Shown here one piece after another: positions 1-64,000 of a stretch of 64,000 nucleotides of DNA. The translations under genes were made by a program, and so were the position numbers. The notes beneath the pieces were generated by a model. The model was not told where the DNA came from and did no database searches. It saw nothing but the letters and a program-made list of their open reading frames with translations. Positions within the stretch are counted from its first letter, which is position 1, and each line of letters opens with the position of its first letter. The DNA is from Methanosarcina barkeri MS (GTDB lineage Archaea > Halobacteriota > Methanosarcinia > Methanosarcinales > Methanosarcinaceae): the NCBI RefSeq assembly GCF_000970025.1, contig NZ_CP009528.1, positions 1,041,168 through 1,105,167 of the forward strand, written 5' to 3'.

Positions 1-694
1 CGGTGATCCATCTGATGAGAGAATTTGGAGTCAATGGTGCAGAGTATTTTAAATACTCTTCAATCTGATTAAATTTGGGGATTCTAAAACCTATCTGTGA
101 TACGATTTTGTAAATAGAGATTATGAACAATAATCCCTGAACAATTAGTACAGCTGATATAACTTCAAACAAGCCGAATCCCATTAAGAGAAATGATAAA
201 ATCAAAGTTAGTTGCCCGAATGTCTGAAATAAAGTTAAAAAGGCAAATGTTTCGGTCTGTCGGGATACTCTAAAATAAAAAAGTGAAATTTGATTAATTG
301 CACTTAAAAAAACCAAAAAAGCTCCCACTTTTATGAAATCTGAGGTACTTATATCTTTGAATATACTTGCAGCCAAGAAATCAGATAATAGAAATACCAC
401 TATAGATACTAATAATCCGGTGAAAGCAACAAAAAACAGTACAGAAAAAAATCCTTCCCTTATTTTTTCGTTGTCTTTTTCCGAAGAGAGAAATCTTACA
501 ACTCCCATAGATAGGCCCATAAGAGCGAGAGGAGATAAAAGAGACACAGTAATATTTATTTGTGCCCAAATCCCATAATCATAAGACCCCAGCGTTTTTG
601 TGATTACTGGAAGCAAAAAGAAGCCACTCAGCCCTATTAAGGCCTGAGTAATTCCTATAAGCCCAACATCTTTTATAAATTTGGTATTTGCCAT
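1..694 (-). CDS. Polysaccharide/oligosaccharide flippase, N-terminal part (runs off the window)
   Basis: An open frame starts at ATG 692-694 and stays open to base 2, giving 231 codons of N-terminal sequence. The translation is very hydrophobic with several predicted membrane helices; near the start it reads DVGLIGITQALIGLSGFFLL, followed by a KTLGSYDYGIWAQ-like segment typical of the Wzx/PST flippase family (MATE/MVF superfamily). Such proteins move lipid-linked oligosaccharides across the membrane, which fits the upstream sugar-epimerase and glycosyltransferase genes on the same strand. The C-terminal half lies outside the window. The family call is firm; the substrate is unknown. Confidence 0.85.
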   Translation of the reverse strand, partial: MANTKFIKDVGLIGITQALIGLSGFFLLPVITKTLGSYDYGIWAQINITVSLLSPLALMGLSMGVVRFLSSEKDNEKIREGFFSVLFFVAFTGLLVSIVVFLLSDFLAASIFKDISTSDFIKVGAFLVFLSAINQISLFYFRVSRQTETFAFLTLFQTFGQLTLILSFLLMGFGLFEVISAVLIVQGLLFIISIYKIVSQIGFRIPKFNQIEEYLKYSAPLTPNSLIRWIT

Positions 695-915
695 AAAATC
701 ACATTTTTAAAAGATACAATAAAAATAAAATAATTAGAGATTTTGGCAGTTCCATAATTCGTTTTTGGATATTCACGTATTAAAATTAGATCTCATCCCA
801 AAACTAAAATTGCGTCTCAGAATCTTGGATTTATGTAATTAATCGAGCTTCGGATCAAGGAAATAACTCTGATAATTCTTATTGATGTGGAAAATTGGTT
901 TCGGGATAAGCTCTT

Positions 916-1980
916 TCAAAAATGCTCATTTAGAATATCACAAATATCTTCACATGCATTTCCGGTTCCAAAAATATCATTTTTTATTTCAGCTCCTTCA
1001 AAAGTTAAAATGGCATTCTTGATTTTCTCATAATCAGCTCTAACAAGCACATTCCATCCATCCTTTACAGTCTCAACCCACTCGGTATTATCTCTCATAG
1101 TTATGCAGGGAACCCCAAGCATATACGCTTCTTTCTGCACCCCTCCTGAGTCTGTGAGGATTTTTCTAGAATGAGTCATGAGTTTTAACATTTCTAAATA
1201 TCCAAGGGGAGGAATGACCTTTACATTTTCACATAATTTATTCCATAGTCCGTATTGCTTCAGATATTTCTCAGTTCTTGGGTGCACCGGAAACACAATA
1301 GGAATATCAACATCACAAAAGGCATTAATTATAAATGAAAGATTCTTGAAACTGTCGGTATTCGAAGCTCGATGAACAGTTGCAACCAAATATTCTTTTG
1401 AGGTTAGTCCTAAATTTTCTAAAATCGCGGATTTTTCTTCTGCAATATTTATATTGTATTCCAGGGCATCAAGCATCACATCTCCAACACTATACACTCC
1501 AGATGTGATTCCCTCATTTTTGAGGTTTAAGACTGCCGTTTCTGTGGGGCAGAAGAGCAGGTTCGAGACATGGTCTGTGAGTACTCTGTTAATTTCTTCT
1601 GGCATAGACTGGTCAAAGGAACGAAGTCCAGCTTCCACATGGGCAACTTTGATGTGTAGTTTGGAGGCTGCAAGAGCTCCTGCAAGAGTGGAATTTGTAT
1701 CTCCGTATATCAGGACAAAGTCAGGTTTTTCTTTGAGAAGGATCTTTTCGATTTCAATAAGCATTTTTCCTGTTTGTTCGCCGTGACTACTTGAGCCTAC
1801 ACCCAGATTGTAGTCAGGTTCAGGGATCTGTAATTCTTTGAAGAATATGTCGGACATTTTGGGGTCATAGTGCTGGCCAGTGTGCACAAGGATTTCTGTG
1901 TGTTCTTTACGGATTGCGCGGGAGAGAGGGGCGCATTTGATAAATTGGGGGCGGGCGCCGATGACTGATAGGATTTTCAT
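916..1980 (-). CDS. wecB: UDP-N-acetylglucosamine 2-epimerase (non-hydrolysing), copy 1
   Basis: Converts UDP-GlcNAc to UDP-ManNAc, a precursor for surface or protein-linked glycans. The protein of about 354 residues begins MKILSVIGARPQFIK and carries the family hallmarks in order: HTGQHYD, a GDTNSTLAGALAA segment, EAGLRSFD followed by MPEEINR, HRASN, HPRTEKY and SGGVQKEA. I chose ATG 1978-1980 over the longer frame to 2004 because a GAGG ribosome site lies seven bases upstream. It is the second-to-last gene of the cluster seen here, followed by the flippase. A second intact paralogue lies at 12973-14055 and a fragment of a third at 6456-6791. Confidence 0.93.
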   Translation of the reverse strand: MKILSVIGARPQFIKCAPLSRAIRKEHTEILVHTGQHYDPKMSDIFFKELQIPEPDYNLGVGSSSHGEQTGKMLIEIEKILLKEKPDFVLIYGDTNSTLAGALAASKLHIKVAHVEAGLRSFDQSMPEEINRVLTDHVSNLLFCPTETAVLNLKNEGITSGVYSVGDVMLDALEYNINIAEEKSAILENLGLTSKEYLVATVHRASNTDSFKNLSFIINAFCDVDIPIVFPVHPRTEKYLKQYGLWNKLCENVKVIPPLGYLEMLKLMTHSRKILTDSGGVQKEAYMLGVPCITMRDNTEWVETVKDGWNVLVRADYEKIKNAILTFEGAEIKNDIFGTGNACEDICDILNEHF

Positions 1981-2011
1981 GATACTGCCTCGTGTAATAA
2001 TCAAGTTATAA

Positions 2012-3301
2012 TTAATAATCCACTTTTATAAAATTGTCAAGAATATCTGCAAATTTTCTTGCCATTTCTTTTTGGCTGTACTTCTCTATTTTTGAGTTAT
2101 TTCCTTTATATGAAACCTGACCATTTAATTTGTATTCGGTATAATATTTAATAATAGTATTCTTTATATCTTCAACAGAGGAGACAAAGTATCCAGTTTC
2201 AGTTTCCTCTAATAAATCATTTACAACACCTTTTGGACCCCCGATTGCTAAGATTGGCCTTTTTGATGCAAGATATTCAAAAAGTTTTCCAGTATACACT
2301 CCTATTTCTGAGGGATGATCCCAAAGTAAAAGCAACAACAATTGTGATTCTTTCTGCTTAACTAATGATATATCTCTGGAGACTAAACCATTATGAGATA
2401 TAATATCTTGAAGACTATATTTTTTAATTTCTTCCTTAATCCATTCTTCTTTTGGTCCATAAAAGCGAATTTCAATATTCTTTCGATCTATTTTTTTTTC
2501 TTTAATTAGTTCATTCAAGGCATTAAATAGTTTTGAAGGATCTCTTTTTCCATTATAAAGGCTTCCTGTATATGTAATTGTAAATTTATTTGAAAGACTT
2601 ATATTTGTATTAATAGATTCCTCCAGATCATATCCATTTGGGATTGAATATACGGATTTTCTATTATGAAATTTTCTAAGATTTGAAGCTAAATTACTGG
2701 ATACTGTAGTTATAGCATCCGAGGCTGCCAATGTTTTAAGTTCTAATCTTTTATCAAATACTTTCCGTATTTTACTATGTGTACAGTAATGGTTTTGAGT
2801 CCAAAGATCACGTAAGTCTGCAATCCATGGAATGTTATATTTTTCGCTCAGATCATGAGCAATTATATGAGATATTATGGGAGAAGAACTGCTAATTATT
2901 GCATCAATTTTTTCATTGGTTAAGAGCTCATCTCCTATTTTAAAAGCATCAGAATACCATTTTTTTTGGTTGTCTGGATATGTTATAATTTCTGTAATAA
3001 AATTAGATAATAAATATAAAAATGTTTTTTTATCCTTTAGAGTAGATCTACCTAATTGCCCTTTGAAGGAACTTTTTGGATTAAGCCCAAACATATTTTT
3101 AAATGAATTTATACTGTCATATTCACAATACGGAGTTCTTACAATGGTATATTTCAAGGTAAAATTATCAGGCGAATTTTTTGTTAAGATGACAGGCTCC
3201 CAGCCAAAATCTGGAAGATATTTTGCCAGTCCGTTAATTCTTAAACCACCTATTGCAGGATCTGGGGGGAAATAATATGAAACAATTAATACTTTTTTCA
3301 T
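2012..3301 (-). CDS. Glycosyltransferase family 4 (WcaI-like N-terminus)
   Basis: A GT-B fold glycosyltransferase of about 429 residues. The N-terminus (MKKVLIVSYYFPPDPAIGG) has the glycine-rich pattern of GT4 enzymes that use a nucleotide sugar donor. In the C-terminal half a TYTGSLYNGKRDP segment and a KLFEYLASKRPILAIGGPKG segment form the donor-binding region. ATG 3301 has a GTGAT ribosome site just upstream; an in-frame GTG at 3319 overlaps the stop of the upstream membrane-protein gene by four bases, so coupled translation from there is also possible. Donor and acceptor cannot be told. Confidence 0.85.
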   Translation of the reverse strand: MKKVLIVSYYFPPDPAIGGLRINGLAKYLPDFGWEPVILTKNSPDNFTLKYTIVRTPYCEYDSINSFKNMFGLNPKSSFKGQLGRSTLKDKKTFLYLLSNFITEIITYPDNQKKWYSDAFKIGDELLTNEKIDAIISSSSPIISHIIAHDLSEKYNIPWIADLRDLWTQNHYCTHSKIRKVFDKRLELKTLAASDAITTVSSNLASNLRKFHNRKSVYSIPNGYDLEESINTNISLSNKFTITYTGSLYNGKRDPSKLFNALNELIKEKKIDRKNIEIRFYGPKEEWIKEEIKKYSLQDIISHNGLVSRDISLVKQKESQLLLLLLWDHPSEIGVYTGKLFEYLASKRPILAIGGPKGVVNDLLEETETGYFVSSVEDIKNTIIKYYTEYKLNGQVSYKGNNSKIEKYSQKEMARKFADILDNFIKVDY

Positions 3302-3315
3302 AATATCACTTTTTC

Positions 3316-5136
3316 TCACTTTTTTCCGTTTATATAGAAAACTTCGACTCCTTTGCTAGAATAGATTTTATCCAAGGATACATCAAAGTTTAATTTTTCA
3401 AAATCTGAAGGGATCCACCTAATTTCAGCCATTTCTGGAAATACGTCTTTGTAAATCAGCTTATCTTTCTCATTAATTGTCATATACAAACTTTGATTAT
3501 AATGATTTGAAAGTGTAGATTTATTGTCATATCCAAAATGATAAGGAATCCTTAAATAGCGTGGTATGTACCAGTATAATTTTTGCAATTTTTTTTGTTT
3601 GGAAGTTAAAAGAAGGTCGCCAAACCTAATTGGTTCAAAGTTTATTCCTGTTATTTCTATATCCAAATTTCGATTCTCAAAAAGCCAATTCATACCATGT
3701 ACTTCAGATTGTGTCGTTTGAAAATTGCTTCCTAAAATATATGGAGAAGGATATAGAGTTAATATTGTATTAATCCACACGATAAATAACAAAAAAACAA
3801 GTCCTATTAAACCATAAATATATGTTTTTTTATTTTCAGTTTTTATCTTTTTAATGAAATAATATAATAAATATCCAATAAACATTGTGGAAATGGTTGT
3901 CGTGTATGTAACCATTCTTAAGGGATCAAAGGGCAAGTTGGAGAAATAAATAATTAATATCAAGAAGCATATAATGAATAAAGGACCAAAAAGCGAGAAT
4001 AAATTATTATATTCTTTATTTTTATTTTTCCAAACAATTGGAAATGAGACAATAGCTACCAAAACATATAGAAGAGATCCACCCATTTTCTTTAAAACTT
4101 GCTCAGTTACATTATAGCCATATCCTTTAGCATAATTTATATTACTAGCTAATTCTGTGACTTTTAATGGTCCTCCTTCACTTACCAACATATTGATATT
4201 TCTAATGGTCGATTCCCATACATAAAAAGATGAAATCCAAGTAATACTCCAAACAAATAGTAAAAAAAGTAGGGTTATTTTTAATCTTAAAGAATATCTA
4301 CTTTTGATTGCAGTACTTCTGGTGTTCTTTTTAGCGTATATATACCCTGGTAAAAATAACGTACTGATCAGTACAAAACAGGTTAATATTGGAACTGGAT
4401 GTAATATCGGATACATAAAAGCCATTATCACAACTAAAATTTCCCATCTTACATCATTGACTGAAATGACTTTTAGTATTATAAACATTACTAGTGGGAA
4501 ATAAAGGTTAGCGCACGCGTTTGGAGTGAAGTTTAAATACCAGCTATTAACCAAAGTAGTACTAGCTAACGTTGATAATATAATTTCTCTCTTATCTCTA
4601 AAAATAATCTTTGAAAGTATATACATAAAAGGAACATATAATATCCCAAAAAATAAAGGTAATAGTTTAGAGATTAATAATATATTTATATTTGAAATAC
4701 AATAAATTTGAGTTGAAAATATATGTAATATTGGATAAATTATATCTTTTGAAACATGGGAAGTAAGAATAATTTGTTTAATCCACCCGATATGTGAAGC
4801 AGGGTCTCCACTCATACACCAGAGATAATAACCTCTAATAATGAATAATGAAATAAAAGTAATATAGCATAAATAAATTATGAGAAGGCCTATTTTCCAG
4901 AGATATTTACCTAATTTAACATCACATATTTGGGACAAAACAATAAAAACTCCGCATACAGTCGAAAGCAATAAAATAAACCATACTATGAGTGGAGTAG
5001 ATCTATAAATTGAAGATTCATAACCTGTTGCCGGAGTGTTATGAGCGATTAGAAGTGCTACTGGAAGCAAAGAAAAGCAAATAATCAAAACGACTTTGAA
5101 TAGTCGATCATTTTTATGTATGGTGAGTTCATTCAT
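3316..5136 (-). CDS. Large polytopic membrane protein of the glycan cluster
   Basis: About 606 residues with at least ten hydrophobic segments, beginning with a helix near residues 18-34 and ending in a soluble tail of roughly 150 residues. The layout (many helices, then an extracytoplasmic C-terminal domain) resembles GT-C type glycosyltransferases and the uncharacterised membrane proteins often found in archaeal surface-glycan clusters, but I see no diagnostic catalytic motif. ATG 5134-5136 is preferred over an upstream TTG at 5145. Its stop overlaps or nearly touches the next glycosyltransferase, indicating one transcript. Function is not assigned; a glycan transferase or polymerase role is inferred only from context. 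Confidence 0.7.
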   Translation of the reverse strand: MNELTIHKNDRLFKVVLIICFSLLPVALLIAHNTPATGYESSIYRSTPLIVWFILLLSTVCGVFIVLSQICDVKLGKYLWKIGLLIIYLCYITFISLFIIRGYYLWCMSGDPASHIGWIKQIILTSHVSKDIIYPILHIFSTQIYCISNINILLISKLLPLFFGILYVPFMYILSKIIFRDKREIILSTLASTTLVNSWYLNFTPNACANLYFPLVMFIILKVISVNDVRWEILVVIMAFMYPILHPVPILTCFVLISTLFLPGYIYAKKNTRSTAIKSRYSLRLKITLLFLLFVWSITWISSFYVWESTIRNINMLVSEGGPLKVTELASNINYAKGYGYNVTEQVLKKMGGSLLYVLVAIVSFPIVWKNKNKEYNNLFSLFGPLFIICFLILIIYFSNLPFDPLRMVTYTTTISTMFIGYLLYYFIKKIKTENKKTYIYGLIGLVFLLFIVWINTILTLYPSPYILGSNFQTTQSEVHGMNWLFENRNLDIEITGINFEPIRFGDLLLTSKQKKLQKLYWYIPRYLRIPYHFGYDNKSTLSNHYNQSLYMTINEKDKLIYKDVFPEMAEIRWIPSDFEKLNFDVSLDKIYSSKGVEVFYINGKK

Positions 5137-5248
5137 AACTATCAATAACTCTCACAAAGAAGATCAATTTACTAAAAATTGCATTCTTTTTTCCATAATC
5201 GAACATTTAATCAATAATGTACATCTGATCTTAATTGACTGAACATGA

Positions 5249-6415
5249 CTACTCAATGTTTTGAAGAATTTCCCTCCAGTTTTCCACGGTTTTTTCAAAC
5301 GAGAAATTCTCCTCTACAAACCGCTTCCCGTTTTCTGCAATCTGCTCCAAGTCCGGAAAATTCAGCGCCCGAATTACATTTTCCACAATGCACTCAGGCG
5401 AGTTATTCTCCATAATGAATCCGTTTTTCCCGTCTATTATAACATCCGGTATCGCCCCGACCGACGTCGCGAGCACCGGGGTCCCGCAAGACATCGCCTC
5501 AAGCATGATGTTCGGGAGCCCCTCGGTGTAGGAGGGGAGGACGAGGAGCCGGAGCTGGTTAAGGTAGTTAGGGAGGGCATCGTGAGAAATCCAGCCCGGA
5601 AAATCAACTCGCTTGTAAAGCTCATTTTGTTCGAGAAAAGTCTTGATTTCGCTGTAGAGTGAACCATCTCCTGTAATAGTAACATGAAGGTCTGGACATC
5701 TCAAAGTTATATCCGGTAAAGCTGTAACAAAATTAAAGACGCCCTTTTCTCGACTAAGGCGGCCTACATAGCCGATACAATAAGGTCTATTGGCAAAATT
5801 GTGGGTTTGCCTAAAATTACCGTCCATGAAGAACAAGTGACCATTTCCTATGACTTTGTTAAGAGGAAGATTCATAAAGAGAGCAACATTAGGCGATTCT
5901 ACGCCAATATATGTAGCTGCATTGAAAGTCAATAGTTCCAGTACCCTCTCTGATAAATAATAGTAATATCTCTTATAGAACGTGGCAGTCTTATAGATCA
6001 TACGAGTGTTAGTAGAGCCAGATGCCACTGCGGTTAGAACTGATGTTTTTCTAAGAAACTTAGCTGTAATAGTAGGTAATAACAAAGTGCCAGATAACAT
6101 AAACGCAGGACCGTCAAAATGCTTGCATATCCTTATCAAAAGGAGAGATATTTTTATTTGGGCAATAATCTGAGAGATAGTTTTATAAAAAATATTTCCC
6201 TCCTTTTGATGAGTATTTACATCTAAGATCCTTATTTTGCTATCAAATCCCATATCATCTGAAAAATTACCTGTTATAAGAAATATTTCATTCACAAGTG
6301 GTGAGAGAATCCTTAAAAAATTGTTTATGATAGTGTAGTAACTTCCAGAACGGGATAGAAGAGGGAATGTAACAATGCAAATATTCAGTTTTTGAAGATT
6401 TTTTGATTTAACCAT
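5249..6415 (-). CDS. Glycosyltransferase family 4
   Basis: About 388 residues, GT-B fold. The C-terminal Glycos_transf_1 domain is clear: GYVGRLSREKGVFNF begins it, and EGLPNIMLEAMSCGTPVLA followed by GAIPDVI is the classic EX7E donor-binding motif region. I prefer ATG 6413-6415 because a GGGTGAT ribosome site sits six bases upstream; ATGs at 6430 and 6442 are also in frame. A short GC-rich stretch near 5455-5560 stands out against the AT-rich surroundings but the frame is intact through it. It lies in the minus-strand glycan cluster, 112 bases upstream of the membrane-protein gene. Confidence 0.88.
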   Translation of the reverse strand: MVKSKNLQKLNICIVTFPLLSRSGSYYTIINNFLRILSPLVNEIFLITGNFSDDMGFDSKIRILDVNTHQKEGNIFYKTISQIIAQIKISLLLIRICKHFDGPAFMLSGTLLLPTITAKFLRKTSVLTAVASGSTNTRMIYKTATFYKRYYYYLSERVLELLTFNAATYIGVESPNVALFMNLPLNKVIGNGHLFFMDGNFRQTHNFANRPYCIGYVGRLSREKGVFNFVTALPDITLRCPDLHVTITGDGSLYSEIKTFLEQNELYKRVDFPGWISHDALPNYLNQLRLLVLPSYTEGLPNIMLEAMSCGTPVLATSVGAIPDVIIDGKNGFIMENNSPECIVENVIRALNFPDLEQIAENGKRFVEENFSFEKTVENWREILQNIE

Positions 6416-6455
6416 GAATATATCACCCATCAATAGTTCCATGAGAGCCGCAAAG

Positions 6456-6791
6456 CTAAGAGCATCTCAAAACCTCTTGAATAATACGTTCTCCTGCTCT
6501 CCCATTCCCAAAAGGATTTATGACCTTCCCATTGCTAGCATCTTCCTCGTACGGCTTAACATTATACATTAGGATCGGCTCCTGCGAGAGGTTCGCCCCA
6601 AACTTAATCGTATCCGGCTTTTCTGTGTTATACCACAGAGTAACACAGGGCAAGCCGAGAATGCAGCACTCCTCCTGCAGGCTCTCAAGTCGGTCAAATA
6701 CGTCAACTCCTCCTATCTTCTGACTCATTTTGAGTTTTCCTCTCGTACAATCTGTGTCGTTACTGTTCAAGGTGGCGAATATGCGTCGCAC
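6456..6791 (-). pseudogene. C-terminal fragment of a UDP-GlcNAc 2-epimerase
   Basis: An open frame of 111 codons whose last 85 or so residues match the C-terminus of the two intact epimerases in this window: LQEECCILGLPCVTL corresponds to LQEETCILRVPCITL, and NPFGNGRAGERI to NPYGNGNAARLI. The catalytic N-terminal two thirds are missing. The first about 25 residues are not epimerase-like. It sits between two glycosyltransferase genes and is best read as the remnant of a third epimerase gene lost by deletion or recombination. Confidence 0.8.
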
Positions 6792-6796
6792 ATGCC

Positions 6797-7927
6797 CTAT
6801 CTTCTCTCAGGATCCAGTCTCCTATAAACTTCAAGCAACCTCTCCTCCATAATTTCCCAGCTGTACTTAGTCGCATAGGCTTTCCGTCCATTCTTACCAA
6901 GGCGTTTACATAGTGTGGGATCGTTTTTGAGCGTAAGAATTGCATGCTTGATAGCGTCAACGTTCCCATACGGTACGACAAGACCACAGTCTTCTTCCCT
7001 TACAATTTTGGCCATGCTAGTGTTATCATTTACCAAAATTGGTTTGCTACACATCATGGCCTCAAACAACTTATTGGGACTGGCATATTTATTATTAGGG
7101 ATGTTTGGATCGTAAAAAGCAAACAGTATATTAGCATTCATCGCCTGGCTGATAATTTCTTGATGTAGAGTCCACTTTAAGTATAATTCAATACTTGGTA
7201 CATTTTGGCAAATGCTCTTTAAACGAACACCACATGCCTCAGAGCACGGTCCCATAATTATTAATCTAACACCAGAGAGGGTTTTAACCGCCTTACACAT
7301 AATATCTATTCCTCGATCATCATTGATCCCGCCACCGTAAAAAATGGTGAAGTTTTCTGAAAGAGAATCTGGAACTACGTTATTATTGGAGAATGTATCT
7401 GGTGGTGCATTAACGATAGTTACAACGTTTTCATTATTTGAAAGACCAATCTGCTCTCTTCGCGAATCATCGGGTATAATAACAACATCTGCAAATCTCA
7501 TAAGGAAACGATCAGTCTTCGCAAAAAAAATCCGGGAAATCTTTGGGAATATGGGGAATCTGATCATATCTGCGTAGAAATCAAAGATGTCATATATAAT
7601 TGGCTTTTTTGTAATCCTTGTCATGATAAGTGCTGGAGCAAAAGTATCAAAGTCTGCGGCATGTATGATATCCCATTTTTCACTTAGCAATTGAAAAATA
7701 ATATAAAGCCACCAGATGGGCAAATAAAAACAGACCTTGAAGCTGTCTGGTGAAACAGCTAATTTAAATCTCTTTACCCGACATATGCAAGATCGTTGAA
7801 TTTCGCTGATTCTCCCCCTGTCCCAAACTAGCAATGTTACATCATATCCCGATTCTATGAGACCTCTGGCCTCTTTTTCCAATCTTGCATCTGGATATTG
7901 AGATCTTAGCATAATTATGTTTTTCAT
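6797..7927 (-). CDS. Glycosyltransferase family 4
   Basis: 376 residues. Start ATG 7925-7927 is supported by a GAGGTGA ribosome site upstream. The N-terminal domain begins MKNIIMLRSQYPDARLEKEA and contains HAADFDTFAPA, typical of GT4 acceptor domains. The C-terminal domain shows FYGGGINDDRGIDIM and KLFEAMMCSKPILV followed by an EEDCGLVV segment, the donor-binding region. It probably adds one sugar to the growing glycan; donor unknown. The gene is on the same strand as the rest of the cluster and is followed by the epimerase fragment only five bases downstream. Confidence 0.87.
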   Translation of the reverse strand: MKNIIMLRSQYPDARLEKEARGLIESGYDVTLLVWDRGRISEIQRSCICRVKRFKLAVSPDSFKVCFYLPIWWLYIIFQLLSEKWDIIHAADFDTFAPALIMTRITKKPIIYDIFDFYADMIRFPIFPKISRIFFAKTDRFLMRFADVVIIPDDSRREQIGLSNNENVVTIVNAPPDTFSNNNVVPDSLSENFTIFYGGGINDDRGIDIMCKAVKTLSGVRLIIMGPCSEACGVRLKSICQNVPSIELYLKWTLHQEIISQAMNANILFAFYDPNIPNNKYASPNKLFEAMMCSKPILVNDNTSMAKIVREEDCGLVVPYGNVDAIKHAILTLKNDPTLCKRLGKNGRKAYATKYSWEIMEERLLEVYRRLDPERR

Positions 7928-7992
7928 GATTCACCTCAATCCTAAATTACTCTCAGCTTATGATTGGCCTGATAGATTGCATCAATTGTTTT

Positions 7993-8157
7993 TTATACTG
8001 TGATACTTTTTCTTTCGAAAGGATCATTGAATTGATTGGCCTTGAAAGGTGTATTCAACAATGTCAGTAGAGCTCCGAGAGTGGAAGATCTTCCTTCATT
8101 CCCATATATCTCTTTAAATTCTCGCTTTGCTATATTGATCGAGTCTCCTGTGCTCAT
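7993..8157 (-). CDS. Small ORF or gene remnant, unknown
   Basis: A 54-codon frame starting at ATG 8155-8157 and ending in TAA. The frame stays open about 12 codons further upstream to a TAA without another ATG. The translation is hydrophilic (for example DSINIAKREFKEIYG) and I do not recognise it. It lies in a 361-base gap between two glycosyltransferase genes on the same strand. It may be the tail of a decayed cluster gene rather than a functional small gene. Confidence 0.25.
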   Translation of the reverse strand: MSTGDSINIAKREFKEIYGNEGRSSTLGALLTLLNTPFKANQFNDPFERKSITV

Positions 8158-8288
8158 CTCAACATTGAGAAGTAATTCTCCTTTAAGGATGTATTAATCA
8201 ATATTCCGCAGTTTTTTGTACTGTAAACTCCCGGAATCTGAGTATTCTAAAGATAGTTACTCGAAATTAACCTTATGAAAATCTACGT

Positions 8289-9236
8289 TTAGCGTTCTTT
8301 CATACCAACCATATAGGTATACCCATATGCGAGTAACCTTATGGACACATACACAGGATAGAGATACCAAGAAAGATCTCTTTCTACAATAAGACCATGA
8401 AGCATTCCTTTTACTCCAAGGACAATCTGTTCGTAAAATACCTCGTATGGCGAGAGATTCATTAACTGAAAACCAGTTTTCGTGAAGGTTTTCGCGCCGA
8501 TGAACTGCTTTCTCGCGAATACCTTTAAAGATGGCATAGTGTCATGATATAGAGGATCTTGAATATACACAACTTTATATTTCCTGTCTTTGAGTTTTTG
8601 GGCCCAATCAAAATCTTCACCCCAGTGGATCGATCTATTGACACCCCCAATATCCTCAATCGCTCTCCGAAGATAAAGCGAATTTCCTCCACCATACAGG
8701 CCGCGCCTTTTCTTGATTCGATCTTCGATTATCAATTTCCAATGGTTAAAGTAAAGATGAACAACCGGACCTCCATCAGGAGGTGCTATATTTTCTGGCC
8801 AGACCGTGCGCACTCGATCGTCATAATTGAAGCATTCAACTGCGTTACGGAGCCAGTTGTTATGGGGAATAATGATATCTGAGTCAAAAAGCGCTACAAT
8901 CTCGCCAGTTGCCTTTTCAACTCCCGTTTGTCGTGCACTCCCCAGGAGTCCTGAATCGAAGAATATTTTACTGGTATATTTTTTAGCTATTTCGATTGTC
9001 TTATCTTTTGAATTTCCGTCTACAATGATAATCTCGACACTTGGGTAATCCTGATTGGCAATGCTACTAAGGCACTTTTCTATAGTATCTTCGTTATTCA
9101 GTGTTGGAATACAAAAAGATACTTTTGGTAGATTATTTAAGTCAATAATACTTCCATTCTGTTGCAATTCCGGCGATTCTACGATGATATATTCATCGTC
9201 ATATGGAAAATCTGTGATAGCTGGATTTTCTACCAT
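8289..9236 (-). CDS. Glycosyltransferase family 2 with C-terminal membrane segment
   Basis: About 315 residues with a GT-A fold. KVSFCIPTLNNEDTIEKCL starts the domain, followed by EIIIVDGNSKDKT and a DSDI metal-binding motif (DxD) near residue 117; GEDFDWAQKL supplies the catalytic-base region. The C-terminus is hydrophobic and may anchor the enzyme. Start ATG 9234-9236 overlaps, as TGATG, the stop of the decayed glycosyltransferase frame upstream, so this gene was once translationally coupled to it. Confidence 0.88.
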   Translation of the reverse strand: MVENPAITDFPYDDEYIIVESPELQQNGSIIDLNNLPKVSFCIPTLNNEDTIEKCLSSIANQDYPSVEIIIVDGNSKDKTIEIAKKYTSKIFFDSGLLGSARQTGVEKATGEIVALFDSDIIIPHNNWLRNAVECFNYDDRVRTVWPENIAPPDGGPVVHLYFNHWKLIIEDRIKKRRGLYGGGNSLYLRRAIEDIGGVNRSIHWGEDFDWAQKLKDRKYKVVYIQDPLYHDTMPSLKVFARKQFIGAKTFTKTGFQLMNLSPYEVFYEQIVLGVKGMLHGLIVERDLSWYLYPVYVSIRLLAYGYTYMVGMKER

Positions 9237-9570
9237 CAATTATTCACTCCAGGTACTTTTTGAGAACTTTCGACAGATGATGCTATAAGATGTCCACCTA
9301 CCCGGCATCCCCCTTCCTTGCCCAGCGCCTGCTGGAAGATGCTCGTCGATCGCTCCTAACTCAGTGATTTAACGAAATTTCTTGCTATCTTCCTCCCAGG
9401 TTCTATATCCTCAGTCTCGGTAAGCTCCATTGATTTTTCGAGGACCGCATTAGCCGATTCCGCATAGAGAGCTCCGTTCATCTCGCCAAACTTCTTTATG
9501 CGGTTCGGGAGACTCGTCGCAATTTTCTCCTAATAACTCCCGTTATGCACTATGAGCAATTATGTTAATT
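9236..9570 (-). pseudogene. C-terminal remnant of a GT4 glycosyltransferase with in-frame TAGs
   Basis: On the minus strand a frame bounded upstream by TAA reads a typical GT4 tail: a KFGEMNGALYAES segment, NAVLEKSMELTE, then GRKIARNFVKSLS, where related enzymes continue with SW. Here the next codon is TAG (9356-9358); another TAG lies about 57 codons earlier. After the TAG at 9356 the same frame stays open for 39 codons and ends in TGA 9236-9238, overlapping the ATG of the next gene. The N-terminal two thirds are absent. Probably a decayed gene; amber readthrough is possible in Methanosarcina but would not restore the missing part. The upper limit is approximate. Confidence 0.65.
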
Positions 9571-9594
9571 TCAAGCGTAAACTATGGTAGTATT

Positions 9595-9731
9595 TTATAA
9601 CAAAGACTTTAAATTATTATCAAATTTTTCAGTAATACTATCCCAACTTAAATCATGCACATAAGAATATGCTTTTTCACCTTCAGCTTCGATTTTATTT
9701 GTCTTGGCAAGCCCAATTGCTTTTTCTAATG
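9595..9731 (-). pseudogene. 3' part of the GT4 gene split by the IS at 9732-10870
   Basis: Directly after the IS end the minus strand continues the interrupted glycosyltransferase: reading T-L across the duplicated CATTA, it goes on EKAIGLAKTNKIEAEGEKAY, then SYVHDLSWDSITEKFDNNL, and stops at TAA 9595-9597. The SWDSI segment is the usual GT4 C-terminal helix. Without the IS and one copy of the target duplication the two parts join in one frame without loss of a base, giving a protein about 45 residues longer than the part at 10868-11920. Confidence 0.88.
9727..9731 (+). repeat. Target site duplication, left copy (TAATG)
   Basis: The five bases TAATG lie just outside the left terminal repeat of the IS and recur just outside the right one at 10871-10875. 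They mark the insertion site inside the glycosyltransferase gene. Confidence 0.85.
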
Positions 9732-10870
9732 TAGGAGTTACGCAGTTGGCTCCTAGCATATTGTTTTTTCCAAACTTTCAAATATTTGAATTAATTTAAC
9801 GTGTATTGGGGATTCCTTAAGTATTCTGTCACTGCCACTCTTCTAATTTTCATAGCACTTTCAAACCAGGATATTCCACTTTTGATTCTTTGTAATTCCA
9901 GTCTAAGAAAAGCTCTTAATGAGAACATTATATGTGCTCTTTGTGATTCTTCCTTTCTTGCCTGACATTTTTCGACACCACAGAACTGTTTTATTCCCCT
10001 ATGATATTCCTCAATTTTCCATGACTTCTTTGCCAAATCTTCACGTTTTGCTTCATCCATCTCTTGCACATCTGTAACCCAGTGTTGCGTGTCTCCATTT
10101 TTTGAAACTATCCTAAACACCTTTACAAATCCATATGCTTTGAGGTGAACCACACGTCCTTTTGGAGGAATATCTACTGTTTCAAGTGGCACATTTCCCT
10201 TGTTGTCAGGATTTACCAAACGATTATTTTTCAATCTTGTAAGGAAATGCCACTCTTTCTGTCTAATGGCTTTAAGGTTTTTCACACTTGCATACCATGT
10301 ATCAAATAAAACGAATTTGGGATTAAAACCACGTTCTTCGGCCTTGTCAAGCATATCACGGAAATGGTCATTCTTTGTTTTGTCGTCTACATCGATGTTA
10401 TAAATTCGAAAATCGATAGGTATAACGGTTGTACCGTCAGTCCAAACTAAGGTAACCAGGCCTATTCCCTTTACAGTACGATGATGTTTTCCACTCCACA
10501 TACGACGAACAAAAGCAATTTCTTCTGCGTATGGTTTATCTAATGTTGAATCATCAACAATTAGGTATCCTCCCTTAAGCTTGACATAACTTTTTACTTC
10601 CTCCCATAGTGCTTCCGTGTCTGGAGGTTGCCTTTGAAGGCAACGAGTAAAAGCATCATGAGAAGGAGCATTAGCTATGTCTGGATAACATCTAGCAGCT
10701 TCAGTACAGCTAAAAACGTTAGAAGCCGCAATGAGAAAATTAATGTAGTCAATGTCGGTACACTTAGGTGGATTTATGTCCATAACTCCGTACGTTTTTA
10801 GAGAAACACTAAGCCATAAGTATATTTATAAAGATATCAAGTTTTCGGCATTTTAACTGCGTAAGTCCTA
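9732..10870 (-). mobile_element. Complete insertion sequence, 1139 bp
   Basis: Bounded by 16-bp inverted repeats, TAGGAGTTACGCAGTT at 9732-9747 and the complement of TAGGACTTACGCAGTT at 10855-10870, differing at one base. It is flanked by 5-bp direct repeats and contains one intact DDE transposase gene. Insertion split a GT4 gene; the truncated upstream frame now stops at the TAG formed by the first bases of the IS. A shorter element at 19623-19741 has related ends. The matching ends and intact transposase suggest recent insertion and possible activity. Confidence 0.92.
9791..10783 (-). CDS. DDE transposase of the IS (IS4-superfamily, IS701-like)
   Basis: 330 residues, uninterrupted. LIVDDSTLDKPYAEE near residue 95 holds the first catalytic aspartate, FVLFDTWYASVKNL near residue 160 the second, and WKIEEYHRGIKQFCGVEK near residue 255 the glutamate with the Y..R arrangement of the IS4 superfamily. 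It would bind the 16-bp ends at 9732 and 10870 and move the element. I place it close to IS701 by motif layout only; the 5-bp target duplication is also compatible with other IS4 relatives such as ISH3. Confidence 0.88.
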   Translation of the reverse strand: MDINPPKCTDIDYINFLIAASNVFSCTEAARCYPDIANAPSHDAFTRCLQRQPPDTEALWEEVKSYVKLKGGYLIVDDSTLDKPYAEEIAFVRRMWSGKHHRTVKGIGLVTLVWTDGTTVIPIDFRIYNIDVDDKTKNDHFRDMLDKAEERGFNPKFVLFDTWYASVKNLKAIRQKEWHFLTRLKNNRLVNPDNKGNVPLETVDIPPKGRVVHLKAYGFVKVFRIVSKNGDTQHWVTDVQEMDEAKREDLAKKSWKIEEYHRGIKQFCGVEKCQARKEESQRAHIMFSLRAFLRLELQRIKSGISWFESAMKIRRVAVTEYLRNPQYTLN

Positions 10871-11920
10871 TAATGTATTAGTTGAATCTTCAATATAATT
10901 AATCCCACTGTCAAATCCAAACTCCTTCTGCACCCCAGGAAGGTTAGTTGCAATAATCGGCTTCCCTAAAGCCATATATTCATATAACTTAATCGGGACA
11001 ACATCCTTCATAATTTCATTTTTATAAGCTGGCAAAAGGCATATATCAGCAGCAGCAATGTGCTCTGGGATTTCTTCAAACGGAATTTTCCCTGTTAATA
11101 TTAACTTTCCATCCAAGTTTTTTTTGGATCTCATTTTGAGCAGTGGCTTATATAGATCCCCATCGCCGACTATCATTAATTTGATGTTTTCATTCTCATT
11201 GGCAGAAAGACTCTCTGCAACTTCCTTCATTCCGGAGAAGTCGTATATCCATCCCATAAAGAATAACAATAGATCATCTTTCTTAACTCCATACTTTGCT
11301 CTAATAGATGATCCGTCTACTTTGGGATTGAATTTTTCAAGATCTAAACCTGCTGTAATTATAGATATTTTATTGATATCTCCACCCATTTCAATGATAT
11401 AGTCTTCTAATCCTTTATTTATGACAAAGATCTTATCTGCGCCTTTAATTGTCTGTTTTTCTAATTGTTTTGCAATTATTTGCATATATTCGCTTGGTAG
11501 CAGCTTATGCAAATGATCTATGACATAATATATAAAAGGTATATTGTGCTTTTTTGCTTGTTGCAAACCAATATATGAATTAAGAATACCAAATGCTATT
11601 ATTACGTCTGGCTTAAACTCTTGAATTTGCCTTTTAATTTCTTTATTGTGAAAATAAGGAATAGTTGCCATATCAAGAATTGGAACTTTGATCATCCCTG
11701 GCCTGATAAGAGTAATATCAGCTTCCTTGAATACCTTATAAGCTCTATTGATTTCTTTCCGGCCAGTAAGTACTTTTTTTTCTTTATCTTCTTTCCAGAG
11801 AAACTCGTAATCAATTACTCTTATCTTATGACCTTTCAATGCCATTCTATCCATCAGATGATGCTGTTGATGAGGACCTCTTTTAATCCAATCTGTTTCC
11901 TGAAGCAGTAAAATATTCAT
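10868..11920 (-). pseudogene. 5' part of a GT4 glycosyltransferase truncated by IS insertion
   Basis: 350 residues remain. MNILLLQETDWIKRGPHQQHH opens the acceptor domain; the donor domain has FFMGWIYDFSGMKEV, AADICLLPAYKNE and KLYEYMALGKPIIATNLPGV. The frame ends at the TAG made by the first three bases of the IS. The lost C-terminal helix is at 9595-9731. A GGTGAT ribosome site precedes ATG 11920, six bases after the stop of the SDR gene. The truncated product keeps the EX7E region, so residual activity is conceivable, but the closing C-terminal helix is gone. Confidence 0.88.
10871..10875 (+). repeat. Target site duplication, right copy (TAATG)
   Basis: The five bases match 9727-9731 and lie just outside the right inverted repeat of the IS. 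Confidence 0.85.
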
Positions 11921-11926
11921 TTAGCA

Positions 11927-12928
11927 TCACCAGAATTCGGCACTTTTCTCAATATTTTCCCAGTTTTCATTAAACCAAATGTGCACATTTTTCAGGCCAT
12001 CCTCAAATTTCATCTGAGGTTTGTATCCAAGTACTCTATTAGCCTTATCCACACAGGAGAGAAGTTTTGTTTTTACATCCCAGTCTCTGCGTTCTTTGAA
12101 AGTAACTGCAGCTTTGTTATTCGTCAATTCATTCACAACTGTTGCCATTTTGATGACCTGGTGGTCAGTCCCGGAACCAAGGTTAAAAGCTTCGCCGATA
12201 GCTTCTTCTTCGATACCCATAGCAACCAGACCATTGACGATGTCTCCCACATAAGTCCAGTCTCTTGTTTCCGTTCCTTTGCCTGTAATGGGAAGTGGCA
12301 TTCCTTTCATTGCCCAGTAGAAAAAGTTTGGAATCACATTTCGATATTTCCCGGGGACTTCTCCTGGCCCATAGGAGTTAAAGAAACGAGCGTTTACAGT
12401 AGGCATATTATAAAGGTTGTGGAAATAATTTGTATAAAGTTCACCCAGGAGTTTGGTTACTTGGTAAGGTGTGTGAAGACTTATTGAGATATCCTGCTCT
12501 TCAAAAGGCATTTTTGAATCAAGACCATAGACTCCACACCCAGATGAGGAGTAAACAAAACGTTTTACATTAACAAGTTGAGCGTATTGAAGAACTTTGA
12601 GAATCCCAATACCATTGATCATAAGATCTTTCTCAGGATTATCAACAGAATTTTGGTTTGCAAAATGAGCAGCGAGATGGAAAACATAGTCAGGTTTTTC
12701 TTTAAAGACCCGCTTCAGCAGTTCATCATTCAAAATGCTCCCTTTAACAAAAAAAATATTCTCTGCCTTCGGTATATTCCATTCATAAGAAGAGGAGAGA
12801 TCATCTAATATGATAACTTTATGCGCATTCATCTCCGAAAGTTTTCGGCAGAGGTTTCCACCAATGGCACCAGCTCCTCCAGTAACAAGTATAGTTTTCC
12901 CTTCATAATCATTTGTATAGTCTCTCAT
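11927..12928 (-). CDS. NAD-dependent nucleotide-sugar epimerase/dehydratase (SDR)
   Basis: An extended short-chain dehydrogenase/reductase of about 333 residues acting on a nucleotide sugar. TILVTGGAGAIGGNLCRKL near residue 15 is the NAD-binding GxxGxxG loop, VYSSSGCGVYG supplies the active-site serine, and TPYQVTKLLGE the YxxxK pair. RDWTYVGDIVNGL and AFNLGSG are typical of UDP-glucose 4-epimerase and dTDP-glucose dehydratase relatives. ATG 12926-12928 has a GGTGA ribosome site; an upstream TTG at 12940 is less likely. The substrate could be UDP-glucose, UDP-GlcNAc or a related sugar; the sequence alone does not decide. Confidence 0.88.
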   Translation of the reverse strand: MRDYTNDYEGKTILVTGGAGAIGGNLCRKLSEMNAHKVIILDDLSSSYEWNIPKAENIFFVKGSILNDELLKRVFKEKPDYVFHLAAHFANQNSVDNPEKDLMINGIGILKVLQYAQLVNVKRFVYSSSGCGVYGLDSKMPFEEQDISISLHTPYQVTKLLGELYTNYFHNLYNMPTVNARFFNSYGPGEVPGKYRNVIPNFFYWAMKGMPLPITGKGTETRDWTYVGDIVNGLVAMGIEEEAIGEAFNLGSGTDHQVIKMATVVNELTNNKAAVTFKERRDWDVKTKLLSCVDKANRVLGYKPQMKFEDGLKNVHIWFNENWENIEKSAEFW

Positions 12929-12972
12929 TTTATTCACCAACTAGTAGTATTTCCTCATTCAGTTTGATTACT

Positions 12973-14055
12973 TCAATTCTTCTCCTTAGTTGCAAGTCTA
13001 CATATATCTACAATTAATCTTGCTGCATTTCCATTGCCATAGGGATTACTCCAATTATTCTCCTTAACAGCATTCTTAGCAGAGTTTAGAATTACCAATG
13101 GATTTACACCAGCTAAGACATTCGATCCTACTTCCAGCGTTTCTGGGCGTTCAGTATTATCCCTTAATGTGATACAAGGTACTCTTAGTATACAGGTCTC
13201 TTCTTGTAGACCTCCAGAATCCGTTAACACAAATTTAGCATTAGCCTCTAACTGAAGAAATTCAAGAAATCCCTGTGGTGGAATAACATCAATTCCTTCA
13301 AGAGAAAGACCTAACTTTTCAACCATTTTTTCCGTTCTTGGATGAATTGGAAAAACAATTGGAAGTGAGAAATAGTCCTTGATTAATTTTAATCCTATTA
13401 TAATTCCTTCTAACCTTTTTTTAATATCGACATTCTCAGCTCGATGAAAGGTAACAAGAATATAATTTTTGGGAAATAAATGGAAATCTTTCAGAGTATT
13501 TATTTTTTCTTTTGCAATTTTAATATTCTGATATACAGCATCAACAACCGTATTTCCTGTTACAAAAATTTTTTCAGGCTCGATCCCTTCTTTTATTAAT
13601 TGTTGAGATGAAGTCTCAGTTGGTGCAAAAAGGTAATCAGAAATATGATCTGAAACAATGCGATTTATCTCTTCTGGCATACTGTGGTCAAAGCTCCTTA
13701 GACCAGCCTCAACGTGACCAACTTTAATATTTAATTTAGCCGCCACGAGACTTCCTGAAAGAACTGTATTGGTATCTCCCTGCACCAGAACAATATCTGG
13801 TTGCGTTTTAAGTAGAACATTTTCAATGCCCAACATTATTTTACCGGTCTGAGATGCATGAGTTCCAGAGCCTGCATCTAAGTTGTATTCAGGCTGTGGA
13901 AGATTTAATATATCAAAAAAAATACGATCCATTTCATAGGAATAATGTTGGCCAGTGTGAAGTATAAAATAGTCCAGATTTTGTTCTTCACACTCTTTTA
14001 TAATAGGAGACATTTTGATAATTTCTGGTCTCGTACCGAGAATGATACCAATCAT
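12973..14055 (-). CDS. wecB: UDP-N-acetylglucosamine 2-epimerase (non-hydrolysing), copy 2
   Basis: About 360 residues, the same reaction as the copy at 916-1980 (UDP-GlcNAc to UDP-ManNAc). Motifs in order: GTRPEIIKMSPI, HTGQHYSYEMD, QGDTNTVLSGSLVAA, EAGLRSFDHSMPEEINR, FHRAEN, HPRTEKM, SGGLQEETCIL and RDNTERPETLEVGSN. ATG 14053-14055 follows an AAAGGTG ribosome site. The two intact copies share family motifs but diverge enough not to be a recent duplication. Downstream lies the SDR gene, upstream the GT2 gene. Confidence 0.93.
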   Translation of the reverse strand: MIGIILGTRPEIIKMSPIIKECEEQNLDYFILHTGQHYSYEMDRIFFDILNLPQPEYNLDAGSGTHASQTGKIMLGIENVLLKTQPDIVLVQGDTNTVLSGSLVAAKLNIKVGHVEAGLRSFDHSMPEEINRIVSDHISDYLFAPTETSSQQLIKEGIEPEKIFVTGNTVVDAVYQNIKIAKEKINTLKDFHLFPKNYILVTFHRAENVDIKKRLEGIIIGLKLIKDYFSLPIVFPIHPRTEKMVEKLGLSLEGIDVIPPQGFLEFLQLEANAKFVLTDSGGLQEETCILRVPCITLRDNTERPETLEVGSNVLAGVNPLVILNSAKNAVKENNWSNPYGNGNAARLIVDICRLATKEKN

Positions 14056-14287
14056 TACTATTAACACCTTTAACGATCTTTATTTGTTTATCACTTTCAG
14101 TCATCAATGCCTAAAACTTAACAAATTTTTAATATTTTAATAAAGTGAATCGGAGTTGGCAGCTCTGAAATTGAAATTTAGGTTCAGAATTGGTATCTCG
14201 GGAGAATTATACAAACATGAAGCCCTAATTTCTCTACACTGCCTGAAAAGTTGAATTTATAAATGACCACTCACCTCCATAAAGAAA

Positions 14288-15256
14288 TTAAGTCGTCCTC
14301 GCCTCCCGCAAAATTGCAGATATCGAATGCAGTAAGAGACCTGTCAAAGCCATGAAACTCCCTACGATAATACACAGAATCATGAACATGGTCGGTCCGA
14401 AGTCCAAGCTTTTTCCCACCGTGAAGTCCTGCAAGAAAAGAATGCCCAGAATAAGACCGCCTATTCCAAGAACCGATCCAGGAACTGTAAGGTAACAAAG
14501 AGGTTTGTTGAACTCAATATCTTTTAAAATCATTAGAAGAACTCCCAAACCGTGTTTTATTGGGTGTTCGGTTGAACAGTCAACGTCATATCGGACTCCA
14601 ATTTCAACTTCGGCTATGCGAAGGTCGGATTTGCCTGCATCTGCAAGCATTTCGCTTTCTATGGCCATTCCCTGGGCTTTGAAGCGGAAAGCATCTTTTG
14701 TTGAAGCTGAAAAGGCACGGAAGCCACTCTGGGAATCGGTAATATGGAGCCCGGAGTTTAGCTTGGTAGCCCCGTCGAGAATAGTCTGGCCGACACGGCG
14801 ATAAGAAGGAGTATTTTTGTCTAGGCCGTTTAAGTACCTGCTACCGTTGACAATATCGGCTTCACCTTTAATAATAGGATCTACAAGTTTCGGTATTTCG
14901 GCAGGGTTGTGCTGACCATCGGAATCCATGGTAACTATTATATCCGCACCTAGGTCATCTGCGGCTGCAAATCCGGTCTTGAGGGCTGCACCTTTCCCTT
15001 TGTTTACTTCATGAACAATTACCTCAGCTCCTGCTTTCCTTGCAATATCGGCCGTCCTGTCCGAACTTCCATCATCGACCACGATTACGCTGTCGGCATA
15101 ATATCTGGTAAGTAGGACTACACTCCCAATGGAAATTTCTTCATTGAAGGCAGGAAGGATCACTGTGACATTCTGCGGAGCTGTACTCTTAGCACGTGTG
15201 ATTTGTTTCTGAGTTACACACTGGTCACTCTTACCCACTAGTCTTTCATTGCTCAA
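14288..15256 (-). CDS. GT2 glycosyltransferase, dolichyl-phosphate sugar synthase type
   Basis: 322 residues. A GT-A domain (VTVILPAFNEEISIGSVV, VIVVDDGSSDRT, DSDGQHNPAEIPKL, NGSRYLNG) is followed near residues 250-310 by two membrane helices, the layout of dolichyl-phosphate glucose/mannose synthases and of archaeal AglD/AglE-like enzymes. It would load a sugar on the lipid carrier at the cytoplasmic face. The start is TTG 15254-15256, preceded by AGGGG. It is the first gene of the minus-strand cluster, with a long AT-rich region upstream. Confidence 0.88.
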   Translation of the reverse strand: MSNERLVGKSDQCVTQKQITRAKSTAPQNVTVILPAFNEEISIGSVVLLTRYYADSVIVVDDGSSDRTADIARKAGAEVIVHEVNKGKGAALKTGFAAADDLGADIIVTMDSDGQHNPAEIPKLVDPIIKGEADIVNGSRYLNGLDKNTPSYRRVGQTILDGATKLNSGLHITDSQSGFRAFSASTKDAFRFKAQGMAIESEMLADAGKSDLRIAEVEIGVRYDVDCSTEHPIKHGLGVLLMILKDIEFNKPLCYLTVPGSVLGIGGLILGILFLQDFTVGKSLDFGPTMFMILCIIVGSFMALTGLLLHSISAILREARTT

Positions 15257-16050
15257 TTTGGATGACCCCTAAGCGTAATGGAATATTAGAATGTATTCTA
15301 ATTAGATATTAAAGGGCATCTAATTTTAATGAGCTAATTCCTGCAGAATCAATTTTGACCTTCAGAACAATGTTTCAGAACTACTTTCGTGTTAAGAAAC
15401 TTGATTGGTCATCCGAGATTTGGAAACTCAGAGATTCTATTTGAGTTTTGGGATTAGTTCAATAACTATATAATTGTTTAACTTATTTTATTATATTACT
15501 TTTTTGTAATTTAATATTAAAAACTAATATATTATTTTATAAAGCTAACACAATAACATAATAAGAAATCAGATATAAGTCTATTGGTAGACCTATTAGT
15601 AAAATGAATATAAAGTTATATTATTAAACTAAAAGCTTGAAATAAATAATTCTATAAATCTAAAATAAATCTAAACATTAAAGTAACAATTTCTCCAAAA
15701 TATAAGATAAAAATTCAAAAAAAGCTATCAGAAAAACTTAAAAACATATATGCACGCATAGTCTGGACGGTCGTTGTATATATGGAAAAGCTCTTCCGAT
15801 ATACCCCAGGCTTGAAGACACTTGCCGCAACTCACAGAGGAACAAAACAAAGAAAAAGAAGAAATAGAAGGCTGAAAACGAAAACTATCTAAAAAAACCC
15901 TCTGGATACTTCAGTAGTGTAAAAATTAATATAAAAAGTAATTTGTTTAAAAAATAAAAATGTATAGTTAAAAGTTATTTAGGTAATTGAAATTCATAGA
16001 CTATCATACTACCTAACAATATTGCTGAATTAAATGTAACGAAGATAAAA
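15257..16050. other. AT-rich intergenic region
   Basis: About 800 bases, strongly AT-rich, upstream of the glycan cluster. It holds no long frame. The only structured part I see is around 15755-15900, described separately. Promoters for the minus-strand cluster should lie in the part next to 15256, but I cannot point to a convincing BRE/TATA pair. Confidence 0.5.
15755..15891 (+). ncRNA. Candidate small RNA or 36-codon basic ORF
   Basis: A TATA-like AAAAACATATAT precedes a less AT-rich stretch. It contains a hairpin, GTATATATGGAA facing TTCCGATATAC across a six-base loop at about 15775-15803. From the ATG at 15782 a frame of 36 codons runs to TAA 15889-15891; its product is very basic (THRGTKQRKRRNRR). 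I cannot tell whether this is a small RNA, a small protein gene or chance. Confidence 0.25.
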
Positions 16051-16292
16051 AGTAATAAATGAAAAGCATGGAAAAAACAGGAAGGAAACTGGCAGACAAA
16101 CACATGTGACAGTCAGGTAGCTTCTATCGGAAATAGGTCAAGAGATAAAATACAGATTCATTGGTCATCGGTTAAGGAATTTTCTTACCTGAACGCTATC
16201 GATTTTGCATTAAAAACCGGCCTTAAATTTTGGCCTGTTCATATGAAATCGATATCTTGTTCCAACTCCTAATTTCTTAAAATATTTTACAA

Positions 16293-17022
16293 ATGTTGGG
16301 GACATTGATGCAATTTGTCACGATTTTTCACTTAACCGAAGGCATTGATTCCACTCCACTTGAAGCTTCAAGATATGACAAACATGCTGATTATAATCCT
16401 CATTATGAATGCAAAATGGATAAGGCACATATTACAATGGTTGGAACTTATCCTATTTTCATGACTCATACAAAAGGACTTTCTGGTGACTCTCCAGAAC
16501 TTATCGCCCATATTGAAGCTCTAAAGAACATGAACGCTAATCTGGAATTTTATTTTGCTGACGGAGGTTATGATTCATTCCGCAATCATTCTGATATCTG
16601 GTATCATCTGAACGCAAAAACGATTATTTCCTACGCTTCAAATGCAGTAATCAATCAAGAAGGTGAAGAGGAACGAATCGATCACTGGGTGAATAAAAAG
16701 TGGAAACTCGGTGGAGATACTCATGCACCAATGGAAAACAAACTCAGATTTCTATATGAAATTGGGAGGAAAGAACAGGTAGGAATGTACCTGAGAAACC
16801 AGAATATCTGAGATGAGACTTTTTGATCAGTATAAAAAGAGAGCTGAATGTGAAAAGATACACGGACATATTAAAGGTACAGTAAAGTTCGATATCAGAA
16901 GAGTGAGAAATCAGAGTAAAAAACTCTACTCTCTATTGAGTTTCATAGCATATCAACTACTGGTGTTAACAGAAATGCAAAATAAAGTTGAAAGCAAAAA
17001 TTTGTTTGGGAGATACTTGTAA
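16293..17022 (+). pseudogene. Truncated and frame-shifted DDE transposase
   Basis: Two adjoining frames together give the C-terminal part of a transposase. The first (16293-16811) contains EGIDSTPLEASRYDKHADY, HITMVGTYPIFMTHTKGLSG and FADGGYDSF; after TGA 16809-16811 the next frame (+1) continues with RAECEKIHGHIKGTVKFD, which carries the catalytic glutamate. A single shift near 16800 would rejoin them. The N-terminal part is missing; the upstream 250 bases have only short hydrophilic pieces. A dead copy of an IS4/IS5-type element; I find no clear terminal repeats. Confidence 0.82.
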
Positions 17023-17193
17023 AGAAGTGGTATCAAATTATATAGAGATTTTAAAAGCTAATTTGAGATTCCCGATCGGAACTATTGACTATATACGAAA
17101 CTTTATATATTATTTACAATAAGAGATTGTGGAATATCTGACAGATTTGCACAAACAGAAATGAGTTAGCCCTGAGTGAAAGAAGGAGTTCCA

Positions 17194-18381
17194 ATGAAAA
17201 AAAGACTTATTCATACTAAACAAAAAAAGCTAGATCTTCTAATAATTATTTTAGTGTTGAGTCTGGCTTTAATGGCAGTTTCTCCTGCATGTTGTAGTGA
17301 CTCGAATAATTCCTCATCCTCACAGACAGAACCTGTCTTGAAACTGGTACCTTCCAACAATGCGGGAGAACCAGGTTTTTCTAAATTTGTTTTGTCTGAT
17401 GAAAGTTCAGGGCCTTTCCAACACATCGAACAATATGTCGATATTATTTACACTTTTGGAGGAATTGGGGCAGCCTTTCTGATTATTCTAATATATCGAC
17501 GTATGGCTTCAAAAGAGCAAGAACTGATCGAACATCCTCCAGGAGAGCTCTATCCGCATAAAATCTGGAAAAAATTAGGGCTTGAAGATATAAATCTGGA
17601 AGAATTCGAGGCCGAAAGGATCAGGCTCTTTACTGCAATACCTGTTGTATTCATAGGCTTGGCCGAACTCCTTATCTATGCAGACAGAATAAAAATCGCT
17701 ATCTGGATACATATCGGAGTTTTAATTGCGTTATCTCTTTCCGATATAATCATAAAGAATCTCAAAGTATACAGAATTTATCAGGCTCTAATGCTCCTCC
17801 CTATCCTGAGATTGGTAAATCTTTCGATGCCTGTATTTTTTAATAACACCCTTTATACCTTCGTTTTCGTCTACGCCCCTCTTTTAGTTCCTCTGGCAAT
17901 TATAATAATTAATCAGCGTTCCTCTTTTGAGCATATAGGGATTACTACAAATAATCTTCCTGCTTATATTATCCTTTCAATTCCACTGGGCTTTCTTTTT
18001 GGGCTTGGAGAATACTTTACTATCCATCCAGGCTACCTTATTCAGGATCTTTCCATCGGAAACCTGCTTAAACTTACTTTTATAATGGTTTTCTTCGTGG
18101 GTTTAGTTGAAGAACTTATTTTCAGGTCAATCCTCCAGACCAGGCTTGAAGATGCGCTCAGTGTGAAAGAAGCGGTGTTAATCACAGGTCTTCTGTTTGG
18201 GCTCATGCACTCGGGATATGGTACCTTCCATGAAGTTTTATATACGGGTTTTGTAGGACTTTTCATGGGCTTTGCTTTCTACAAGACAAGAAGTCTGCCC
18301 TTTATTGCTATCTTTCACGGCTTAGTAAATGTTTTCCTTTTTGGGGTTTTTCCTCATTATCTGAGTGGAGTAATGTTCTGA
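17194..18381 (+). CDS. CPBP-family intramembrane glutamic protease
   Basis: About 395 residues, membrane-embedded. A hydrophobic N-terminal segment (LIIILVLSLALMAVSPACC) may be a signal or lipoprotein leader; a helix near residue 90 and six or more helices follow. The CPBP/Abi motifs are present: LVEELIFRS near residue 305 (EExxxR), LLFGLMHSG near 337 and FHGLVNVF near 375. Family members include CAAX-processing proteases and bacteriocin-immunity proteins; the substrate here is unknown. ATG 17194-17196 is chosen over the GTG at 17176 because AAGGAG lies just upstream. It is transcribed alone, after the transposase remnant. Confidence 0.87.
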   Translation: MKKRLIHTKQKKLDLLIIILVLSLALMAVSPACCSDSNNSSSSQTEPVLKLVPSNNAGEPGFSKFVLSDESSGPFQHIEQYVDIIYTFGGIGAAFLIILIYRRMASKEQELIEHPPGELYPHKIWKKLGLEDINLEEFEAERIRLFTAIPVVFIGLAELLIYADRIKIAIWIHIGVLIALSLSDIIIKNLKVYRIYQALMLLPILRLVNLSMPVFFNNTLYTFVFVYAPLLVPLAIIIINQRSSFEHIGITTNNLPAYIILSIPLGFLFGLGEYFTIHPGYLIQDLSIGNLLKLTFIMVFFVGLVEELIFRSILQTRLEDALSVKEAVLITGLLFGLMHSGYGTFHEVLYTGFVGLFMGFAFYKTRSLPFIAIFHGLVNVFLFGVFPHYLSGVMF

Positions 18382-18412
18382 GATTTATTAAAACCAGTAT
18401 AAGCATTCAGCA

Positions 18413-18544
18413 GGTAGTGTCGTGAATTTGCTGTAAATTTATAATCAAATTTTTGGGTGCAATGAGAAATAATCTTTCCAATGAGAATTCTCTACCCCAG
18501 AACTTTTTGAGAGCTAATATTTACAGAAAAATTGACACACTGCC
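18413..18544. mobile_element. MITE-like element, family A, copy 1 (132 bp)
   Basis: The left end GGTAGTGTCGTGAATTTGCT plus GTAAA and the right end TTTACAGAAAAATTGACACA plus CTGCC form imperfect inverted repeats of about 25 bases. The element matches a second copy at 26800-26935 at both ends and in length. It codes for nothing. It starts 32 bases after the CPBP gene and could serve as its terminator. Confidence 0.65.
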
Positions 18545-18983
18545 AGATTAGATTTTGATGTTGATTATAGATAGCTGAAGATAACAAAAAGCATTGGATT
18601 AAGCCTGAATTCTGTCTTTTTAGGCGCATATATGCTTTTTCTCATATCTAAGAGGACAGATGATGGCGAGTTAAAAATATTATCTTGCATCCGATGTGCT
18701 TAAGTTTAAGCGCATAAGTCGATATCAAGCGATATTTATGCGCTTAAAAATTTGGACCTACAGATTAAATCTAAAATAGGTTTTTTGAATGAAAAGTACT
18801 CAAAAAAATAAGAATAATTAACTATTAATTTATAGAAAAGGAGAAAAAGTAAGGTTATTCGTTGTTTTGTGTGGATATCCTCATAATGTCTTCATAAAAA
18901 TCAATGTGGTCTCGAATTGAAAATCATCTTATCCACAGGGAATGACGAAGAGCCAAAAGTAAAATACTCTATAAAAGCTGTAA
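18545..18983. other. Intergenic region between CPBP gene and small membrane protein
   Basis: AT-rich, without a credible gene. It contains the strong hairpin at 18705-18748. Both flanking genes converge on it, so a bidirectional terminator is plausible. Confidence 0.5.
18705..18748. terminator. Strong hairpin between convergent genes
   Basis: TTTAAGCGCATAAGTCGATATC is followed after four bases by GATATTTATGCGCTTAAA; the arms pair over TTTAAGCGCATAA and GATATC with a few unpaired bases. It lies between the plus-strand CPBP gene and the minus-strand gene at 18984, which fits a bidirectional terminator, but a mobile-element end is not excluded. Confidence 0.45.
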
Positions 18984-19250
18984 TCATGGTCTGATAATCG
19001 CTATAACATTAAAAACTACAATTGCCACAAAGCTGAATAACAAAGGAACAATTGCCATATTAAATGAATTATTAAGATATTTATTCCACTTTTCAGATGC
19101 TGAAAAAACCTCTTTCAGGGAAAGAAGAGCTATAAGTCCAACAACTATTGCAGCCCCATACTGAGGAAGCCCTGGGGTCGTGACCATTGTTATTGCACTC
19201 GATGCGGCAGCGCTTGAGGCAATACTAGATGAGATACTACTTAGTAACAT
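18984..19250 (-). CDS. Small membrane protein, unknown function
   Basis: 88 residues with two predicted membrane helices: a first segment around 30-47 (YGAAIVVGLIALLSL) and a second around 65-86 (AIVPLLFSFVAIVVFNVIAI). The N-terminus is rich in serine and alanine. No charged catalytic motif is visible. I do not recognise a named family; small two-helix proteins of this kind are common in Methanosarcina. The frame looks real because its hydrophobic pattern is regular and it fills the space between two non-coding regions. Confidence 0.6.
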   Translation of the reverse strand: MLLSSISSSIASSAAASSAITMVTTPGLPQYGAAIVVGLIALLSLKEVFSASEKWNKYLNNSFNMAIVPLLFSFVAIVVFNVIAIIRP

Positions 19251-19547
19251 CGAAACACACCTTCCACCAATATAATTTCTTTCTTAAATGTTAAAAATGC
19301 CTGCTTAGATATTGCAAATGACTTAAAAGAATAATATAGTTTAAAGTAAAAATAACATAATAGTATAAAAAAGTTTTCTTAGAAACTTTAGTTATTAAAC
19401 CAAGTAAATTGTTTCTCCTGATTCCGAAATAATTAACAGGTATTTCTAAAATTCTAGGCAGTTGTGTTCTATTTGTACATGTGATTTAATGAGGAATCCT
19501 TTAGCTCTGAAGCTAGACGTACAGTGTAATTAGCAGTCTGGAATCTA

Positions 19548-19630
19548 TAAAAGATACAGGACTTACAAAGATACAGGACTTACAAAGATATAGACTCACG
19601 AAGATATAGACTCACGAAGATATGGGACTT
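19548..19630. repeat. Degenerate tandem repeat array
   Basis: About five copies of a 15-18 base unit of the type AAAGATACAGGACTTAC, changing to GAAGATATAGACTCAC. The last unit runs into the MITE-like element at 19623. Confidence 0.75.
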
Positions 19631-19741
19631 ACGCACTTAAAGAACAAACTCAATTACGGAAAAAACTGTGGATTGAAGTCACGTATTAGACAGTTAACGG
19701 TCTGATGCTGTTGATTTTTCATTTCAACTGCATAAGTCCTA
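19623..19741. mobile_element. MITE-like element related to the IS at 9732
   Basis: The ends TGGGACTTACGCACTT (19623-19638) and AACTGCATAAGTCCTA (19726-19741) are inverted repeats with three mismatches and match the 16-bp ends of the complete IS at 9732-10870. The 119-bp element has no gene. Its right 55 bases recur in diverged form at 55087-55140. It could be mobilised by the transposase at 9791-10783. Confidence 0.6.
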
Positions 19742-19853
19742 AGGGAATTAACGAGATTTATAACGAGTGGCTTTGCAATTAACATACCTGTTCAGATGAC
19801 ATAAAATACGATAGGAAGCAATTTCTTTATTATAAAGGAGTAAAAGGAAAGGT

Positions 19854-20453
19854 TTAGCTTTCCTCTACTTTTTGCCTTCCCGCTTCAAAAGCCCTGAGAT
19901 TCACTTCAATTGTTTTCTGCGGCACAAGGGCTTTAACACTTTCAAGCAGGGTTTCTTTAGGAATTGGCAGATAGCCTGAGACTGCTCCCACCATCACGAC
20001 ATTCATTGCAAGCCTGTTCCCAGCTTCGTAAGCCAGATCATCTGCATTAAAGGCTTTGACTATGTATTTTTCCGAAAGAAAATCAAGAATATCTGAGACT
20101 TCCGGATATTTTGTAAGGCCTGAGGTGACAGTTACAGGAATTATGGGTTGCGTATTCATTATAACAATTCCGCCGTCCTTCAGGAAATCCAGGTACCTGA
20201 CTGCTTCCATGGGCTCAAGGGCAAGCAGAAGGTCTGCACCTTTTTTCGGGATCATGGAACCGTAGTTATTTCCAACCCGAATATGGTTTACAACCGAACC
20301 TCCACGCTGGGCCATGCCGTGAGTTTCCGCAGCCCGGATGGGCAGTCCTGCAGTAACTGCGGCTTTTCCTATAATGTCAGAGGCAAGGATTGCACCCTGT
20401 CCTCCTACTCCTGTAATAAGGAGATCTAGTTTCTTTTGTTCAGCCTGGCTCAT
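19854..20453 (-). CDS. iorB: Indolepyruvate:ferredoxin oxidoreductase, beta subunit
   Basis: 199 residues, the gamma/beta-type domain of 2-oxoacid:ferredoxin oxidoreductases. DLLITGVGGQGAILASDI at the N-terminus is the hallmark, followed by AETHGMAQRGGSVVNHIR. With IorA it oxidises aryl pyruvates (from Trp, Phe, Tyr) to aryl-acetyl-CoA and reduces ferredoxin; in methanogens it also runs reductively for amino-acid synthesis from aryl acetates. The start ATG overlaps the stop of iorA by four bases (ATGA), so the two are translationally coupled. Confidence 0.95.
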   Translation of the reverse strand: MSQAEQKKLDLLITGVGGQGAILASDIIGKAAVTAGLPIRAAETHGMAQRGGSVVNHIRVGNNYGSMIPKKGADLLLALEPMEAVRYLDFLKDGGIVIMNTQPIIPVTVTSGLTKYPEVSDILDFLSEKYIVKAFNADDLAYEAGNRLAMNVVMVGAVSGYLPIPKETLLESVKALVPQKTIEVNLRAFEAGRQKVEES

Positions 20454-22252
20454 CGCTTCACCTCCTGAATCGCATCAAACTTGCAGATCTGGGCACATAC
20501 TCCGCACCCACTGCAAAGGGCCGTAATTACAGCACATTTATTTTGCTCGTTAAACTCAATTGCAGGGCATCCAAACTTAATACACTGCTTGCAGCCTTCG
20601 CATTTATCAGGATCAATAACATATGGGTTCCGACGTATACCTGCCCTTTTTCCTGAAATCACGCAGGGTTGCCTGGCAATAACCACAGCTACGCCTTCAA
20701 ATTCTTTTGCTGCCTTAAAAGCTTCCTGTGTCTCTTCAAGCTTATAAGGGTCGACAACCGATACAAATTCTGCACCCATTGCTTTGCAGAGCTCTTCAAG
20801 TGAAACCTGGACGGTTGGCTCTCCTGTTGCCGTGTACCCGACGCCTGGATTTGGCTGATGTCCGGTCATGGCTGTAATACGATTATCCAGAATAGTAACC
20901 GTGATATTTGCTTTATTGACAATTGCGTTCAGGAGTGAGTTCATGCCTGAATGGAAAAAAGTTGAATCTCCTATAGAACAGCAGATAGGCCGCTTTTCTC
21001 CTGCGTGGTAAAGCCCTGAAGCAACGCTGATACTTGAGCCCATGCAGAGAGTGGTCTCAACAGTCCCGCTCTGGATTCCAAGGGTGTAACAACCGATATC
21101 GCTGGGGTAAATCGCATCCTTTCCAAAGACTTTTTTCATTGAATGGAAAGTTGCCCTGTGAGAACAGCCTGCACAAAGAGCAGGCGGGCGAGGAGCAAGC
21201 TCAAGAGATTTGCCTGATGTTTCAGCTTCGGTCTCAAGATCGAAGGTTTTCTTAAGAACCTCAAGGAAGGCACTTACATCCAGTTCTCCTTCCCTTGGCA
21301 CAAAACCATTAGTTTTCCCGAGCACCGAAACCTCAATCCCGGCTTCCTGTGCAATCATCTTTACCTGTTCTTCCACGATAGGCTCAAGTTCCTCAAACAC
21401 AAGTACGGTGTCTACGGTTTCAAGCAGTTCGAGAATCAGCTTTTTCGGAACCGGATACGTTCCTATCTTAAGGTACGAAACGTCAAGTCCAAGTTCCGTA
21501 AGTGCTTCTTTTGCATACACTGAGGCAATGCCTGCACCTATTACTCCGAATTTTGCATCGGATTTTAGTTCAAGGGAATTCCATGGGGATTCGGCAAGGG
21601 CATCCTCAATGGACTGCTGGATAGAAAGGAGATGTGTATGGCGTGGACGTGCGTTCTTCGGGAGCATGACCCAGCGGTCCAGAAGTTTTTCAAAATTAGG
21701 AGCCGGTTTTTCTACGGGTATCTCTCCAAGTTCAATATCTGACTTCCCGTGCGAAATTCGGGTGGTGGGTCTGAAGATCACAGGAACTTCAAACTTTTCG
21801 GAGAACTCAAAAGCATAGGGCAGCATGTCCTTTGCTTCCTGGGGAGTCGCGGGATCAAAACAGGGCACAAGGGCAAACTGGGCATAACGCCGCGTATCCT
21901 GTTCATTCTGGGATGAGTGACACGACGGGTCATCAGCAGCGATTACAATCATCCCGCCCTTTGTTCCTGCATAAGCAAGTGTCATAAAGGGATCTGCTGC
22001 AACGTTTAGCCCGACATGCTTCATTGTCACTACAGAACGAACGCCTGTCCAGGCAGCTCCGACTGCAACCTCCATTGCAACCTTTTCGTTAACCGACCAT
22101 TCTACATGGTAATCCCGGTCTTTTCGGGCTGCAAGCGTATCTATAATCTCCGACGACGGAGTTCCGGGATAGCCTGCAATAACCTGCACGCCGCCTTCAA
22201 GAAGCCCGCGGGCAATTGCCACGTTTCCAAGCATGTACTCACGCATTGTCAT
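20450..22252 (-). CDS. iorA: Indolepyruvate:ferredoxin oxidoreductase, alpha subunit
   Basis: 600 residues. The N-terminal pyrimidine-binding domain has AGYPGTPSSEIIDTLAA; a middle domain follows, then the thiamine-diphosphate domain with CAGCSHRATFHSM and GDSTFFHSGMNSLLNA ending in TILDNRITAMTGHQ. The last 55 residues are a two-cluster ferredoxin domain with CEGCKQCIKFGCP and CSGCGVCAQICKFDA. It forms the catalytic subunit with IorB, encoded immediately downstream. ATG 22250-22252 and a second ATG two codons later are both possible starts. Confidence 0.96.
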   Translation of the reverse strand: MTMREYMLGNVAIARGLLEGGVQVIAGYPGTPSSEIIDTLAARKDRDYHVEWSVNEKVAMEVAVGAAWTGVRSVVTMKHVGLNVAADPFMTLAYAGTKGGMIVIAADDPSCHSSQNEQDTRRYAQFALVPCFDPATPQEAKDMLPYAFEFSEKFEVPVIFRPTTRISHGKSDIELGEIPVEKPAPNFEKLLDRWVMLPKNARPRHTHLLSIQQSIEDALAESPWNSLELKSDAKFGVIGAGIASVYAKEALTELGLDVSYLKIGTYPVPKKLILELLETVDTVLVFEELEPIVEEQVKMIAQEAGIEVSVLGKTNGFVPREGELDVSAFLEVLKKTFDLETEAETSGKSLELAPRPPALCAGCSHRATFHSMKKVFGKDAIYPSDIGCYTLGIQSGTVETTLCMGSSISVASGLYHAGEKRPICCSIGDSTFFHSGMNSLLNAIVNKANITVTILDNRITAMTGHQPNPGVGYTATGEPTVQVSLEELCKAMGAEFVSVVDPYKLEETQEAFKAAKEFEGVAVVIARQPCVISGKRAGIRRNPYVIDPDKCEGCKQCIKFGCPAIEFNEQNKCAVITALCSGCGVCAQICKFDAIQEVKR

Positions 22253-22620
22253 AATTATTGTCTCCAGTACTTATACAGGAAAAATACCTTTATAATTACA
22301 GGTTAAATATATTCCAATTGATTAATGTCTGCAAGTTTAGATGATCTACTCGATTGGTGACAGCAAATCTGAAGTTCTATAAGGACAGTTCAGAAACCAT
22401 ACCTGCTGTCCGAAACCAGGTAAAACTTTTACATTATCAAATAACACGATCAATAATATACTTTCGGATAAGTGCCCTGAAGTTCTCTTCTCGTACGTAC
22501 GATTATTTAACTTGCAGAAAAAATGAGAAACGATGAAAGTTTACAGTTTTTGAGAAAACACAAAAATAGATTTAAAAGCTGGTATAGGTTAGTTTGCTGT
22601 CCAGCTCAAGAATAAATAAT
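22253..22620. other. Intergenic region upstream of iorA
   Basis: The iorBA promoter should lie next to 22252. The rest is AT-rich and I see no gene or clear repeat. Confidence 0.4.
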
Positions 22621-23436
22621 TCAATTAATAACTCCATTTTTCTCCAGAAACTCTACAAGCTTCTTGATTTCATCCAGCTCGAAATCAAGTTCTTTGCCCT
22701 TAAGGGACGTCTTAAAAATTTCTCTTCTTTCCGGAATTTCAGCCACGACATTCACGCAATTTACCGACGCTAGCATCTCTTCTCTTATGTCCGGTTCAAC
22801 TTTATTAAGTACAAAGTAAACCCTGCACCCACACTGAGCGCCAAATTCACCAAATTTCTTTGAAAGCTTGAGGGACTCATAGGAAGGATCAACAATCACA
22901 AGAATCAGGTCAAAGTCCTTATCAACTCCACGCCCGAAGTGCTCAGTGCCGGCTTCGGTATCCACGATTACAAGATCATCCTTTCCAAGTTCAAGGTTCT
23001 CAAGAAATTCCCTTGTCAGAGCTCCCATTGGGCACGCGCAGCCCTCCCCAAAATTGTGAATTTTGCCAACTGCCATCAGTTTGACTCCGTTCTTTTCTTC
23101 CACAAATTCTGGCGGGAGGTCGGAAAAACTCCATCTCTTCTCGAAAAAGCTGGACTGCTGCTGCGCTGGCTGACCTGAAGTACTCCCACTGGCTGCAAGC
23201 CCCAAGAATTGCGTTTTTTTGGGAGCAGTCCTTTGTTTTTCCTTAAAGCCTGTTTTTCCCCCAAAATATTCCATAAGATCCTTAGGAGCCGCCATTCCTA
23301 ACTGGCTGTGAAGCCCGTAATTGGACTCGTCAATGTCGAGCACAAGCACGTTTTTAGTTTTTGCCATTTCCTTTGCCAAGAGTGCCGAAATAGTACTTTT
23401 TCCGCTTCCTCCTTTTCCGCACACTGCTATTTTCAT
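22621..23436 (-). CDS. cooC: CooC-type nickel-insertion ATPase (MinD/ParA family)
   Basis: 271 residues. MKIAVCGKGGSGKST is a deviant Walker A P-loop, NVLVLDIDESNYGLH the switch region, and VIVDTEAGTEHFGRG the Walker B region. A CxC pair in GEGCACPMGALTREF near residue 142 is the nickel-binding cysteine pair of CooC, which loads nickel into carbon monoxide dehydrogenase. A Ser/Gln-rich insert near residues 75-100 is unusual. No CODH genes are in the window, so the client is inferred from the family. The gene appears to be transcribed alone. Confidence 0.85.
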   Translation of the reverse strand: MKIAVCGKGGSGKSTISALLAKEMAKTKNVLVLDIDESNYGLHSQLGMAAPKDLMEYFGGKTGFKEKQRTAPKKTQFLGLAASGSTSGQPAQQQSSFFEKRWSFSDLPPEFVEEKNGVKLMAVGKIHNFGEGCACPMGALTREFLENLELGKDDLVIVDTEAGTEHFGRGVDKDFDLILVIVDPSYESLKLSKKFGEFGAQCGCRVYFVLNKVEPDIREEMLASVNCVNVVAEIPERREIFKTSLKGKELDFELDEIKKLVEFLEKNGVIN

Positions 23437-24092
23437 ATATAGTTCACCTATCCCAGTAATTTATCATGCTGAAGTGAACTACGTCTTCCTTTAAACATTT
23501 TCTTGCCTGAATAGTCAGATGACGGAAATAAGAATCGGGAAAGTGACGAAACGAAAAACAAGGAGAAAATAGAGAATTAATGAACGGAATTCAGAAAATT
23601 GCATTGAGTAACGTCGGCGATATAACGATAGCCAGAAAGGATGAGACCAAAATCAAAAGTGCATACCAGTACTGAGAATGTATTTCCGTTTTTTAAATGG
23701 AGACTAAAAGCTGGTCATGGAGAGTGACGATCTGGACAGACCCTCTCCTAGCCTGGTATATAGGATGTAACGGGGTGAGCGAATCCCCATAAATAGGTAC
23801 GAATTTTTAAGTATATAATTGCACATGTTTTGATCTTTTTTGAGAATTTGGGGATTTAGACGCTACTTCTTCGGTACATGTTTTAGCTTTTATCCTGATC
23901 AGATACGGGACAATTTTTGTGCCTCAGAACTCATAGGGCTCATCACGAAATCAGCAAAATTTTTCATCATAGGCACTAAATTGATGTTCAGATAATTGAT
24001 GTTCAGATAATAAATGCGGTTAATATAAGAAATATCTTTCAGAAAAAAAGAAAAACATATGAAGATACAAAATATGTCTTAAAAAATATTTT
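23437..24092. other. Intergenic region with a candidate structured RNA
   Basis: 656 bases without a credible protein gene. The stretch 23700-23810 is clearly less AT-rich and can fold; it is listed separately. The rest is AT-rich and unremarkable. Confidence 0.5.
23708..23812 (+). ncRNA. Candidate structured RNA, class unknown
   Basis: A GC-rich island in an AT-rich gap. GGAGAG (23720-23725) faces CTCTCC (23743-23748), with a smaller TCT/AGA pair inside; a second hairpin GGGG-N9-CCCC lies at about 23773-23789, and a CCT/AGG pair can close around it. A T-rich TTTTTTAAAT stretch some 20 bases before the island could be a TATA element, and AATTTTTAAG follows it. It does not match a tRNA, SRP RNA or RNase P RNA as far as I can see. 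The strand is inferred from the TATA-like element. Confidence 0.4.
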
Positions 24093-24758
24093 TCAGATTT
24101 CTCCCTTGAGTTTTGCTTCAATCTCAGCAGCAATCTTGCGGGCAGCTTCTCTTGGTGACTCTGCTTTGTAAATTGCTCTTCCTACGATTACCCAGTCTGC
24201 GCCTGCGGCAATAACATCAGACGCTTTTCCTCCCTGAGCTCCGACTCCAGGAGAGATGATGGTAAGTTTGTCACCAATAATTTTTCTAATTGCCGTTACT
24301 CTTTCCGGTCTGGTCGCGGGTGCAACAAGGCCAAAAGCTCCTGCTTCGGCTGCCATTCTTGCGATTGCTTCTCCGACGGGCTGGAGGAATTCGGCTCCTC
24401 CAGGGTGGCTCATTTCACTTACCACGAACACGTCTTTCCCGTATTCTGAAGCAATCTCAATGCAGGCATCAAGGCTGTCCCGGCCTGTAAAACCCTGGAC
24501 AATTACTGCATCGGTTCCTGCCTCAAAGACATGCTCGCAGATAAGGCGGTTGGTGTTTGGAATATCGGCAACCTTGAAATCAGCTATTATGGGAGCAAAC
24601 TCTGCAAGCTCCCTGATGATTCCAAGCCCGGTAGCAAGTATTAGAGGATAGCCTACCTTTATAGCGTCCACGAATTCCGAAACATCTTCTGCAATTTTAA
24701 GAGCTTCTTCTCTGTCGGAGACATCAAGGGCAAGGATCAGACAGCTTTTCTTTTCCAT
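24093..24758 (-). CDS. pyrF: Orotidine 5'-phosphate decarboxylase
   Basis: About 221 residues, TIM barrel. It decarboxylates OMP to UMP, the last step of pyrimidine synthesis. [17 protein letters not shown] opens the barrel, [15 protein letters not shown] holds the catalytic DxKxxD lysine, and [11 protein letters not shown] with WVIVGRAIY bind phosphate. The longer frame to 24830 is rejected: ATG 24756-24758 has a GAGGTGA ribosome site seven bases upstream and gives the normal family length. The gene begins four bases after the stop of the deoxyhypusine synthase gene, so the two are one operon. Confidence 0.95.
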
Positions 24759-24762
24759 AAAA

Positions 24763-25716
24763 TCACCTCTTTGAAAGGCGTGTACGCACAGCTGCAACCA
24801 TAAGCGGGAGAGTAATAGTAGCATCTGCATACACGGTTACGGCTTTTGCGTTTTCTCCTACTTTTCCCCAGGACTGGGCTTCATCAAGGGTTGCCCCGCT
24901 CAGACCACCAGTCTCAGGATGATCCATTGTTAATTGGATTGCATAGTCAAAAGATTTGGGGGTTACAAGCATGGACTGGAGGATATAATTTTTGGGAACC
25001 CCTCCACCGATGAGCAGGGCACCTGCACTCTCAGCCGCATAGCAGATCTCTATAAACTCGTGCATATCAGCAAATGCATCAACATGCAGAGGGTTTCCTT
25101 CTTTATATAGCCATGCCTGAAGCCCTATTACCGAGTCCTGAAGGGCAGGGCAATAAACTGGCACACCCATTTCTGCTGCGGTTTTCAGGATAGAGGAATC
25201 ATCATCAAGGTTTTTTCCGATCTCGGTAAGCACCTGACGGATCGAGAGTTTTTCTTTAGGAAGCCCGGCATAGACGCCCTGTAGAAATTCTTCAAGGTCT
25301 GTAAAGTGCTGGTCAGGAAGATAAACATCGTAAATCCTGTCAATGCATTCATTCCGTAACTGGATATCGTTTGTACAGTCTGTGCCTTTATAATGGTGAA
25401 GTCCTAGAGCTTCGACAGTGTCGTGCACCATATTAGCTCCGGTCGTGACAAGCACATCGATGTAGCCGTCGCGTATTAAATCCGCAACAATGTTTCTCAT
25501 GCCTGCGGGAGTCATGGCACCTGCAAGCCCGAAAAATTTCGTAGTTTTTTCGGAAGCAAGCATTTCATAATAGATTTCTACGGCCTCAGCCAGCCTGCCT
25601 GCTCCAAAGGCGCAGCCTTTGTATTCCCTGACAAGATCATCAACACTCATACCGGTGGTGATCTTTGCAGCTTTGATTGGGGTCGAAAGTTTTTTGTTTG
25701 GAGTATTACAATCCAT
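24763..25716 (-). CDS. dys: Deoxyhypusine synthase
   Basis: 317 residues. It transfers the aminobutyl group of spermidine to a lysine of translation factor aIF5A, NAD-dependent. Family signatures: [51 protein letters not shown] and, near the C-terminus, [18 protein letters not shown], which includes the lysine region that carries the enzyme intermediate. The length is slightly short of eukaryotic enzymes, as usual in archaea. The start is ATG 25714-25716. It lies directly upstream of pyrF on the same strand. Confidence 0.94.
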
Positions 25717-25756
25717 TCGATTTCCCTCATGAAAAGGTATGATAGATCATATCTTT

Positions 25757-25851
25757 GAGAATTATCTTTTTGAGAATTATCTTTTTGAGAATTATCTCTT
25801 TGAGAATTATCTCTTTGAGAATTATCTCTTTGAGAATTATTATTTCCCTAT
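25757..25851. repeat. Tandem repeat array, 17-base unit, about five to six copies
   Basis: Copies of TTTGAGAATTATCTTTT, later TTTGAGAATTATCTC, follow each other head to tail. It lies upstream of deoxyhypusine synthase, within its likely 5' region. The first copies carry TTTT and the later ones CTTT, a sign of stepwise expansion. Confidence 0.85.
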
Positions 25852-26090
25852 TATTTTTGAGCTGATATTGGATTATCTGAAAACACATAGTATATGATAA
25901 ACTTTCTCTTTATGCATTAATTTATAAAATGCACATGCAATACTCGAGACCATCGGTCTAGAATACAATTTTACCTGAAAATCTAAGAACTCTGAATCAT
26001 TACGCATTTTATATCAGGTTAATAACTGAAAGCATCAGGCTAGAATATAATCAGGTAATATTAATACCTTCATGGTAAGATCTTAAGAAC

Positions 26091-26741
26091 ATGTCTGATA
26101 AATCATTAAATAACGAACTGATTAAATACGAAAATATCGGGTTTTCTTTTGAGAACAGAAAGATACTCTCAGGTTTCAACTTGACCATAAAGAAAAACCA
26201 AAAAATTCTCCTGCGGGGAAAGTCCGGAACAGGAAAAACCACCCTCTTAAAAATACTGCTTGGCTTTACAAAGCCTTCGGAAGGCACCATCTATTTCAGG
26301 AACCGGGTAATCGATTCAAAAACCTGCTGGGAAGCTCGAAAAGAAATTGCTTATATAGTACAGGATACTGACCTTGGGGAAGGAAAGGTCAAAAGCCTCT
26401 TAGACGAAATCTTTTCTTACAGGGCAAATAAAGAAAAACTAGACCATGAAAAACTGAGGGCTTTTATCCGGGAGCTAGAACTGGAAGACGATATTCTTGA
26501 GAAGAATTTCCAAGAGCTTTCGGGTGGGGAAAAGCAGCGAATAGGAATCCTCATTGCCCTTCTCCTGAACAGGAACATATACTTGCTTGACGAAGTTACT
26601 TCCGCTCTCGACGCGAAATTAAAAAAGAAGATTGCAGATTATTTTCTTTCCCGAGAAGACTGGACTCTTTTGATCGTCTCCCATGATAGGGAATGGGAAC
26701 GCGACGGGATGGAAACAATAAATATTGAAACCAGTTCCTGA
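26091..26741 (+). CDS. fetA: ABC transporter ATP-binding protein, FetA/YbbL-like
   Basis: 216 residues, one nucleotide-binding domain: Walker A GKSGTGKTTLLKI near residue 44, a Q-loop AYIVQDTDLG, the signature LSGGEKQRIGILIA and Walker B NIYLLDEVTSALD, ending with SHDREW. Paired with the UPF0014/FetB-type permease 415 bases downstream, it most likely forms a FetAB-like exporter, which in E. coli exports iron. The gap between the two is unusually long because of a repeat array and an inserted MITE. Confidence 0.87.
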   Translation: MSDKSLNNELIKYENIGFSFENRKILSGFNLTIKKNQKILLRGKSGTGKTTLLKILLGFTKPSEGTIYFRNRVIDSKTCWEARKEIAYIVQDTDLGEGKVKSLLDEIFSYRANKEKLDHEKLRAFIRELELEDDILEKNFQELSGGEKQRIGILIALLLNRNIYLLDEVTSALDAKLKKKIADYFLSREDWTLLIVSHDREWERDGMETINIETSS

Positions 26742-26765
26742 GAAACTTCCAGAACCACACTCAAA

Positions 26766-27130
26766 CAAAACAGTAAACAAAACAGTAAATAATACAGTAG
26801 GCAGTGTTGCGAATTTGCTGTAAATTCAAAGTTCATTTTTTGTGTACTGATTATAATTCCGTTCTTTTGATATTGGATTTTCAAACTACCAACTTTTTAA
26901 GATTTATGATTTTACAGAAAAATCAGCACATTGCCATACAGTAAATAATACAGTAAATAATACAGTAAATAATACAGTAAATAATACAGTAAATAATACA
27001 GTAAACAAAACGATAAACAAAACAGTAAACAAAACGATAAACAAAACAGTAAACAAAACGATAAACGAACCAATAAACAAAACGATAAACAAAACGATAA
27101 ACGAACCAATAAACGAACCAATAAATAAAA
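26766..27130. repeat. Tandem repeat array of 11-12 base units, split by a MITE
   Basis: Units of the type CAGTAAATAATA and then CAGTAAACAAAACGATAAAC are repeated more than 15 times from 26766 to 26799 and from 26936 to 27130. The two unit types occupy separate blocks, which suggests local duplication of the most recent variant. Confidence 0.88.
26800..26935. mobile_element. MITE-like element, family A, copy 2 (136 bp)
   Basis: The left end GGCAGTGTTGCGAATTTGCT plus GTAAA and the right end TTTACAGAAAAATCAGCACA plus TTGCC form imperfect inverted repeats. Both ends match the copy at 18413-18544. The flanks read ATACAGTA on the left and ATACAGTA on the right, an 8-bp direct repeat; because the surrounding array contains the same word, the duplication is suggestive rather than certain. 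Confidence 0.72.
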
Positions 27131-27155
27131 AACAAAACCCAAGAAGACTGAAAAA

Positions 27156-27950
27156 ATGCCCATTTATGATATTAGCTACACCTCGTTAATTTTCTGTTTT
27201 TTCTTACTGGCAATTCCGCTTTTCATAAGCTGGAAAATCCGGCTTGAACTCGAAAAAAGCACTCTGGAAGCTGTCTTCAGGATGTCAATCCAGCTCTTTT
27301 TAGCAGGTATTTTTTTGAACTTTATTTTTAACCTGAATAATGGACTTTTAAATCTGGCCTGGGTAGGAATAATGATCTTCTTTGCGTCCTATACGGCAAT
27401 AAAAAGTGTGGATCTTAATGTAAAAAAACTCTTTGCACCTATCATTTTAGCAATTGCCTTTTCAAGCCTGGCAGTTCTATTATATTTCAATAAATTCGTT
27501 ATTAATCTGGAGAATCTCCTTGACGCACGCTACCTGATCCCTATAGCGGGTATGTTTCTTGGAAATTCGCTTCGAGGAAATGTGGTAGGGATAGGTGACT
27601 TTTATAGCGATATCAAACGAAACGAGAACCGCTATCTTTACAGCTTATCTCTTGGGGCGGGCATGTATGAGGCTGTTCTCCCATACCTGCGAAAAAGTTT
27701 AAGGGCTGCAGTAAAACCCACTTTAGCAAACATCGCGTCCGTGGGGATCGTCACTTTGCCAGGGATGATGACAGGACAGATCCTTGGGGGAGCAAGCCCT
27801 CTAGTTGCCATTAAGTATCAAATTACCATCATGATAGCACAATATGTTTCAACTTTGCTTGGCACAACCCTCAGCATTCTCACAAGCTTCAGGACAGCCT
27901 TTGATGAATATGGACTTGTAGATACGAAGTTATACGAGACAAATTTCTGA
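27156..27950 (+). CDS. fetB: ABC transporter permease, FetB/YbbM-like (UPF0014)
   Basis: 264 residues with about seven membrane helices. LFISWKIRLELEKSTLEAVF near the N-terminus, YLIPIAGMFLGNSLRG in the middle and SVGIVTLPGMMTGQILGG with ASPLVAIKYQI near the C-terminus are family signatures. With the ATPase at 26091-26741 it would form a FetAB-like metal exporter. The start ATG lies right after the repeat array; no strong ribosome site is visible, only an AGAAGACTG stretch. Confidence 0.88.
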   Translation: MPIYDISYTSLIFCFFLLAIPLFISWKIRLELEKSTLEAVFRMSIQLFLAGIFLNFIFNLNNGLLNLAWVGIMIFFASYTAIKSVDLNVKKLFAPIILAIAFSSLAVLLYFNKFVINLENLLDARYLIPIAGMFLGNSLRGNVVGIGDFYSDIKRNENRYLYSLSLGAGMYEAVLPYLRKSLRAAVKPTLANIASVGIVTLPGMMTGQILGGASPLVAIKYQITIMIAQYVSTLLGTTLSILTSFRTAFDEYGLVDTKLYETNF

Positions 27951-27978
27951 AAAAATCATGACTGAAAAATGCAAAAGC

Positions 27979-28005
27979 TTGAGAGCCTTACTTGAAGGCT
28001 CAAAA
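27979..28005 (+). terminator. Hairpin after the permease gene
   Basis: GAGCC and GGCTC are separated by nine bases and followed by CAAAAAATTG. It lies 30 bases after the permease stop, between convergent genes. Confidence 0.45.
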
Positions 28006-28046
28006 AATTGAAAAATACTCTTCTCTAATACTTCAGTTAGATTGAT

Positions 28047-28439
28047 TTAAGCGTATCCTGTAATATCCTGACCAACTGGAGTGCTTTTGCTTATGCACTC
28101 ATCTCCGTAATGAATCATATCTTCAACTGCAGTTTTCAGTATGGAAGGATAAATCTGGCCTACCTGTTCCCATACAGGTCTTCCGTGACAGAAAAACTTA
28201 AACGTAGGTGTGCCCTGAACTCCATACCTTTCAGCAGTCCAGGGACTTGTTTCAATGTTTAGGCGGGCAAAAATTGCTGAATTCTTGAATTCCTTTGCAT
28301 AGTTCATAAAATAAGGTTCCATAGCTTTGCAATAAGGGCAGGTTGGGCTGTAGAACATTACAATAACAGGCTTTTTAGAGCTTTCGACCATTTCTCCCCA
28401 TGTCGTATCTTGGATTTCGATCACATTGCTTCCGTTCAA
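28047..28439 (-). CDS. Thioredoxin-family protein
   Basis: 130 residues with a thioredoxin fold: VIVMFYSPTCPYCKAMEPYF contains the CPYC active site, and GVQGTPTFKFF has the cis-proline loop. The CPYC dipeptide is the glutaredoxin-like type within a thioredoxin-length protein. It should act as a cytoplasmic thiol-disulfide reductant; no signal peptide is seen. No reductase gene is adjacent. Start ATG 28437-28439; the transcript appears monocistronic. Confidence 0.9.
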   Translation of the reverse strand: MNGSNVIEIQDTTWGEMVESSKKPVIVMFYSPTCPYCKAMEPYFMNYAKEFKNSAIFARLNIETSPWTAERYGVQGTPTFKFFCHGRPVWEQVGQIYPSILKTAVEDMIHYGDECISKSTPVGQDITGYA

Positions 28440-28527
28440 TTACTTACCCCCAAGGTTATGAACAAGTTAATCAAACAAATTAATCGAGTTTAGTCTTTCG
28501 AAATCAGTCATTCAGTTCATCAGATTT

Positions 28528-28720
28528 TGTATATCAGATTATGCTTATTAGGTAAATATTTGTATATCAGATTGCTTATTAGGTCAGTATTTGTATATCA
28601 GATTGCGCTTATTAGGTCAGTATTTGTATATCAGATTGCGCTTATTAGGTCAGTATTTGTATATCAGATTGCGCTTATTAGGTCAGTATTTGTATATCAG
28701 ATTGCGCTTATTAAGTCAAT
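28528..28720. repeat. Tandem repeat array, 33-base unit, about five to six copies
   Basis: Head-to-tail copies of a 33-base unit that reads TATATCAGATTGCGCTTATT then AGGTCAGTATTTG; the first copies are degenerate, the last four almost identical. A frame through it (28527-28820) only translates the repeat and is not a gene. It lies upstream of the thioredoxin gene. Confidence 0.9.
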
Positions 28721-29021
28721 ATTATCTATTTTTATAAGATTAATATTTATGCTTTGTAAAATTAAAGTCCACGCATCGCAGATAAATTCCTTTAAAAATT
28801 TCCAAAAATTATTTTTTTAAGCTAAAAGTTCTAAACAGGAAGTTCTAAACAAATAGAGAAGAAATACACTAAAAACAAAAAAATTAGAAAAAGCGGGTGA
28901 CAGAACTGAAAAATCAGTTCTGTATTATCTTGGCGAGATTTTCCAGGAACTGAAACCCAATTCTTGTCCAATGATTCAAAGTTTTGGAAGGCTGAATGAT
29001 GTTTACAGAGGGTTTTTCCAT
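28721..29021. other. Intergenic region
   Basis: AT-rich, with no gene or strong structure visible; it separates the thioredoxin promoter side from the 3' end of the zinc-finger gene. Confidence 0.4.
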
Positions 29022-29369
29022 TTAGGCCCTTTTTGCTTCACTCTCAGGGTTCATGATCTCATTAAAACATGTGCTGCAGATGTGTTTGTCATCGAGACAT
29101 GTTTCTTCAAAGTTAACTTTGGGGCCACCTGGTTTTGTGGTTGCCTCCCTGAATACATAGAATTTTTCATTAAATTCGATTGGTTGGCCACATCTCGAAC
29201 ATACGAAAGGTGGATTCTCAACCGAATCAATTGCACATTCAATGCATATCAGATCGGACTTATCTCCATGAACCTCTTTGAACTTTATTGGTTTCATATC
29301 CAGGCTGGTGTCCACAACCAGTACATCTTCCAGCAGTTCCCGACCACAAATATTGCAATGCTCTTTCAT
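29022..29369 (-). CDS. Zinc-binding protein with four Cys pairs, unknown function
   Basis: About 115 residues. Four CxxC knuckles are seen: HCNICG near residue 5, LICIECA near 43, FVCSRCG near 57 and HICSTCF near 98, enough for two zinc ribbons. Between them is an acidic, soluble sequence. I choose ATG 29367-29369 rather than the longer frame to 29456 because AGGAGG lies seven bases upstream of it. Proteins like this often bind nucleic acid or assist metal handling, but I do not recognise a named family. Confidence 0.65.
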   Translation of the reverse strand: MKEHCNICGRELLEDVLVVDTSLDMKPIKFKEVHGDKSDLICIECAIDSVENPPFVCSRCGQPIEFNEKFYVFREATTKPGGPKVNFEETCLDDKHICSTCFNEIMNPESEAKRA

Positions 29370-29456
29370 TGTGTTGCCTCCTGTGTCCAGAGGATTTCTC
29401 ACCAAACCTTGTGCTGAGCCTACACAAGGCTTCAATGTCTCCGTGTTTGCACTCAA

Positions 29457-30186
29457 ATCATATTCCCCAGTTTCAGCTTATTACTCATATTCATAACGAA
29501 TCGGGCTGTTTTTCACACCGTTAAGCTGTGTTTTACCTGCCGACGTTGTCTTGCCAGCATATCAACCTCGAGAAGATCGATCCAGAGCTGGAAAAGCAAA
29601 CAATACGGATTAACAAAAAAACGTTTTTTATAATGTCGTCTCGAAAATATTTTTCGTATTTGAATCGAAACAACATTAGAAGACACTTTACAAAAATGCA
29701 CTTTAAACCGCTTTCTAGTCTCTGGTTTTAAACTTCCCTATTAAAATATAGGTCTTGAAGCTATATACAGTTATTGATTTTGATCTATAAGTTAGGGGGT
29801 TTCCCGAATAAATGGTGGACTACACAATCAGAAGAAAAATAAAATATGTGTATTAAAATTATCTGCAGTTATTTCTTTTGATCAAAGAGTAGGGGGCTTC
29901 CCGAATAAATGGCGGACTAAATAAACAAAAGAAAAATAAAAATACAGTATTATCTTCATGAAAGTGCTTAATGGTCATAATAAAGTTGTGAAGCAAACAG
30001 AATTGAAATCATTAAGCAAACAAAATAAAAGTAGTAAGTAGAATGGAGGTTATCAAGCAACAGAAAAGAAGTTACTAATTTAAAAGCTATAAAGGAAGAA
30101 AATAAAGGGAATAAAACAAAGAATTTTATTCATCTTTGATCAATACATAAGACGATAACGAAGATTACTCAAAAGGGTTCGAAAAA
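29457..30186. other. Intergenic region with a pair of direct repeats
   Basis: 730 bases, AT-rich. It holds two related copies of a 77-base sequence (29768-29844 and 29866-29942), listed separately, and probably the promoter of the HARP gene close to 30186. No convincing gene. Confidence 0.5.
29768..29942. repeat. Two direct repeats of about 77 bases, 98-base period
   Basis: Both copies start with CAGTTATT, contain TAGGGGG-TTTCCCGAATAAATGG-GGACTA with one or two variable bases, and end in GAAAAATAAAA. The conserved core can form a tiny GGG/CCC hairpin. Sequence conservation is strongest in the core and weaker in the spacer. The role is unknown; tandem small RNAs or protein-binding sites are possible. 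Confidence 0.6.
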
Positions 30187-30936
30187 ATGCTTAAGCAGAG
30201 ATTTGTGCTGGATACTACAGCATTAACGGACCTGCAGACGCGTGAGGTTATGGGCTATGCTTCCCTTTGCGAGGGAATGAAAGCGATTCTTGACCTGATA
30301 GCCGATGCTCGTCTGCATTTCGGGATAAGTTGCTACGTGCCCTATCCGTCAGTATATAAAGAGATGTACGAATTTGCAAGCCGCAACGGCTGTGACAGGG
30401 AGGTCGTGGCTAAAATAGATACCTGGCTTGTAAAAAAATCTCCTGACCGGTATAGAGTTAGCGTAACTTCTCAGATCTTTCATGAATATGTTGCCTATAT
30501 GCGGGAAAGAATTAACCGGGGAATGGGAGTAGCTGAGGACGCGATATGGGAGGCAGCTACTGAATGCCTCTTTATGGAAAATCCACAAAACAAGAAAAAA
30601 GAGTATAAGGAAGAGGTTGAGAGGGAAGTAATTGGAGGGATCATTGGCAAATTCCGGAACAAATATCGAGCTGCCCTGAGATATGGGATTCTTGATAGTG
30701 CTCCTGATATTGATGTTCTTATCCTTGCCAAGGAGCTTGATGCCGCAGTAATTGCAAGCGATTACGGGATTGAAAAGTGGGCTGAACAGCTTGGAGTTCG
30801 CTTTGTACCTGCAAATGTTTTTCCCATGATGATACAGGAGTACCTGAAGCATCTTCCGGAAAACGAAAATGAACCAGAGTACGAAAACCGAGGCAAAGGC
30901 AAAGACGGGCCGTCGGGAGAAATAGAATTTATTTAA
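30187..30936 (+). CDS. RNA-free ribonuclease P homologue (HARP, PIN domain)
   Basis: 249 residues of the UPF0278/HARP family, whose Aquifex member is a protein-only RNase P that trims the 5' leader of pre-t[13 protein letters not shown] at the N-terminus has the first PIN aspartate (D9); the conserved acidic cluster follows as [20 protein letters not shown] (D174, D176) and [10 protein letters not shown] (D192). The central helical insert (about 95-165) carries the basic patch used for oligomerisation and tRNA contact in the family. The last 25 residues are a charged, low-complexity tail. In haloarchaea and Methanosarcina such proteins accompany the RNA-based RNase P and are reported to be non-essential. 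Confidence 0.9.
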
Positions 30937-31455
30937 TAACTTTGATTTTTCAAAACTCAATAATGATCAAAATCAAAGCCTGGATTAATGAATATCCGGG
31001 TACTATCATATGAGAAACTTGAAATTAGTCAGATTAGAGGCTTGAAATTTAGTCCGATAAGAAGCTGGAGGTTTAAATAAGGGGACTTACCTTCAGGCAA
31101 TGCCTCGAGCTATGAGTCTTAGTGAGAAATAGTAGACACCAATTTTATCAAGCCTTAAAAGAGTTATGCCTTAAGGAAACCGTACTTTTTAAATCGTACT
31201 TTTAATGAAAAGCGCCTTTAAGGAGATTGTATCTAAGAGAAGCCGTATTTAAAAAAACTGTATTTAGGGAAACTGTATTTAAAGAAACTGCATTTAGGGG
31301 AACTGCATTTTAAGAAACTGTATTTAGGAGAAAATGCATTTAGGGGAACTGCATTTAAGGGAACTGCATTTAAGGGAACTGCATTTAAGGGAACTGCATT
31401 TAAGGGAACTGCATTTAAGGGAACTGTGCCTTTTAAAGACTTGGGGGGTAAGAGT
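30937..31455. other. Intergenic region with repeat array upstream of the SAM synthetase gene
   Basis: Holds the repeat array 31205-31425. No gene recognised. The ribosome site for the next gene (GGGGGGT) lies at 31443-31449. Confidence 0.5.
31205..31428. repeat. Tandem repeat array, about 15-base unit, roughly 12 copies
   Basis: Units of the type GGGAACTGCATTTAA, first degenerate (GAAACTGTATTTAG), then five perfect copies near the end. The array ends directly before the ribosome site of the SAM synthetase gene and so lies within its 5' leader or promoter. Confidence 0.88.
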
Positions 31456-32688
31456 TTGAGAAACATAGTTATAGACGAATTAAAAGCATCTGAAGTTTAC
31501 CGCCAGAGAGTTGAGGTTGTAGAAAGAAAAGGGTTGGGGCATCCGGACTATATCTGTGATGCCATAATGGAACAAATTTCAGTAAAGTTGAGCCAGAAGT
31601 ACCTTGAGACTTTCGGGAATATCCTGCACTACAATATAGACAAAGGCATGCTTGTTGCAGGGGAAGTGGAGGGAAAATTGGGGGGAGGCAGAGTTGTAAG
31701 CCCTATGAGACTTATAATCGGGGACAGGGCTACTTTTGAAGCGCAGGGGATAGAAATCGATGTTCCCGCGCTTGCTGTCAATACGGCGCAGCAATGGCTC
31801 CGGGATAATATCCGCTTTGTGGATCCTGAAAATCTAATATACCAGATCGAGCTAAAAAGAGGTTCTGCAGAACTTACGGATATTTTTAGCAGGGGAGAAA
31901 AGATCCTCGGGGCAAACGACACTTCTGCAGCAGTTGGATATGCCCCTCTCAGCCCCACCGAGAAGCTTGTTTTCGAATGCGAGAGATACCTTAACTCAAG
32001 AAAGTTCAAAAAGGAATATCCGGAATCAGGAGAAGACGTAAAAGTTATGGGGCTCAGGCATAGGGAAGATATGCATCTGACCGTTGCAATGCCGCTTGTT
32101 GATAGGTTTATTGAATCAGAAGAAACCTACTTTAAGAAGAAAATCGAGTTGAACAACCGGATTGAGGAATTTACTGCCGGGTTTGCAGAAAAAGCAAGGT
32201 CTGAATTTGAGGGCTGCATGTGTCTGAAACCGACAGTTTCTCTTAATACTCTGGACATTCCGGGCAGGGGGCTGCAGGGGATTTATACCACGGTAACCGG
32301 TACTTCTGCGGAAGATGCAGATGGCGGGCAGGTAGGGCGTGGAAACCGCGTAAACGGAATAATTCCGCTAAATCGTCCTGTTAGCAGTGAAGCTGCCGCA
32401 GGTAAAAATCCTGTAAGCCATACAGGAAAGGTTTACAACCTTCTTTCTCACAGGATTGCAGCGCGGATCTATAGTGAAGTGCCTGATATCTCCGAAGTTT
32501 ATGTCTGGCTTTTGAGTGAAATCGGAACTCCAATCGACCAGCCTCAGATTGCAACTGCCCAGCTCATTATGAAGAAAGGATCTGCGAGCGAGGTAGAAAA
32601 AGAAGTGGCTGAGGTAATGGAAAAAGAGCTTGAGAATATACAGGCATTCTCCATGGAACTTGTTGCAGGAAAATGCCCTGTATGCTGA
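31456..32688 (+). CDS. mat: S-adenosylmethionine synthetase, archaeal type
   Basis: About 410 residues. It makes S-adenosylmethionine from methionine and [23 protein letters not shown] with [16 protein letters not shown] opens the archaeal-type enzyme; [51 protein letters not shown] and [16 protein letters not shown] are family blocks. I choose TTG 31456-31458 as the start: it matches the usual N-terminus (xRNI) and has GGGGGGT seven bases upstream, whereas the in-frame GTG at 31426 falls inside the repeat array. Confidence 0.94.
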
Positions 32689-32696
32689 GAAAAGTT

Positions 32697-33578
32697 TTAT
32701 CCGGGAAAAATTACCCCGGCAATAAAAGCAATGAGCGCAAAGAACATTGCGATCTTGAACATTTTTGAAGATTTCGTAGGATTGTTGCGAGCAAGAAGCT
32801 GGTAGATCGCTGCAAGAAACCCAAGGTCTGCCAGAAGAACAAAGTAAAGATAATGCAGGCCAAGTATCGACAGACGGTAAGGAAGAGGGCTAAAAACGAC
32901 GGCCAGAAAACCTATGAGTGCTGCAAGGTAACTTGCTTTTTTTGCCCCGACTCGAAGAGGTAGGGTATCTGCCCCTTCCATTTTATCGCCTTCCATATCT
33001 TCAATGTCCTTTACAATTTCCCTGGCAGTAATCGCAAGGGCTGCAAGCAGGAAAAGCACAAAAAGAGCTTTGAGTCCTTCAAGTCCAAAAACTGAGGCTC
33101 CAAATAAAAAACTTGAGCCGGTAAGGTAGCCTATGCTCATGTTTCCCAAAAGAGGAGTGCCTTTGAGTGTTTTTGCGTAGAAAATTAGCAGTAGTGAATT
33201 AAATAAGGCAATAATCCCGCAAATTAAGTTGATTGAGAAAGCCAGAAGCGTCCCGAAGGCAAATAGGAGATAAGAGAAATAAAGGGCTTCTTTTAATTTT
33301 ATTCTGCCTGATGGAATCGGCCTCTCAGGGCGGTTTATTGAGTCTATCCTGACATCAAAATAGTCATTAATGGTATTTCCTGCGCCTGAAATCAAAAATA
33401 CAGCTAGTAATATAAGGACTGAATAAAATAAAGGGAATTCTCCAGGACTATAAGAGCTGGAGGCATTAGATGCCAGGATATTAAAAGCTATCAGTGTTCC
33501 GATTATAGCTGCAAAACTTGCCATGAGACAGTTTTCGTATCTCATAATCTCCAGATATGTGCGTACGCTTGCAGACAT
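32697..33578 (-). CDS. Digeranylgeranylglyceryl phosphate synthase (UbiA family)
   Basis: 293 residues, membrane prenyltransferase with eight or nine helices. It adds the second geranylgeranyl chain to geranylgeranylglyceryl phosphate, the step that makes archaeol precursors. The two aspartate motifs are [20 protein letters not shown] near residue 68 and [19 protein letters not shown] near 187. Length and the RPIPSGRI segment fit the archaeal lipid subgroup rather than quinone UbiA. The gene converges on the SAM synthetase gene, whose stop is eight bases away. Confidence 0.88.
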
Positions 33579-33757
33579 CACAACAAAGCAGTATTATAAA
33601 GTATTAAAGGTATCGGATTTTCTTGCCTGAGTTCCGTCACCCGAGTTCCGTCACCCGAGTTCCGTCTCGGGAGGACGGTGCCCTTTTCGCTCACTTCGTT
33701 CGCTCAAGAGGGCTGAATCATTATGAAGATAATAAGTTGAACCAAGAGGATCTACTT

Positions 33758-33856
33758 ATGGGCAAGAAAGGCTACATTCTTAATGATCCCAGAAGGGTGG
33801 ATTTACTCAAACTTCGTTTTGGGTCACCCAACGGGTGCGATTGCAAGTCTTTTTAA
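33758..33856 (+). CDS. Possible small ORF or gene fragment
   Basis: 32 codons starting at ATG 33758, with GAGGATCT just upstream as a possible ribosome site. The translation (GYILNDPRRVDLLKLRFG) has natural amino-acid composition, unlike the repeat-derived frames around it, and may be a fragment of a larger gene. I do not recognise the family. Confidence 0.25.
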   Translation: MGKKGYILNDPRRVDLLKLRFGSPNGCDCKSF

Positions 33857-33976
33857 TAAAGGCTTGACCGCAACCCTTTTTTATAAAGGCTTGACCGAAA
33901 ACCCCGAGAAACGGTTGAGTTTGAAAGCCTTATCCTCAAATTTTATCCAACGTGATAAACCGGCGCAACGATTTTG

Positions 33977-34070
33977 GCTCAACGGTTGCTGGTCAATGGT
34001 TGCTGGTCAATGGTTTCAGCTCAACGGTTGCTGGTCAATGGTTTCAGCTCAATGGTTTCAGCTAACGGTT
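33977..34070. repeat. Short repeats of the GGTTGCTGGTCAATGG type
   Basis: Alternating GGTTGCTGGTCAATGGTTTC and AGCTCAATGGTTTCAGCT segments, four to six partial copies. Confidence 0.7.
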
Positions 34071-34345
34071 TTGGCTCCAGAGGCTGATCTGATCGATCTC
34101 TTCTTGGTAGGAAGACTCAAACTGTATATATGATGTCACTCAATTTTATGAGTATATTTATTGAAAGGATAATATTAAGTAAAACAAAGTTTATTTCTTG
34201 CCGTTCTTCCCTTAATATCTGTTAAGTATTAGCCAGCTTCAAAGAGACAGGCAGATGTAATCAATGTGATTCCCGACCTTTAAATCATGTTTTGCTTCTG
34301 CTATTACTAAACTTAAAATATTGGCTTGGAACAAAGAATATGTCT

Positions 34346-34415
34346 TAGACTAACAACTTTAGATTAACAACTTTAGACTAACAACTTTAGATTAACAACT
34401 TTAGACTAACAACTT
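34346..34415. repeat. Tandem repeat array, 16-base unit, about 4.5 copies
   Basis: Units of TTAGACTAACAACTT alternating with TTAGATTAACAACTT. It lies about 130 bases upstream of the surface-protein gene. Confidence 0.88.
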
Positions 34416-34542
34416 ATTGGGAAAAATATACAAAAGTAAACCCCCGGATATTGTTTCTATAAATTACATGGTTACTTGTCAATAACTTACTTGTGTACCA
34501 GACATTTCTGCTTACGGACGTGTGGGTGGAGGCAAATAAAAA

Positions 34543-36408
34543 ATGAAAGCCGGTTTTTGTAATTCACTATTTTATATATTATTGATACTGCTAACAATCC
34601 TTGGAATGGCTCCCGGCATGGTACATGCTCTAGGAGACAACGAAAGCTCAGTCTCAGATAGCGGAAGTTCTGATACAGGAGATTCCGTCTCAGATAGCGG
34701 AAGTTCTGATACAGGAGATTCCGTCTCAGATAGCGGAAGTTCAGATACAGGAGATTCCGTCTCAGATAGCGGAAGTTCAGATACAGGGGATTCAGTTTCA
34801 GATAGCGGAAGTTCTGATACAGGAGATTCAGTTTCAGATAGCGGAAGTTCTGATACAGGAGATTCAGTTTCAGATAGCGGAAGTTCTGATACAGGAGATT
34901 CAGTTTCAGATAGCGGAAGTTCTGATACAGGAGATTCCGTCTCAGACAGCGGAAGTTCAGATACAGGGGATTCAGACACGGACAAAGTGGATTCTGGCTC
35001 AAGTGATGGTAGTTCCGATTCTGGTTCGAATGATAGTAATTCCGATTCAGGCGTAGACGATGGGAATTCAGGCACTAGCCCAGATGATGGTAATTCCGAT
35101 TCTGGCTCGAATGATAGTAATTCTGATTCTGGCTCAAATGATAAAAATTCCGATTCTGGCTCGAATGATAGTAATTCTGATTCTGGCTCGAATGATAGTA
35201 ATTCCGATTCAGGCTTAGACAATGGAAATTCAAGCACTAGTCCGGATTCCGGTAATTCCGATTCCGGCTTAGATGATGGAAATTCGGGCACTAGCTCGGA
35301 TGATAAAAATTCAACTTCCGATTCAGATAACGTAGATTCTAGCAAAGGAGATTCAGACTCAGGTAGCGGTGACTCAAGTAGCGGTGACTCAGATACCAAA
35401 AATTCAGATACTGGAAATTCAGGCACAAGTCAAGATACTGGAAATTCAGAAACCAAAAATTCAGATACCGTAAGTTCAGATACTGGAAATTCTGATACCC
35501 AAAATTCGGATAACACAAGTTCAGATAGCGGGGATTCTGATACCCAAAATTCGGATAACACAAGTTCAGATACTAAAAGTTCAGTTACCGAAAGTACAGA
35601 TAACGGGAGTACAGATAACGGGAGTACAGATAACGGGAGTTCAGATACTGAAAATGAGGATTCAGGTTCTAGTGGTTCAGGTTCTAGTGGTTCAGGTTCT
35701 AGTGGTTCAGGTATGAATCTTGTTTCCAGCGAGCCAGTAACCAATATTGCTGCTCAGGAACTTTCTACCATGAGTATCGTGAGTGGTTATCCTGTCCAGT
35801 TCGATTTTACAAAAAATGCCACGTGCATTGTAAATATTGAATTTGATCCTAAGAAAACATTCAGAAAAACAACAACAGTTGTAGAAGAACTTAAAAACAG
35901 ATCCACCCTTGTCCAGACCTCTCCTGAAGGCACAGTCTATAAATATGCGAATATCTGGGTAGGAGATCGCGGAGCAGGGCTTCCGACTTCCATTAATAGT
36001 GGGTTTGTAGAGTTTAAGGTTGAGAAGGCATGGATCAAAGATAATAACATTAATGAGACTCAGGTAGTCCTTCAAAGATATGATAGTGACTGGCAGCCAC
36101 TTTACACGGAAAAAGTTGGAGAAGATGATAATTATATTTACTTTAAATCGGAAACTCCTGGCTATTCCTTCTTTGCAATAACGGAATATACCGGGCAAAA
36201 TCTAATGAATATCAATGGGGCTGAAAAAATACAGGAAACCCTGAGAAATCTGGGAAGTGAAGGAAAAGCAGCTCTTTACGGAAATGCAGAAAATAATAAT
36301 AGCAGTAGAATAAAGAATCCAATGGGAACAGCAAGGATACTTATGGCAATTTCCTTACCGCTTTTCATGCTTCTTGTTGGATATGGCATATTTAAGAAAA
36401 AGATCTAA
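34543..36408 (+). CDS. Serine-aspartate repeat surface protein with PGF-pre-PGF domain
   Basis: 621 residues. A signal peptide (LFYILLILLTILGMAPGMVH, residues 9-28) is followed by nine near-perfect 12-residue repeats, SVSDSGSSDTGD, then about 260 residues of looser Ser/Asp/Asn/Gly repeats. Residues about 390-560 form a globular region with FVEFKVEKAWI, then VVLQRYDSDWQPLYTE and GYSFFAITEY, matching the PGF-pre-PGF domain of archaeal exported proteins. The C-terminus is a membrane helix (LPLFMLLVGYGIF) with a basic tail. It should be exported and anchored with the repeats as an extended stalk. Ser-rich repeats are likely glycosylated. Confidence 0.85.
   Translation: MKAGFCNSLFYILLILLTILGMAPGMVHALGDNESSVSDSGSSDTGDSVSDSGSSDTGDSVSDSGSSDTGDSVSDSGSSDTGDSVSDSGSSDTGDSVSDSGSSDTGDSVSDSGSSDTGDSVSDSGSSDTGDSVSDSGSSDTGDSDTDKVDSGSSDGSSDSGSNDSNSDSGVDDGNSGTSPDDGNSDSGSNDSNSDSGSNDKNSDSGSNDSNSDSGSNDSNSDSGLDNGNSSTSPDSGNSDSGLDDGNSGTSSDDKNSTSDSDNVDSSKGDSDSGSGDSSSGDSDTKNSDTGNSGTSQDTGNSETKNSDTVSSDTGNSDTQNSDNTSSDSGDSDTQNSDNTSSDTKSSVTESTDNGSTDNGSTDNGSSDTENEDSGSSGSGSSGSGSSGSGMNLVSSEPVTNIAAQELSTMSIVSGYPVQFDFTKNATCIVNIEFDPKKTFRKTTTVVEELKNRSTLVQTSPEGTVYKYANIWVGDRGAGLPTSINSGFVEFKVEKAWIKDNNINETQVVLQRYDSDWQPLYTEKVGEDDNYIYFKSETPGYSFFAITEYTGQNLMNINGAEKIQETLRNLGSEGKAALYGNAENNNSSRIKNPMGTARILMAISLPLFMLLVGYGIFKKKI
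34650..34975 (+). repeat. In-frame 36-base repeat, nine copies, inside the surface-protein gene
   Basis: Each unit encodes SVSDSGSSDTGD. Units carry either TCC GTC or TCA GTT at the junction codons and these variants occur in blocks (copies 2-4, 5-8, 9), showing that repeats spread by duplication of neighbouring units. Confidence 0.95.
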
Positions 36409-36500
36409 GAAAAAGTTCTAAGAAAAAGATCTAAGAAAAAGATCTGAGAAAAGATCTAAGAAAAAAGGTCTAAGAAAAAGATCTAAGAAAAAGATCTGAG
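36396..36500. repeat. Tandem repeat array, 12-13 base unit, after the surface-protein gene
   Basis: Seven or eight copies of AAGATCTAAGAAA variants; it begins within the last codons of the surface-protein gene. Confidence 0.88.
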
Positions 36501-36613
36501 AATAACATACGTTATATAAAGTATGTGAGATTTTTTTCTCACCTACTTCTTATTATTTTTCCCATCACTTAAATAAAGTTAATCTTACACACAAGATCTT
36601 AAACACCAGATGC

Positions 36614-37528
36614 TTATCGAATTTTTACCGCGAGCATCCGATCAAGTGCTTCTTTTGCTCTGGTCCTCACATTGTATGGGACAGTGACTACGTGCTGGAC
36701 TTTTTCAAGAGAGACTAGGACTTTTTCAAGATTAACCATTTTCATGCTCGGGCAGCAGGCAAATTCCGAAACGCAGTAATATTTCTTTTCGGGAGCTGCT
36801 TTATGTAGCCCGTGGAGGAGTCCGCATTCCGTACCTATAATGAACTCTTTTGCAGGGGAGTTTTTTGCATACATTATCATCCCTCGTGTGCTTGCAATAT
36901 GGTCTGCAAGTTCCAGAACCTCGGGGCGGCATTCGGGGTGTGCAATAAACTTCGCTTCTGGGTGCTTTTCCTTCATTTTCAGGACATCTTCTCTAAGGAT
37001 CTGATGGTGCGTTGGACAGTGTCCTTCCCAGGGAATTATTTTTTTGTCAGTCCTGGCTTCTACATAGGCAGCCAGGTTTTTATCAGGCACAAAAATAACC
37101 TCATCAGCCTCCAGGGAGTTTACCACCTCAACGGCATTTGCGGACGTACAGCAGATGTAAGACTCGGCTTTAATGGCAGCTGAGCTGTTAACATAGCAGA
37201 CCACCAAGGCATCAGGGTGCTTTTCTTTTTCTCTCTTGAGACCTTCAATATCCACCATGTCTGCCATAGGGCAGGTGGCATCAATTTCCGGCAGGAGGAC
37301 TGTTTTATCAGGACAGAGAATTGCAGCGCTTTCTCCCATAAAATGGACGCCGCAAAAAACAATTACATCAGCAGTCTGACGGACAGCCTCTTGGCTAAGG
37401 CCCAGGGAGTCTCCAACAAAATCTGCAATATCCTGAACCTCAGGACGGGAATAATAATGAGCAAGAATAACTGCATTTCGTTTTATTTTGAGTTCTTTGA
37501 TCCTTTCTATTAACTCTGCTTGCTGCAT
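36614..37528 (-). CDS. nadA: Quinolinate synthase A
   Basis: 304 residues. An iron-sulfur enzyme condensing iminoaspartate with dihydroxyacetone phosphate to quinolinate. [20 protein letters not shown] and [15 protein letters not shown] are family blocks. Three cysteines positioned as cluster ligands are visible: C86 (DATCPMAD), C171 (EGHCPTH) and C258/259 (ACCPSMKM). The product NadX at 38250-39065 supplies iminoaspartate. Start ATG 37526-37528. It shares its strand with nadX but a 720-base repeat-rich gap separates them. Confidence 0.95.
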
Positions 37529-38249
37529 GGAATCACCATAAGTTTTTGGAATAAAGTCCGGAAAATAGGGACCCGGGTATGAGATTGAAGATCAAGCTTA
37601 AAATAACCAGTTTAAATGTAAGGTTTTAACAGGCGAGTGAACGTAAAAAGGAGTGCAACGACGGAAATTCCATCCAGCGCGCTCTTTTTGCACGCATGCC
37701 ATTTGCTCCGGAAAGCTTACGTGCTTAACTCTCCCGCACTATATAATATTTGTGAATAATATTTGTGAATTGTATTTTTTGTGAGCCTCCGAGTTGCCAC
37801 CTGAGTCCTGCAGTTCTTTTGAAAAAGTTGCTTGTTCATAATCCTTTTAAAAAAACTGCTTGCCTGCAAGCTTTTTGAAAAAAGGTTTGATCGAAAATCC
37901 TGAATAACGTTTAGGTTTGCTGACCCTATCCCTAAACCCTGTCGGCATGGTCAACCGACGCAACGGTTGCAGCTCAACGGTTGTGGCGCAATCCTTGTCA
38001 AAAAAGCTTGAGCACAATCTTTGTCAAAATGGCTTGAGCGCAAACCCTTTTTTAAAAGTTTTGATCGAAAACGACTTGATTGGACGACCTGGTTGACATC
38101 GTTAAGTGGTGACATGCTTGCGCTCAAGTGAACTAATTTATAAGTAAAAATCTCTGTTCTTTCGCTCAATAAACCAGTAAGATATATTGCATTTTTTACT
38201 GTGTGAGTAAAATAATATAATATCTTAACTTCAAGTATTTTTTGTCAGT
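37529..38249. other. Repeat-rich intergenic region between nadX and nadA
   Basis: Contains dispersed repeats of the type CTTTTTGAAAAAAGGTTTGA and CAAAATGGCTTGAGCGCAAA (about 37820-38075) and GCAACGGTTGCAGCTCAACG pieces that resemble those at 33850-34070. No gene seen; the frame at 37951-38169 translates the repeats. Confidence 0.6.
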
Positions 38250-39065
38250 TCATGTTCCGATCTGGACCGGGCTCAGGATTTTTTTCAGGGTGGAAATTGC
38301 AGAAAGGGCCGCAAGATAACTTGTTTTCGGATTTTCCGGGGAGGGGAGGTTTTCGACTCTTGTGGAAAGTTTTCCGAATTCGCCTTCTACAGTTATTTCA
38401 TGTACATTTTTGGACAGAGTAGGGTCAGCGATTACTCTTACTTTTGTTCGCTCAAAGCCTATGCCTGCCAGGCTTATTGTGGCTGCAACATTCACATTTG
38501 CGGGGAAGGCTTTAACTGCTTCCGAGGCAGGCCCTTCAAAAAGCAGGGTTTCTTTTTCGATTGTTTCAAGCTTAATTCCCAGAGCTTCAACCTGGGGAGC
38601 CCCAGCGAGGCCCATAGGCGGTTTTCTGGTAGTAAGGGTAACTGATGATATTTCCGCTGCTGAGGCGGAGTTTATTCCATCAATACCAGCAACTGCGCCT
38701 GAAGGGAAATAGAGTTTGCAGTTATTCTGCTCTGCAAGTCTGAAGAGCCTTTCTCTGAGTTCTTCGTCCGCAAGAGCGCCTACACTCATAACCATCACAT
38801 CGCGCCCAGCTTCAAGAGCCTGTGGTACTATTAACCTGACAGCTTTTTGAGAGGCACTTTCTATAACAAAGTCCACATTTTTCAGTAGTTCCTCAATCGT
38901 CATTGAGGCAGGACTGTACCTTTTCAGGGAGGATGTCAGTTCCAGGACTTTGTTCTTAGAAGAGTCGGAGAGAGCATACAACTCCGCATTAATAACTCCT
39001 TTGTCAATAGCCCTGCAAATCTGTCCACCAATAAATCCGCAACCAATAACTCCTATTTTCAGCAT
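38250..39065 (-). CDS. nadX: Aspartate dehydrogenase
   Basis: 271 residues. It oxidises L-aspartate to iminoaspartate with NAD(P), replacing L-aspartate oxidase (NadB) in archaea. The N-terminal Rossmann motif is KIGVIGCGFIGGQICRAI; FVIESASQKAVR and VMSVGALADEELRERL follow, and the catalytic domain includes FPSGAVAGIDGINSA and AFPANVNVAATISLAGIG. It lies head-to-head with nadC, sharing a 197-base promoter region, and its product feeds NadA. Confidence 0.95.
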   Translation of the reverse strand: MLKIGVIGCGFIGGQICRAIDKGVINAELYALSDSSKNKVLELTSSLKRYSPASMTIEELLKNVDFVIESASQKAVRLIVPQALEAGRDVMVMSVGALADEELRERLFRLAEQNNCKLYFPSGAVAGIDGINSASAAEISSVTLTTRKPPMGLAGAPQVEALGIKLETIEKETLLFEGPASEAVKAFPANVNVAATISLAGIGFERTKVRVIADPTLSKNVHEITVEGEFGKLSTRVENLPSPENPKTSYLAALSAISTLKKILSPVQIGT

Positions 39066-39262
39066 TTCAGGCTCCTGTAAATGATCAATAAACCTTGATC
39101 TTTAGATTTTTGTCTCCGGCTTTAAAAGCCTGAGGATCGGGTATTGTATTCTTTTCCCTCTTTTAAAGCCTTCTGTTGAGATTATTTTCTTAGTGATAGA
39201 ACACCCTAAAATGCCCATACCCCTTATAAATCCTGGTAACATAAAATAGCGGGGTAAAATTT
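39066..39262. promoter_or_regulatory. Divergent nadX-nadC promoter region
   Basis: Short region between the oppositely oriented nadX and nadC genes. CCTTATAAATCC at about 39219-39230, some 30 bases before the nadC start, resembles an archaeal TATA box. No NadR/NrtR-type operator could be recognised. Confidence 0.4.
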
Positions 39263-40087
39263 ATGCTTATCAAAGAGGTTGAAAGCTTTATAGAAGAAGA
39301 TCTGGGATACGATGATGTCTCGTGCACTATCGTGCCTGACAAACCTGCAGAAGCTATTATTTTCACTAAGGAAGACTGTACTGTTGCGGGAATTAAAGAA
39401 GCCGAATCAATTTTTTTCTATCTTGGAATTCAGGCTGAAACCACTCTTAAAGACGGGGATTGCCTCAAAGAAGAGGAGATAATTTTCAGGCTAAAGGGAG
39501 GAGCAGTATCTATTCTCAGGGCAGAGAGACTGGCTCTGAATTTCCTCGGGCACCTTAGCGGGATTGCCACTCTTACCCGGGCATGCGTGGATACGGTAAG
39601 GCAGTATTCCGAGACTACAAGGGTGGCCTGTACCAGAAAAACCACTCCCGGCATAAGGAAGTTCGAAAAGCTGGCTGTAGCTGCAGGCGGAGGAGATACT
39701 CATAGATTCAACCTTTCTGACTCGGTTATGATTAAGGATAACCACGTTAAACTGATGGGAATAGAAGCCGCAATCGAAGCCGCAAAAAAAACCAGCTTCA
39801 CCCGGAAAATAGAAGTCGAGGTTGAGTCTGCAGAACACGCTGTGCTCGCTGCAGAACTGGGAGTTGATATTATAATGCTGGACAATATGCAGCCTGAAGC
39901 TATCCAAAAAACCCTCAAAACACTTAGTGGAAAAGGGCTTCGAAACTCAGTTATTGTGGAAGCATCCGGAGGAATTTCCCAGGAAAACCTTGAAGGTTAT
40001 GCAAAAACAGGAGTAGATGTCATCTCGATGGGATCCCTTATCCATAAATCAAGATGGATAGATATGAGCCTGGAAATCATAAAATAA
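39263..40087 (+). CDS. nadC: Nicotinate-nucleotide pyrophosphorylase (carboxylating)
   Basis: 274 residues. It converts quinolinate and PRPP to nicotinate mononucleotide, the step after NadA. Signatures: FIEEDLGYDDVSC, FLGHLSGIATLTRACVD, ARVACTRKTTPGIRKFEK-like block (TRKTTPG), GGGDTHRFNLSDSVMIKDNH and IMLDNMQPEAIQ, then VEASGGISQENLEGYA. Start ATG 39263. It is divergent from nadX. The stop codon is inside a perfect 32-base palindrome. Confidence 0.95.
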   Translation: MLIKEVESFIEEDLGYDDVSCTIVPDKPAEAIIFTKEDCTVAGIKEAESIFFYLGIQAETTLKDGDCLKEEEIIFRLKGGAVSILRAERLALNFLGHLSGIATLTRACVDTVRQYSETTRVACTRKTTPGIRKFEKLAVAAGGGDTHRFNLSDSVMIKDNHVKLMGIEAAIEAAKKTSFTRKIEVEVESAEHAVLAAELGVDIIMLDNMQPEAIQKTLKTLSGKGLRNSVIVEASGGISQENLEGYAKTGVDVISMGSLIHKSRWIDMSLEIIK

Positions 40088-40114
40088 TTAAATTGCCATG
40101 GCAATTTAATTATT
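40083..40114 (+). terminator. Perfect 32-base palindrome at the nadC stop
   Basis: AATAATTAAATTGCCA is followed directly by its exact complement TGGCAATTTAATTATT. It overlaps the last codons of nadC. It can act as a hairpin at the transcript end or as a binding site for a dimeric protein. Confidence 0.55.
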
Positions 40115-40500
40115 GAGCATAATCTTTGATAGCTTCTCATCAACATATAGCGATTCAGAGGTTATATGACCAATAACTAAATTTTCAAGACAACTAGTAA
40201 ATAATAATTTTTGTGTTAATTTTTAGTTTTATCTTTTTTATCTCCGTTTTACCTTATTAGTTTTAACGGAGTTAACCTTTTGCAGGTGTCAATTCACCTG
40301 AAAACAGCCACTATCTCTGGTTCTTATTTTCATTAATTGAAAGAAAGCTGGTTCAGGTTACATCGTAAGTTTATCATCATCTGCTTTATAGGTCACAATA
40401 GCTCTTCATTTTTGGAGAGTTCTTAAAATTTAATAACAATTAAGAAAATTTAGTTAACTTTATGTAATACTTTTATTCTCTAAGAATAGAGGAAAGTAAC
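40115..40500. promoter_or_regulatory. Upstream region of binding-protein gene 1
   Basis: The part from about 40255 on is related to the regions upstream of copies 2 and 3: a GGAGTTAAC word, GGTTACATCGTAAGTTTATC, then TCACAATAGCTCTTCATTTT. At 40438-40455 lies the weaker form of the conserved inverted repeat (AATTAA-N6-TTAGTT), followed by TTTATGTAATAC as a likely promoter element. See the entries at 42088 and 43741. Confidence 0.5.
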
Positions 40501-41712
40501 ATGAAGTTTAATTATAATGTTAAATTATATAAAATTATTCTAATAGGATTGCTCGTTGCTGCTCTTGTAGTGACTTCAGGTTGCGCGGACAAATCCACAT
40601 CTGATACGAATCAGAACGGATCTTCTCCATCAGAAACTTCAGGAGTTTCAGACACCAATAAGGCCGTAGAATCTGGAGAGTTTACACTCACGGATGGATA
40701 TGGTAGGGAAGTTACCATACCTGAAAATGTGGAACAGGTTGTTTGCTCAGGAGCTGGATGCCTGCGCTATCTTGTATACCTGCAGGCTCAGGACGACGTA
40801 GTAGGGGTTGATAGCTTGGAAAAAGAGAAAAGCGAAGTAGAGGGCCGTCCCTATGTCCTTGCAAACCCGCAGCTTAAAGATTATCCCTTGATTGGGGAAT
40901 TCAGAGGCAATGATGATCCTGAAAAGATAATTGCCATCAGTCCCCAGGTCATCCTGAAAACCGGCACAAGTGGCCAGTCGACAGCAAGCAATGGTGCTGA
41001 TGCCGATGCGCTTCAGAATAAAACTGGCATTCCTGTTGTCATGTTCCCTTACGGCTCTTTAAAGAACGAAGAGCAGAAATCTGAAATCTATAGTTCCCTC
41101 CGTATAATGGGTCAGGTAGTAGGTAAACAGGAAAGAGCAGAGGAAGTAATCAATTATATCAATGCTACAATGCAAGACCTGGAAAACAGGACTGCCGACA
41201 TTCCGGAATCCGAAAGAAAAACTGCCTATATTGGTGGTGTGAGCATGGCTGGAGCCCATGGAATAATCTCAACGGAACCTGCTTATCCTCCATTCCTCTG
41301 GGTTAATGCAAATAATGTTGCATCCGGAATGGGTGCAGATCATGCGGATATTGCCAAAGAAGCACTTGTAGACTGGGATCCAGAGTACATATTTATTGAT
41401 ATCGGCACTCTCCAGGTTGGTAACGAAGGAGCAATTGGAGAGCTGAAGAATGATACGTCTCTCTCAGGGCTCTCGGCTGTAAAGAATAAAAAGGTCTATG
41501 GAGTGATTCCCTACAACTACTACAGCACCAACTATGAGTCTGTGCTTGCGAATGCTTATTTTGTGGGAAAAGTGCTTTATCCGGACAGGTTTGAAGACAT
41601 CGATCCGGAAGCAAAAGCTGACGAAATTTATACTTTCTTCGTTGGTAAACCCGTGTTTTCTGACCTGAACAAACAGCATGCAAACCTTGGGTTCAAACAG
41701 ATTCCACTATGA
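40501..41712 (+). CDS. ABC transporter substrate-binding lipoprotein (FepB/BtuF type), copy 1
   Basis: 403 residues. A lipoprotein signal with lipobox TSGC places the lipidated cysteine at residue 28; a Ser/Thr-rich linker follows. The binding domain begins FTLTDGYGREVTIPENVEQ and has the two-lobe PeripBP_2 layout (VVGVDSLEK, DDPEKIIAISPQVILKTG, AYIGGVSMAGAHGI, VDWDPEYIFIDIG). It would bind an iron-siderophore or corrinoid outside the membrane and deliver it to the permease at 45034. GAGGAAAG lies just before ATG 40501. Long near-identical segments shared with copy 2 show recent duplication or gene conversion. Confidence 0.9.
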   Translation: MKFNYNVKLYKIILIGLLVAALVVTSGCADKSTSDTNQNGSSPSETSGVSDTNKAVESGEFTLTDGYGREVTIPENVEQVVCSGAGCLRYLVYLQAQDDVVGVDSLEKEKSEVEGRPYVLANPQLKDYPLIGEFRGNDDPEKIIAISPQVILKTGTSGQSTASNGADADALQNKTGIPVVMFPYGSLKNEEQKSEIYSSLRIMGQVVGKQERAEEVINYINATMQDLENRTADIPESERKTAYIGGVSMAGAHGIISTEPAYPPFLWVNANNVASGMGADHADIAKEALVDWDPEYIFIDIGTLQVGNEGAIGELKNDTSLSGLSAVKNKKVYGVIPYNYYSTNYESVLANAYFVGKVLYPDRFEDIDPEAKADEIYTFFVGKPVFSDLNKQHANLGFKQIPL

Positions 41713-42152
41713 TTGAGGTATATAAAAGTTCATTTTACCAATCGGTAGTTTCGAAAGATTGCGTGAAGTAATTTTTAGTTCTGGAGTCTATTCAAAAATT
41801 ACTTCATACAGTTTTATCTATTTTTGAATTCTTTTTACCTTATTTTTGTTGTGTTTTTATTTTATTCTTCTTATTCTATTTTTCCTTTTAATTCCGATTT
41901 CACTGGATCAATTTTTCACGGAGTTAACTTCTTAAAGACATTAATTTACCAAAAAACAGATACTATCATAGTGTTTCATTTTCTATATTAAACGCAAGTC
42001 GGGTAAGGTTACACCATAAGTTTATCTTTATCTGGATTTGAAAGTTATAATAACTCATCATTTTCAAAAAATGTATTAGACCAAATATTAACTAAGAAAA
42101 TTTAGTTAATTTTATGTAATACTTTTGCTTTCTGAAACTAGAGGAAAGTAAT
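41713..42152. promoter_or_regulatory. Upstream region of binding-protein gene 2
   Basis: Follows copy 1; its second half is closely similar to 43520-43800 upstream of copy 3: CACGGAGTTAACTT, CCAAAAAACA, GGTTACACCATAA, TTTATCTTTATCTGGATTT and TCATCATTTTCAAAAAAT words recur in the same order and spacing. The start of the region (ATTGAGGTATA and AATCGGTAGTTTCGAAA) also recurs after copy 2, so the duplicated unit spans gene plus flanks. Confidence 0.6.
42088..42109. promoter_or_regulatory. Inverted repeat, candidate operator of copy 2
   Basis: TTAACTAA-GAAAAT-TTAGTTAA, with eight-base perfect arms and a six-base centre, lies 44 bases before the start codon. The promoter-like TTTATGTAATAC follows at once. 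The same arrangement precedes copies 1 and 3. Metal-dependent DtxR-family or Fur-like repressors bind palindromes of this size, but the site is not one I can assign to a known regulator. Confidence 0.5.
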
Positions 42153-43361
42153 ATGAAATTTAATAATAACAAGTTATATAAAATTATTTTTATAGGAATA
42201 CTCATAGCTGCCCTTGTAGTGACTTCGGGGTGCGCGGACAAATCCACATCTGATACGAATCAGAATGGATCATCTCCATCAGAAACTTCAGGAGTTTCAG
42301 ACGCCGATAAGGCCGCAGAATCTGGAGAGTTTACACTCACGGATGGATATGGTAGGGAAGTTACTATACCTGAAAATGTGGAACAGGTTGTTTGCTCAGG
42401 AGCTGGATGCCTGCGCTATCTTGTATACCTGCAGGCCCAGGATGATGTAGTAGGGGTTGATAGCTTAGAGAAAGAGGAAAGCGCGTTTGAAGGTCGTCCC
42501 TATGCTCTTGCAAACCCGCAGCTTAAAGACTATCCCTTGATTGGAGAATTCAGAGGCAACGATGATCCTGAAAAAATAATTGCCATCAGTCCCCAGGTCA
42601 TCCTGAAAACCGGCACAAGTGGCCAGTCGACAGCAAGCAATGGTGCTGATGCCGATGCGCTTCAGAATAAAACTGGTATTCCTGTTGTCATGTTCCCTTA
42701 CGGCTCTTTAAAGAACGAAGAGCAGAAATCTGAAATCTATAGTTCCCTCCGTATAATGGGTCAGGTAGTAGGTAAACAGGAAAGAGCAGAGGAAGTAATC
42801 AATTATATCAATGCTACAATGCAAGACCTGGAAAACAGGACTGCCGACATTCCGGAATCCGAAAGAAAAACTGCCTATATTGGTGGTGTGAGCATGGCTG
42901 GAGCCCATGGAATAATCTCAACGGAACCTGCTTATCCTCCATTCCTCTGGGTTAATGCAAATAATGTTGCATCCGGAATGGGTGCAGATCATGCGGATAT
43001 TGCCAAAGAAGCACTTGTAGACTGGGATCCAGAGTACATATTTATTGATATCGGCACTCTCCAGGTTGGTAACGAAGGAGCAATTGGAGAGCTGAAGAAT
43101 GATACGTCTCTCTCAGGGCTCTCGGCTGTAAAGAATAAAAAGGTCTATGGAGTGATTCCCTACAACTACTACAGCACCAACTATGAGTCTGTGCTTGCGA
43201 ATGCTTATTTTGTGGGAAAAGTGCTTTATCCGGACAGGTTTGAAGACATCGATCCGGAAGCAAAAGCTGACGAAATTTATACTTTCTTCGTTGGTAAACC
43301 CGTGTTCTCTGAAATTAATGAACAGTACGACAACCTTGGGTTTAAATCGATTCCACTATAA
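42153..43361 (+). CDS. ABC transporter substrate-binding lipoprotein, copy 2
   Basis: 402 residues, lipobox TSGC with the cysteine at residue 27. From about residue 40 to residue 385 the protein is almost identical to copy 1. Over roughly 42596-43300 I find only one base difference from copy 1 (GGC/GGT at 42676), while the first 40 and last 15 residues differ more. This pattern fits gene conversion or very recent duplication. Function as for copy 1. GAGGAAAG precedes ATG 42153. Confidence 0.9.
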   Translation: MKFNNNKLYKIIFIGILIAALVVTSGCADKSTSDTNQNGSSPSETSGVSDADKAAESGEFTLTDGYGREVTIPENVEQVVCSGAGCLRYLVYLQAQDDVVGVDSLEKEESAFEGRPYALANPQLKDYPLIGEFRGNDDPEKIIAISPQVILKTGTSGQSTASNGADADALQNKTGIPVVMFPYGSLKNEEQKSEIYSSLRIMGQVVGKQERAEEVINYINATMQDLENRTADIPESERKTAYIGGVSMAGAHGIISTEPAYPPFLWVNANNVASGMGADHADIAKEALVDWDPEYIFIDIGTLQVGNEGAIGELKNDTSLSGLSAVKNKKVYGVIPYNYYSTNYESVLANAYFVGKVLYPDRFEDIDPEAKADEIYTFFVGKPVFSEINEQYDNLGFKSIPL

Positions 43362-43803
43362 TTGAGGTATAAGAAAGTTAGTTTTATCAATCGGTAGTTT
43401 CGAAATATTGCGTGAAGTAATTTTTAGTTCTGGAATCTGCTAAAAAATTACTTCATACAGTTTTATATATTTCTGAATTATTTTTACCTTATTTTTGTTG
43501 TGTTTTTATCTTATTTTTTTAATTTTATTCCACTCTTTAATTCCGATTTTACTGAATTAATTTTTCACGGAGTTAACTTTTTAAAGGCATTGATCTACCA
43601 AAAAACAACCATTATCATAGTTTTTCATATTCAATAATTAAAAGCAAGTCAGTTAAGGTTACACCATAAATTTATCCTTATCTGGATTTAAAAGTCATAA
43701 TAGCTCATCATTTTCAAAAAATTAATTGGATTGAATATTAAACTAAGATAATTTAGTTAATTTTATGTAATACTTTTACTCTTTGATCATAAAGGGATGT
43801 AAC
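43362..43803. promoter_or_regulatory. Upstream region of binding-protein gene 3
   Basis: Aligned with 41713-42152 along nearly its whole length. The conserved inverted repeat is AACTAA-GATAAT-TTAGTT at 43741-43758, again followed by TTTTATGTAATAC. The level of identity between these non-coding regions is high enough to suggest that most of it is a recent duplication; function must be judged against copy 1, which is more diverged. Confidence 0.55.
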
Positions 43804-45015
43804 ATGAAATTAAATTATGGTAATAAATTATATAAAATTATTTTTATAGGACTGCTCATTGCTGCCCTGGTAGTGGCTTCAGGATGCGCGGACAAGTCCT
43901 CATCTGATAAGGATCAGAACGGATCGGCTTCAGCAGAAGCTTCAGGAGTTTCAGGCGCCGATAAGGCAATAGAATCCGGAGCGTTTACACTCACGGACGG
44001 GTTTGGCAGGGAAGTCACCATACCTGAAAATGTGGAACGAGTTGTTTGCTCAGGAGCCGGGTGCCTGCGCTACCTTGTATACCTGCAAGCTCAGGACGAT
44101 GTAGTAGGGGTTGATAGCTTGGAGAAAAAAGAAAACAAAAACGAAGGTCGCCCTTATGTATATGCGAATCCCCAGCTCAAAAACTATCCCCTTATTGGAG
44201 AGGCCAGGGGTAATGATGACCCGGAGAAAATCATTGAAGTTAACCCTCAGGTTATTCTGAAAGCCAGTATGATTGGACAGGCAGCAGCACCTACTGCCAC
44301 TGAAGCCGACACTCTTCAGGACAAAACCGGCATCCCTGTGGTCGCATTCCCTTACGGGTCTTTGAATAATGAGACACAGAAAGCCGAAGTGTACAGCTCT
44401 CTGAGGATAATGGGCGAGGCAGTAGGTAAACAGGAAAGAGCAGAGGAAGTAATCAGTTATATCAATGCTACTATGCAGGATCTTGAAAACAGGACTGCCG
44501 ACATTCCGGAATCTGAAAGAAAAACGGCCTATATTGGTGGGGTCGGTATGGCTGGAGCTCATGGAATAATCGCTACAGAACCTGCTTACTCGCCATTCCT
44601 CTGGGTGAATGCAAAGAATGTCGCAGCCGGAATGGGCACAGAGCATGCGGATATTGCTAAGGAGGCACTCGTAGACTGGGATCCCGAGTATATATTTATC
44701 GATGTTGGTACCCTCCAGCTTGGTAACGAAGGTGCAATTGGAGAACTGAAGAATGATACATCCCTTGCAGGACTCTCGGCTGTGAAAAATAAAAAAGTCT
44801 ATGGAGTAATCCCTTATAACTTCTACAGCACCAACTATGAGTCCGTACTTGCAGACGCTTATTTTATCGGAAAAGTGCTCTATCCGGACAGATTTGAAGA
44901 TATTGATCCGGAAGCAAAAGCTGACGAAATATACACTTTCTTCGTTGGTAAACCTGTATTTTCAGATCTGAATGGAAATTACAGTAATATGTGCTTTAAA
45001 CAAATTTTGCAATAA
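43804..45015 (+). CDS. ABC transporter substrate-binding lipoprotein, copy 3
   Basis: About 403 residues, lipobox ASGC with the cysteine at residue 28. It keeps the same domain layout as copies 1 and 2 (FTLTDGFGREVTIPENVER, GVDSLEKKE, VNPQVILKAS, AYIGGVGMAGAHGI, VDWDPEYIFIDVG) but is more diverged, so it may bind a different ligand. ATG 43804 is preferred to the upstream ATG at 43783 because it aligns with copies 1 and 2 and has AAAGGGATG just upstream. The permease gene follows after 18 bases, so this copy is the one most tightly linked to the transporter. Confidence 0.9.
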   Translation: MKLNYGNKLYKIIFIGLLIAALVVASGCADKSSSDKDQNGSASAEASGVSGADKAIESGAFTLTDGFGREVTIPENVERVVCSGAGCLRYLVYLQAQDDVVGVDSLEKKENKNEGRPYVYANPQLKNYPLIGEARGNDDPEKIIEVNPQVILKASMIGQAAAPTATEADTLQDKTGIPVVAFPYGSLNNETQKAEVYSSLRIMGEAVGKQERAEEVISYINATMQDLENRTADIPESERKTAYIGGVGMAGAHGIIATEPAYSPFLWVNAKNVAAGMGTEHADIAKEALVDWDPEYIFIDVGTLQLGNEGAIGELKNDTSLAGLSAVKNKKVYGVIPYNFYSTNYESVLADAYFIGKVLYPDRFEDIDPEAKADEIYTFFVGKPVFSDLNGNYSNMCFKQILQ

Positions 45016-45033
45016 AATGGAGGGTATAAAAAG

Positions 45034-46104
45034 GTGCATTTCTCCAAAGGAGCAGTCCCAGAAGATTATCTTTTGTACATACGCAGAAAATACTTCTGGA
45101 TTATGGGGGGGGTTCTGTTCCTCTTCATTATGCTTATTTACTCGATCTCGGTAGGAGCGGTGACAATACCGCCTTATGAAGTGCTGCAAACCATAACGGG
45201 GCACAGTGTTTCTACAAAATGGGATTTAATAATCTGGAACATCCGGCTCCCTCAAGCCCTGGCTGCAATAGTCGCAGGAGCCGGACTCTCGGTTGCAGGA
45301 GTTGCGATGCAGTCTATACTGCGTAATCCCATTGCATCTCCGTTCACGCTTGGAATTTCAAATGCCGGCGCTTTCGGAGCTGCAGTGTCTGTTGTGGTCC
45401 TCGGTACCGGAAAAATGCAGTCCACAGTTGCAAATGCTGTGACAATTAACAACCCTTACCTGACAACAACGGTAGCCCTTTTCTTTTGCCTTCTTGCGAC
45501 CGGAGTGATCCTGCTAATCTCAAGTATACGGGGGGCTTCGCCCGAGGTAATGGTACTTGCAGGAGTTGCACTTTCTTCTCTCTTTACAGCAGGTACGGCA
45601 TTCCTCCAGTACTTTGCTGACGATACCCAGCTTGCAGCAGTCGTTTTCTGGACTTTTGGCGATGTCGGAAGAGTAACCTGGCCGGAACTTGAGATAATGG
45701 CTGGCGTTGTGCTGCTTGCAATTATATTCTTCGTTGCCAATTGCTGGAACTATAATGCCATAGATGCAGGCGATGAGACCGCAAAGGGTCTCGGTGTCAA
45801 TGTGGAAAGGACAAGGTTAGTAGGCATGGTAATCGCAGCCCTGGTTTCTGCAGTGATTGTTGCATTTCTTGGGGTAATAGGGTTTATAGGACTGGTCTGT
45901 CCTCATATGGTCAGAAGGGTCATAGGAGATGACCAGCGATACCTGATACCCGGTTCTACTCTTTTTGGAGGAATCCTGCTTCTGGCATCAGACACTGCGG
46001 CAAGGCTTATAATATCGCCATATGTGCTTCCCGTATCTATTCTTACTGCTTTCATGGGAGCACCTGTTTTCATATACTTACTTCTTAAGGGGTACAAACG
46101 ATGA
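45034..46104 (+). CDS. FecCD-type ABC transporter permease
   Basis: 356 residues with about nine or ten membrane helices. Signatures include WNIRLPQALAAIVAGAGLSV, AGVAMQSILRNPIASPFTLG, GASPEVMVLAGVALSSLFTA and GFIGLVCPHMVRRVIGDDQR, where the last is the cytoplasmic coupling region of the FecCD/BtuC family. GTG 45034 is the likely start, with GGAGGG 11 bases upstream. It forms the membrane channel for the preceding binding proteins and overlaps the ATPase gene by four bases (ATGA). Confidence 0.95.
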   Translation: MHFSKGAVPEDYLLYIRRKYFWIMGGVLFLFIMLIYSISVGAVTIPPYEVLQTITGHSVSTKWDLIIWNIRLPQALAAIVAGAGLSVAGVAMQSILRNPIASPFTLGISNAGAFGAAVSVVVLGTGKMQSTVANAVTINNPYLTTTVALFFCLLATGVILLISSIRGASPEVMVLAGVALSSLFTAGTAFLQYFADDTQLAAVVFWTFGDVGRVTWPELEIMAGVVLLAIIFFVANCWNYNAIDAGDETAKGLGVNVERTRLVGMVIAALVSAVIVAFLGVIGFIGLVCPHMVRRVIGDDQRYLIPGSTLFGGILLLASDTAARLIISPYVLPVSILTAFMGAPVFIYLLLKGYKR

Positions 46105-46883
46105 TACTTTCAGTAGAGGAACTTGAATTTTTGTATCGCAACCGTACAATTCTCCATGAAATAGCCTTTTCCATCGAGGAAGGAGAAATTGTAGCAATCC
46201 TTGGGCCTAATGGAGTTGGTAAGACTACACTTTTAAAATGTCTTAACAAAATTCTCCGCCCAAAAGGAGGAACAGTTCATCTTGATGGAAATAACCTTTT
46301 TGACCTTGGAACAATGGAGATCGCGCGCCTTGTTGGGTATGTTCCCCAGCGGGTGGAAACCGGGAGGTTGACAGCTTTTGATGCAGTCTTGCTCGGAAGG
46401 CGGCCCCATATCAAATGGGATGTTACCGAAAAAGACCTTCAAATAGTCGATTCTGTTTTCAAGTTACTTTCCATGGAAAAACTCCGCCTTTCATATATCG
46501 ATGAAATGAGCGGAGGTGAACTTCAGAAGGTTGCAATTGCACGTTCACTCGTACAGGAGCCAAAAGTCCTACTTCTTGACGAACCTACAAGCAGCCTTGA
46601 TATGAAAAATCAGGTTGAGATTCTGGGCATTATCAGGCAGATTGTCCTTGAGCACAGAATTGCAGCCATAATGACAATGCACGACCTTAACCAGGCCCTC
46701 AGGTATGCAGATAAGTTTATTTTCCTTAAGGGAGGGAAAATTCACGCGCAAGGGGGCGCCGAGATAATTACACCTCAGGTTATCGAGGAGGTGTATGGTT
46801 TGCCTGTAATTATCGGAGAGATTGCAGGTATGCGCTGTGTAGTTCCAGGAAATCCTGAAGTTGCACTTGTACATAACGTGTAA
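46101..46883 (+). CDS. FecE/BtuD-type ABC transporter ATPase
   Basis: 260 residues. Walker A GPNGVGKTTLLKCL near residue 36, Q-loop VGYVPQRVE, signature MSGGELQKVAIARSL and Walker B KVLLLDEPTSSLD, then MTMHDLNQAL. It powers import through the permease encoded immediately upstream with an ATGA overlap. Iron-siderophore uptake and cobalamin uptake ATPases share this pattern, so the transported ligand remains open. Confidence 0.95.
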   Translation: MILSVEELEFLYRNRTILHEIAFSIEEGEIVAILGPNGVGKTTLLKCLNKILRPKGGTVHLDGNNLFDLGTMEIARLVGYVPQRVETGRLTAFDAVLLGRRPHIKWDVTEKDLQIVDSVFKLLSMEKLRLSYIDEMSGGELQKVAIARSLVQEPKVLLLDEPTSSLDMKNQVEILGIIRQIVLEHRIAAIMTMHDLNQALRYADKFIFLKGGKIHAQGGAEIITPQVIEEVYGLPVIIGEIAGMRCVVPGNPEVALVHNV

Positions 46884-47230
46884 AACCAGCAACAAGTAAG
46901 AAATTATCTCAAGAAAAAGAGTATATGACAATTTCAAAAGTAGTCAGAGAATTAAGATAAGAGAAAAGAGTAAAAGACTCAGTACCAAAATCTAGTGATT
47001 TTGAACTTTACATTCATCACTAGATTTTGGTACTGAGTCAAAATGGAACAACTATTATGTTTTTTATGCGGTTGAAAATCCATTAAATTTGAAGAGGATA
47101 CCAATGGAGAGCTTATCAAATATGAAATTAGCAGGTCAGGTACCTTAAAAGGTAGTTAGAAGCTATATACATTTCCTGTGTAATGTTTGTACTACAGCTT
47201 GGATCAATAGAAAACACAATGTTATTTCTT
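46884..47230. other. Intergenic region between convergent genes
   Basis: Contains the perfect hairpin at 46976-47039 and a copy of the word AATTTGAAGAGGATACC (47086-47102). No gene. Confidence 0.5.
46976..47039. terminator. Perfect 23-base inverted repeat
   Basis: The 23 bases starting GACTCAGTACCAAAATCTAG are repeated as an exact complement after an 18-base loop. It is 93 bases after the ATPase stop, between convergent genes. The arms are longer and more perfect than a usual terminator; a small mobile element is also possible. Confidence 0.5.
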
Positions 47231-47959
47231 TCAAGATTTGGTTGCAGCCATTATGGCGAGGTTGCGGGATTTCCATAAGCAATCAACATGTCTAAATCCT
47301 GCTGCCTTCATGTCTTGAAACGTCTCCAAAAGCGTTCCAGGTTTATCTCCCATTTTCTGGGAGTTTTCCAGTCGATTAAGCTTCAGTTCCTCAAAGGTCC
47401 ATTCCTGTCCGAGCTTCTCCTTAAGTTGTATCATCAGAGAGGAGATTTTGTTATTAAACTCCCATTGATCAATAGCTGGAGAGTCTTCCCTGAAAAGATC
47501 TCCGTTTATAAATAAACCCTGCTCTTTTAGAAGTTCGCGAATATCGGAATACAGTTTGCTTCTGTTTTCAAACTCTACATGATGAATAGAAAAACAGGAT
47601 ACAACAGCATCAAATCCTCTATCTCCAGTTATATCCAGGAGTCCTTGATTCAGATCACGTTTGACTACATTTATGTTTTTATTATCCCTGAACCTTTCGC
47701 TGCTTCGCCTTATCATCTCATCAGAGAAGTCGATCATGAGAACATCTGCTTGAGGCTTTAACTTCAAGATCTCAGCTGTCACATCGCCCAGACCACAGCC
47801 CAGGTCAATTATCTTAGGATCCATTGGCCCTAATTCGATTGCTACCCTTGAAATAATTGACAATATTTCTTTCCTTTCAGGTATGATTATATCAGCTGTC
47901 TGGGCATATTTTTCAGCAGCTTCTGGATGAGTCCATCCTTTTTTTTTCTCTTTTTCCAT
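47231..47959 (-). CDS. Class I SAM-dependent methyltransferase
   Basis: About 242 residues. KIIDLGCGLGDVTAEILKL near residue 48 is the SAM-binding motif I, VLMIDFSDEMIRRSSERF the acidic-loop motif, and FDAVVSCFSIHHVE motif IV. It resembles small-molecule methyltransferases of the Methyltransf_25 type; the substrate is not visible. ATG 47957-47959 has AAGGAGAT 12 bases upstream; an in-frame TTG at 47968 is too close to it. A lysine-rich N-terminus (EKEKKKG) precedes the domain. Confidence 0.85.
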   Translation of the reverse strand: MEKEKKKGWTHPEAAEKYAQTADIIIPERKEILSIISRVAIELGPMDPKIIDLGCGLGDVTAEILKLKPQADVLMIDFSDEMIRRSSERFRDNKNINVVKRDLNQGLLDITGDRGFDAVVSCFSIHHVEFENRSKLYSDIRELLKEQGLFINGDLFREDSPAIDQWEFNNKISSLMIQLKEKLGQEWTFEELKLNRLENSQKMGDKPGTLLETFQDMKAAGFRHVDCLWKSRNLAIMAATKS

Positions 47960-48640
47960 AGCCAGCAATATCTCCTTAATTAGTTATAAAGTCCAGCTAT
48001 AACATTATTGAGCTAATCTCAAAACTCAAAATACTTTTCTATAAAATTATTTTTGGATAAGCTCAATGTTAAACTTAAGGAACAATAGAAATATAGTAAC
48101 TATTCAGCGTAGGAAAAACAACCTCAATAGGCATCTTCTTAAATCTAAAATGGGCAAAATCCTATTGATTAATTTTTCACAACTGTTGTTACTGCTCGTG
48201 CTTTTTAGTTTTATACAGTTGATAATTCTATGCTTATGAAACCTTAAAATCAATATCAGTAAGCCTAATTTTCGTACGCTGAATAGATACGAAATATAAT
48301 ACCAAGTGTTTTTGTTGACAAGGATGATATTTGGGGAAGTGGAACGATAGATCACTTCCCAAACTAAAAATTAGAAGTTATATTTGTATCATTCCTAAAT
48401 GCGTACAGGCAATGATTTTGAGATCCCAGTTTTTGATTTCCCAGTATCCTCTTCAAATTCAGTGGAGAATTTTCCAATTTGAAAACTATACAATAATTTT
48501 ATTATACAGTTGTAAAGTTGGATGCATCGCTTGAAGTTGTTGTTTATACTTTGGTAAATTTTTAAATTTTCATTAAATACATGAAATTTACTTTTACCCA
48601 TACAATTTGAAGAGGATACCAGAAAAAGATTTCCAGGTTT
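47960..48640. other. AT-rich intergenic region containing a MITE
   Basis: Holds the IS66-type MITE at 48096-48290 and two oppositely oriented copies of the word AATTTGAAGAGGATAC (48444-48460 and 48604-48619). Short frames in it show no protein-like pattern. Confidence 0.55.
48088..48298. mobile_element. MITE with IS66-type ends, 195 bp plus 8-bp target duplication
   Basis: The element 48096-48290 begins GTAACTATTCAGCGTAGGAA and ends with the complement of GTATCTATTCAGCGTACGAA, so the two ends match at 18 of 20 bases. It is flanked by GAAATATA (48088-48095 and 48291-48298), an exact 8-bp duplication as made by IS66 elements. The ends share GTAACTATTCAGC with the complete IS66 at 53370-54971. 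It has no gene. Confidence 0.85.
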
Positions 48641-49496
<856 letters not shown>

Positions 49497-50798
49497 TCAT
49501 GAGGCAGAATCCCAGAAGCTCAAAACTATTCGCGCCCCACCCGGATTTATTTGCCTGTAAACATATTCGATATGCGCATCGCGAAGATTACGGGCTTCTG
49601 AAAGGTTTTCAGCTTCAAGAATGGAATAAACTGTTTTGTTGACCTCACCTGAAAATTCACCTTCAAGCTCGCTCCGAATTTCACTTTTTATATACTCTGT
49701 CATCATGTCTTCAAGCAAAGAGAATTCGACTGTTGATGCATTTTCAGAAAAAGCTTCGGAATCAACCGGAAACCCGGCTTCAAGTAAATCCGAAAAATAT
49801 ACCGCAAAAGCCTCTTCTCCGGACTTTCTATCTACAGGATTTTCAGAAACCCCGTAGATCAGGGTCTGGAAAGATTCCTCATTTTCCTCCCCAAAGCCCG
49901 ACCCAAAATAATCCGATGGGAAGAGCAGCCCTGTAAGTACCTCTGCACCTTCCAGGGCTGCTGCGTCAAGAGAATCATTAAAAGCCTGGAAGAGTATCTT
50001 GCTGGCTTCTTCATCCGATGAGTTCAGGGAAGTTTCAAGCACGGAGTCATTAACAGAATCAAGCAATGCAGCTTTTGAAGGAGGGCTGGCGTAAAGGGGC
50101 ATGGAAAGCTTTGTACTTTGACGAATTGCATTTGCAGGAGGCTTTTCTCCAATAATAAGCTCGCTTTGTACAGGAAAAACTTCTACAGGGTGCCAATAAG
50201 CTTCAAACCTGTAGGAAAATCTTCCTGCGGCTTTCTGATCCAGATATGTTGAAATAACCTCCGAGTCCCGGGAAGAATAGTTCACAGCAAGGGGGTTCAG
50301 GAAAACTAAAGAATCATTATTTGAGATCGCAAGGGAAAGAGCAAGATAGTCCGCAATCAGGTCAGCAAAAGTCCTGTGTTTCTGTTCTTTCCCGAAGAGG
50401 GCATGAGAAGAATTTTCCACAACCGAGTTTTCAGGTATTGAGATATTAAGAGCTGCAAGAGGAGATATTTCGTATTCAAAGTCCTCAAGTTTACAGGAAA
50501 GCACTGACTCAAGCAGATAAACATCAAGTTCCGAAGAAGTGACATACCCGGCTGCATGATATTGTTTTTCTGCCTGCATGGAAGGCATTAGCAGGATACC
50601 TGCAAGCGAGATCAGAACAAGTAAAAAAAGGGCATCAAAAACTGTGAAATAACCTGAGCATTCTGCAATTAGCTCGCCTTTTTTCTTTGGAAATTGCCAG
50701 AGGATTTCAGGAACTATTGGGTGTCTTACCTTATCCTGTTCTCTTACTATTAATTCCCTGCTTCTCTTTATGGGCTCTTCGTTTCTCTTCCTTTTCAT
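49497..50798 (-). CDS. Membrane-anchored secreted protein of the pilin-like operon
   Basis: 433 residues. A basic N-terminus of about 48 residues precedes one membrane helix (FTVFDALFLLVLISLAGIL), after which the rest is a large extracytoplasmic domain rich in Ser, Glu and Asn with several potential N-glycosylation sites (NISI, NSSH, NDSL, NYSS). This topology and its place as the last of four linked genes resemble clusters of pilin-like proteins of unknown function in archaea. I do not recognise a catalytic motif. Low-complexity acidic stretches occur near 250-330. Confidence 0.6.
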   Translation of the reverse strand: MKRKRNEEPIKRSRELIVREQDKVRHPIVPEILWQFPKKKGELIAECSGYFTVFDALFLLVLISLAGILLMPSMQAEKQYHAAGYVTSSELDVYLLESVLSCKLEDFEYEISPLAALNISIPENSVVENSSHALFGKEQKHRTFADLIADYLALSLAISNNDSLVFLNPLAVNYSSRDSEVISTYLDQKAAGRFSYRFEAYWHPVEVFPVQSELIIGEKPPANAIRQSTKLSMPLYASPPSKAALLDSVNDSVLETSLNSSDEEASKILFQAFNDSLDAAALEGAEVLTGLLFPSDYFGSGFGEENEESFQTLIYGVSENPVDRKSGEEAFAVYFSDLLEAGFPVDSEAFSENASTVEFSLLEDMMTEYIKSEIRSELEGEFSGEVNKTVYSILEAENLSEARNLRDAHIEYVYRQINPGGARIVLSFWDSAS

Positions 50799-51011
50799 AC
50801 AGTCTCTCTCACTTTCATGCCGTATCTCTCATTTTCAGGTTCATTCTAATTTCCATCTTCCACCCAGTTTTTTGAGTTTTCACGCGGTTTTTCGAACTTT
50901 CATGTGATTCTTCAACTTCCAATTAACTTTTCAAAATTTTATCTGGCTCTTTAATTTCTATGCGATTTCTCTAACTTCTATCCAGCTTTTCTCCTTTACT
51001 GCCTCTCTTTT
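50799..51011. repeat. Degenerate repeats between two operon genes
   Basis: Loosely repeated segments such as TTTTCGAACTTTCATGTGATT and TTCTAACTTCTATCCAGC, each about 27-30 bases, fill the gap between two genes of the operon. Confidence 0.5.
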
Positions 51012-51662
51012 TCAGTTCCATTTTGTCTTATAAATCACCACAGTAAGGATCCCAGGGATCGATTCGGCAGGATTCAGTTCAATAACAACGGGCACAGAGG
51101 CTGCAACTTTTTCCAGGTCGTCGGCAAAAGCATCAATCTCGACATTGTCCGGTTTGATCTGCCAGTGCCACTGACCGTCTCCTGTTCGGACTTCAACCAG
51201 AAACTGGTAATTCCCGGAAAAAGCTGCAAAAATCTTTGCTCTTTCATTAGCCCCATTCGGGCCCGAAAGTGTGTCAAGGGAAGCTGCCGAAAGTAAGCCT
51301 GAGCTTTCTGCTCCCAGAACAGGGTCATCTGCCAGGTTTTCGGCAATGAGAGACGCGGTCTCGTAATTTTCAAGAGCAAATGAACGGTCTTCGTATCCAA
51401 GGTAGGTCTGTGACATCAGAGCTGCGAAAACCATAAAACCTATCACTGCAAGGGCTACGGAGAGTAGATCGGTATGAGGTTCAAGCACCCCATGTTCGTC
51501 CCTGAGCATTAACGCACACGTTTTTTTTGCAGGTTTTAATGTATCCTTGAGCCGAGCTGTAGCTGTGAGCCGCTTTTTGAGTAGATCTTCGAGCAGATCA
51601 CCAATAAACAGGAAGTTATTGGTAAACAAGGACACAGCCAAAAGTAGATACCTCCTCTTCAT
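51012..51662 (-). CDS. Pilin-like membrane protein, unknown function
   Basis: Up to 216 residues. The longest frame starts at ATG 51662 and overlaps the upstream gene by 47 bases. A hydrophobic helix (LLSVALAVIGFMVFAALM) at residues 66-83 is followed by an extracytoplasmic domain ending in a strand-rich segment (IPGILTVVIYKTKW). Starting instead at ATG 51507-51509 (MLRDEHGVLEPHTD) would give 165 residues with the helix near the N-terminus, as in pilin-like proteins; no clear ribosome site decides this. Confidence 0.55.
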   Translation of the reverse strand: MKRRYLLLAVSLFTNNFLFIGDLLEDLLKKRLTATARLKDTLKPAKKTCALMLRDEHGVLEPHTDLLSVALAVIGFMVFAALMSQTYLGYEDRSFALENYETASLIAENLADDPVLGAESSGLLSAASLDTLSGPNGANERAKIFAAFSGNYQFLVEVRTGDGQWHWQIKPDNVEIDAFADDLEKVAASVPVVIELNPAESIPGILTVVIYKTKWN

Positions 51663-52296
51663 CCTTCACATAAATGAATTCTTTCTTTAATGAGATATTT
51701 TCACCTGGGCTCAAGACTGCTTCTTCGGTTCCCAATATCTGGAGGAAAGCCACAATTTTAGAATAATCGGTTGTAATAGGAGTTTCCTCGTTGCCTGGAG
51801 CTCCAAATTCCTCACTGAGTTTTTCGTGCAGGGTAGATCCGTTAAGAGGCAAAACCCTGAAGGCAAAGGGTTTTACAGCCCTGAAACTCCTTTCTCCGGA
51901 TTCGGCTTCCAGACAGACATATTCGCCAGAAACCCGAACCTTTATATCTCCCGCAAAAGGCAAATCCCTGAAAATTTCCTGTTCACTGAAACAATAGGAA
52001 GATTCGCGAAATTCATCCTGAGATTCTCCCTGAAAATCCGAATCTGCTCCCTCTTGGAAATTAGCTGATTCTGAATTGCCCGATCCGACTTCATCTACTG
52101 CAGTTTTAAAGTCCATAGCCAGAAAATCAAGCTTTTCCCGGGTTTCAAGATCCTTGAAACTGGCAACCAGATTAAAGAGTGCCGCAAAAAGGATAACGCT
52201 TGCAAGAATTAGAGCCGCCTTTGAAATCAAGAAATCGGCCCATGCAGAGTCATCGCAAGCAAAATTCCTCACAGCAGATCTTCTCCTATATATCAA
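51616..52296 (-). CDS. Pilin-like membrane protein, unknown function
   Basis: 226 residues. A helix (AALILASVILFAALFNLVASF, residues 27-47) follows a short basic and acidic N-terminus; the remaining 170 residues are extracytoplasmic and acidic. The start is TTG 52294-52296, overlapping the stop of the upstream gene by four bases. The type of protein (one N-terminal helix, then a soluble beta-rich domain) matches archaeal pseudopilins in general, but I see no typical class III signal cleavage site. Confidence 0.6.
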   Translation of the reverse strand: MIYRRRSAVRNFACDDSAWADFLISKAALILASVILFAALFNLVASFKDLETREKLDFLAMDFKTAVDEVGSGNSESANFQEGADSDFQGESQDEFRESSYCFSEQEIFRDLPFAGDIKVRVSGEYVCLEAESGERSFRAVKPFAFRVLPLNGSTLHEKLSEEFGAPGNEETPITTDYSKIVAFLQILGTEEAVLSPGENISLKKEFIYVKDEEEVSTFGCVLVYQ

Positions 52297-52981
52297 ATTT
52301 TATTAAGAGTGCCATTCTCGGAAATAATCACGAATAGCCTTTCGGACATTGGTTCGAGCTTTGTTGAGAGCAGGAGCCTGTGCCTGCCAGAACCAAGAAA
52401 TACGGGTCCGTTAAGTTCAGGGTTTGAGAAAGAGGCATCCGAATAATAGAAAGTGCTTTTCTCTCCTGTATGGACGCAGTAATTGTTCGCATCCGCAGGC
52501 CATTTGACCTGCCTGTCAGGAAGCGCACCGAAATCCACGCTTACGCCTTCAGGCAACCTTATCTCCAGAGAAACTTCACTTCCTTCCCCACGCAAGGAGA
52601 GCTGTTCGGCAGCAGCCGTAAGCCTTGAGATTTCGTCCAGAGCTGCTTTTTCCTTTGCTTCGTCCAGAAAATCATAGAGATAAACGAAGGAAATAAGTAA
52701 AATTACAGCAAAAAGGATACCTGAAACCGTGAGTCTGAAAGGAAGTGAAATAACTGCAGATTCGTCAGTTTTAATCGGATCGACTAATTCTGGAGCTTTG
52801 TTAGCCGCAACCTTTCTTGAAAAGCAATCTTGACCAAAGAAGTCTGTTTGAACCTTAGCCGTAAACTGCCCCCTCCATTTCTTAAAAAGAAAGCTTGACC
52901 AAAGATGTCTATTGCAGCATATAGCTGTAAACCAACCTTTCTTAAAAAGAAAGCTTGACCAAAGAAGTCTATTACAGCCAT
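52293..52981 (-). pseudogene. First gene of the pilin-like operon, 5' end disrupted
   Basis: The frame ending at TGA 52293-52295 is protein-like for more than 160 codons: VDPIKTDESAVISLPFRL, a helix LTVSGILFAVILLISFVYLY, then EAKEKAALDEISRLTAAAEQ and a beta-rich end. Going upstream it has no ATG or GTG; the first TTG (52595) lies after the helix. The upstream 200 bases are three copies of a 60-base repeat encoding IDFFGQAFFLRK; an ATG at 52981 opens these in a different frame. A frame shift between copies 2 and 3 would restore one gene starting at 52981. The gene is damaged or uses programmed shifting. Confidence 0.5.
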
Positions 52982-52985
52982 ATAG
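52800..52985. repeat. Three degenerate 60-base repeats at the operon 5' end
   Basis: Each copy contains, on the minus strand, GACTTCTTTGGTCAAGCTTT then CTTTTTAAGAAAGGTTG (the third copy reads GATTGCTTTTCAAGAAAGG). They lie at about 52803-52860, 52860-52925 and 52925-52985. Confidence 0.8.
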
Positions 52986-53361
52986 CTAAAGTATATCCTA
53001 ATCCGAACTCCTTTGGAAATTAGGAATTCTGTTAATAATGAACTTAGTCAAGCACAGTATAAAAAATTTGTTGCCTTTTGATAGTTGACAAATAGGAACT
53101 ACTGAGACTGCAGAAATCAATTCCTGTTGCTTTAAAATGGCTCTATTTTTAAATGAAAACAACTGGATTTTTTGACCCGAAAACTGATAACCTGACCAAA
53201 GAAGTAAAATATAATAAGAAGAATTCTGATTTATCTGGTATTTATCACAGAGATGGGTGATGGAACGAACAGCAACGTCGGTAGAAGCCCAAATCTGTGA
53301 CAAATAAATTATTTTACACAGTCAAACTTAAAAAATCCTTCGGTTAACAAAACTTTATATA
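52986..53361. other. Intergenic region upstream of the pilin-like operon
   Basis: AT-rich; AAAGGAG at about 53008-53014 (minus strand) could be a ribosome site. A frame at 52998-53303 reads WASTDVAVRSITHLCDKYQ at its start, which may be a transposase remnant, but this is too short to decide. Confidence 0.35.
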
Positions 53362-53369
53362 ATTAATAT
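53362..53369. repeat. IS66 target duplication, left copy (ATTAATAT)
   Basis: Identical to 54972-54979, directly outside the IS66 ends. Confidence 0.9.
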
Positions 53370-54971
53370 GTAACTATTCAGCCACTTATAAAAAAGTATG
53401 TTTTGGAGCAAAATGCTTCAATTCTCAGGCTAATAACGGCGCTCCCTTGAGCGCCGTTAGAATAGCATCCATAACATTCATTTCATTCTTTTTAATTGAT
53501 GATATGTATGCCCTAATTCTGCAGAAAGCTACCGCTCCTTCTATACTTCGGAAAGTTCCCGAAATTTTCTGTTGTAGCTTCATCATTCTGATATCCCGCT
53601 CTGCTTGATTGTTATCAAACGCAACTCTCAGGTTATTAAGAAATTTCTTAATCTGTTCCTTGTGTACTATGAACCTATCAAGGAGATTCTTTGCTTTTGT
53701 TTGTGCTGTTCTTCCTCTCTTTTTGACCTGATCCTTTGAAGGATCAGGTGGTGGATTTTCTATAATTCCTTCTTGTATTATTGCGTCGTATATTTGCTCA
53801 AATTCTCGGACTTTTTCAGGATCTATTGGAATTTCCATCTCTCTACATTCATCAGTATACTTCTTCATCTCACTGAGAAGTTCATTTATCTTTTTAGCCC
53901 ATTGCTGCTCAAAACTCTCTTCAATCCCAGTAAGTTCCCGCTTAAGATGAGCATTGCACAGGGCATGTTCACATCCATACTTGTTGTATGAAGAATATCC
54001 ATCATGAACTGCTACTCCCTTGTATTGCGGAAGAAATCCCAGAGCATCCATTGCTTCTGTCCCTCTTTTAGGATGAGGAAAATAATATGTCCACAAATTG
54101 TTTGAGACAACATGAAGCCACCATTTAGTCCCCAAAACTCTCATTCCTGTCTCATCACAATGGGCAGAATGGGAAGTTAATAGATGTTCCATAGCAGCTT
54201 TTTCGAAAGGTTCCAGGTTCTGGAAACATTCTTTTTCCGCTCTTCTTATGGTAGCTGGGCTGATACGTATACCGTAGAAGTCCTCTACTAAATCACAAGT
54301 CCTTTCATATGGAAGCAATTGATAGTTCCTCAAATACAGCATCGAGGCTAAAAGACGAGGCCCATATTGAATCGGGAATTTTATAGACTCTGGAAAAGAA
54401 CCTTTGTTAACTTTCCCGCAGTGAGGACACTTCTTGATTTCACAACGATGTTCAGTATATATGATTTGCACAGGAGGAATTTCAATTTCTTGTCTGCGTT
54501 CATAATCCTGAACTTCAGTATTTTCAAGATGATGACCACAATTTTCGCAGCAGTCAGGAGAATGGCATATGATCTAATCAGGATTTTCAACCATTTCAAG
54601 AGTCTTTCCAGGATGACCTTTTTGGCCACCAACTTTTTTGCCGCTACTCTTGCGGAGACCCTTAGGTTTAGGTTTTTCGTTACAAAAAACATCAGTAGAA
54701 GGAGGTTTACTGCTATTTTGGCTGTTTTGATTCAAACGAGACTCTAAAACCCTTACACGTTCTTCAAGTTCAGCAATCCGAGAATCTTGTTTCTCTATGA
54801 TAGACTCAAGTCTCTGGATGACAGAAATAACTGCTTCAGGACCAGCTTCATAAATTTCAAGGATCTCTTCACGTGTAAGCATGATATTGAAAAAAGAAGG
54901 TTATTTTATATGCAATTTTTCCTCTTTCCGAGGAAAAATTGCTTTTACCAAAGCTATGGCTGAATAGTTAC
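53370..54971 (-). mobile_element. Complete IS66-family insertion sequence, 1602 bp
   Basis: The ends GTAACTATTCAGCCA (53370-53384) and its complement (54957-54971) are perfect 15-base inverted repeats, flanked by an exact 8-bp duplication ATTAATAT. Length, ends and duplication fit IS66. Only the tnpC-type transposase is present, without the accessory TnpA/TnpB genes of longer IS66 elements, as in the short (ISBst12-like) subgroup. The gene is interrupted by a single in-frame TAG. Confidence 0.95.
53425..54882 (-). CDS. IS66 transposase with in-frame TAG (possible pyrrolysine)
   Basis: From ATG 54882 to TGA 53425 the frame has 485 codons and only one internal stop, TAG at 54574-54576. Before it lie a coiled coil (RIAELEERVRVLESRLNQNS) and SSKPPSTDV with GGQKGHPGKTLE, the usual IS66 N-terminus; after it the zinc-finger CCENCGHHLE with CPHCG, the catalytic HCDETGM and AVHDGYSSYN aspartates, and NNQAERDIRMMK with the glutamate. 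The sequence after TAG continues without loss of homology-like features. In Methanosarcina UAG can be decoded as pyrrolysine, so readthrough may give the full enzyme; otherwise the gene is broken by one mutation. Confidence 0.85.
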
Positions 54972-54979
54972 ATTAATAT
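54972..54979. repeat. IS66 target duplication, right copy (ATTAATAT)
   Basis: Exact copy of 53362-53369. Confidence 0.9.
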
Positions 54980-55086
54980 TTAAATTCGAGTCTAATTTTT
55001 TAATGCCGTTTGGCTATTCTATTATTTTTAATTGTAAATAAAAAAGGTATCTGTTTTATCCTGAAATTCTTTCATATGTTGACATC

Positions 55087-55140
55087 TAGACAGTTGAAGA
55101 TTTATCATTACTCAGTTTTTACTTCAACTGTATTAGTCCA
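55087..55140. repeat. Half element related to the MITE at 19623
   Basis: TAGACAGTTGAAG through AACTGTATTAGTCC aligns over 54 bases with 19686-19740. Internally CAGTTGAAG and CTTCAACTG can pair. The left half of the element is missing. Confidence 0.45.
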
Positions 55141-55154
55141 AAGTATAAAATTCA

Positions 55155-55269
55155 GGCTCTGTAGAAATCCTATGTTAATAACTGAGTTCTAACTTTGTAC
55201 CTCTGGTTCTTTGTACCTCTGGTTATAAGTATTTGGAAATTTCTAAATCACAGGATTTCTACAAAAGCT
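55155..55269. mobile_element. MITE-like element, about 115 bp
   Basis: The left end GGCTCTGTAGAAATCCT and the right end AGGATTTCTACAAAAGCT are inverted repeats (14 of 17). A related single end, GGCTTTGTAGAGATCCT, is at 57495-57511. The middle contains TTTGTACCTCTGGTTATAAG repeated in part. No gene. Confidence 0.55.
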
Positions 55270-55292
55270 GAGAATATGCCTACGTCATTTCC

Positions 55293-55805
55293 TTACACAT
55301 AATGTGGATAATTAGCTGACCATGTTGCAGAATCAGTTACAACTACAACTGGACATCCGGCATTTACCCATGCTGTGAGACCGCCTTGAATATTATATAC
55401 ATTCTTGTAACCGGCATCTGCTATCATTTGACTTGCGGCGCTACCCCGTTTCCCGGTATAGCAATAAACAACGATTTTTGTGTTTTTGTTTTTTGGCAGT
55501 TCATTCATCCGGTTAGGCAGTAACTGGTCTTCTGACAAATTAACAGGATCATGTGATGGCACATTTTTTAGTGGTATTAATGTTGCACCTTCAATATGAG
55601 AATAGCTATACTCTACAGGCGTACGAACGTCCAGAAGGAATACTCCCTTATCTTCGAGTATGCTTTTAGCCTGACAAGCCGTAACATTCTCATATCCACC
55701 TGTGACAGTACAACTAAGCTTAGGTGCTGCTCCTGCAATGCCCGGAGCAATTATGAGAAGCGCGATGAGAATTGCAGCAAAACCTGATAAGTATTGTTTA
55801 TTCAA
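55293..55805 (-). CDS. Exported rhodanese-like protein
   Basis: 170 residues. A signal peptide (FAAILIALLIIAPGIAGAA, cleavage near residue 27) precedes one rhodanese domain: VFLLDVRTPVEYSYSHIEGA, then KIVVYCYTGKRGSAASQMIA with the active-site cysteine in the six-residue CYTGKR loop, and VYNIQGGLTAWVNAG. It would act outside the cytoplasmic membrane in sulfur transfer or cyanide/thiosulfate handling; no partner gene is adjacent. Start ATG 55803-55805. Confidence 0.92.
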   Translation of the reverse strand: MNKQYLSGFAAILIALLIIAPGIAGAAPKLSCTVTGGYENVTACQAKSILEDKGVFLLDVRTPVEYSYSHIEGATLIPLKNVPSHDPVNLSEDQLLPNRMNELPKNKNTKIVVYCYTGKRGSAASQMIADAGYKNVYNIQGGLTAWVNAGCPVVVVTDSATWSANYPHYV

Positions 55806-56301
55806 GCCTATTCCTCCACTAATACAATTTTTATTTTTTCTTTAAGCTCTAGGGAAAATATAAGGCCTTAAAACATTTTGAAACAACACGTTGTATAACG
55901 TTTTATTTCTTAAAATACCGCCAAATTTAGATCTTCCTTAAAAATACTTTTTATCTTATACAAAATTCAATTTTATTTTTTAAAAATTGTAAAATCCACT
56001 GAGTGGACGAGTAACAGTCTTTCGTAAACGTTTTTAAAACCTTCTATTACTAAGTAAAAGAAGATTATAACTGGAAATTGCCTTCATGATATTAAATGGT
56101 TTGGTTTACGGTCCAGCGAGCAAGAACTTACACAGTAAAAGATATTACCCTTTAAAAAATCAGTTTTGAATGAATCTTAAACTTTAAAGGTTTATAAACT
56201 TCAATGAGAATCCAATTTCAGTTAATACCGAAAAAAAATGACTATAATACTTTGAAATATTTTAAAAAGAATGATACGACTTAATTTTTGCAAAAATACC
56301 C
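55806..56301. other. AT-rich intergenic region
   Basis: Upstream region of the rhodanese gene and downstream of the next minus-strand gene. No repeat or gene recognised. Confidence 0.4.
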
Positions 56302-56979
56302 TTATAACCAGGGAAGTAACGAATCGTTCTTCTCTTTTTTATCCTCTGCCCTTAAACCATCAATCTTTCCTTCTTCATTAGACATGTAATAAGATTTTGC
56401 AATTAGCTTTTTCAGAGCCGGTGTTTCTTCAGTGAGGTTCGTTGTATCCATGATCCCGTAGTAAGCTATGAAATAATCTTCTCTTCCTTTAAGGAAAGGT
56501 CTCTCGTACACTAGAAAATATCCCGAAGTCTCAGGGCTTTCATACTCTGTTGTGTTAAATGAGTGAGGCCCAAAAGTTTCGCTATAAGAAATTTTAGCTT
56601 CACGCCTGCGAATTACTTCCTTAAGTTCTGCACTAATATTTAACTTCTGTTGGGACAAATTGCCGTCTTCTTCTAGATAACGATAAAGGATATCTTCCCC
56701 TTTTAAAAATTCAGATTCATCGTCAAAATACCAGACGTTTATGAATTTTCCACCAGAATATTTTCCTGCATTACAGTAAGGGGAAATCTGCGGAAAAAAT
56801 GACGTACAGTTATGCACATTTCCTTTCCAGGCTCCAGGTATGTACCATTTAGGCATTGATTCTGAAGGGGGCAGCCCTGGTCCGATTGAAATAACATCGA
56901 GAATAAACCATGTTCCAATAGTAGCAATTATTAAAAAGACTAAAAGGGCTATTTTCTTATTCACTTTCTTGTAGAACAT
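56302..56979 (-). CDS. Membrane-anchored protein, unknown function
   Basis: About 225 residues. A basic N-terminus (MFYKKVNKK) and one helix (IALLVFLIIATIGTWFILDV) anchor it; the rest is soluble and faces outward if the helix is a signal anchor. WYIPGAWKGNVHNC and SPYCNAGKYSGGKF hold cysteines that could form a disulfide. ATG 56977-56979 is preferred to the ATG at 56997 because the helix is then close to the start. I do not recognise a family. Confidence 0.6.
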   Translation of the reverse strand: MFYKKVNKKIALLVFLIIATIGTWFILDVISIGPGLPPSESMPKWYIPGAWKGNVHNCTSFFPQISPYCNAGKYSGGKFINVWYFDDESEFLKGEDILYRYLEEDGNLSQQKLNISAELKEVIRRREAKISYSETFGPHSFNTTEYESPETSGYFLVYERPFLKGREDYFIAYYGIMDTTNLTEETPALKKLIAKSYYMSNEEGKIDGLRAEDKKEKNDSLLPWL

Positions 56980-57637
56980 TTGCCTGCCCCAATTCAATGA
57001 AACATAAATGTGGTTAAATTATAATCTGGATCGTTCTCATAAAAATTTGTCCCCTTACTATAAAGAATTTACTTCCATATATTATGCAGAAACTAATATT
57101 TAAGTTCGAGACTAACTTTCTATTTACTTGTTTCGTGAATAAATTAAGAATTATTGTATTATTGAAATCAAATTATTACTAAATTTTTTAATTTAAGTTT
57201 AAAACTATTCAGATTTACAAATTATACCTTAAATCTTGCAAATCTTCCATGTAATAATTTCTATGTTTTTAGGCTTGTTTCACCCGCATAAAAGCAAAAA
57301 GAGATTGAGTTAACATGGTATAGAACGTATAATTCTATATTTTTTGATCTACGAAGTTGAAGATTTTTATATTTCACCTGTAAGCTTTGAGGAGAGGGAA
57401 TTTTGTTCTTGCCTTTTTAGGTAAAAGAATACTGGATTACTACAAACATATATAAACAACAAGGAATAGCTACAGGAAACATAGCACAAACTTTGGCTTT
57501 GTAGAGATCCTCAGAAACAACTAATTTCTGTGAATTTGAGCGAATAAGATGATTATTTTACTTATTTGTTTTTCAGCCTATTGAAGTTAATTTTGATAAG
57601 TTTTCTACAAAACCCAAATTTTGAAAAACGGGGCTTA
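56980..57637. other. AT-rich intergenic region
   Basis: Holds one end of a MITE family (57495-57511, compare 55155) and the upstream region of the YczE-like gene. Otherwise nothing is recognised. Confidence 0.4.
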
Positions 57638-58315
57638 ATGCCTATTTTTGGGAGAACATCAGAGTTGGTAAACTTTAAACTGCTTAAAAGATATTTTGTT
57701 TTAGTAGCCGGATTGTTTTTTATGGGATTAGGAGTAGACCTAATCACAAAATCAAACTTGGGGACGTCTCCAATTGCAAGTGTCTCATATGTACTTAGTT
57801 TGATATTTCCTCTTACATTTGGAGTAACCACTTTTTTAGTAAGCTTCCTGTTCATACTTATTCAAATATTGATACTAAAAACAGATTTTCCAAAGGAGCA
57901 ATATCTTCAGGTACTGGTAGGTCCGATTTTTGGTTTCTTCATAGATTTTGGAATGAAAATATTCGCTTTCGTAGATTCAAAATTTTATTCTCAAGAAATC
58001 ATTCTTCTACTGCTTGGTTGCATTCTTCTTGCTTTAGGAATACGTTTAGAAGTTATTGCCAATGTAATTATAAATCCTGGTGAAGGTCTGGTGAAAACAA
58101 TTGCTAATAAAACGAAAAAAGAGTTCGGGAATATAAAAATTATGTTCGACTGTACACTGGTTCTAACTGCAGTTGTCATTTCACTTTTTGCTTTTAGAGG
58201 TATAAATGGATTGGGAGAAGGAACAGTCATTTCCGCTATACTTGTAGGACACATTACAAAAGTAATTAGTACCGTTTTTAAAGATTTTAATGTTGGAAAG
58301 TTACTTGTTAATTAA
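57638..58315 (+). CDS. YczE/YyaS/YitT-like membrane protein
   Basis: About 225 residues, five or six membrane helices. RYFVLVAGLFFMGLGVDLIT with KSNLGTSPIASVSYVLSL is the family signature; PGEGLVKTIANKTKKEFGNIK in the second half recalls the YitT-type conserved GxG region. The role is not known, probably a transporter. ATG 57638-57640 is chosen over TTG 57566 because ACGGGG is upstream and the first hydrophobic segment then follows normally. Confidence 0.75.
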   Translation: MPIFGRTSELVNFKLLKRYFVLVAGLFFMGLGVDLITKSNLGTSPIASVSYVLSLIFPLTFGVTTFLVSFLFILIQILILKTDFPKEQYLQVLVGPIFGFFIDFGMKIFAFVDSKFYSQEIILLLLGCILLALGIRLEVIANVIINPGEGLVKTIANKTKKEFGNIKIMFDCTLVLTAVVISLFAFRGINGLGEGTVISAILVGHITKVISTVFKDFNVGKLLVN

Positions 58316-59300
58316 AAATATAAAGGTGAAATCTTGACCCAATCCATTTTGTTGGTCGTGCATTAGTAGGTGGTTAATATTTTGTGTTTGATTATTTTTG
58401 CTCGTTGAGTTTGTTTTCTAGGCTTATCTGCTTAAGGTAATTGAGTGTACATAAAGCAGAAAATGAGAGCGAAAAGCGAATGTGTGAGTACTCTAGTGTC
58501 GAGTCAAACATAAAATGTCGTATAAAACCTGTGTTTGATAGTTTGATTTTTATGTGGGAAGATTGTTTTCATATCCGTTGGAATGATAAGTAATATTATT
58601 TCAACAAATTTTTGTTCATTTTTTACGATTCTATTTGACAGATTATTTTCTATCTCTTGATGGCCATTTGTATGATTTTTGACCAAATTTTTGGTATAGA
58701 ATTTGACAGATAGCATGAATCTCAGATAAAATATAGATACTATCCAAAAAGTCAGGTCCAAAAGTGCTAAAATGAAATAAAAATCTCTACTAACTTGCCT
58801 TATAGTGATTATGATACTGGAAAATCAGAGGCAATTTGACAACGTTTATGAATATTGTCAATTGATTTTTGACAAAAAAGTGAAGCCTCTCACTAAATTT
58901 AATTTATACTGTCAAACTAAGGATAAAATTGATTGCAATTATTTGGGATCATTGAATCCTTGATGATTGATTCGACACTAGTGCTTCGATCCCAAAAATC
59001 GATTCCTTATTTCCCGGAAAAATCCTATCTTCGGATCTATTCTAAAGCCAAGTTTTATGAACCTATTTCAGAATCGCAGTACTAAGACCCCTTCACAGAA
59101 CAACCTATGCATATTCCTGATCGGACTTTATGATTTTCACTATCATGGTCGTCAGTCAAAGTTACAATAAATTATAAGTTGCATAGGTTATTTCGTTGCG
59201 GACACTAAAAGTGTGTTTATAAATATAATATAAGTGCAAATAACAAAATATAAAAACTTTAATATGTCTTGTACGAAATAGAACCTGGTGAATATACGAA
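58316..59300. other. Intergenic region with an inverted-repeat element
   Basis: Contains the CTAG-flanked element at 58494-58981. The remainder is AT-rich and shows no gene. Confidence 0.5.
58494..58981. mobile_element. Non-autonomous element with 11-base ends and CTAG flanks, about 480 bp
   Basis: CTAG-TGTCGAGTCAA at the left and TTGATTCGACA-CTAG at the right: 11-base inverted repeats with one mismatch, flanked by CTAG on both sides. The flanks could be a 4-bp target duplication. Inside, an 85-codon minus-strand frame (58504-58761) has no recognisable transposase motif, so I regard this as a decayed or non-autonomous element. Confidence 0.6.
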
Positions 59301-59621
59301 ATGGCTGGAAATGCATTTTGCCGTGCTTGTGGTGCTGAGATATTAGACGAAACTGAGATATGTCCCAAATGTGGAGTCAGACAAAAACCAGCTCAAGTTA
59401 AGAATCCGGGATTAGCTGCTGTAGCTTCGTTTTTTTGGGTTGGATTAGGTCAAATATACAATGGACAAATAGGAAAAGGGCTATTATTTATGGTTATTGA
59501 AGGTATTAATATATTATTACTTTTTGTTGTCATCGGATTTATAACACTTCCTATATTCTGGGCATATGCTATTTATGATGCTTATAAAACAGCAGAGAAA
59601 ATCAATAATAATACTGTTTAA
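59301..59621 (+). CDS. Zinc-ribbon and TM2-like small membrane protein
   Basis: 106 residues. An N-terminal zinc ribbon (FCRACGAEILDETEICPKCG) is followed by a hydrophobic part with VASFFWVGLGQIYNGQIGKG, the characteristic glycine-asparagine turn of TM2-type domains, and a second helix near residues 68-90. The function of this type is unknown; the domain pair is common in archaea. The AATATACGAAATG context shows no strong ribosome site. Confidence 0.85.
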   Translation: MAGNAFCRACGAEILDETEICPKCGVRQKPAQVKNPGLAAVASFFWVGLGQIYNGQIGKGLLFMVIEGINILLLFVVIGFITLPIFWAYAIYDAYKTAEKINNNTV

Positions 59622-59627
59622 TTATGC

Positions 59628-59782
59628 AGGCCGTCTCAAAACTATATTTGATTCTACAATTGGATAAATTACTTCATTATGAGATTAACTCATATTTGAA
59701 TTCGGAATGATTTTCTATCTGAATTTAAGTAAAAATATCGAGTATCCAACTGGAATAAATTAGCAAAGTTTTGAGACAGCCT
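59628..59782. mobile_element. MITE-like element, 155 bp
   Basis: AGGCCGTCTCAAAACT (59628-59643) and AGTTTTGAGACAGCCT (59767-59782) are inverted repeats with one mismatch. A single related end (TTTAAGACAGCCTCTGAG) lies at 63938-63955, near the window end. No gene inside. It could also serve as transcription end between the convergent flanking genes. Confidence 0.6.
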
Positions 59783-59807
59783 CAAAAGAGCTGTCTTATC
59801 CCGTTTC

Positions 59808-61037
59808 TTAACAAACTTCCTCAATAATCTCTTCCAGCGTCAGAAGTTCCTGTTCTCCTGAAACCATATCTCTCAGAGTCAGTTTTCCGATTTCAAGTTC
59901 TTTTTCCCCGACTATAACCACGTAATCGGCGTTGATGGTATTTGCATAAGAAAGCTGGGCTTTGAAATTACGCTGCATGAGGTCTACATGGACCGGCACG
60001 TACTTCCTTAATTCATTTGCAAAACCTATTGCTTTCAGGTGAAGATCGGGTTTCGAGATCAGCATAAGGGTTTTAGGGGCAGGCGGGGTCAGAGGGCAGA
60101 TTTCCATAATCCGGTCAAAACCTATTCCGAAGCCAGTTGAAGGCACATCTCCGCCTCCGAAAAGCTTGATAAGCTGGTAAGAACCTCCACCGCAGACCTG
60201 TTTCTGAGCTCCGAGCCCCTCGGCATAGACCTCAAAAACCATGCCTGTATAGTAGTCAAGTCCGCGTGCAATCCCGAAGTCAAGGGAGTAATCGACTCCG
60301 TATGCGTCAAGAAGCTTAAGGGTCTTTTCAAAGTTTACAAGCTCAGGGATATTTCCTACGATTTTTATTACTTCTGGAAGGATATGCTTGCCTTCCAGTT
60401 TTATCAGGTGGAAAAGGTCGGACTTGAGCTGTTCTTCGGCTCCTATTTCTTCAAGCAGGGCTTCAAGGCCTGCATACTCTTTCTTGTCTACAAGCCGCAT
60501 AACTTTGCTCACAATTTCGGGTTCAAGCCCGCTCAAGAGCGTACGTATGACTGCAAGGTTTCCGAGCTTCATGTCGCCCTTCACTCCGGCGGCTTTTAAC
60601 ATGGCAGCGGCAAGGGCAATAACCTCGGCATCGGAATCGGGTTTTCCGCTTCCTATAAGTTCAACCCCGAACTGCCAGAACTCCCTGAAACGGCCTTTCT
60701 GGGGACGCTCATAGCGGAAACAGTTTTCGAAGTAGAACAATTTTAAAGGCTTCGGGAAAGGCTGAAGTTCGTTTATATACAGGCGCATGACAGGAGCAGT
60801 AAGCTCAGGCCTGAGGGTCATTTCCCTGCCTCCTTTGTCCGTAAAGTTGTAGAGTTCCCCTATGACTCCTTCCCCTGACTTCAGGGTGAAAAGGTCCAGA
60901 TGTTCAAACGTGGGCGTAATGATTTCACTGTATCCCCATTTACGGGCAACATCTCGCATAACATTTTCCACGTATCTTCTCCGGGCAGTATCGGCAGGTA
61001 AAAAGTCCCGGGTCCCTCTTGGTCTATTAACTGTCAT
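59808..61037 (-). CDS. hisS: Histidyl-tRNA synthetase
   Basis: About 409 residues, class II. Motif 1 region: [18 protein letters not shown]; motif 2: [20 protein letters not shown]; the HisA and HisB histidine-binding regions: [15 protein letters not shown] and motif 3 [14 protein letters not shown]. The C-terminal anticodon-binding domain begins [19 protein letters not shown] 61035-61037 is preferred to GTG 61049 because AGGTG lies nine bases upstream. Transcribed alone. Confidence 0.97.
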
Positions 61038-61424
61038 TCTTAAATGCACCTGATAATCAAATTAAAACAATTATTTTAAGTTTAATTTAGAATTTTTACT
61101 TCAAGGTATAATTTTACTTCAAGGTATAATTTTACTTTAAGGTATAATTTTACTTCAAGGTATATTTTGGAGCTTTTTAGCGCCTCTGGACTGTACTAGT
61201 TAAAAGCAATCTATTTTACTTTTTCGATGCTATCTGAAGCTACCAAAAAATGACAGCTTAAATCTAACATTAATATATTTATCCTGTAAAATAAAGTAGA
61301 CTGGATTCCAAATGAATATTTTTTCGCAATCAAACAATTGTAAAGCAAATAAAGGCAAGCTTACGTTGAATAATATAATAAGCAGATTAATATACATGAT
61401 TCACACTAAATATTTGCGATTACC
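61038..61424. other. Divergent hisS / cobD upstream region
   Basis: Contains the repeat array at 61098-61165 next to hisS. Promoters for both genes should lie here; TAAATCTAACATTAATATAT at 61260-61281 is AT-rich but not clearly a promoter. Confidence 0.45.
61098..61165. repeat. Tandem repeat array, 18-20 base unit, about 3.5 copies
   Basis: Copies of TTACTTCAAGGTATAATTT in the upstream region of hisS. Confidence 0.88.
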
Positions 61425-62915
61425 GTGTCCGAGCAAAGAAGTGTACCTTTAAGGAAACATCTACTGGACCTGAAGCCCTGCAGGCATGGAGGGTTAGTTC
61501 AGGAAACATCTGAAACTTATGGGATTCCTGAAAGTGAAATTCTTGACTTCAGTGCAAACTTTAATCCTCTGGGAAACCCTTTTGAGCATCCGGAAAGCGG
61601 ATTGAACTTTGATGAGATTCTTAATACTGGTTTTAAGAAACTTGCCGAATATCCTGACAACAGGTATCCTGAGTTTCGAGAAGCTGCTGCAAAGTTCGTA
61701 GGGCTTGGAGTCAGCCCAAAGAATATTATTCCGGGTAACGGTTCAACGGAAATTATAAGGCTTATAGTGGAATGCGTAGTTGAAAAAGGAGATACTGTCC
61801 TTCTACCCTGGCCCACTTTCGGAGAATACGAAATGCAGTGCCGGATTATGGGCGCAGAACTGCAATACCCAAGCCAGGACGAAGTCGAAACACTTCCTGA
61901 CGAGCTTCTGGAAAAAGCAAAAATCCTGTTCATCTGTAACCCCAATAACCCGACTGGGAAACTCCGTACCCGAAAAGAAATCAAAGCTCTTGCGGAACGT
62001 TGTACACAGCACAAAACACTTCTTTTCGTGGACGAAGCTTTTATCGAGCTTTCAGATCCTTCACAGAGTGTTGCAGATCTTGCAGTAAACAATAATTACG
62101 TTTTTGTCATGCGTTCCCTTACAAAGGACTTTGCAATCCCGGGAATCCGGATGGGCTTCGGGATAGCTTCCCCTGAGGTAGCTGAAATTCTGGATACTGC
62201 CAGACTTTCCTGGAACCTCGGAACCGTCGCAGACGCTGTAGCAACTTCCCTTCTTAATATTGAAGGCGGGATTGAAAACCCGTACCTGAAAAAAGCGAGG
62301 GATATGATCAGGGAAGAAGGAGAGGTTTTTAAAGCTAAACTCGATAGGATAAGGGGTTTTAAAGCCGGAGAGGTGAATGTAAACTTTATCTTGGTTGATA
62401 TCAGTAAATTCATGCTTGATTCAACGGAATTAACTGCACGTCTGGCAGCTCGCGGAGTCCTCATAAGGGACTGTTCTTCCCTTCACGGTCTTGGAAAGAA
62501 TTACATAAGGCTTGCAGTCCGGACTTTCGAAGAAAACGACCGGCTAATTGCTGCAATAGGGGATATAATTACCGAGTGGGGTAGAGAACAGGCAAAACAA
62601 GAACTGCAGAATGTGATTGAAAAGGCTTCTGAAGAAGGCATTGGAGGCAGGAAAACCTGTGAATACTATCCCTGCCACTTTGAAGGCCAGAACTGTACCT
62701 TCTGCTTCTGTCCGTTCTATCCCTGTGAGGACGAGCGCACAGGAGGAAAATGGATCCAGAGCTCAAGAGGCGGAAAAATCTGGAGCTGTGTTGACTGCCA
62801 TCTGGTTCACAAGACAGAAACTGCGCAGAAAATCCTTGACTGTCTTATGCAGGAAGGAGATACAGATGAACTCGTGAAAGTTGCCTGGAAGAAAGTGATG
62901 GAGCCTATTCTATGA
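61425..62915 (+). CDS. cobD: CobD-like threonine-phosphate decarboxylase with C-terminal Cys-rich domain
   Basis: 496 residues. Residues about 15-390 are a class I/II aminotransferase-fold, PLP enzyme: HGGLVQETSETYGIPESEIL, NGSTEIIRLIVECVV, ICNPNNPTGKLRT, then VMRSLTKDFAIPGIRMGFG with the PLP-binding lysine. It decarboxylates L-threonine phosphate to aminopropanol phosphate for the lower loop of cobalamin. Residues about 420-490 add a cysteine-rich domain (CEYYPCHFEGQNCTFCFCPF, CVDCH) that could bind a metal or cluster. GTG 61425 is the apparent start. It overlaps cbiB by four bases. Confidence 0.9.
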   Translation: MSEQRSVPLRKHLLDLKPCRHGGLVQETSETYGIPESEILDFSANFNPLGNPFEHPESGLNFDEILNTGFKKLAEYPDNRYPEFREAAAKFVGLGVSPKNIIPGNGSTEIIRLIVECVVEKGDTVLLPWPTFGEYEMQCRIMGAELQYPSQDEVETLPDELLEKAKILFICNPNNPTGKLRTRKEIKALAERCTQHKTLLFVDEAFIELSDPSQSVADLAVNNNYVFVMRSLTKDFAIPGIRMGFGIASPEVAEILDTARLSWNLGTVADAVATSLLNIEGGIENPYLKKARDMIREEGEVFKAKLDRIRGFKAGEVNVNFILVDISKFMLDSTELTARLAARGVLIRDCSSLHGLGKNYIRLAVRTFEENDRLIAAIGDIITEWGREQAKQELQNVIEKASEEGIGGRKTCEYYPCHFEGQNCTFCFCPFYPCEDERTGGKWIQSSRGGKIWSCVDCHLVHKTETAQKILDCLMQEGDTDELVKVAWKKVMEPIL

Positions 62916-63898
62916 TTGTACCAGACAGCGGGCATCTTGCTCTGGTACTTTTGCTTGCAGCCGCCATAGACATACTTTTCGGGGAGCCGCCTGCTGCCGT
63001 ACACCCTGTCGTGTGGATAGGAAAACTAATCAATGTTTTAATAAATGCGGCTCCTCAGACTCACAGGAAAGCCTACGGAGTTGCAATGGCTCTCTGCTGT
63101 GTCTTTTTCGCAGCTCTGCTGGGTTACTCCGTGCTTTACATTTCATCCATTCCAGGAATTCCCAGGGTGCTTGCTCTTCTTATAGAGGCATATTTCCTGA
63201 AAGCTACCTTTGCTGTCAACTGCCTGCTCGGCCCTGCAAAGGAGATTTATGGGCATCTCGAAGCAAACAGGCTTGATAAAGTCCGGGAACTGCTCCCAAT
63301 ATATGTAAGCCGTAACACTTCAAAACTTACCAGAACCCAGATGTCTTCCGCAGTTATCGAATCCGTATCCGAAAACTATGTTGACGGCGTCTTGAGCCCC
63401 ATTTTTTATTATACCGTCTTTGGGAAACTCGGACTTGTGGCGGCATATGCATTTAAAGCCATAAGTACTCTGGACTCAATGGTTGGGTACAAAACCGAAC
63501 CTTACAGGGAACTTGGATACTTTTCAGCGAAATCCGATGACGTATTGAACTGGATCCCTGCCCGCATCTCTGTTCTATTCATTCTTGCGGCAGCCTTTAT
63601 ATTGAGTCTGCTCCCAAAAAAACAGGGAAAATTTTCCCCCATTAACAGTATCAAGAGTGCTCTTGAAGACGGAATGAAAACTCCGTCCCCCAATTCCGGC
63701 TATCCCATGGCAGCTACTGCAGGAGCGCTCGGAGTCAAACTTGAAAAACCCGATACTTATATACTTGGGGCTTTATATCCCCCAACCGAAGTAAAAGATA
63801 TAAAAAGGGTATCCCAATTAATAGCAGTTGCTTCAGGCTTCTTGCTTGTTGCCTGTGCGGCAGTAATTCATTTAGCAGGGATATACCTGTATCCGTGA
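62912..63898 (+). CDS. cbiB: Adenosylcobinamide-phosphate synthase
   Basis: 328 residues, membrane protein with about six helices. It joins aminopropanol phosphate (made by CobD) to adenosylcobyric acid. AAAIDILFGEPPAAVHPVVW at the N-terminus is the family hallmark, followed by ESVSENYVDGVLSPIFYY and AISTLDSMVGYKTEPY, then DGMKTPSPNSGYPMAATAGA. The ATGA overlap with cobD indicates one operon and translational coupling. Confidence 0.96.
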   Translation: MIVPDSGHLALVLLLAAAIDILFGEPPAAVHPVVWIGKLINVLINAAPQTHRKAYGVAMALCCVFFAALLGYSVLYISSIPGIPRVLALLIEAYFLKATFAVNCLLGPAKEIYGHLEANRLDKVRELLPIYVSRNTSKLTRTQMSSAVIESVSENYVDGVLSPIFYYTVFGKLGLVAAYAFKAISTLDSMVGYKTEPYRELGYFSAKSDDVLNWIPARISVLFILAAAFILSLLPKKQGKFSPINSIKSALEDGMKTPSPNSGYPMAATAGALGVKLEKPDTYILGALYPPTEVKDIKRVSQLIAVASGFLLVACAAVIHLAGIYLYP

Positions 63899-64000
63899 TC
63901 CTTCCTTCGCTGATCCAATTGTATAAATGATTTGAATTTTAAGACAGCCTCTGAGATAATCTGAATCCTTTTTGAAACATGGGTTCTGAGAATAAACAGT

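Follow-up and report, generated by a model that had tools for sequence, protein, structure and literature searches.

Miniature inverted-repeat transposable elements (MITEs) with which the element described here can be compared have been reported from bacteria. MITECca01 of Cardinium, known from one bacterial strain, is an IS982-derived element of about 240 bp (PMC9769881), and Pseudomonas syringae carries MITEPsy1 (100 bp) and MITEPsy2 (228 bp), the former of which was trapped moving in vivo (PMC3189936). With regard to transposases of methanogenic archaea, one family of M. acetivorans and M. mazei is described as carrying a conserved amber codon, which is absent in M. burtonii (PMC2933860; PMC3639795); PMC2933860 raises the question of whether amber-bearing transposase genes are functional. 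Searches of the openly accessible literature returned no account of a Methanosarcina MITE with IS66 ends.

The window, i.e., the whole stretch of 64,000 nucleotides of Methanosarcina barkeri MS that was analysed, contains at 48096–48290 (forward strand) a 195-bp element that matches the family model R1 over its full length and is a confirmed MITE: it is short, bounded by inverted repeats, devoid of a transposase gene, present in several copies per genome and flanked by duplications that are specific to each copy. Its target duplication, GAAATATA, is perfect over 8 bp (48088–48095 on the left and 48291–48298 on the right), as originally predicted, and its terminal inverted repeats (48096–48117, forward; 48269–48290, reverse) agree at 20 of the outermost 22 bases and are 85% complementary over 27-nt arms. 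The element lies, as had been stated, between a SAM methyltransferase-domain gene (47231–47968) and the gene for ribosomal protein S15 (rps15, 48641–49099), and the claim that it holds no gene is borne out by the presence of nothing other than small overlapping ORFs (57, 83, and 42 aa, all unsupported) and by a family without codon periodicity. Short repeats are common in an AT-rich region such as this one, and an inverted repeat with fortuitously identical flanks might be suspected; yet a scan of the window for exact 8-bp duplications next to inverted ends of at least 18/22 matches, 100–400 bp in length, returned this element only, the best inverted-end score in 10 simulated first-order Markov sequences was 15/22, and homologous copies elsewhere carry duplications of their own. 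A chance origin is thus vanishingly improbable.

The MITE interrupts a dispersed repeat of about 125 bp with inverted ends of the TTAAGGAATGAT..AAATATAA type (48075–48399, forward strand), of which the window retains the parts 48075–48095 and 48299–48399 and of which many copies occur in other Methanosarcina genomes. Uninterrupted copies in those genomes carry a single copy of the target, CAAATATA, at the corresponding position, whereas in the window GAAATATA stands on both sides of the MITE; this comparison constitutes direct evidence of insertion with an 8-bp duplication. An orthologous empty site was not found among the 26 other Methanosarcina loci in which rps15 aligns, where nothing upstream of 48618 is syntenic because the spacer is made of dispersed repeats, and the host-repeat copies therefore served as natural empty sites. 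The same spacer holds a third dispersed repeat of about 176 bp (48444–48619) with perfect 16-bp inverted ends, GTATCCTCTTCAAATT, and more than 10 further copies in the genome. Elsewhere in the window, at 40501–45015, three closely similar genes in tandem, presumably for a lipoprotein-like ABC-type metal/siderophore binding protein, are located upstream of permease and ATPase genes.

Contrary to the alternative that no further copies exist, relatives with many different 8-bp duplications were found both in the same genome and across the family. Of 30 Methanosarcina genomes, 21 yielded relatives to a DNA query and 28 to a sequence-only model derived from 29 copies; across the order, the model found matches in at least 52 of 185 genomes and at least 11 of 27 genera, those outside the Methanosarcinaceae being weak. 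The underlying alignment (A1) was reduced to 29 copies from 34 by excluding L002 and L005 for their insertions, L004 and L061 as near-duplicates and L035 as a spurious pair. The best other copy in the M. barkeri genome is 86% identical, has a different duplication with one mismatch and reaches 215 bp because of an AATT-rich insert. That genome contains 30 model matches, many of them degraded, and a perfect duplication flanks 3 of the 11 best-scoring copies; the window copy is therefore among the few intact ones and does not belong to a recent burst in this genome. A Methanolobus-like genome, G162, holds 106 model matches together with 36 IS66 transposase hits. An element of G148, a genome of the same genus, is identical in sequence to one on a contig of Methanolobus psychrotolerans, which suggests that the genus of G148 and G162 is Methanolobus; on the same ground, genus g1 would be Methanosarcina.

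The 118 loci examined correspond to 109 distinct insertions, loci with identical flanks having been merged and three partial or contig-edge loci (L418, L423, and L434) omitted. Both ends were resolved in 94 insertions; the other 15 of the 109 were set aside because a partial hit or a degraded end kept their boundaries from being fixed. Element length falls within 193–198 bp in 88 of the 94 (the rest measure 191, twice, 207, 213, and 215, twice), and the 8-bp duplications are perfect in 53, carry one mismatch in 14 and two or more mismatches in 27. Nearly all perfect duplications (51 of 53) are different, and their A+T content is 81%. The lineage is family-wide and nearly constant in size with a conserved interior, its sequence drifting while its length stays.

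The candidate mobiliser is an IS66-family insertion sequence of 1602 bp on the reverse strand of the window (53370–54971). Its transposase matches PF03050 (DDE_Tnp_IS66; 221.7 bits) and NF033517 (314.1 bits), and its 1602 bp contain one split transposase frame only, without the tnpA and tnpB accessory genes that characterise classical IS66. Single-transposase members of the IS66 family are known, and we take the type in the window to be ISBst12-like. The description of this element as complete holds with respect to its own perfect 8-bp duplication, ATTAATAT (53362–53369 and 54972–54979), but is qualified by an in-frame TAG in the transposase. All four IS66 copies of 1602–1603 bp in the same genome carry distinct perfect 8-bp duplications and differ by no more than 2 bases and one gap, a near-identity that indicates recent movement. 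The predicted agreement between the ends of the MITE and those of IS66 is exact on the left, where the outer bases GTAACTATTCAGC match both IS66 ends at 13 of 13 positions, and is one base short on the right, where GTATCTATTCAGC matches at 12 of 13 and differs at base 4. IS66 elements of other species have the first 11–12 bases in common (GTAACTATTCAG-type ends), up to one or two changes, and show perfect 8-bp duplications wherever both ends were found. In G162 the ends of the 1622-bp IS66, GTAACTATTCAGCCTA and GTAACTATTCAGCCTG, match the MITE ends over 15–16 bases, and 24 of 29 end pairs of 1622–1623 bp have perfect duplications.

Small elements with the same ends extend beyond the archaeal family. 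A scan of reference genomes for exact 13-bp ends 157–187 bases apart, which admits lengths of 183–213 bp only and from which a size class can therefore not be inferred, returned at least 118 stretches. Bacteria (Desulfoluna, Methylobacter, Saprospiraceae, Bacteroidales, and others) account for many of the 80 stretches that were used, and perfect 8-bp duplications are frequent among them; a scan of viral contigs returned one stretch. The model of the archaeal interior matches archaeal elements strongly and the bacterial-titled L334 (Methylobacter; E 9e-5) weakly. It also matches a second bacterial-titled stretch, L323, which together with its flanks equals one of the copies in the M. barkeri genome and may be a binning error; L337 is matched at E 0.013. 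With spacing left free, one Desulfoluna genome yielded 23 pairs of 191–245 bp, exact ends only being paired. The 13-bp end sequence is present in more than 100 copies per Desulfoluna genome (L275, L278, L297, and other loci), and the small elements of Desulfoluna carry CCTCCGGCGG-type stretches. A second group with the same ends, 195–196 bp in length (L279, L283, L290, L291, L342, and L346), comes from metagenome-assembled genomes of ANME-3, Methanosarcinales and Methanococcoides and matches the archaeal model weakly.

These comparisons bear on whether the MITE is an internal-deletion derivative of IS66 itself, an origin for which the identical ends and the identical length of the duplication can be cited. 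A deletion of this kind appears improbable, given that the 195-bp query matched no IS66 copy of its own genome at E ≤ 1, that IS66 and MITE ends diverge after 12–16 bp in many species and that the interiors of similarly sized bacterial elements with these ends are mostly unrelated. Since only the outer 12–16 bp are in common, a simple deletion from IS66 does not account for the MITE. The term IS66-derived in the original prediction accordingly stands as regards the type of the ends and the 8-bp duplication and fails for the interior, which has no IS66 match; the wording supported by the sequences would be IS66-mobilised.

Taken as a whole, the data are best explained if the window element is a MITE mobilised by an IS66-family transposase, a reading to which we assign a probability of roughly 0.88. 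An IS66-family enzyme of the single-transposase type would recognise the GTAACTATTCAGC ends of the MITE, would excise or copy it and would insert it at an AT-rich target through an 8-bp staggered cut; the window copy would have landed in this manner inside the short dispersed repeat between rps15 and the methyltransferase gene. The conserved interior sites and the constant length would, on this explanation, serve transposition. The exact sequence GTANCTATTCAGC occurs 19 times in the M. barkeri genome, of which 18 occurrences belong to IS66 (8 ends) or to model-matched MITE copies (10) and the last is MITE-like by eye. The best evidence available here comes from G162, in which five neighbouring pairs of elements are separated by exactly 7 bp (MITE beside MITE in two, IS66 beside a resident MITE in two and MITE beside a resident IS66 in one), compared with fewer than 0.01 expected by chance according to an arithmetic estimate for about 142 elements in 3.05 Mb. 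In all five pairs the newcomer has a duplication made up of the last base of the resident and the 7 bases next to it, and once the newcomer is excised the duplications of both elements are perfect; a further three close pairs (gaps 8, 12, and 18 bp) fall outside this rule. An insertion rule common to both kinds of element points to one machinery moving IS66 and MITE.

Several observations count against the IS66 link. The numbers of the two elements are not correlated from genome to genome: G008 lacks the MITE despite 26 IS66 hits, G018 combines 52 MITE matches with a single weak IS66 hit, and several genomes that carry the MITE gave no IS66 hit at all, as they might if the mobiliser were a transposase of another family that acts on the same ends. 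Such an enzyme is rather improbable in view of the near-exclusive assignment of the exact ends to IS66 and MITE copies in the M. barkeri genome and of the insertion rule that the two have in common in G162. Also counted against IS66 mobilisation are the agreement with the resident IS66 ends over only about 13–14 bp in Methanosarcina, the proportion of duplications with at least two mismatches (27/94) and the TAG present in all five large IS66 genes of the genome. A composite in G162 (L198, 1325–3111, a place also represented by L201) that consists of a full IS66 joined to positions 57–194 of the MITE, between the two copies of one perfect 8-bp duplication, CTTAGTTC, was considered as a demonstration of pairing between IS66 and MITE ends and was dropped, an equally possible route being a deletion between direct repeats: IS66 would have inserted into a MITE, and the part between the direct 15-bp end repeats would then have been lost.

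The in-frame TAG of the window transposase (54574–54576, reverse strand) probably encodes pyrrolysine. At the aligned position, TAG is found in 26 of 77 rows, GAA in 49 and TAT and TGA in one each, a count limited to copies aligned across the position, in which several loci repeat one copy and many GAA rows come from G162. All TAG rows originate from Methanosarcina or a neighbouring genus (g5), in which nearly every aligned copy has this codon, the copies of other origin having mostly GAA; GAA also stands in one Methanosarcina copy (L097). Each of the five large IS66 genes in the M. barkeri genome contains an in-frame UAG, and mobilisation in this strain would therefore need read-through, so that movement of the MITE itself may depend on it. 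The transposase family treated in PMC2933860 resembles the candidate mobiliser in being of the type found in a Bacillus insertion element, in its conserved TAG and in the absence of this codon from M. burtonii, and it is probably the same family; the passage in question discusses neither a MITE nor end sequences. To the known conserved amber codon the present analysis adds that a transposase of this kind is likely the mobiliser of a family-wide MITE, whose movement would offer a simple reporter for the function of UAG-bearing transposase genes.

Within the MITE, mean majority identity is 0.77 (50 non-redundant copies of 185–200 bp), and conserved interior positions are clustered at about 21–40, 91–110, and 151–168 of the alignment (permutation p 0.0025). 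These blocks hold ATCAATAG, its inverse and ATCAATAG again. The window copy has a left ATCAATAG-type site in the form CTCAATAG (48123–48130, forward), a central inverted CTATTGAT-type site decayed to TTACTGCT (48189–48196, reverse) and a partly decayed right site of the ATCAATAT/ATCAATAG type (48249–48262, forward). With one mismatch allowed, all three sites are kept in 42 of 106 copies and two in 46, and shuffled interiors essentially never retain two or more; this contrast is a measure of conservation, not of function, because the copies are related by descent, and a fairer comparison is given by the permutation test.

Coding and RNA readings of the interior were both considered. On the minus strand, the right end of many copies resembles, by eye, an acidic tail followed by a stop (IDIDFD..stop). 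This peptide reading was rejected because copies of 196 and 197 bp place the frame differently with respect to the end and, in a test of low power, because there was no clear three-base periodicity (substitutions by phase 0.365, 0.349, and 0.383). That the element might be a conserved regulatory or other functional RNA gene, incidentally repeated, could be argued from the clustering of conserved positions and from the folding of single copies, which is better than that of shuffles (the window copy reaches z -3.9 when folded as DNA, and L049 z -6.5 and -4.3 when folded as RNA). RNAalifold applied to 29 copies, on the other hand, retained 7 terminal pairs only, none with a compensatory change, so that a conserved covarying secondary structure was not found. 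Neither the window region nor the elements at seven loci gave an Rfam match, and the different target duplications indicate that the copies moved, all of which renders an RNA gene very improbable.

For the MITE as a mobilised element, a further and tentative reading, unlikely as it stands though worth stating, is that it has been kept as a long-lived satellite of IS66 and is no passive product of deletion. The length of about 195 bp and the three ATCAATAG-type sites would be under selection because ends so close to each other could otherwise not be joined in the transposition complex, and mobility in Methanosarcina would be gated by pyrrolysine, because every large IS66 transposase gene found here contains an in-frame UAG. 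Under such selection, the small IS66-ended elements of bacteria, similar in size and unrelated in their interiors, would reflect the same physical limit.

The MITE lineage can be traced across genera of one archaeal family, and its many intact duplications allow rules of transposition to be read from genomes; the insertion rule (7 bp together with the last base of the resident) and the conservation of size and interior provide handles on IS66-type transposition. Among known systems, the single-transposase, presumably ISBst12-like IS66 elements of Methanosarcina are comparable in that they share with the MITE the GTAACTATTCAG start, the 8-bp duplication and AT-rich targets; they differ from it in possessing a transposase and have nothing in common with it inside the outer 12–16 bp. 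MITEPsy1 and MITEPsy2 are likewise non-autonomous but differ in their ends, which are IS5-like with a 4-bp duplication in the former and similar to those of the Tn3 family in the latter (PMC3189936). MITECca01 is also short and gene-less, carries the ends of a resident insertion sequence and was apparently moved in trans, whereas it belongs with another IS family and retains conserved parental sequence just inside its left end (PMC9769881); the MITE of the window, in contrast to that element of a single strain, spans genera.
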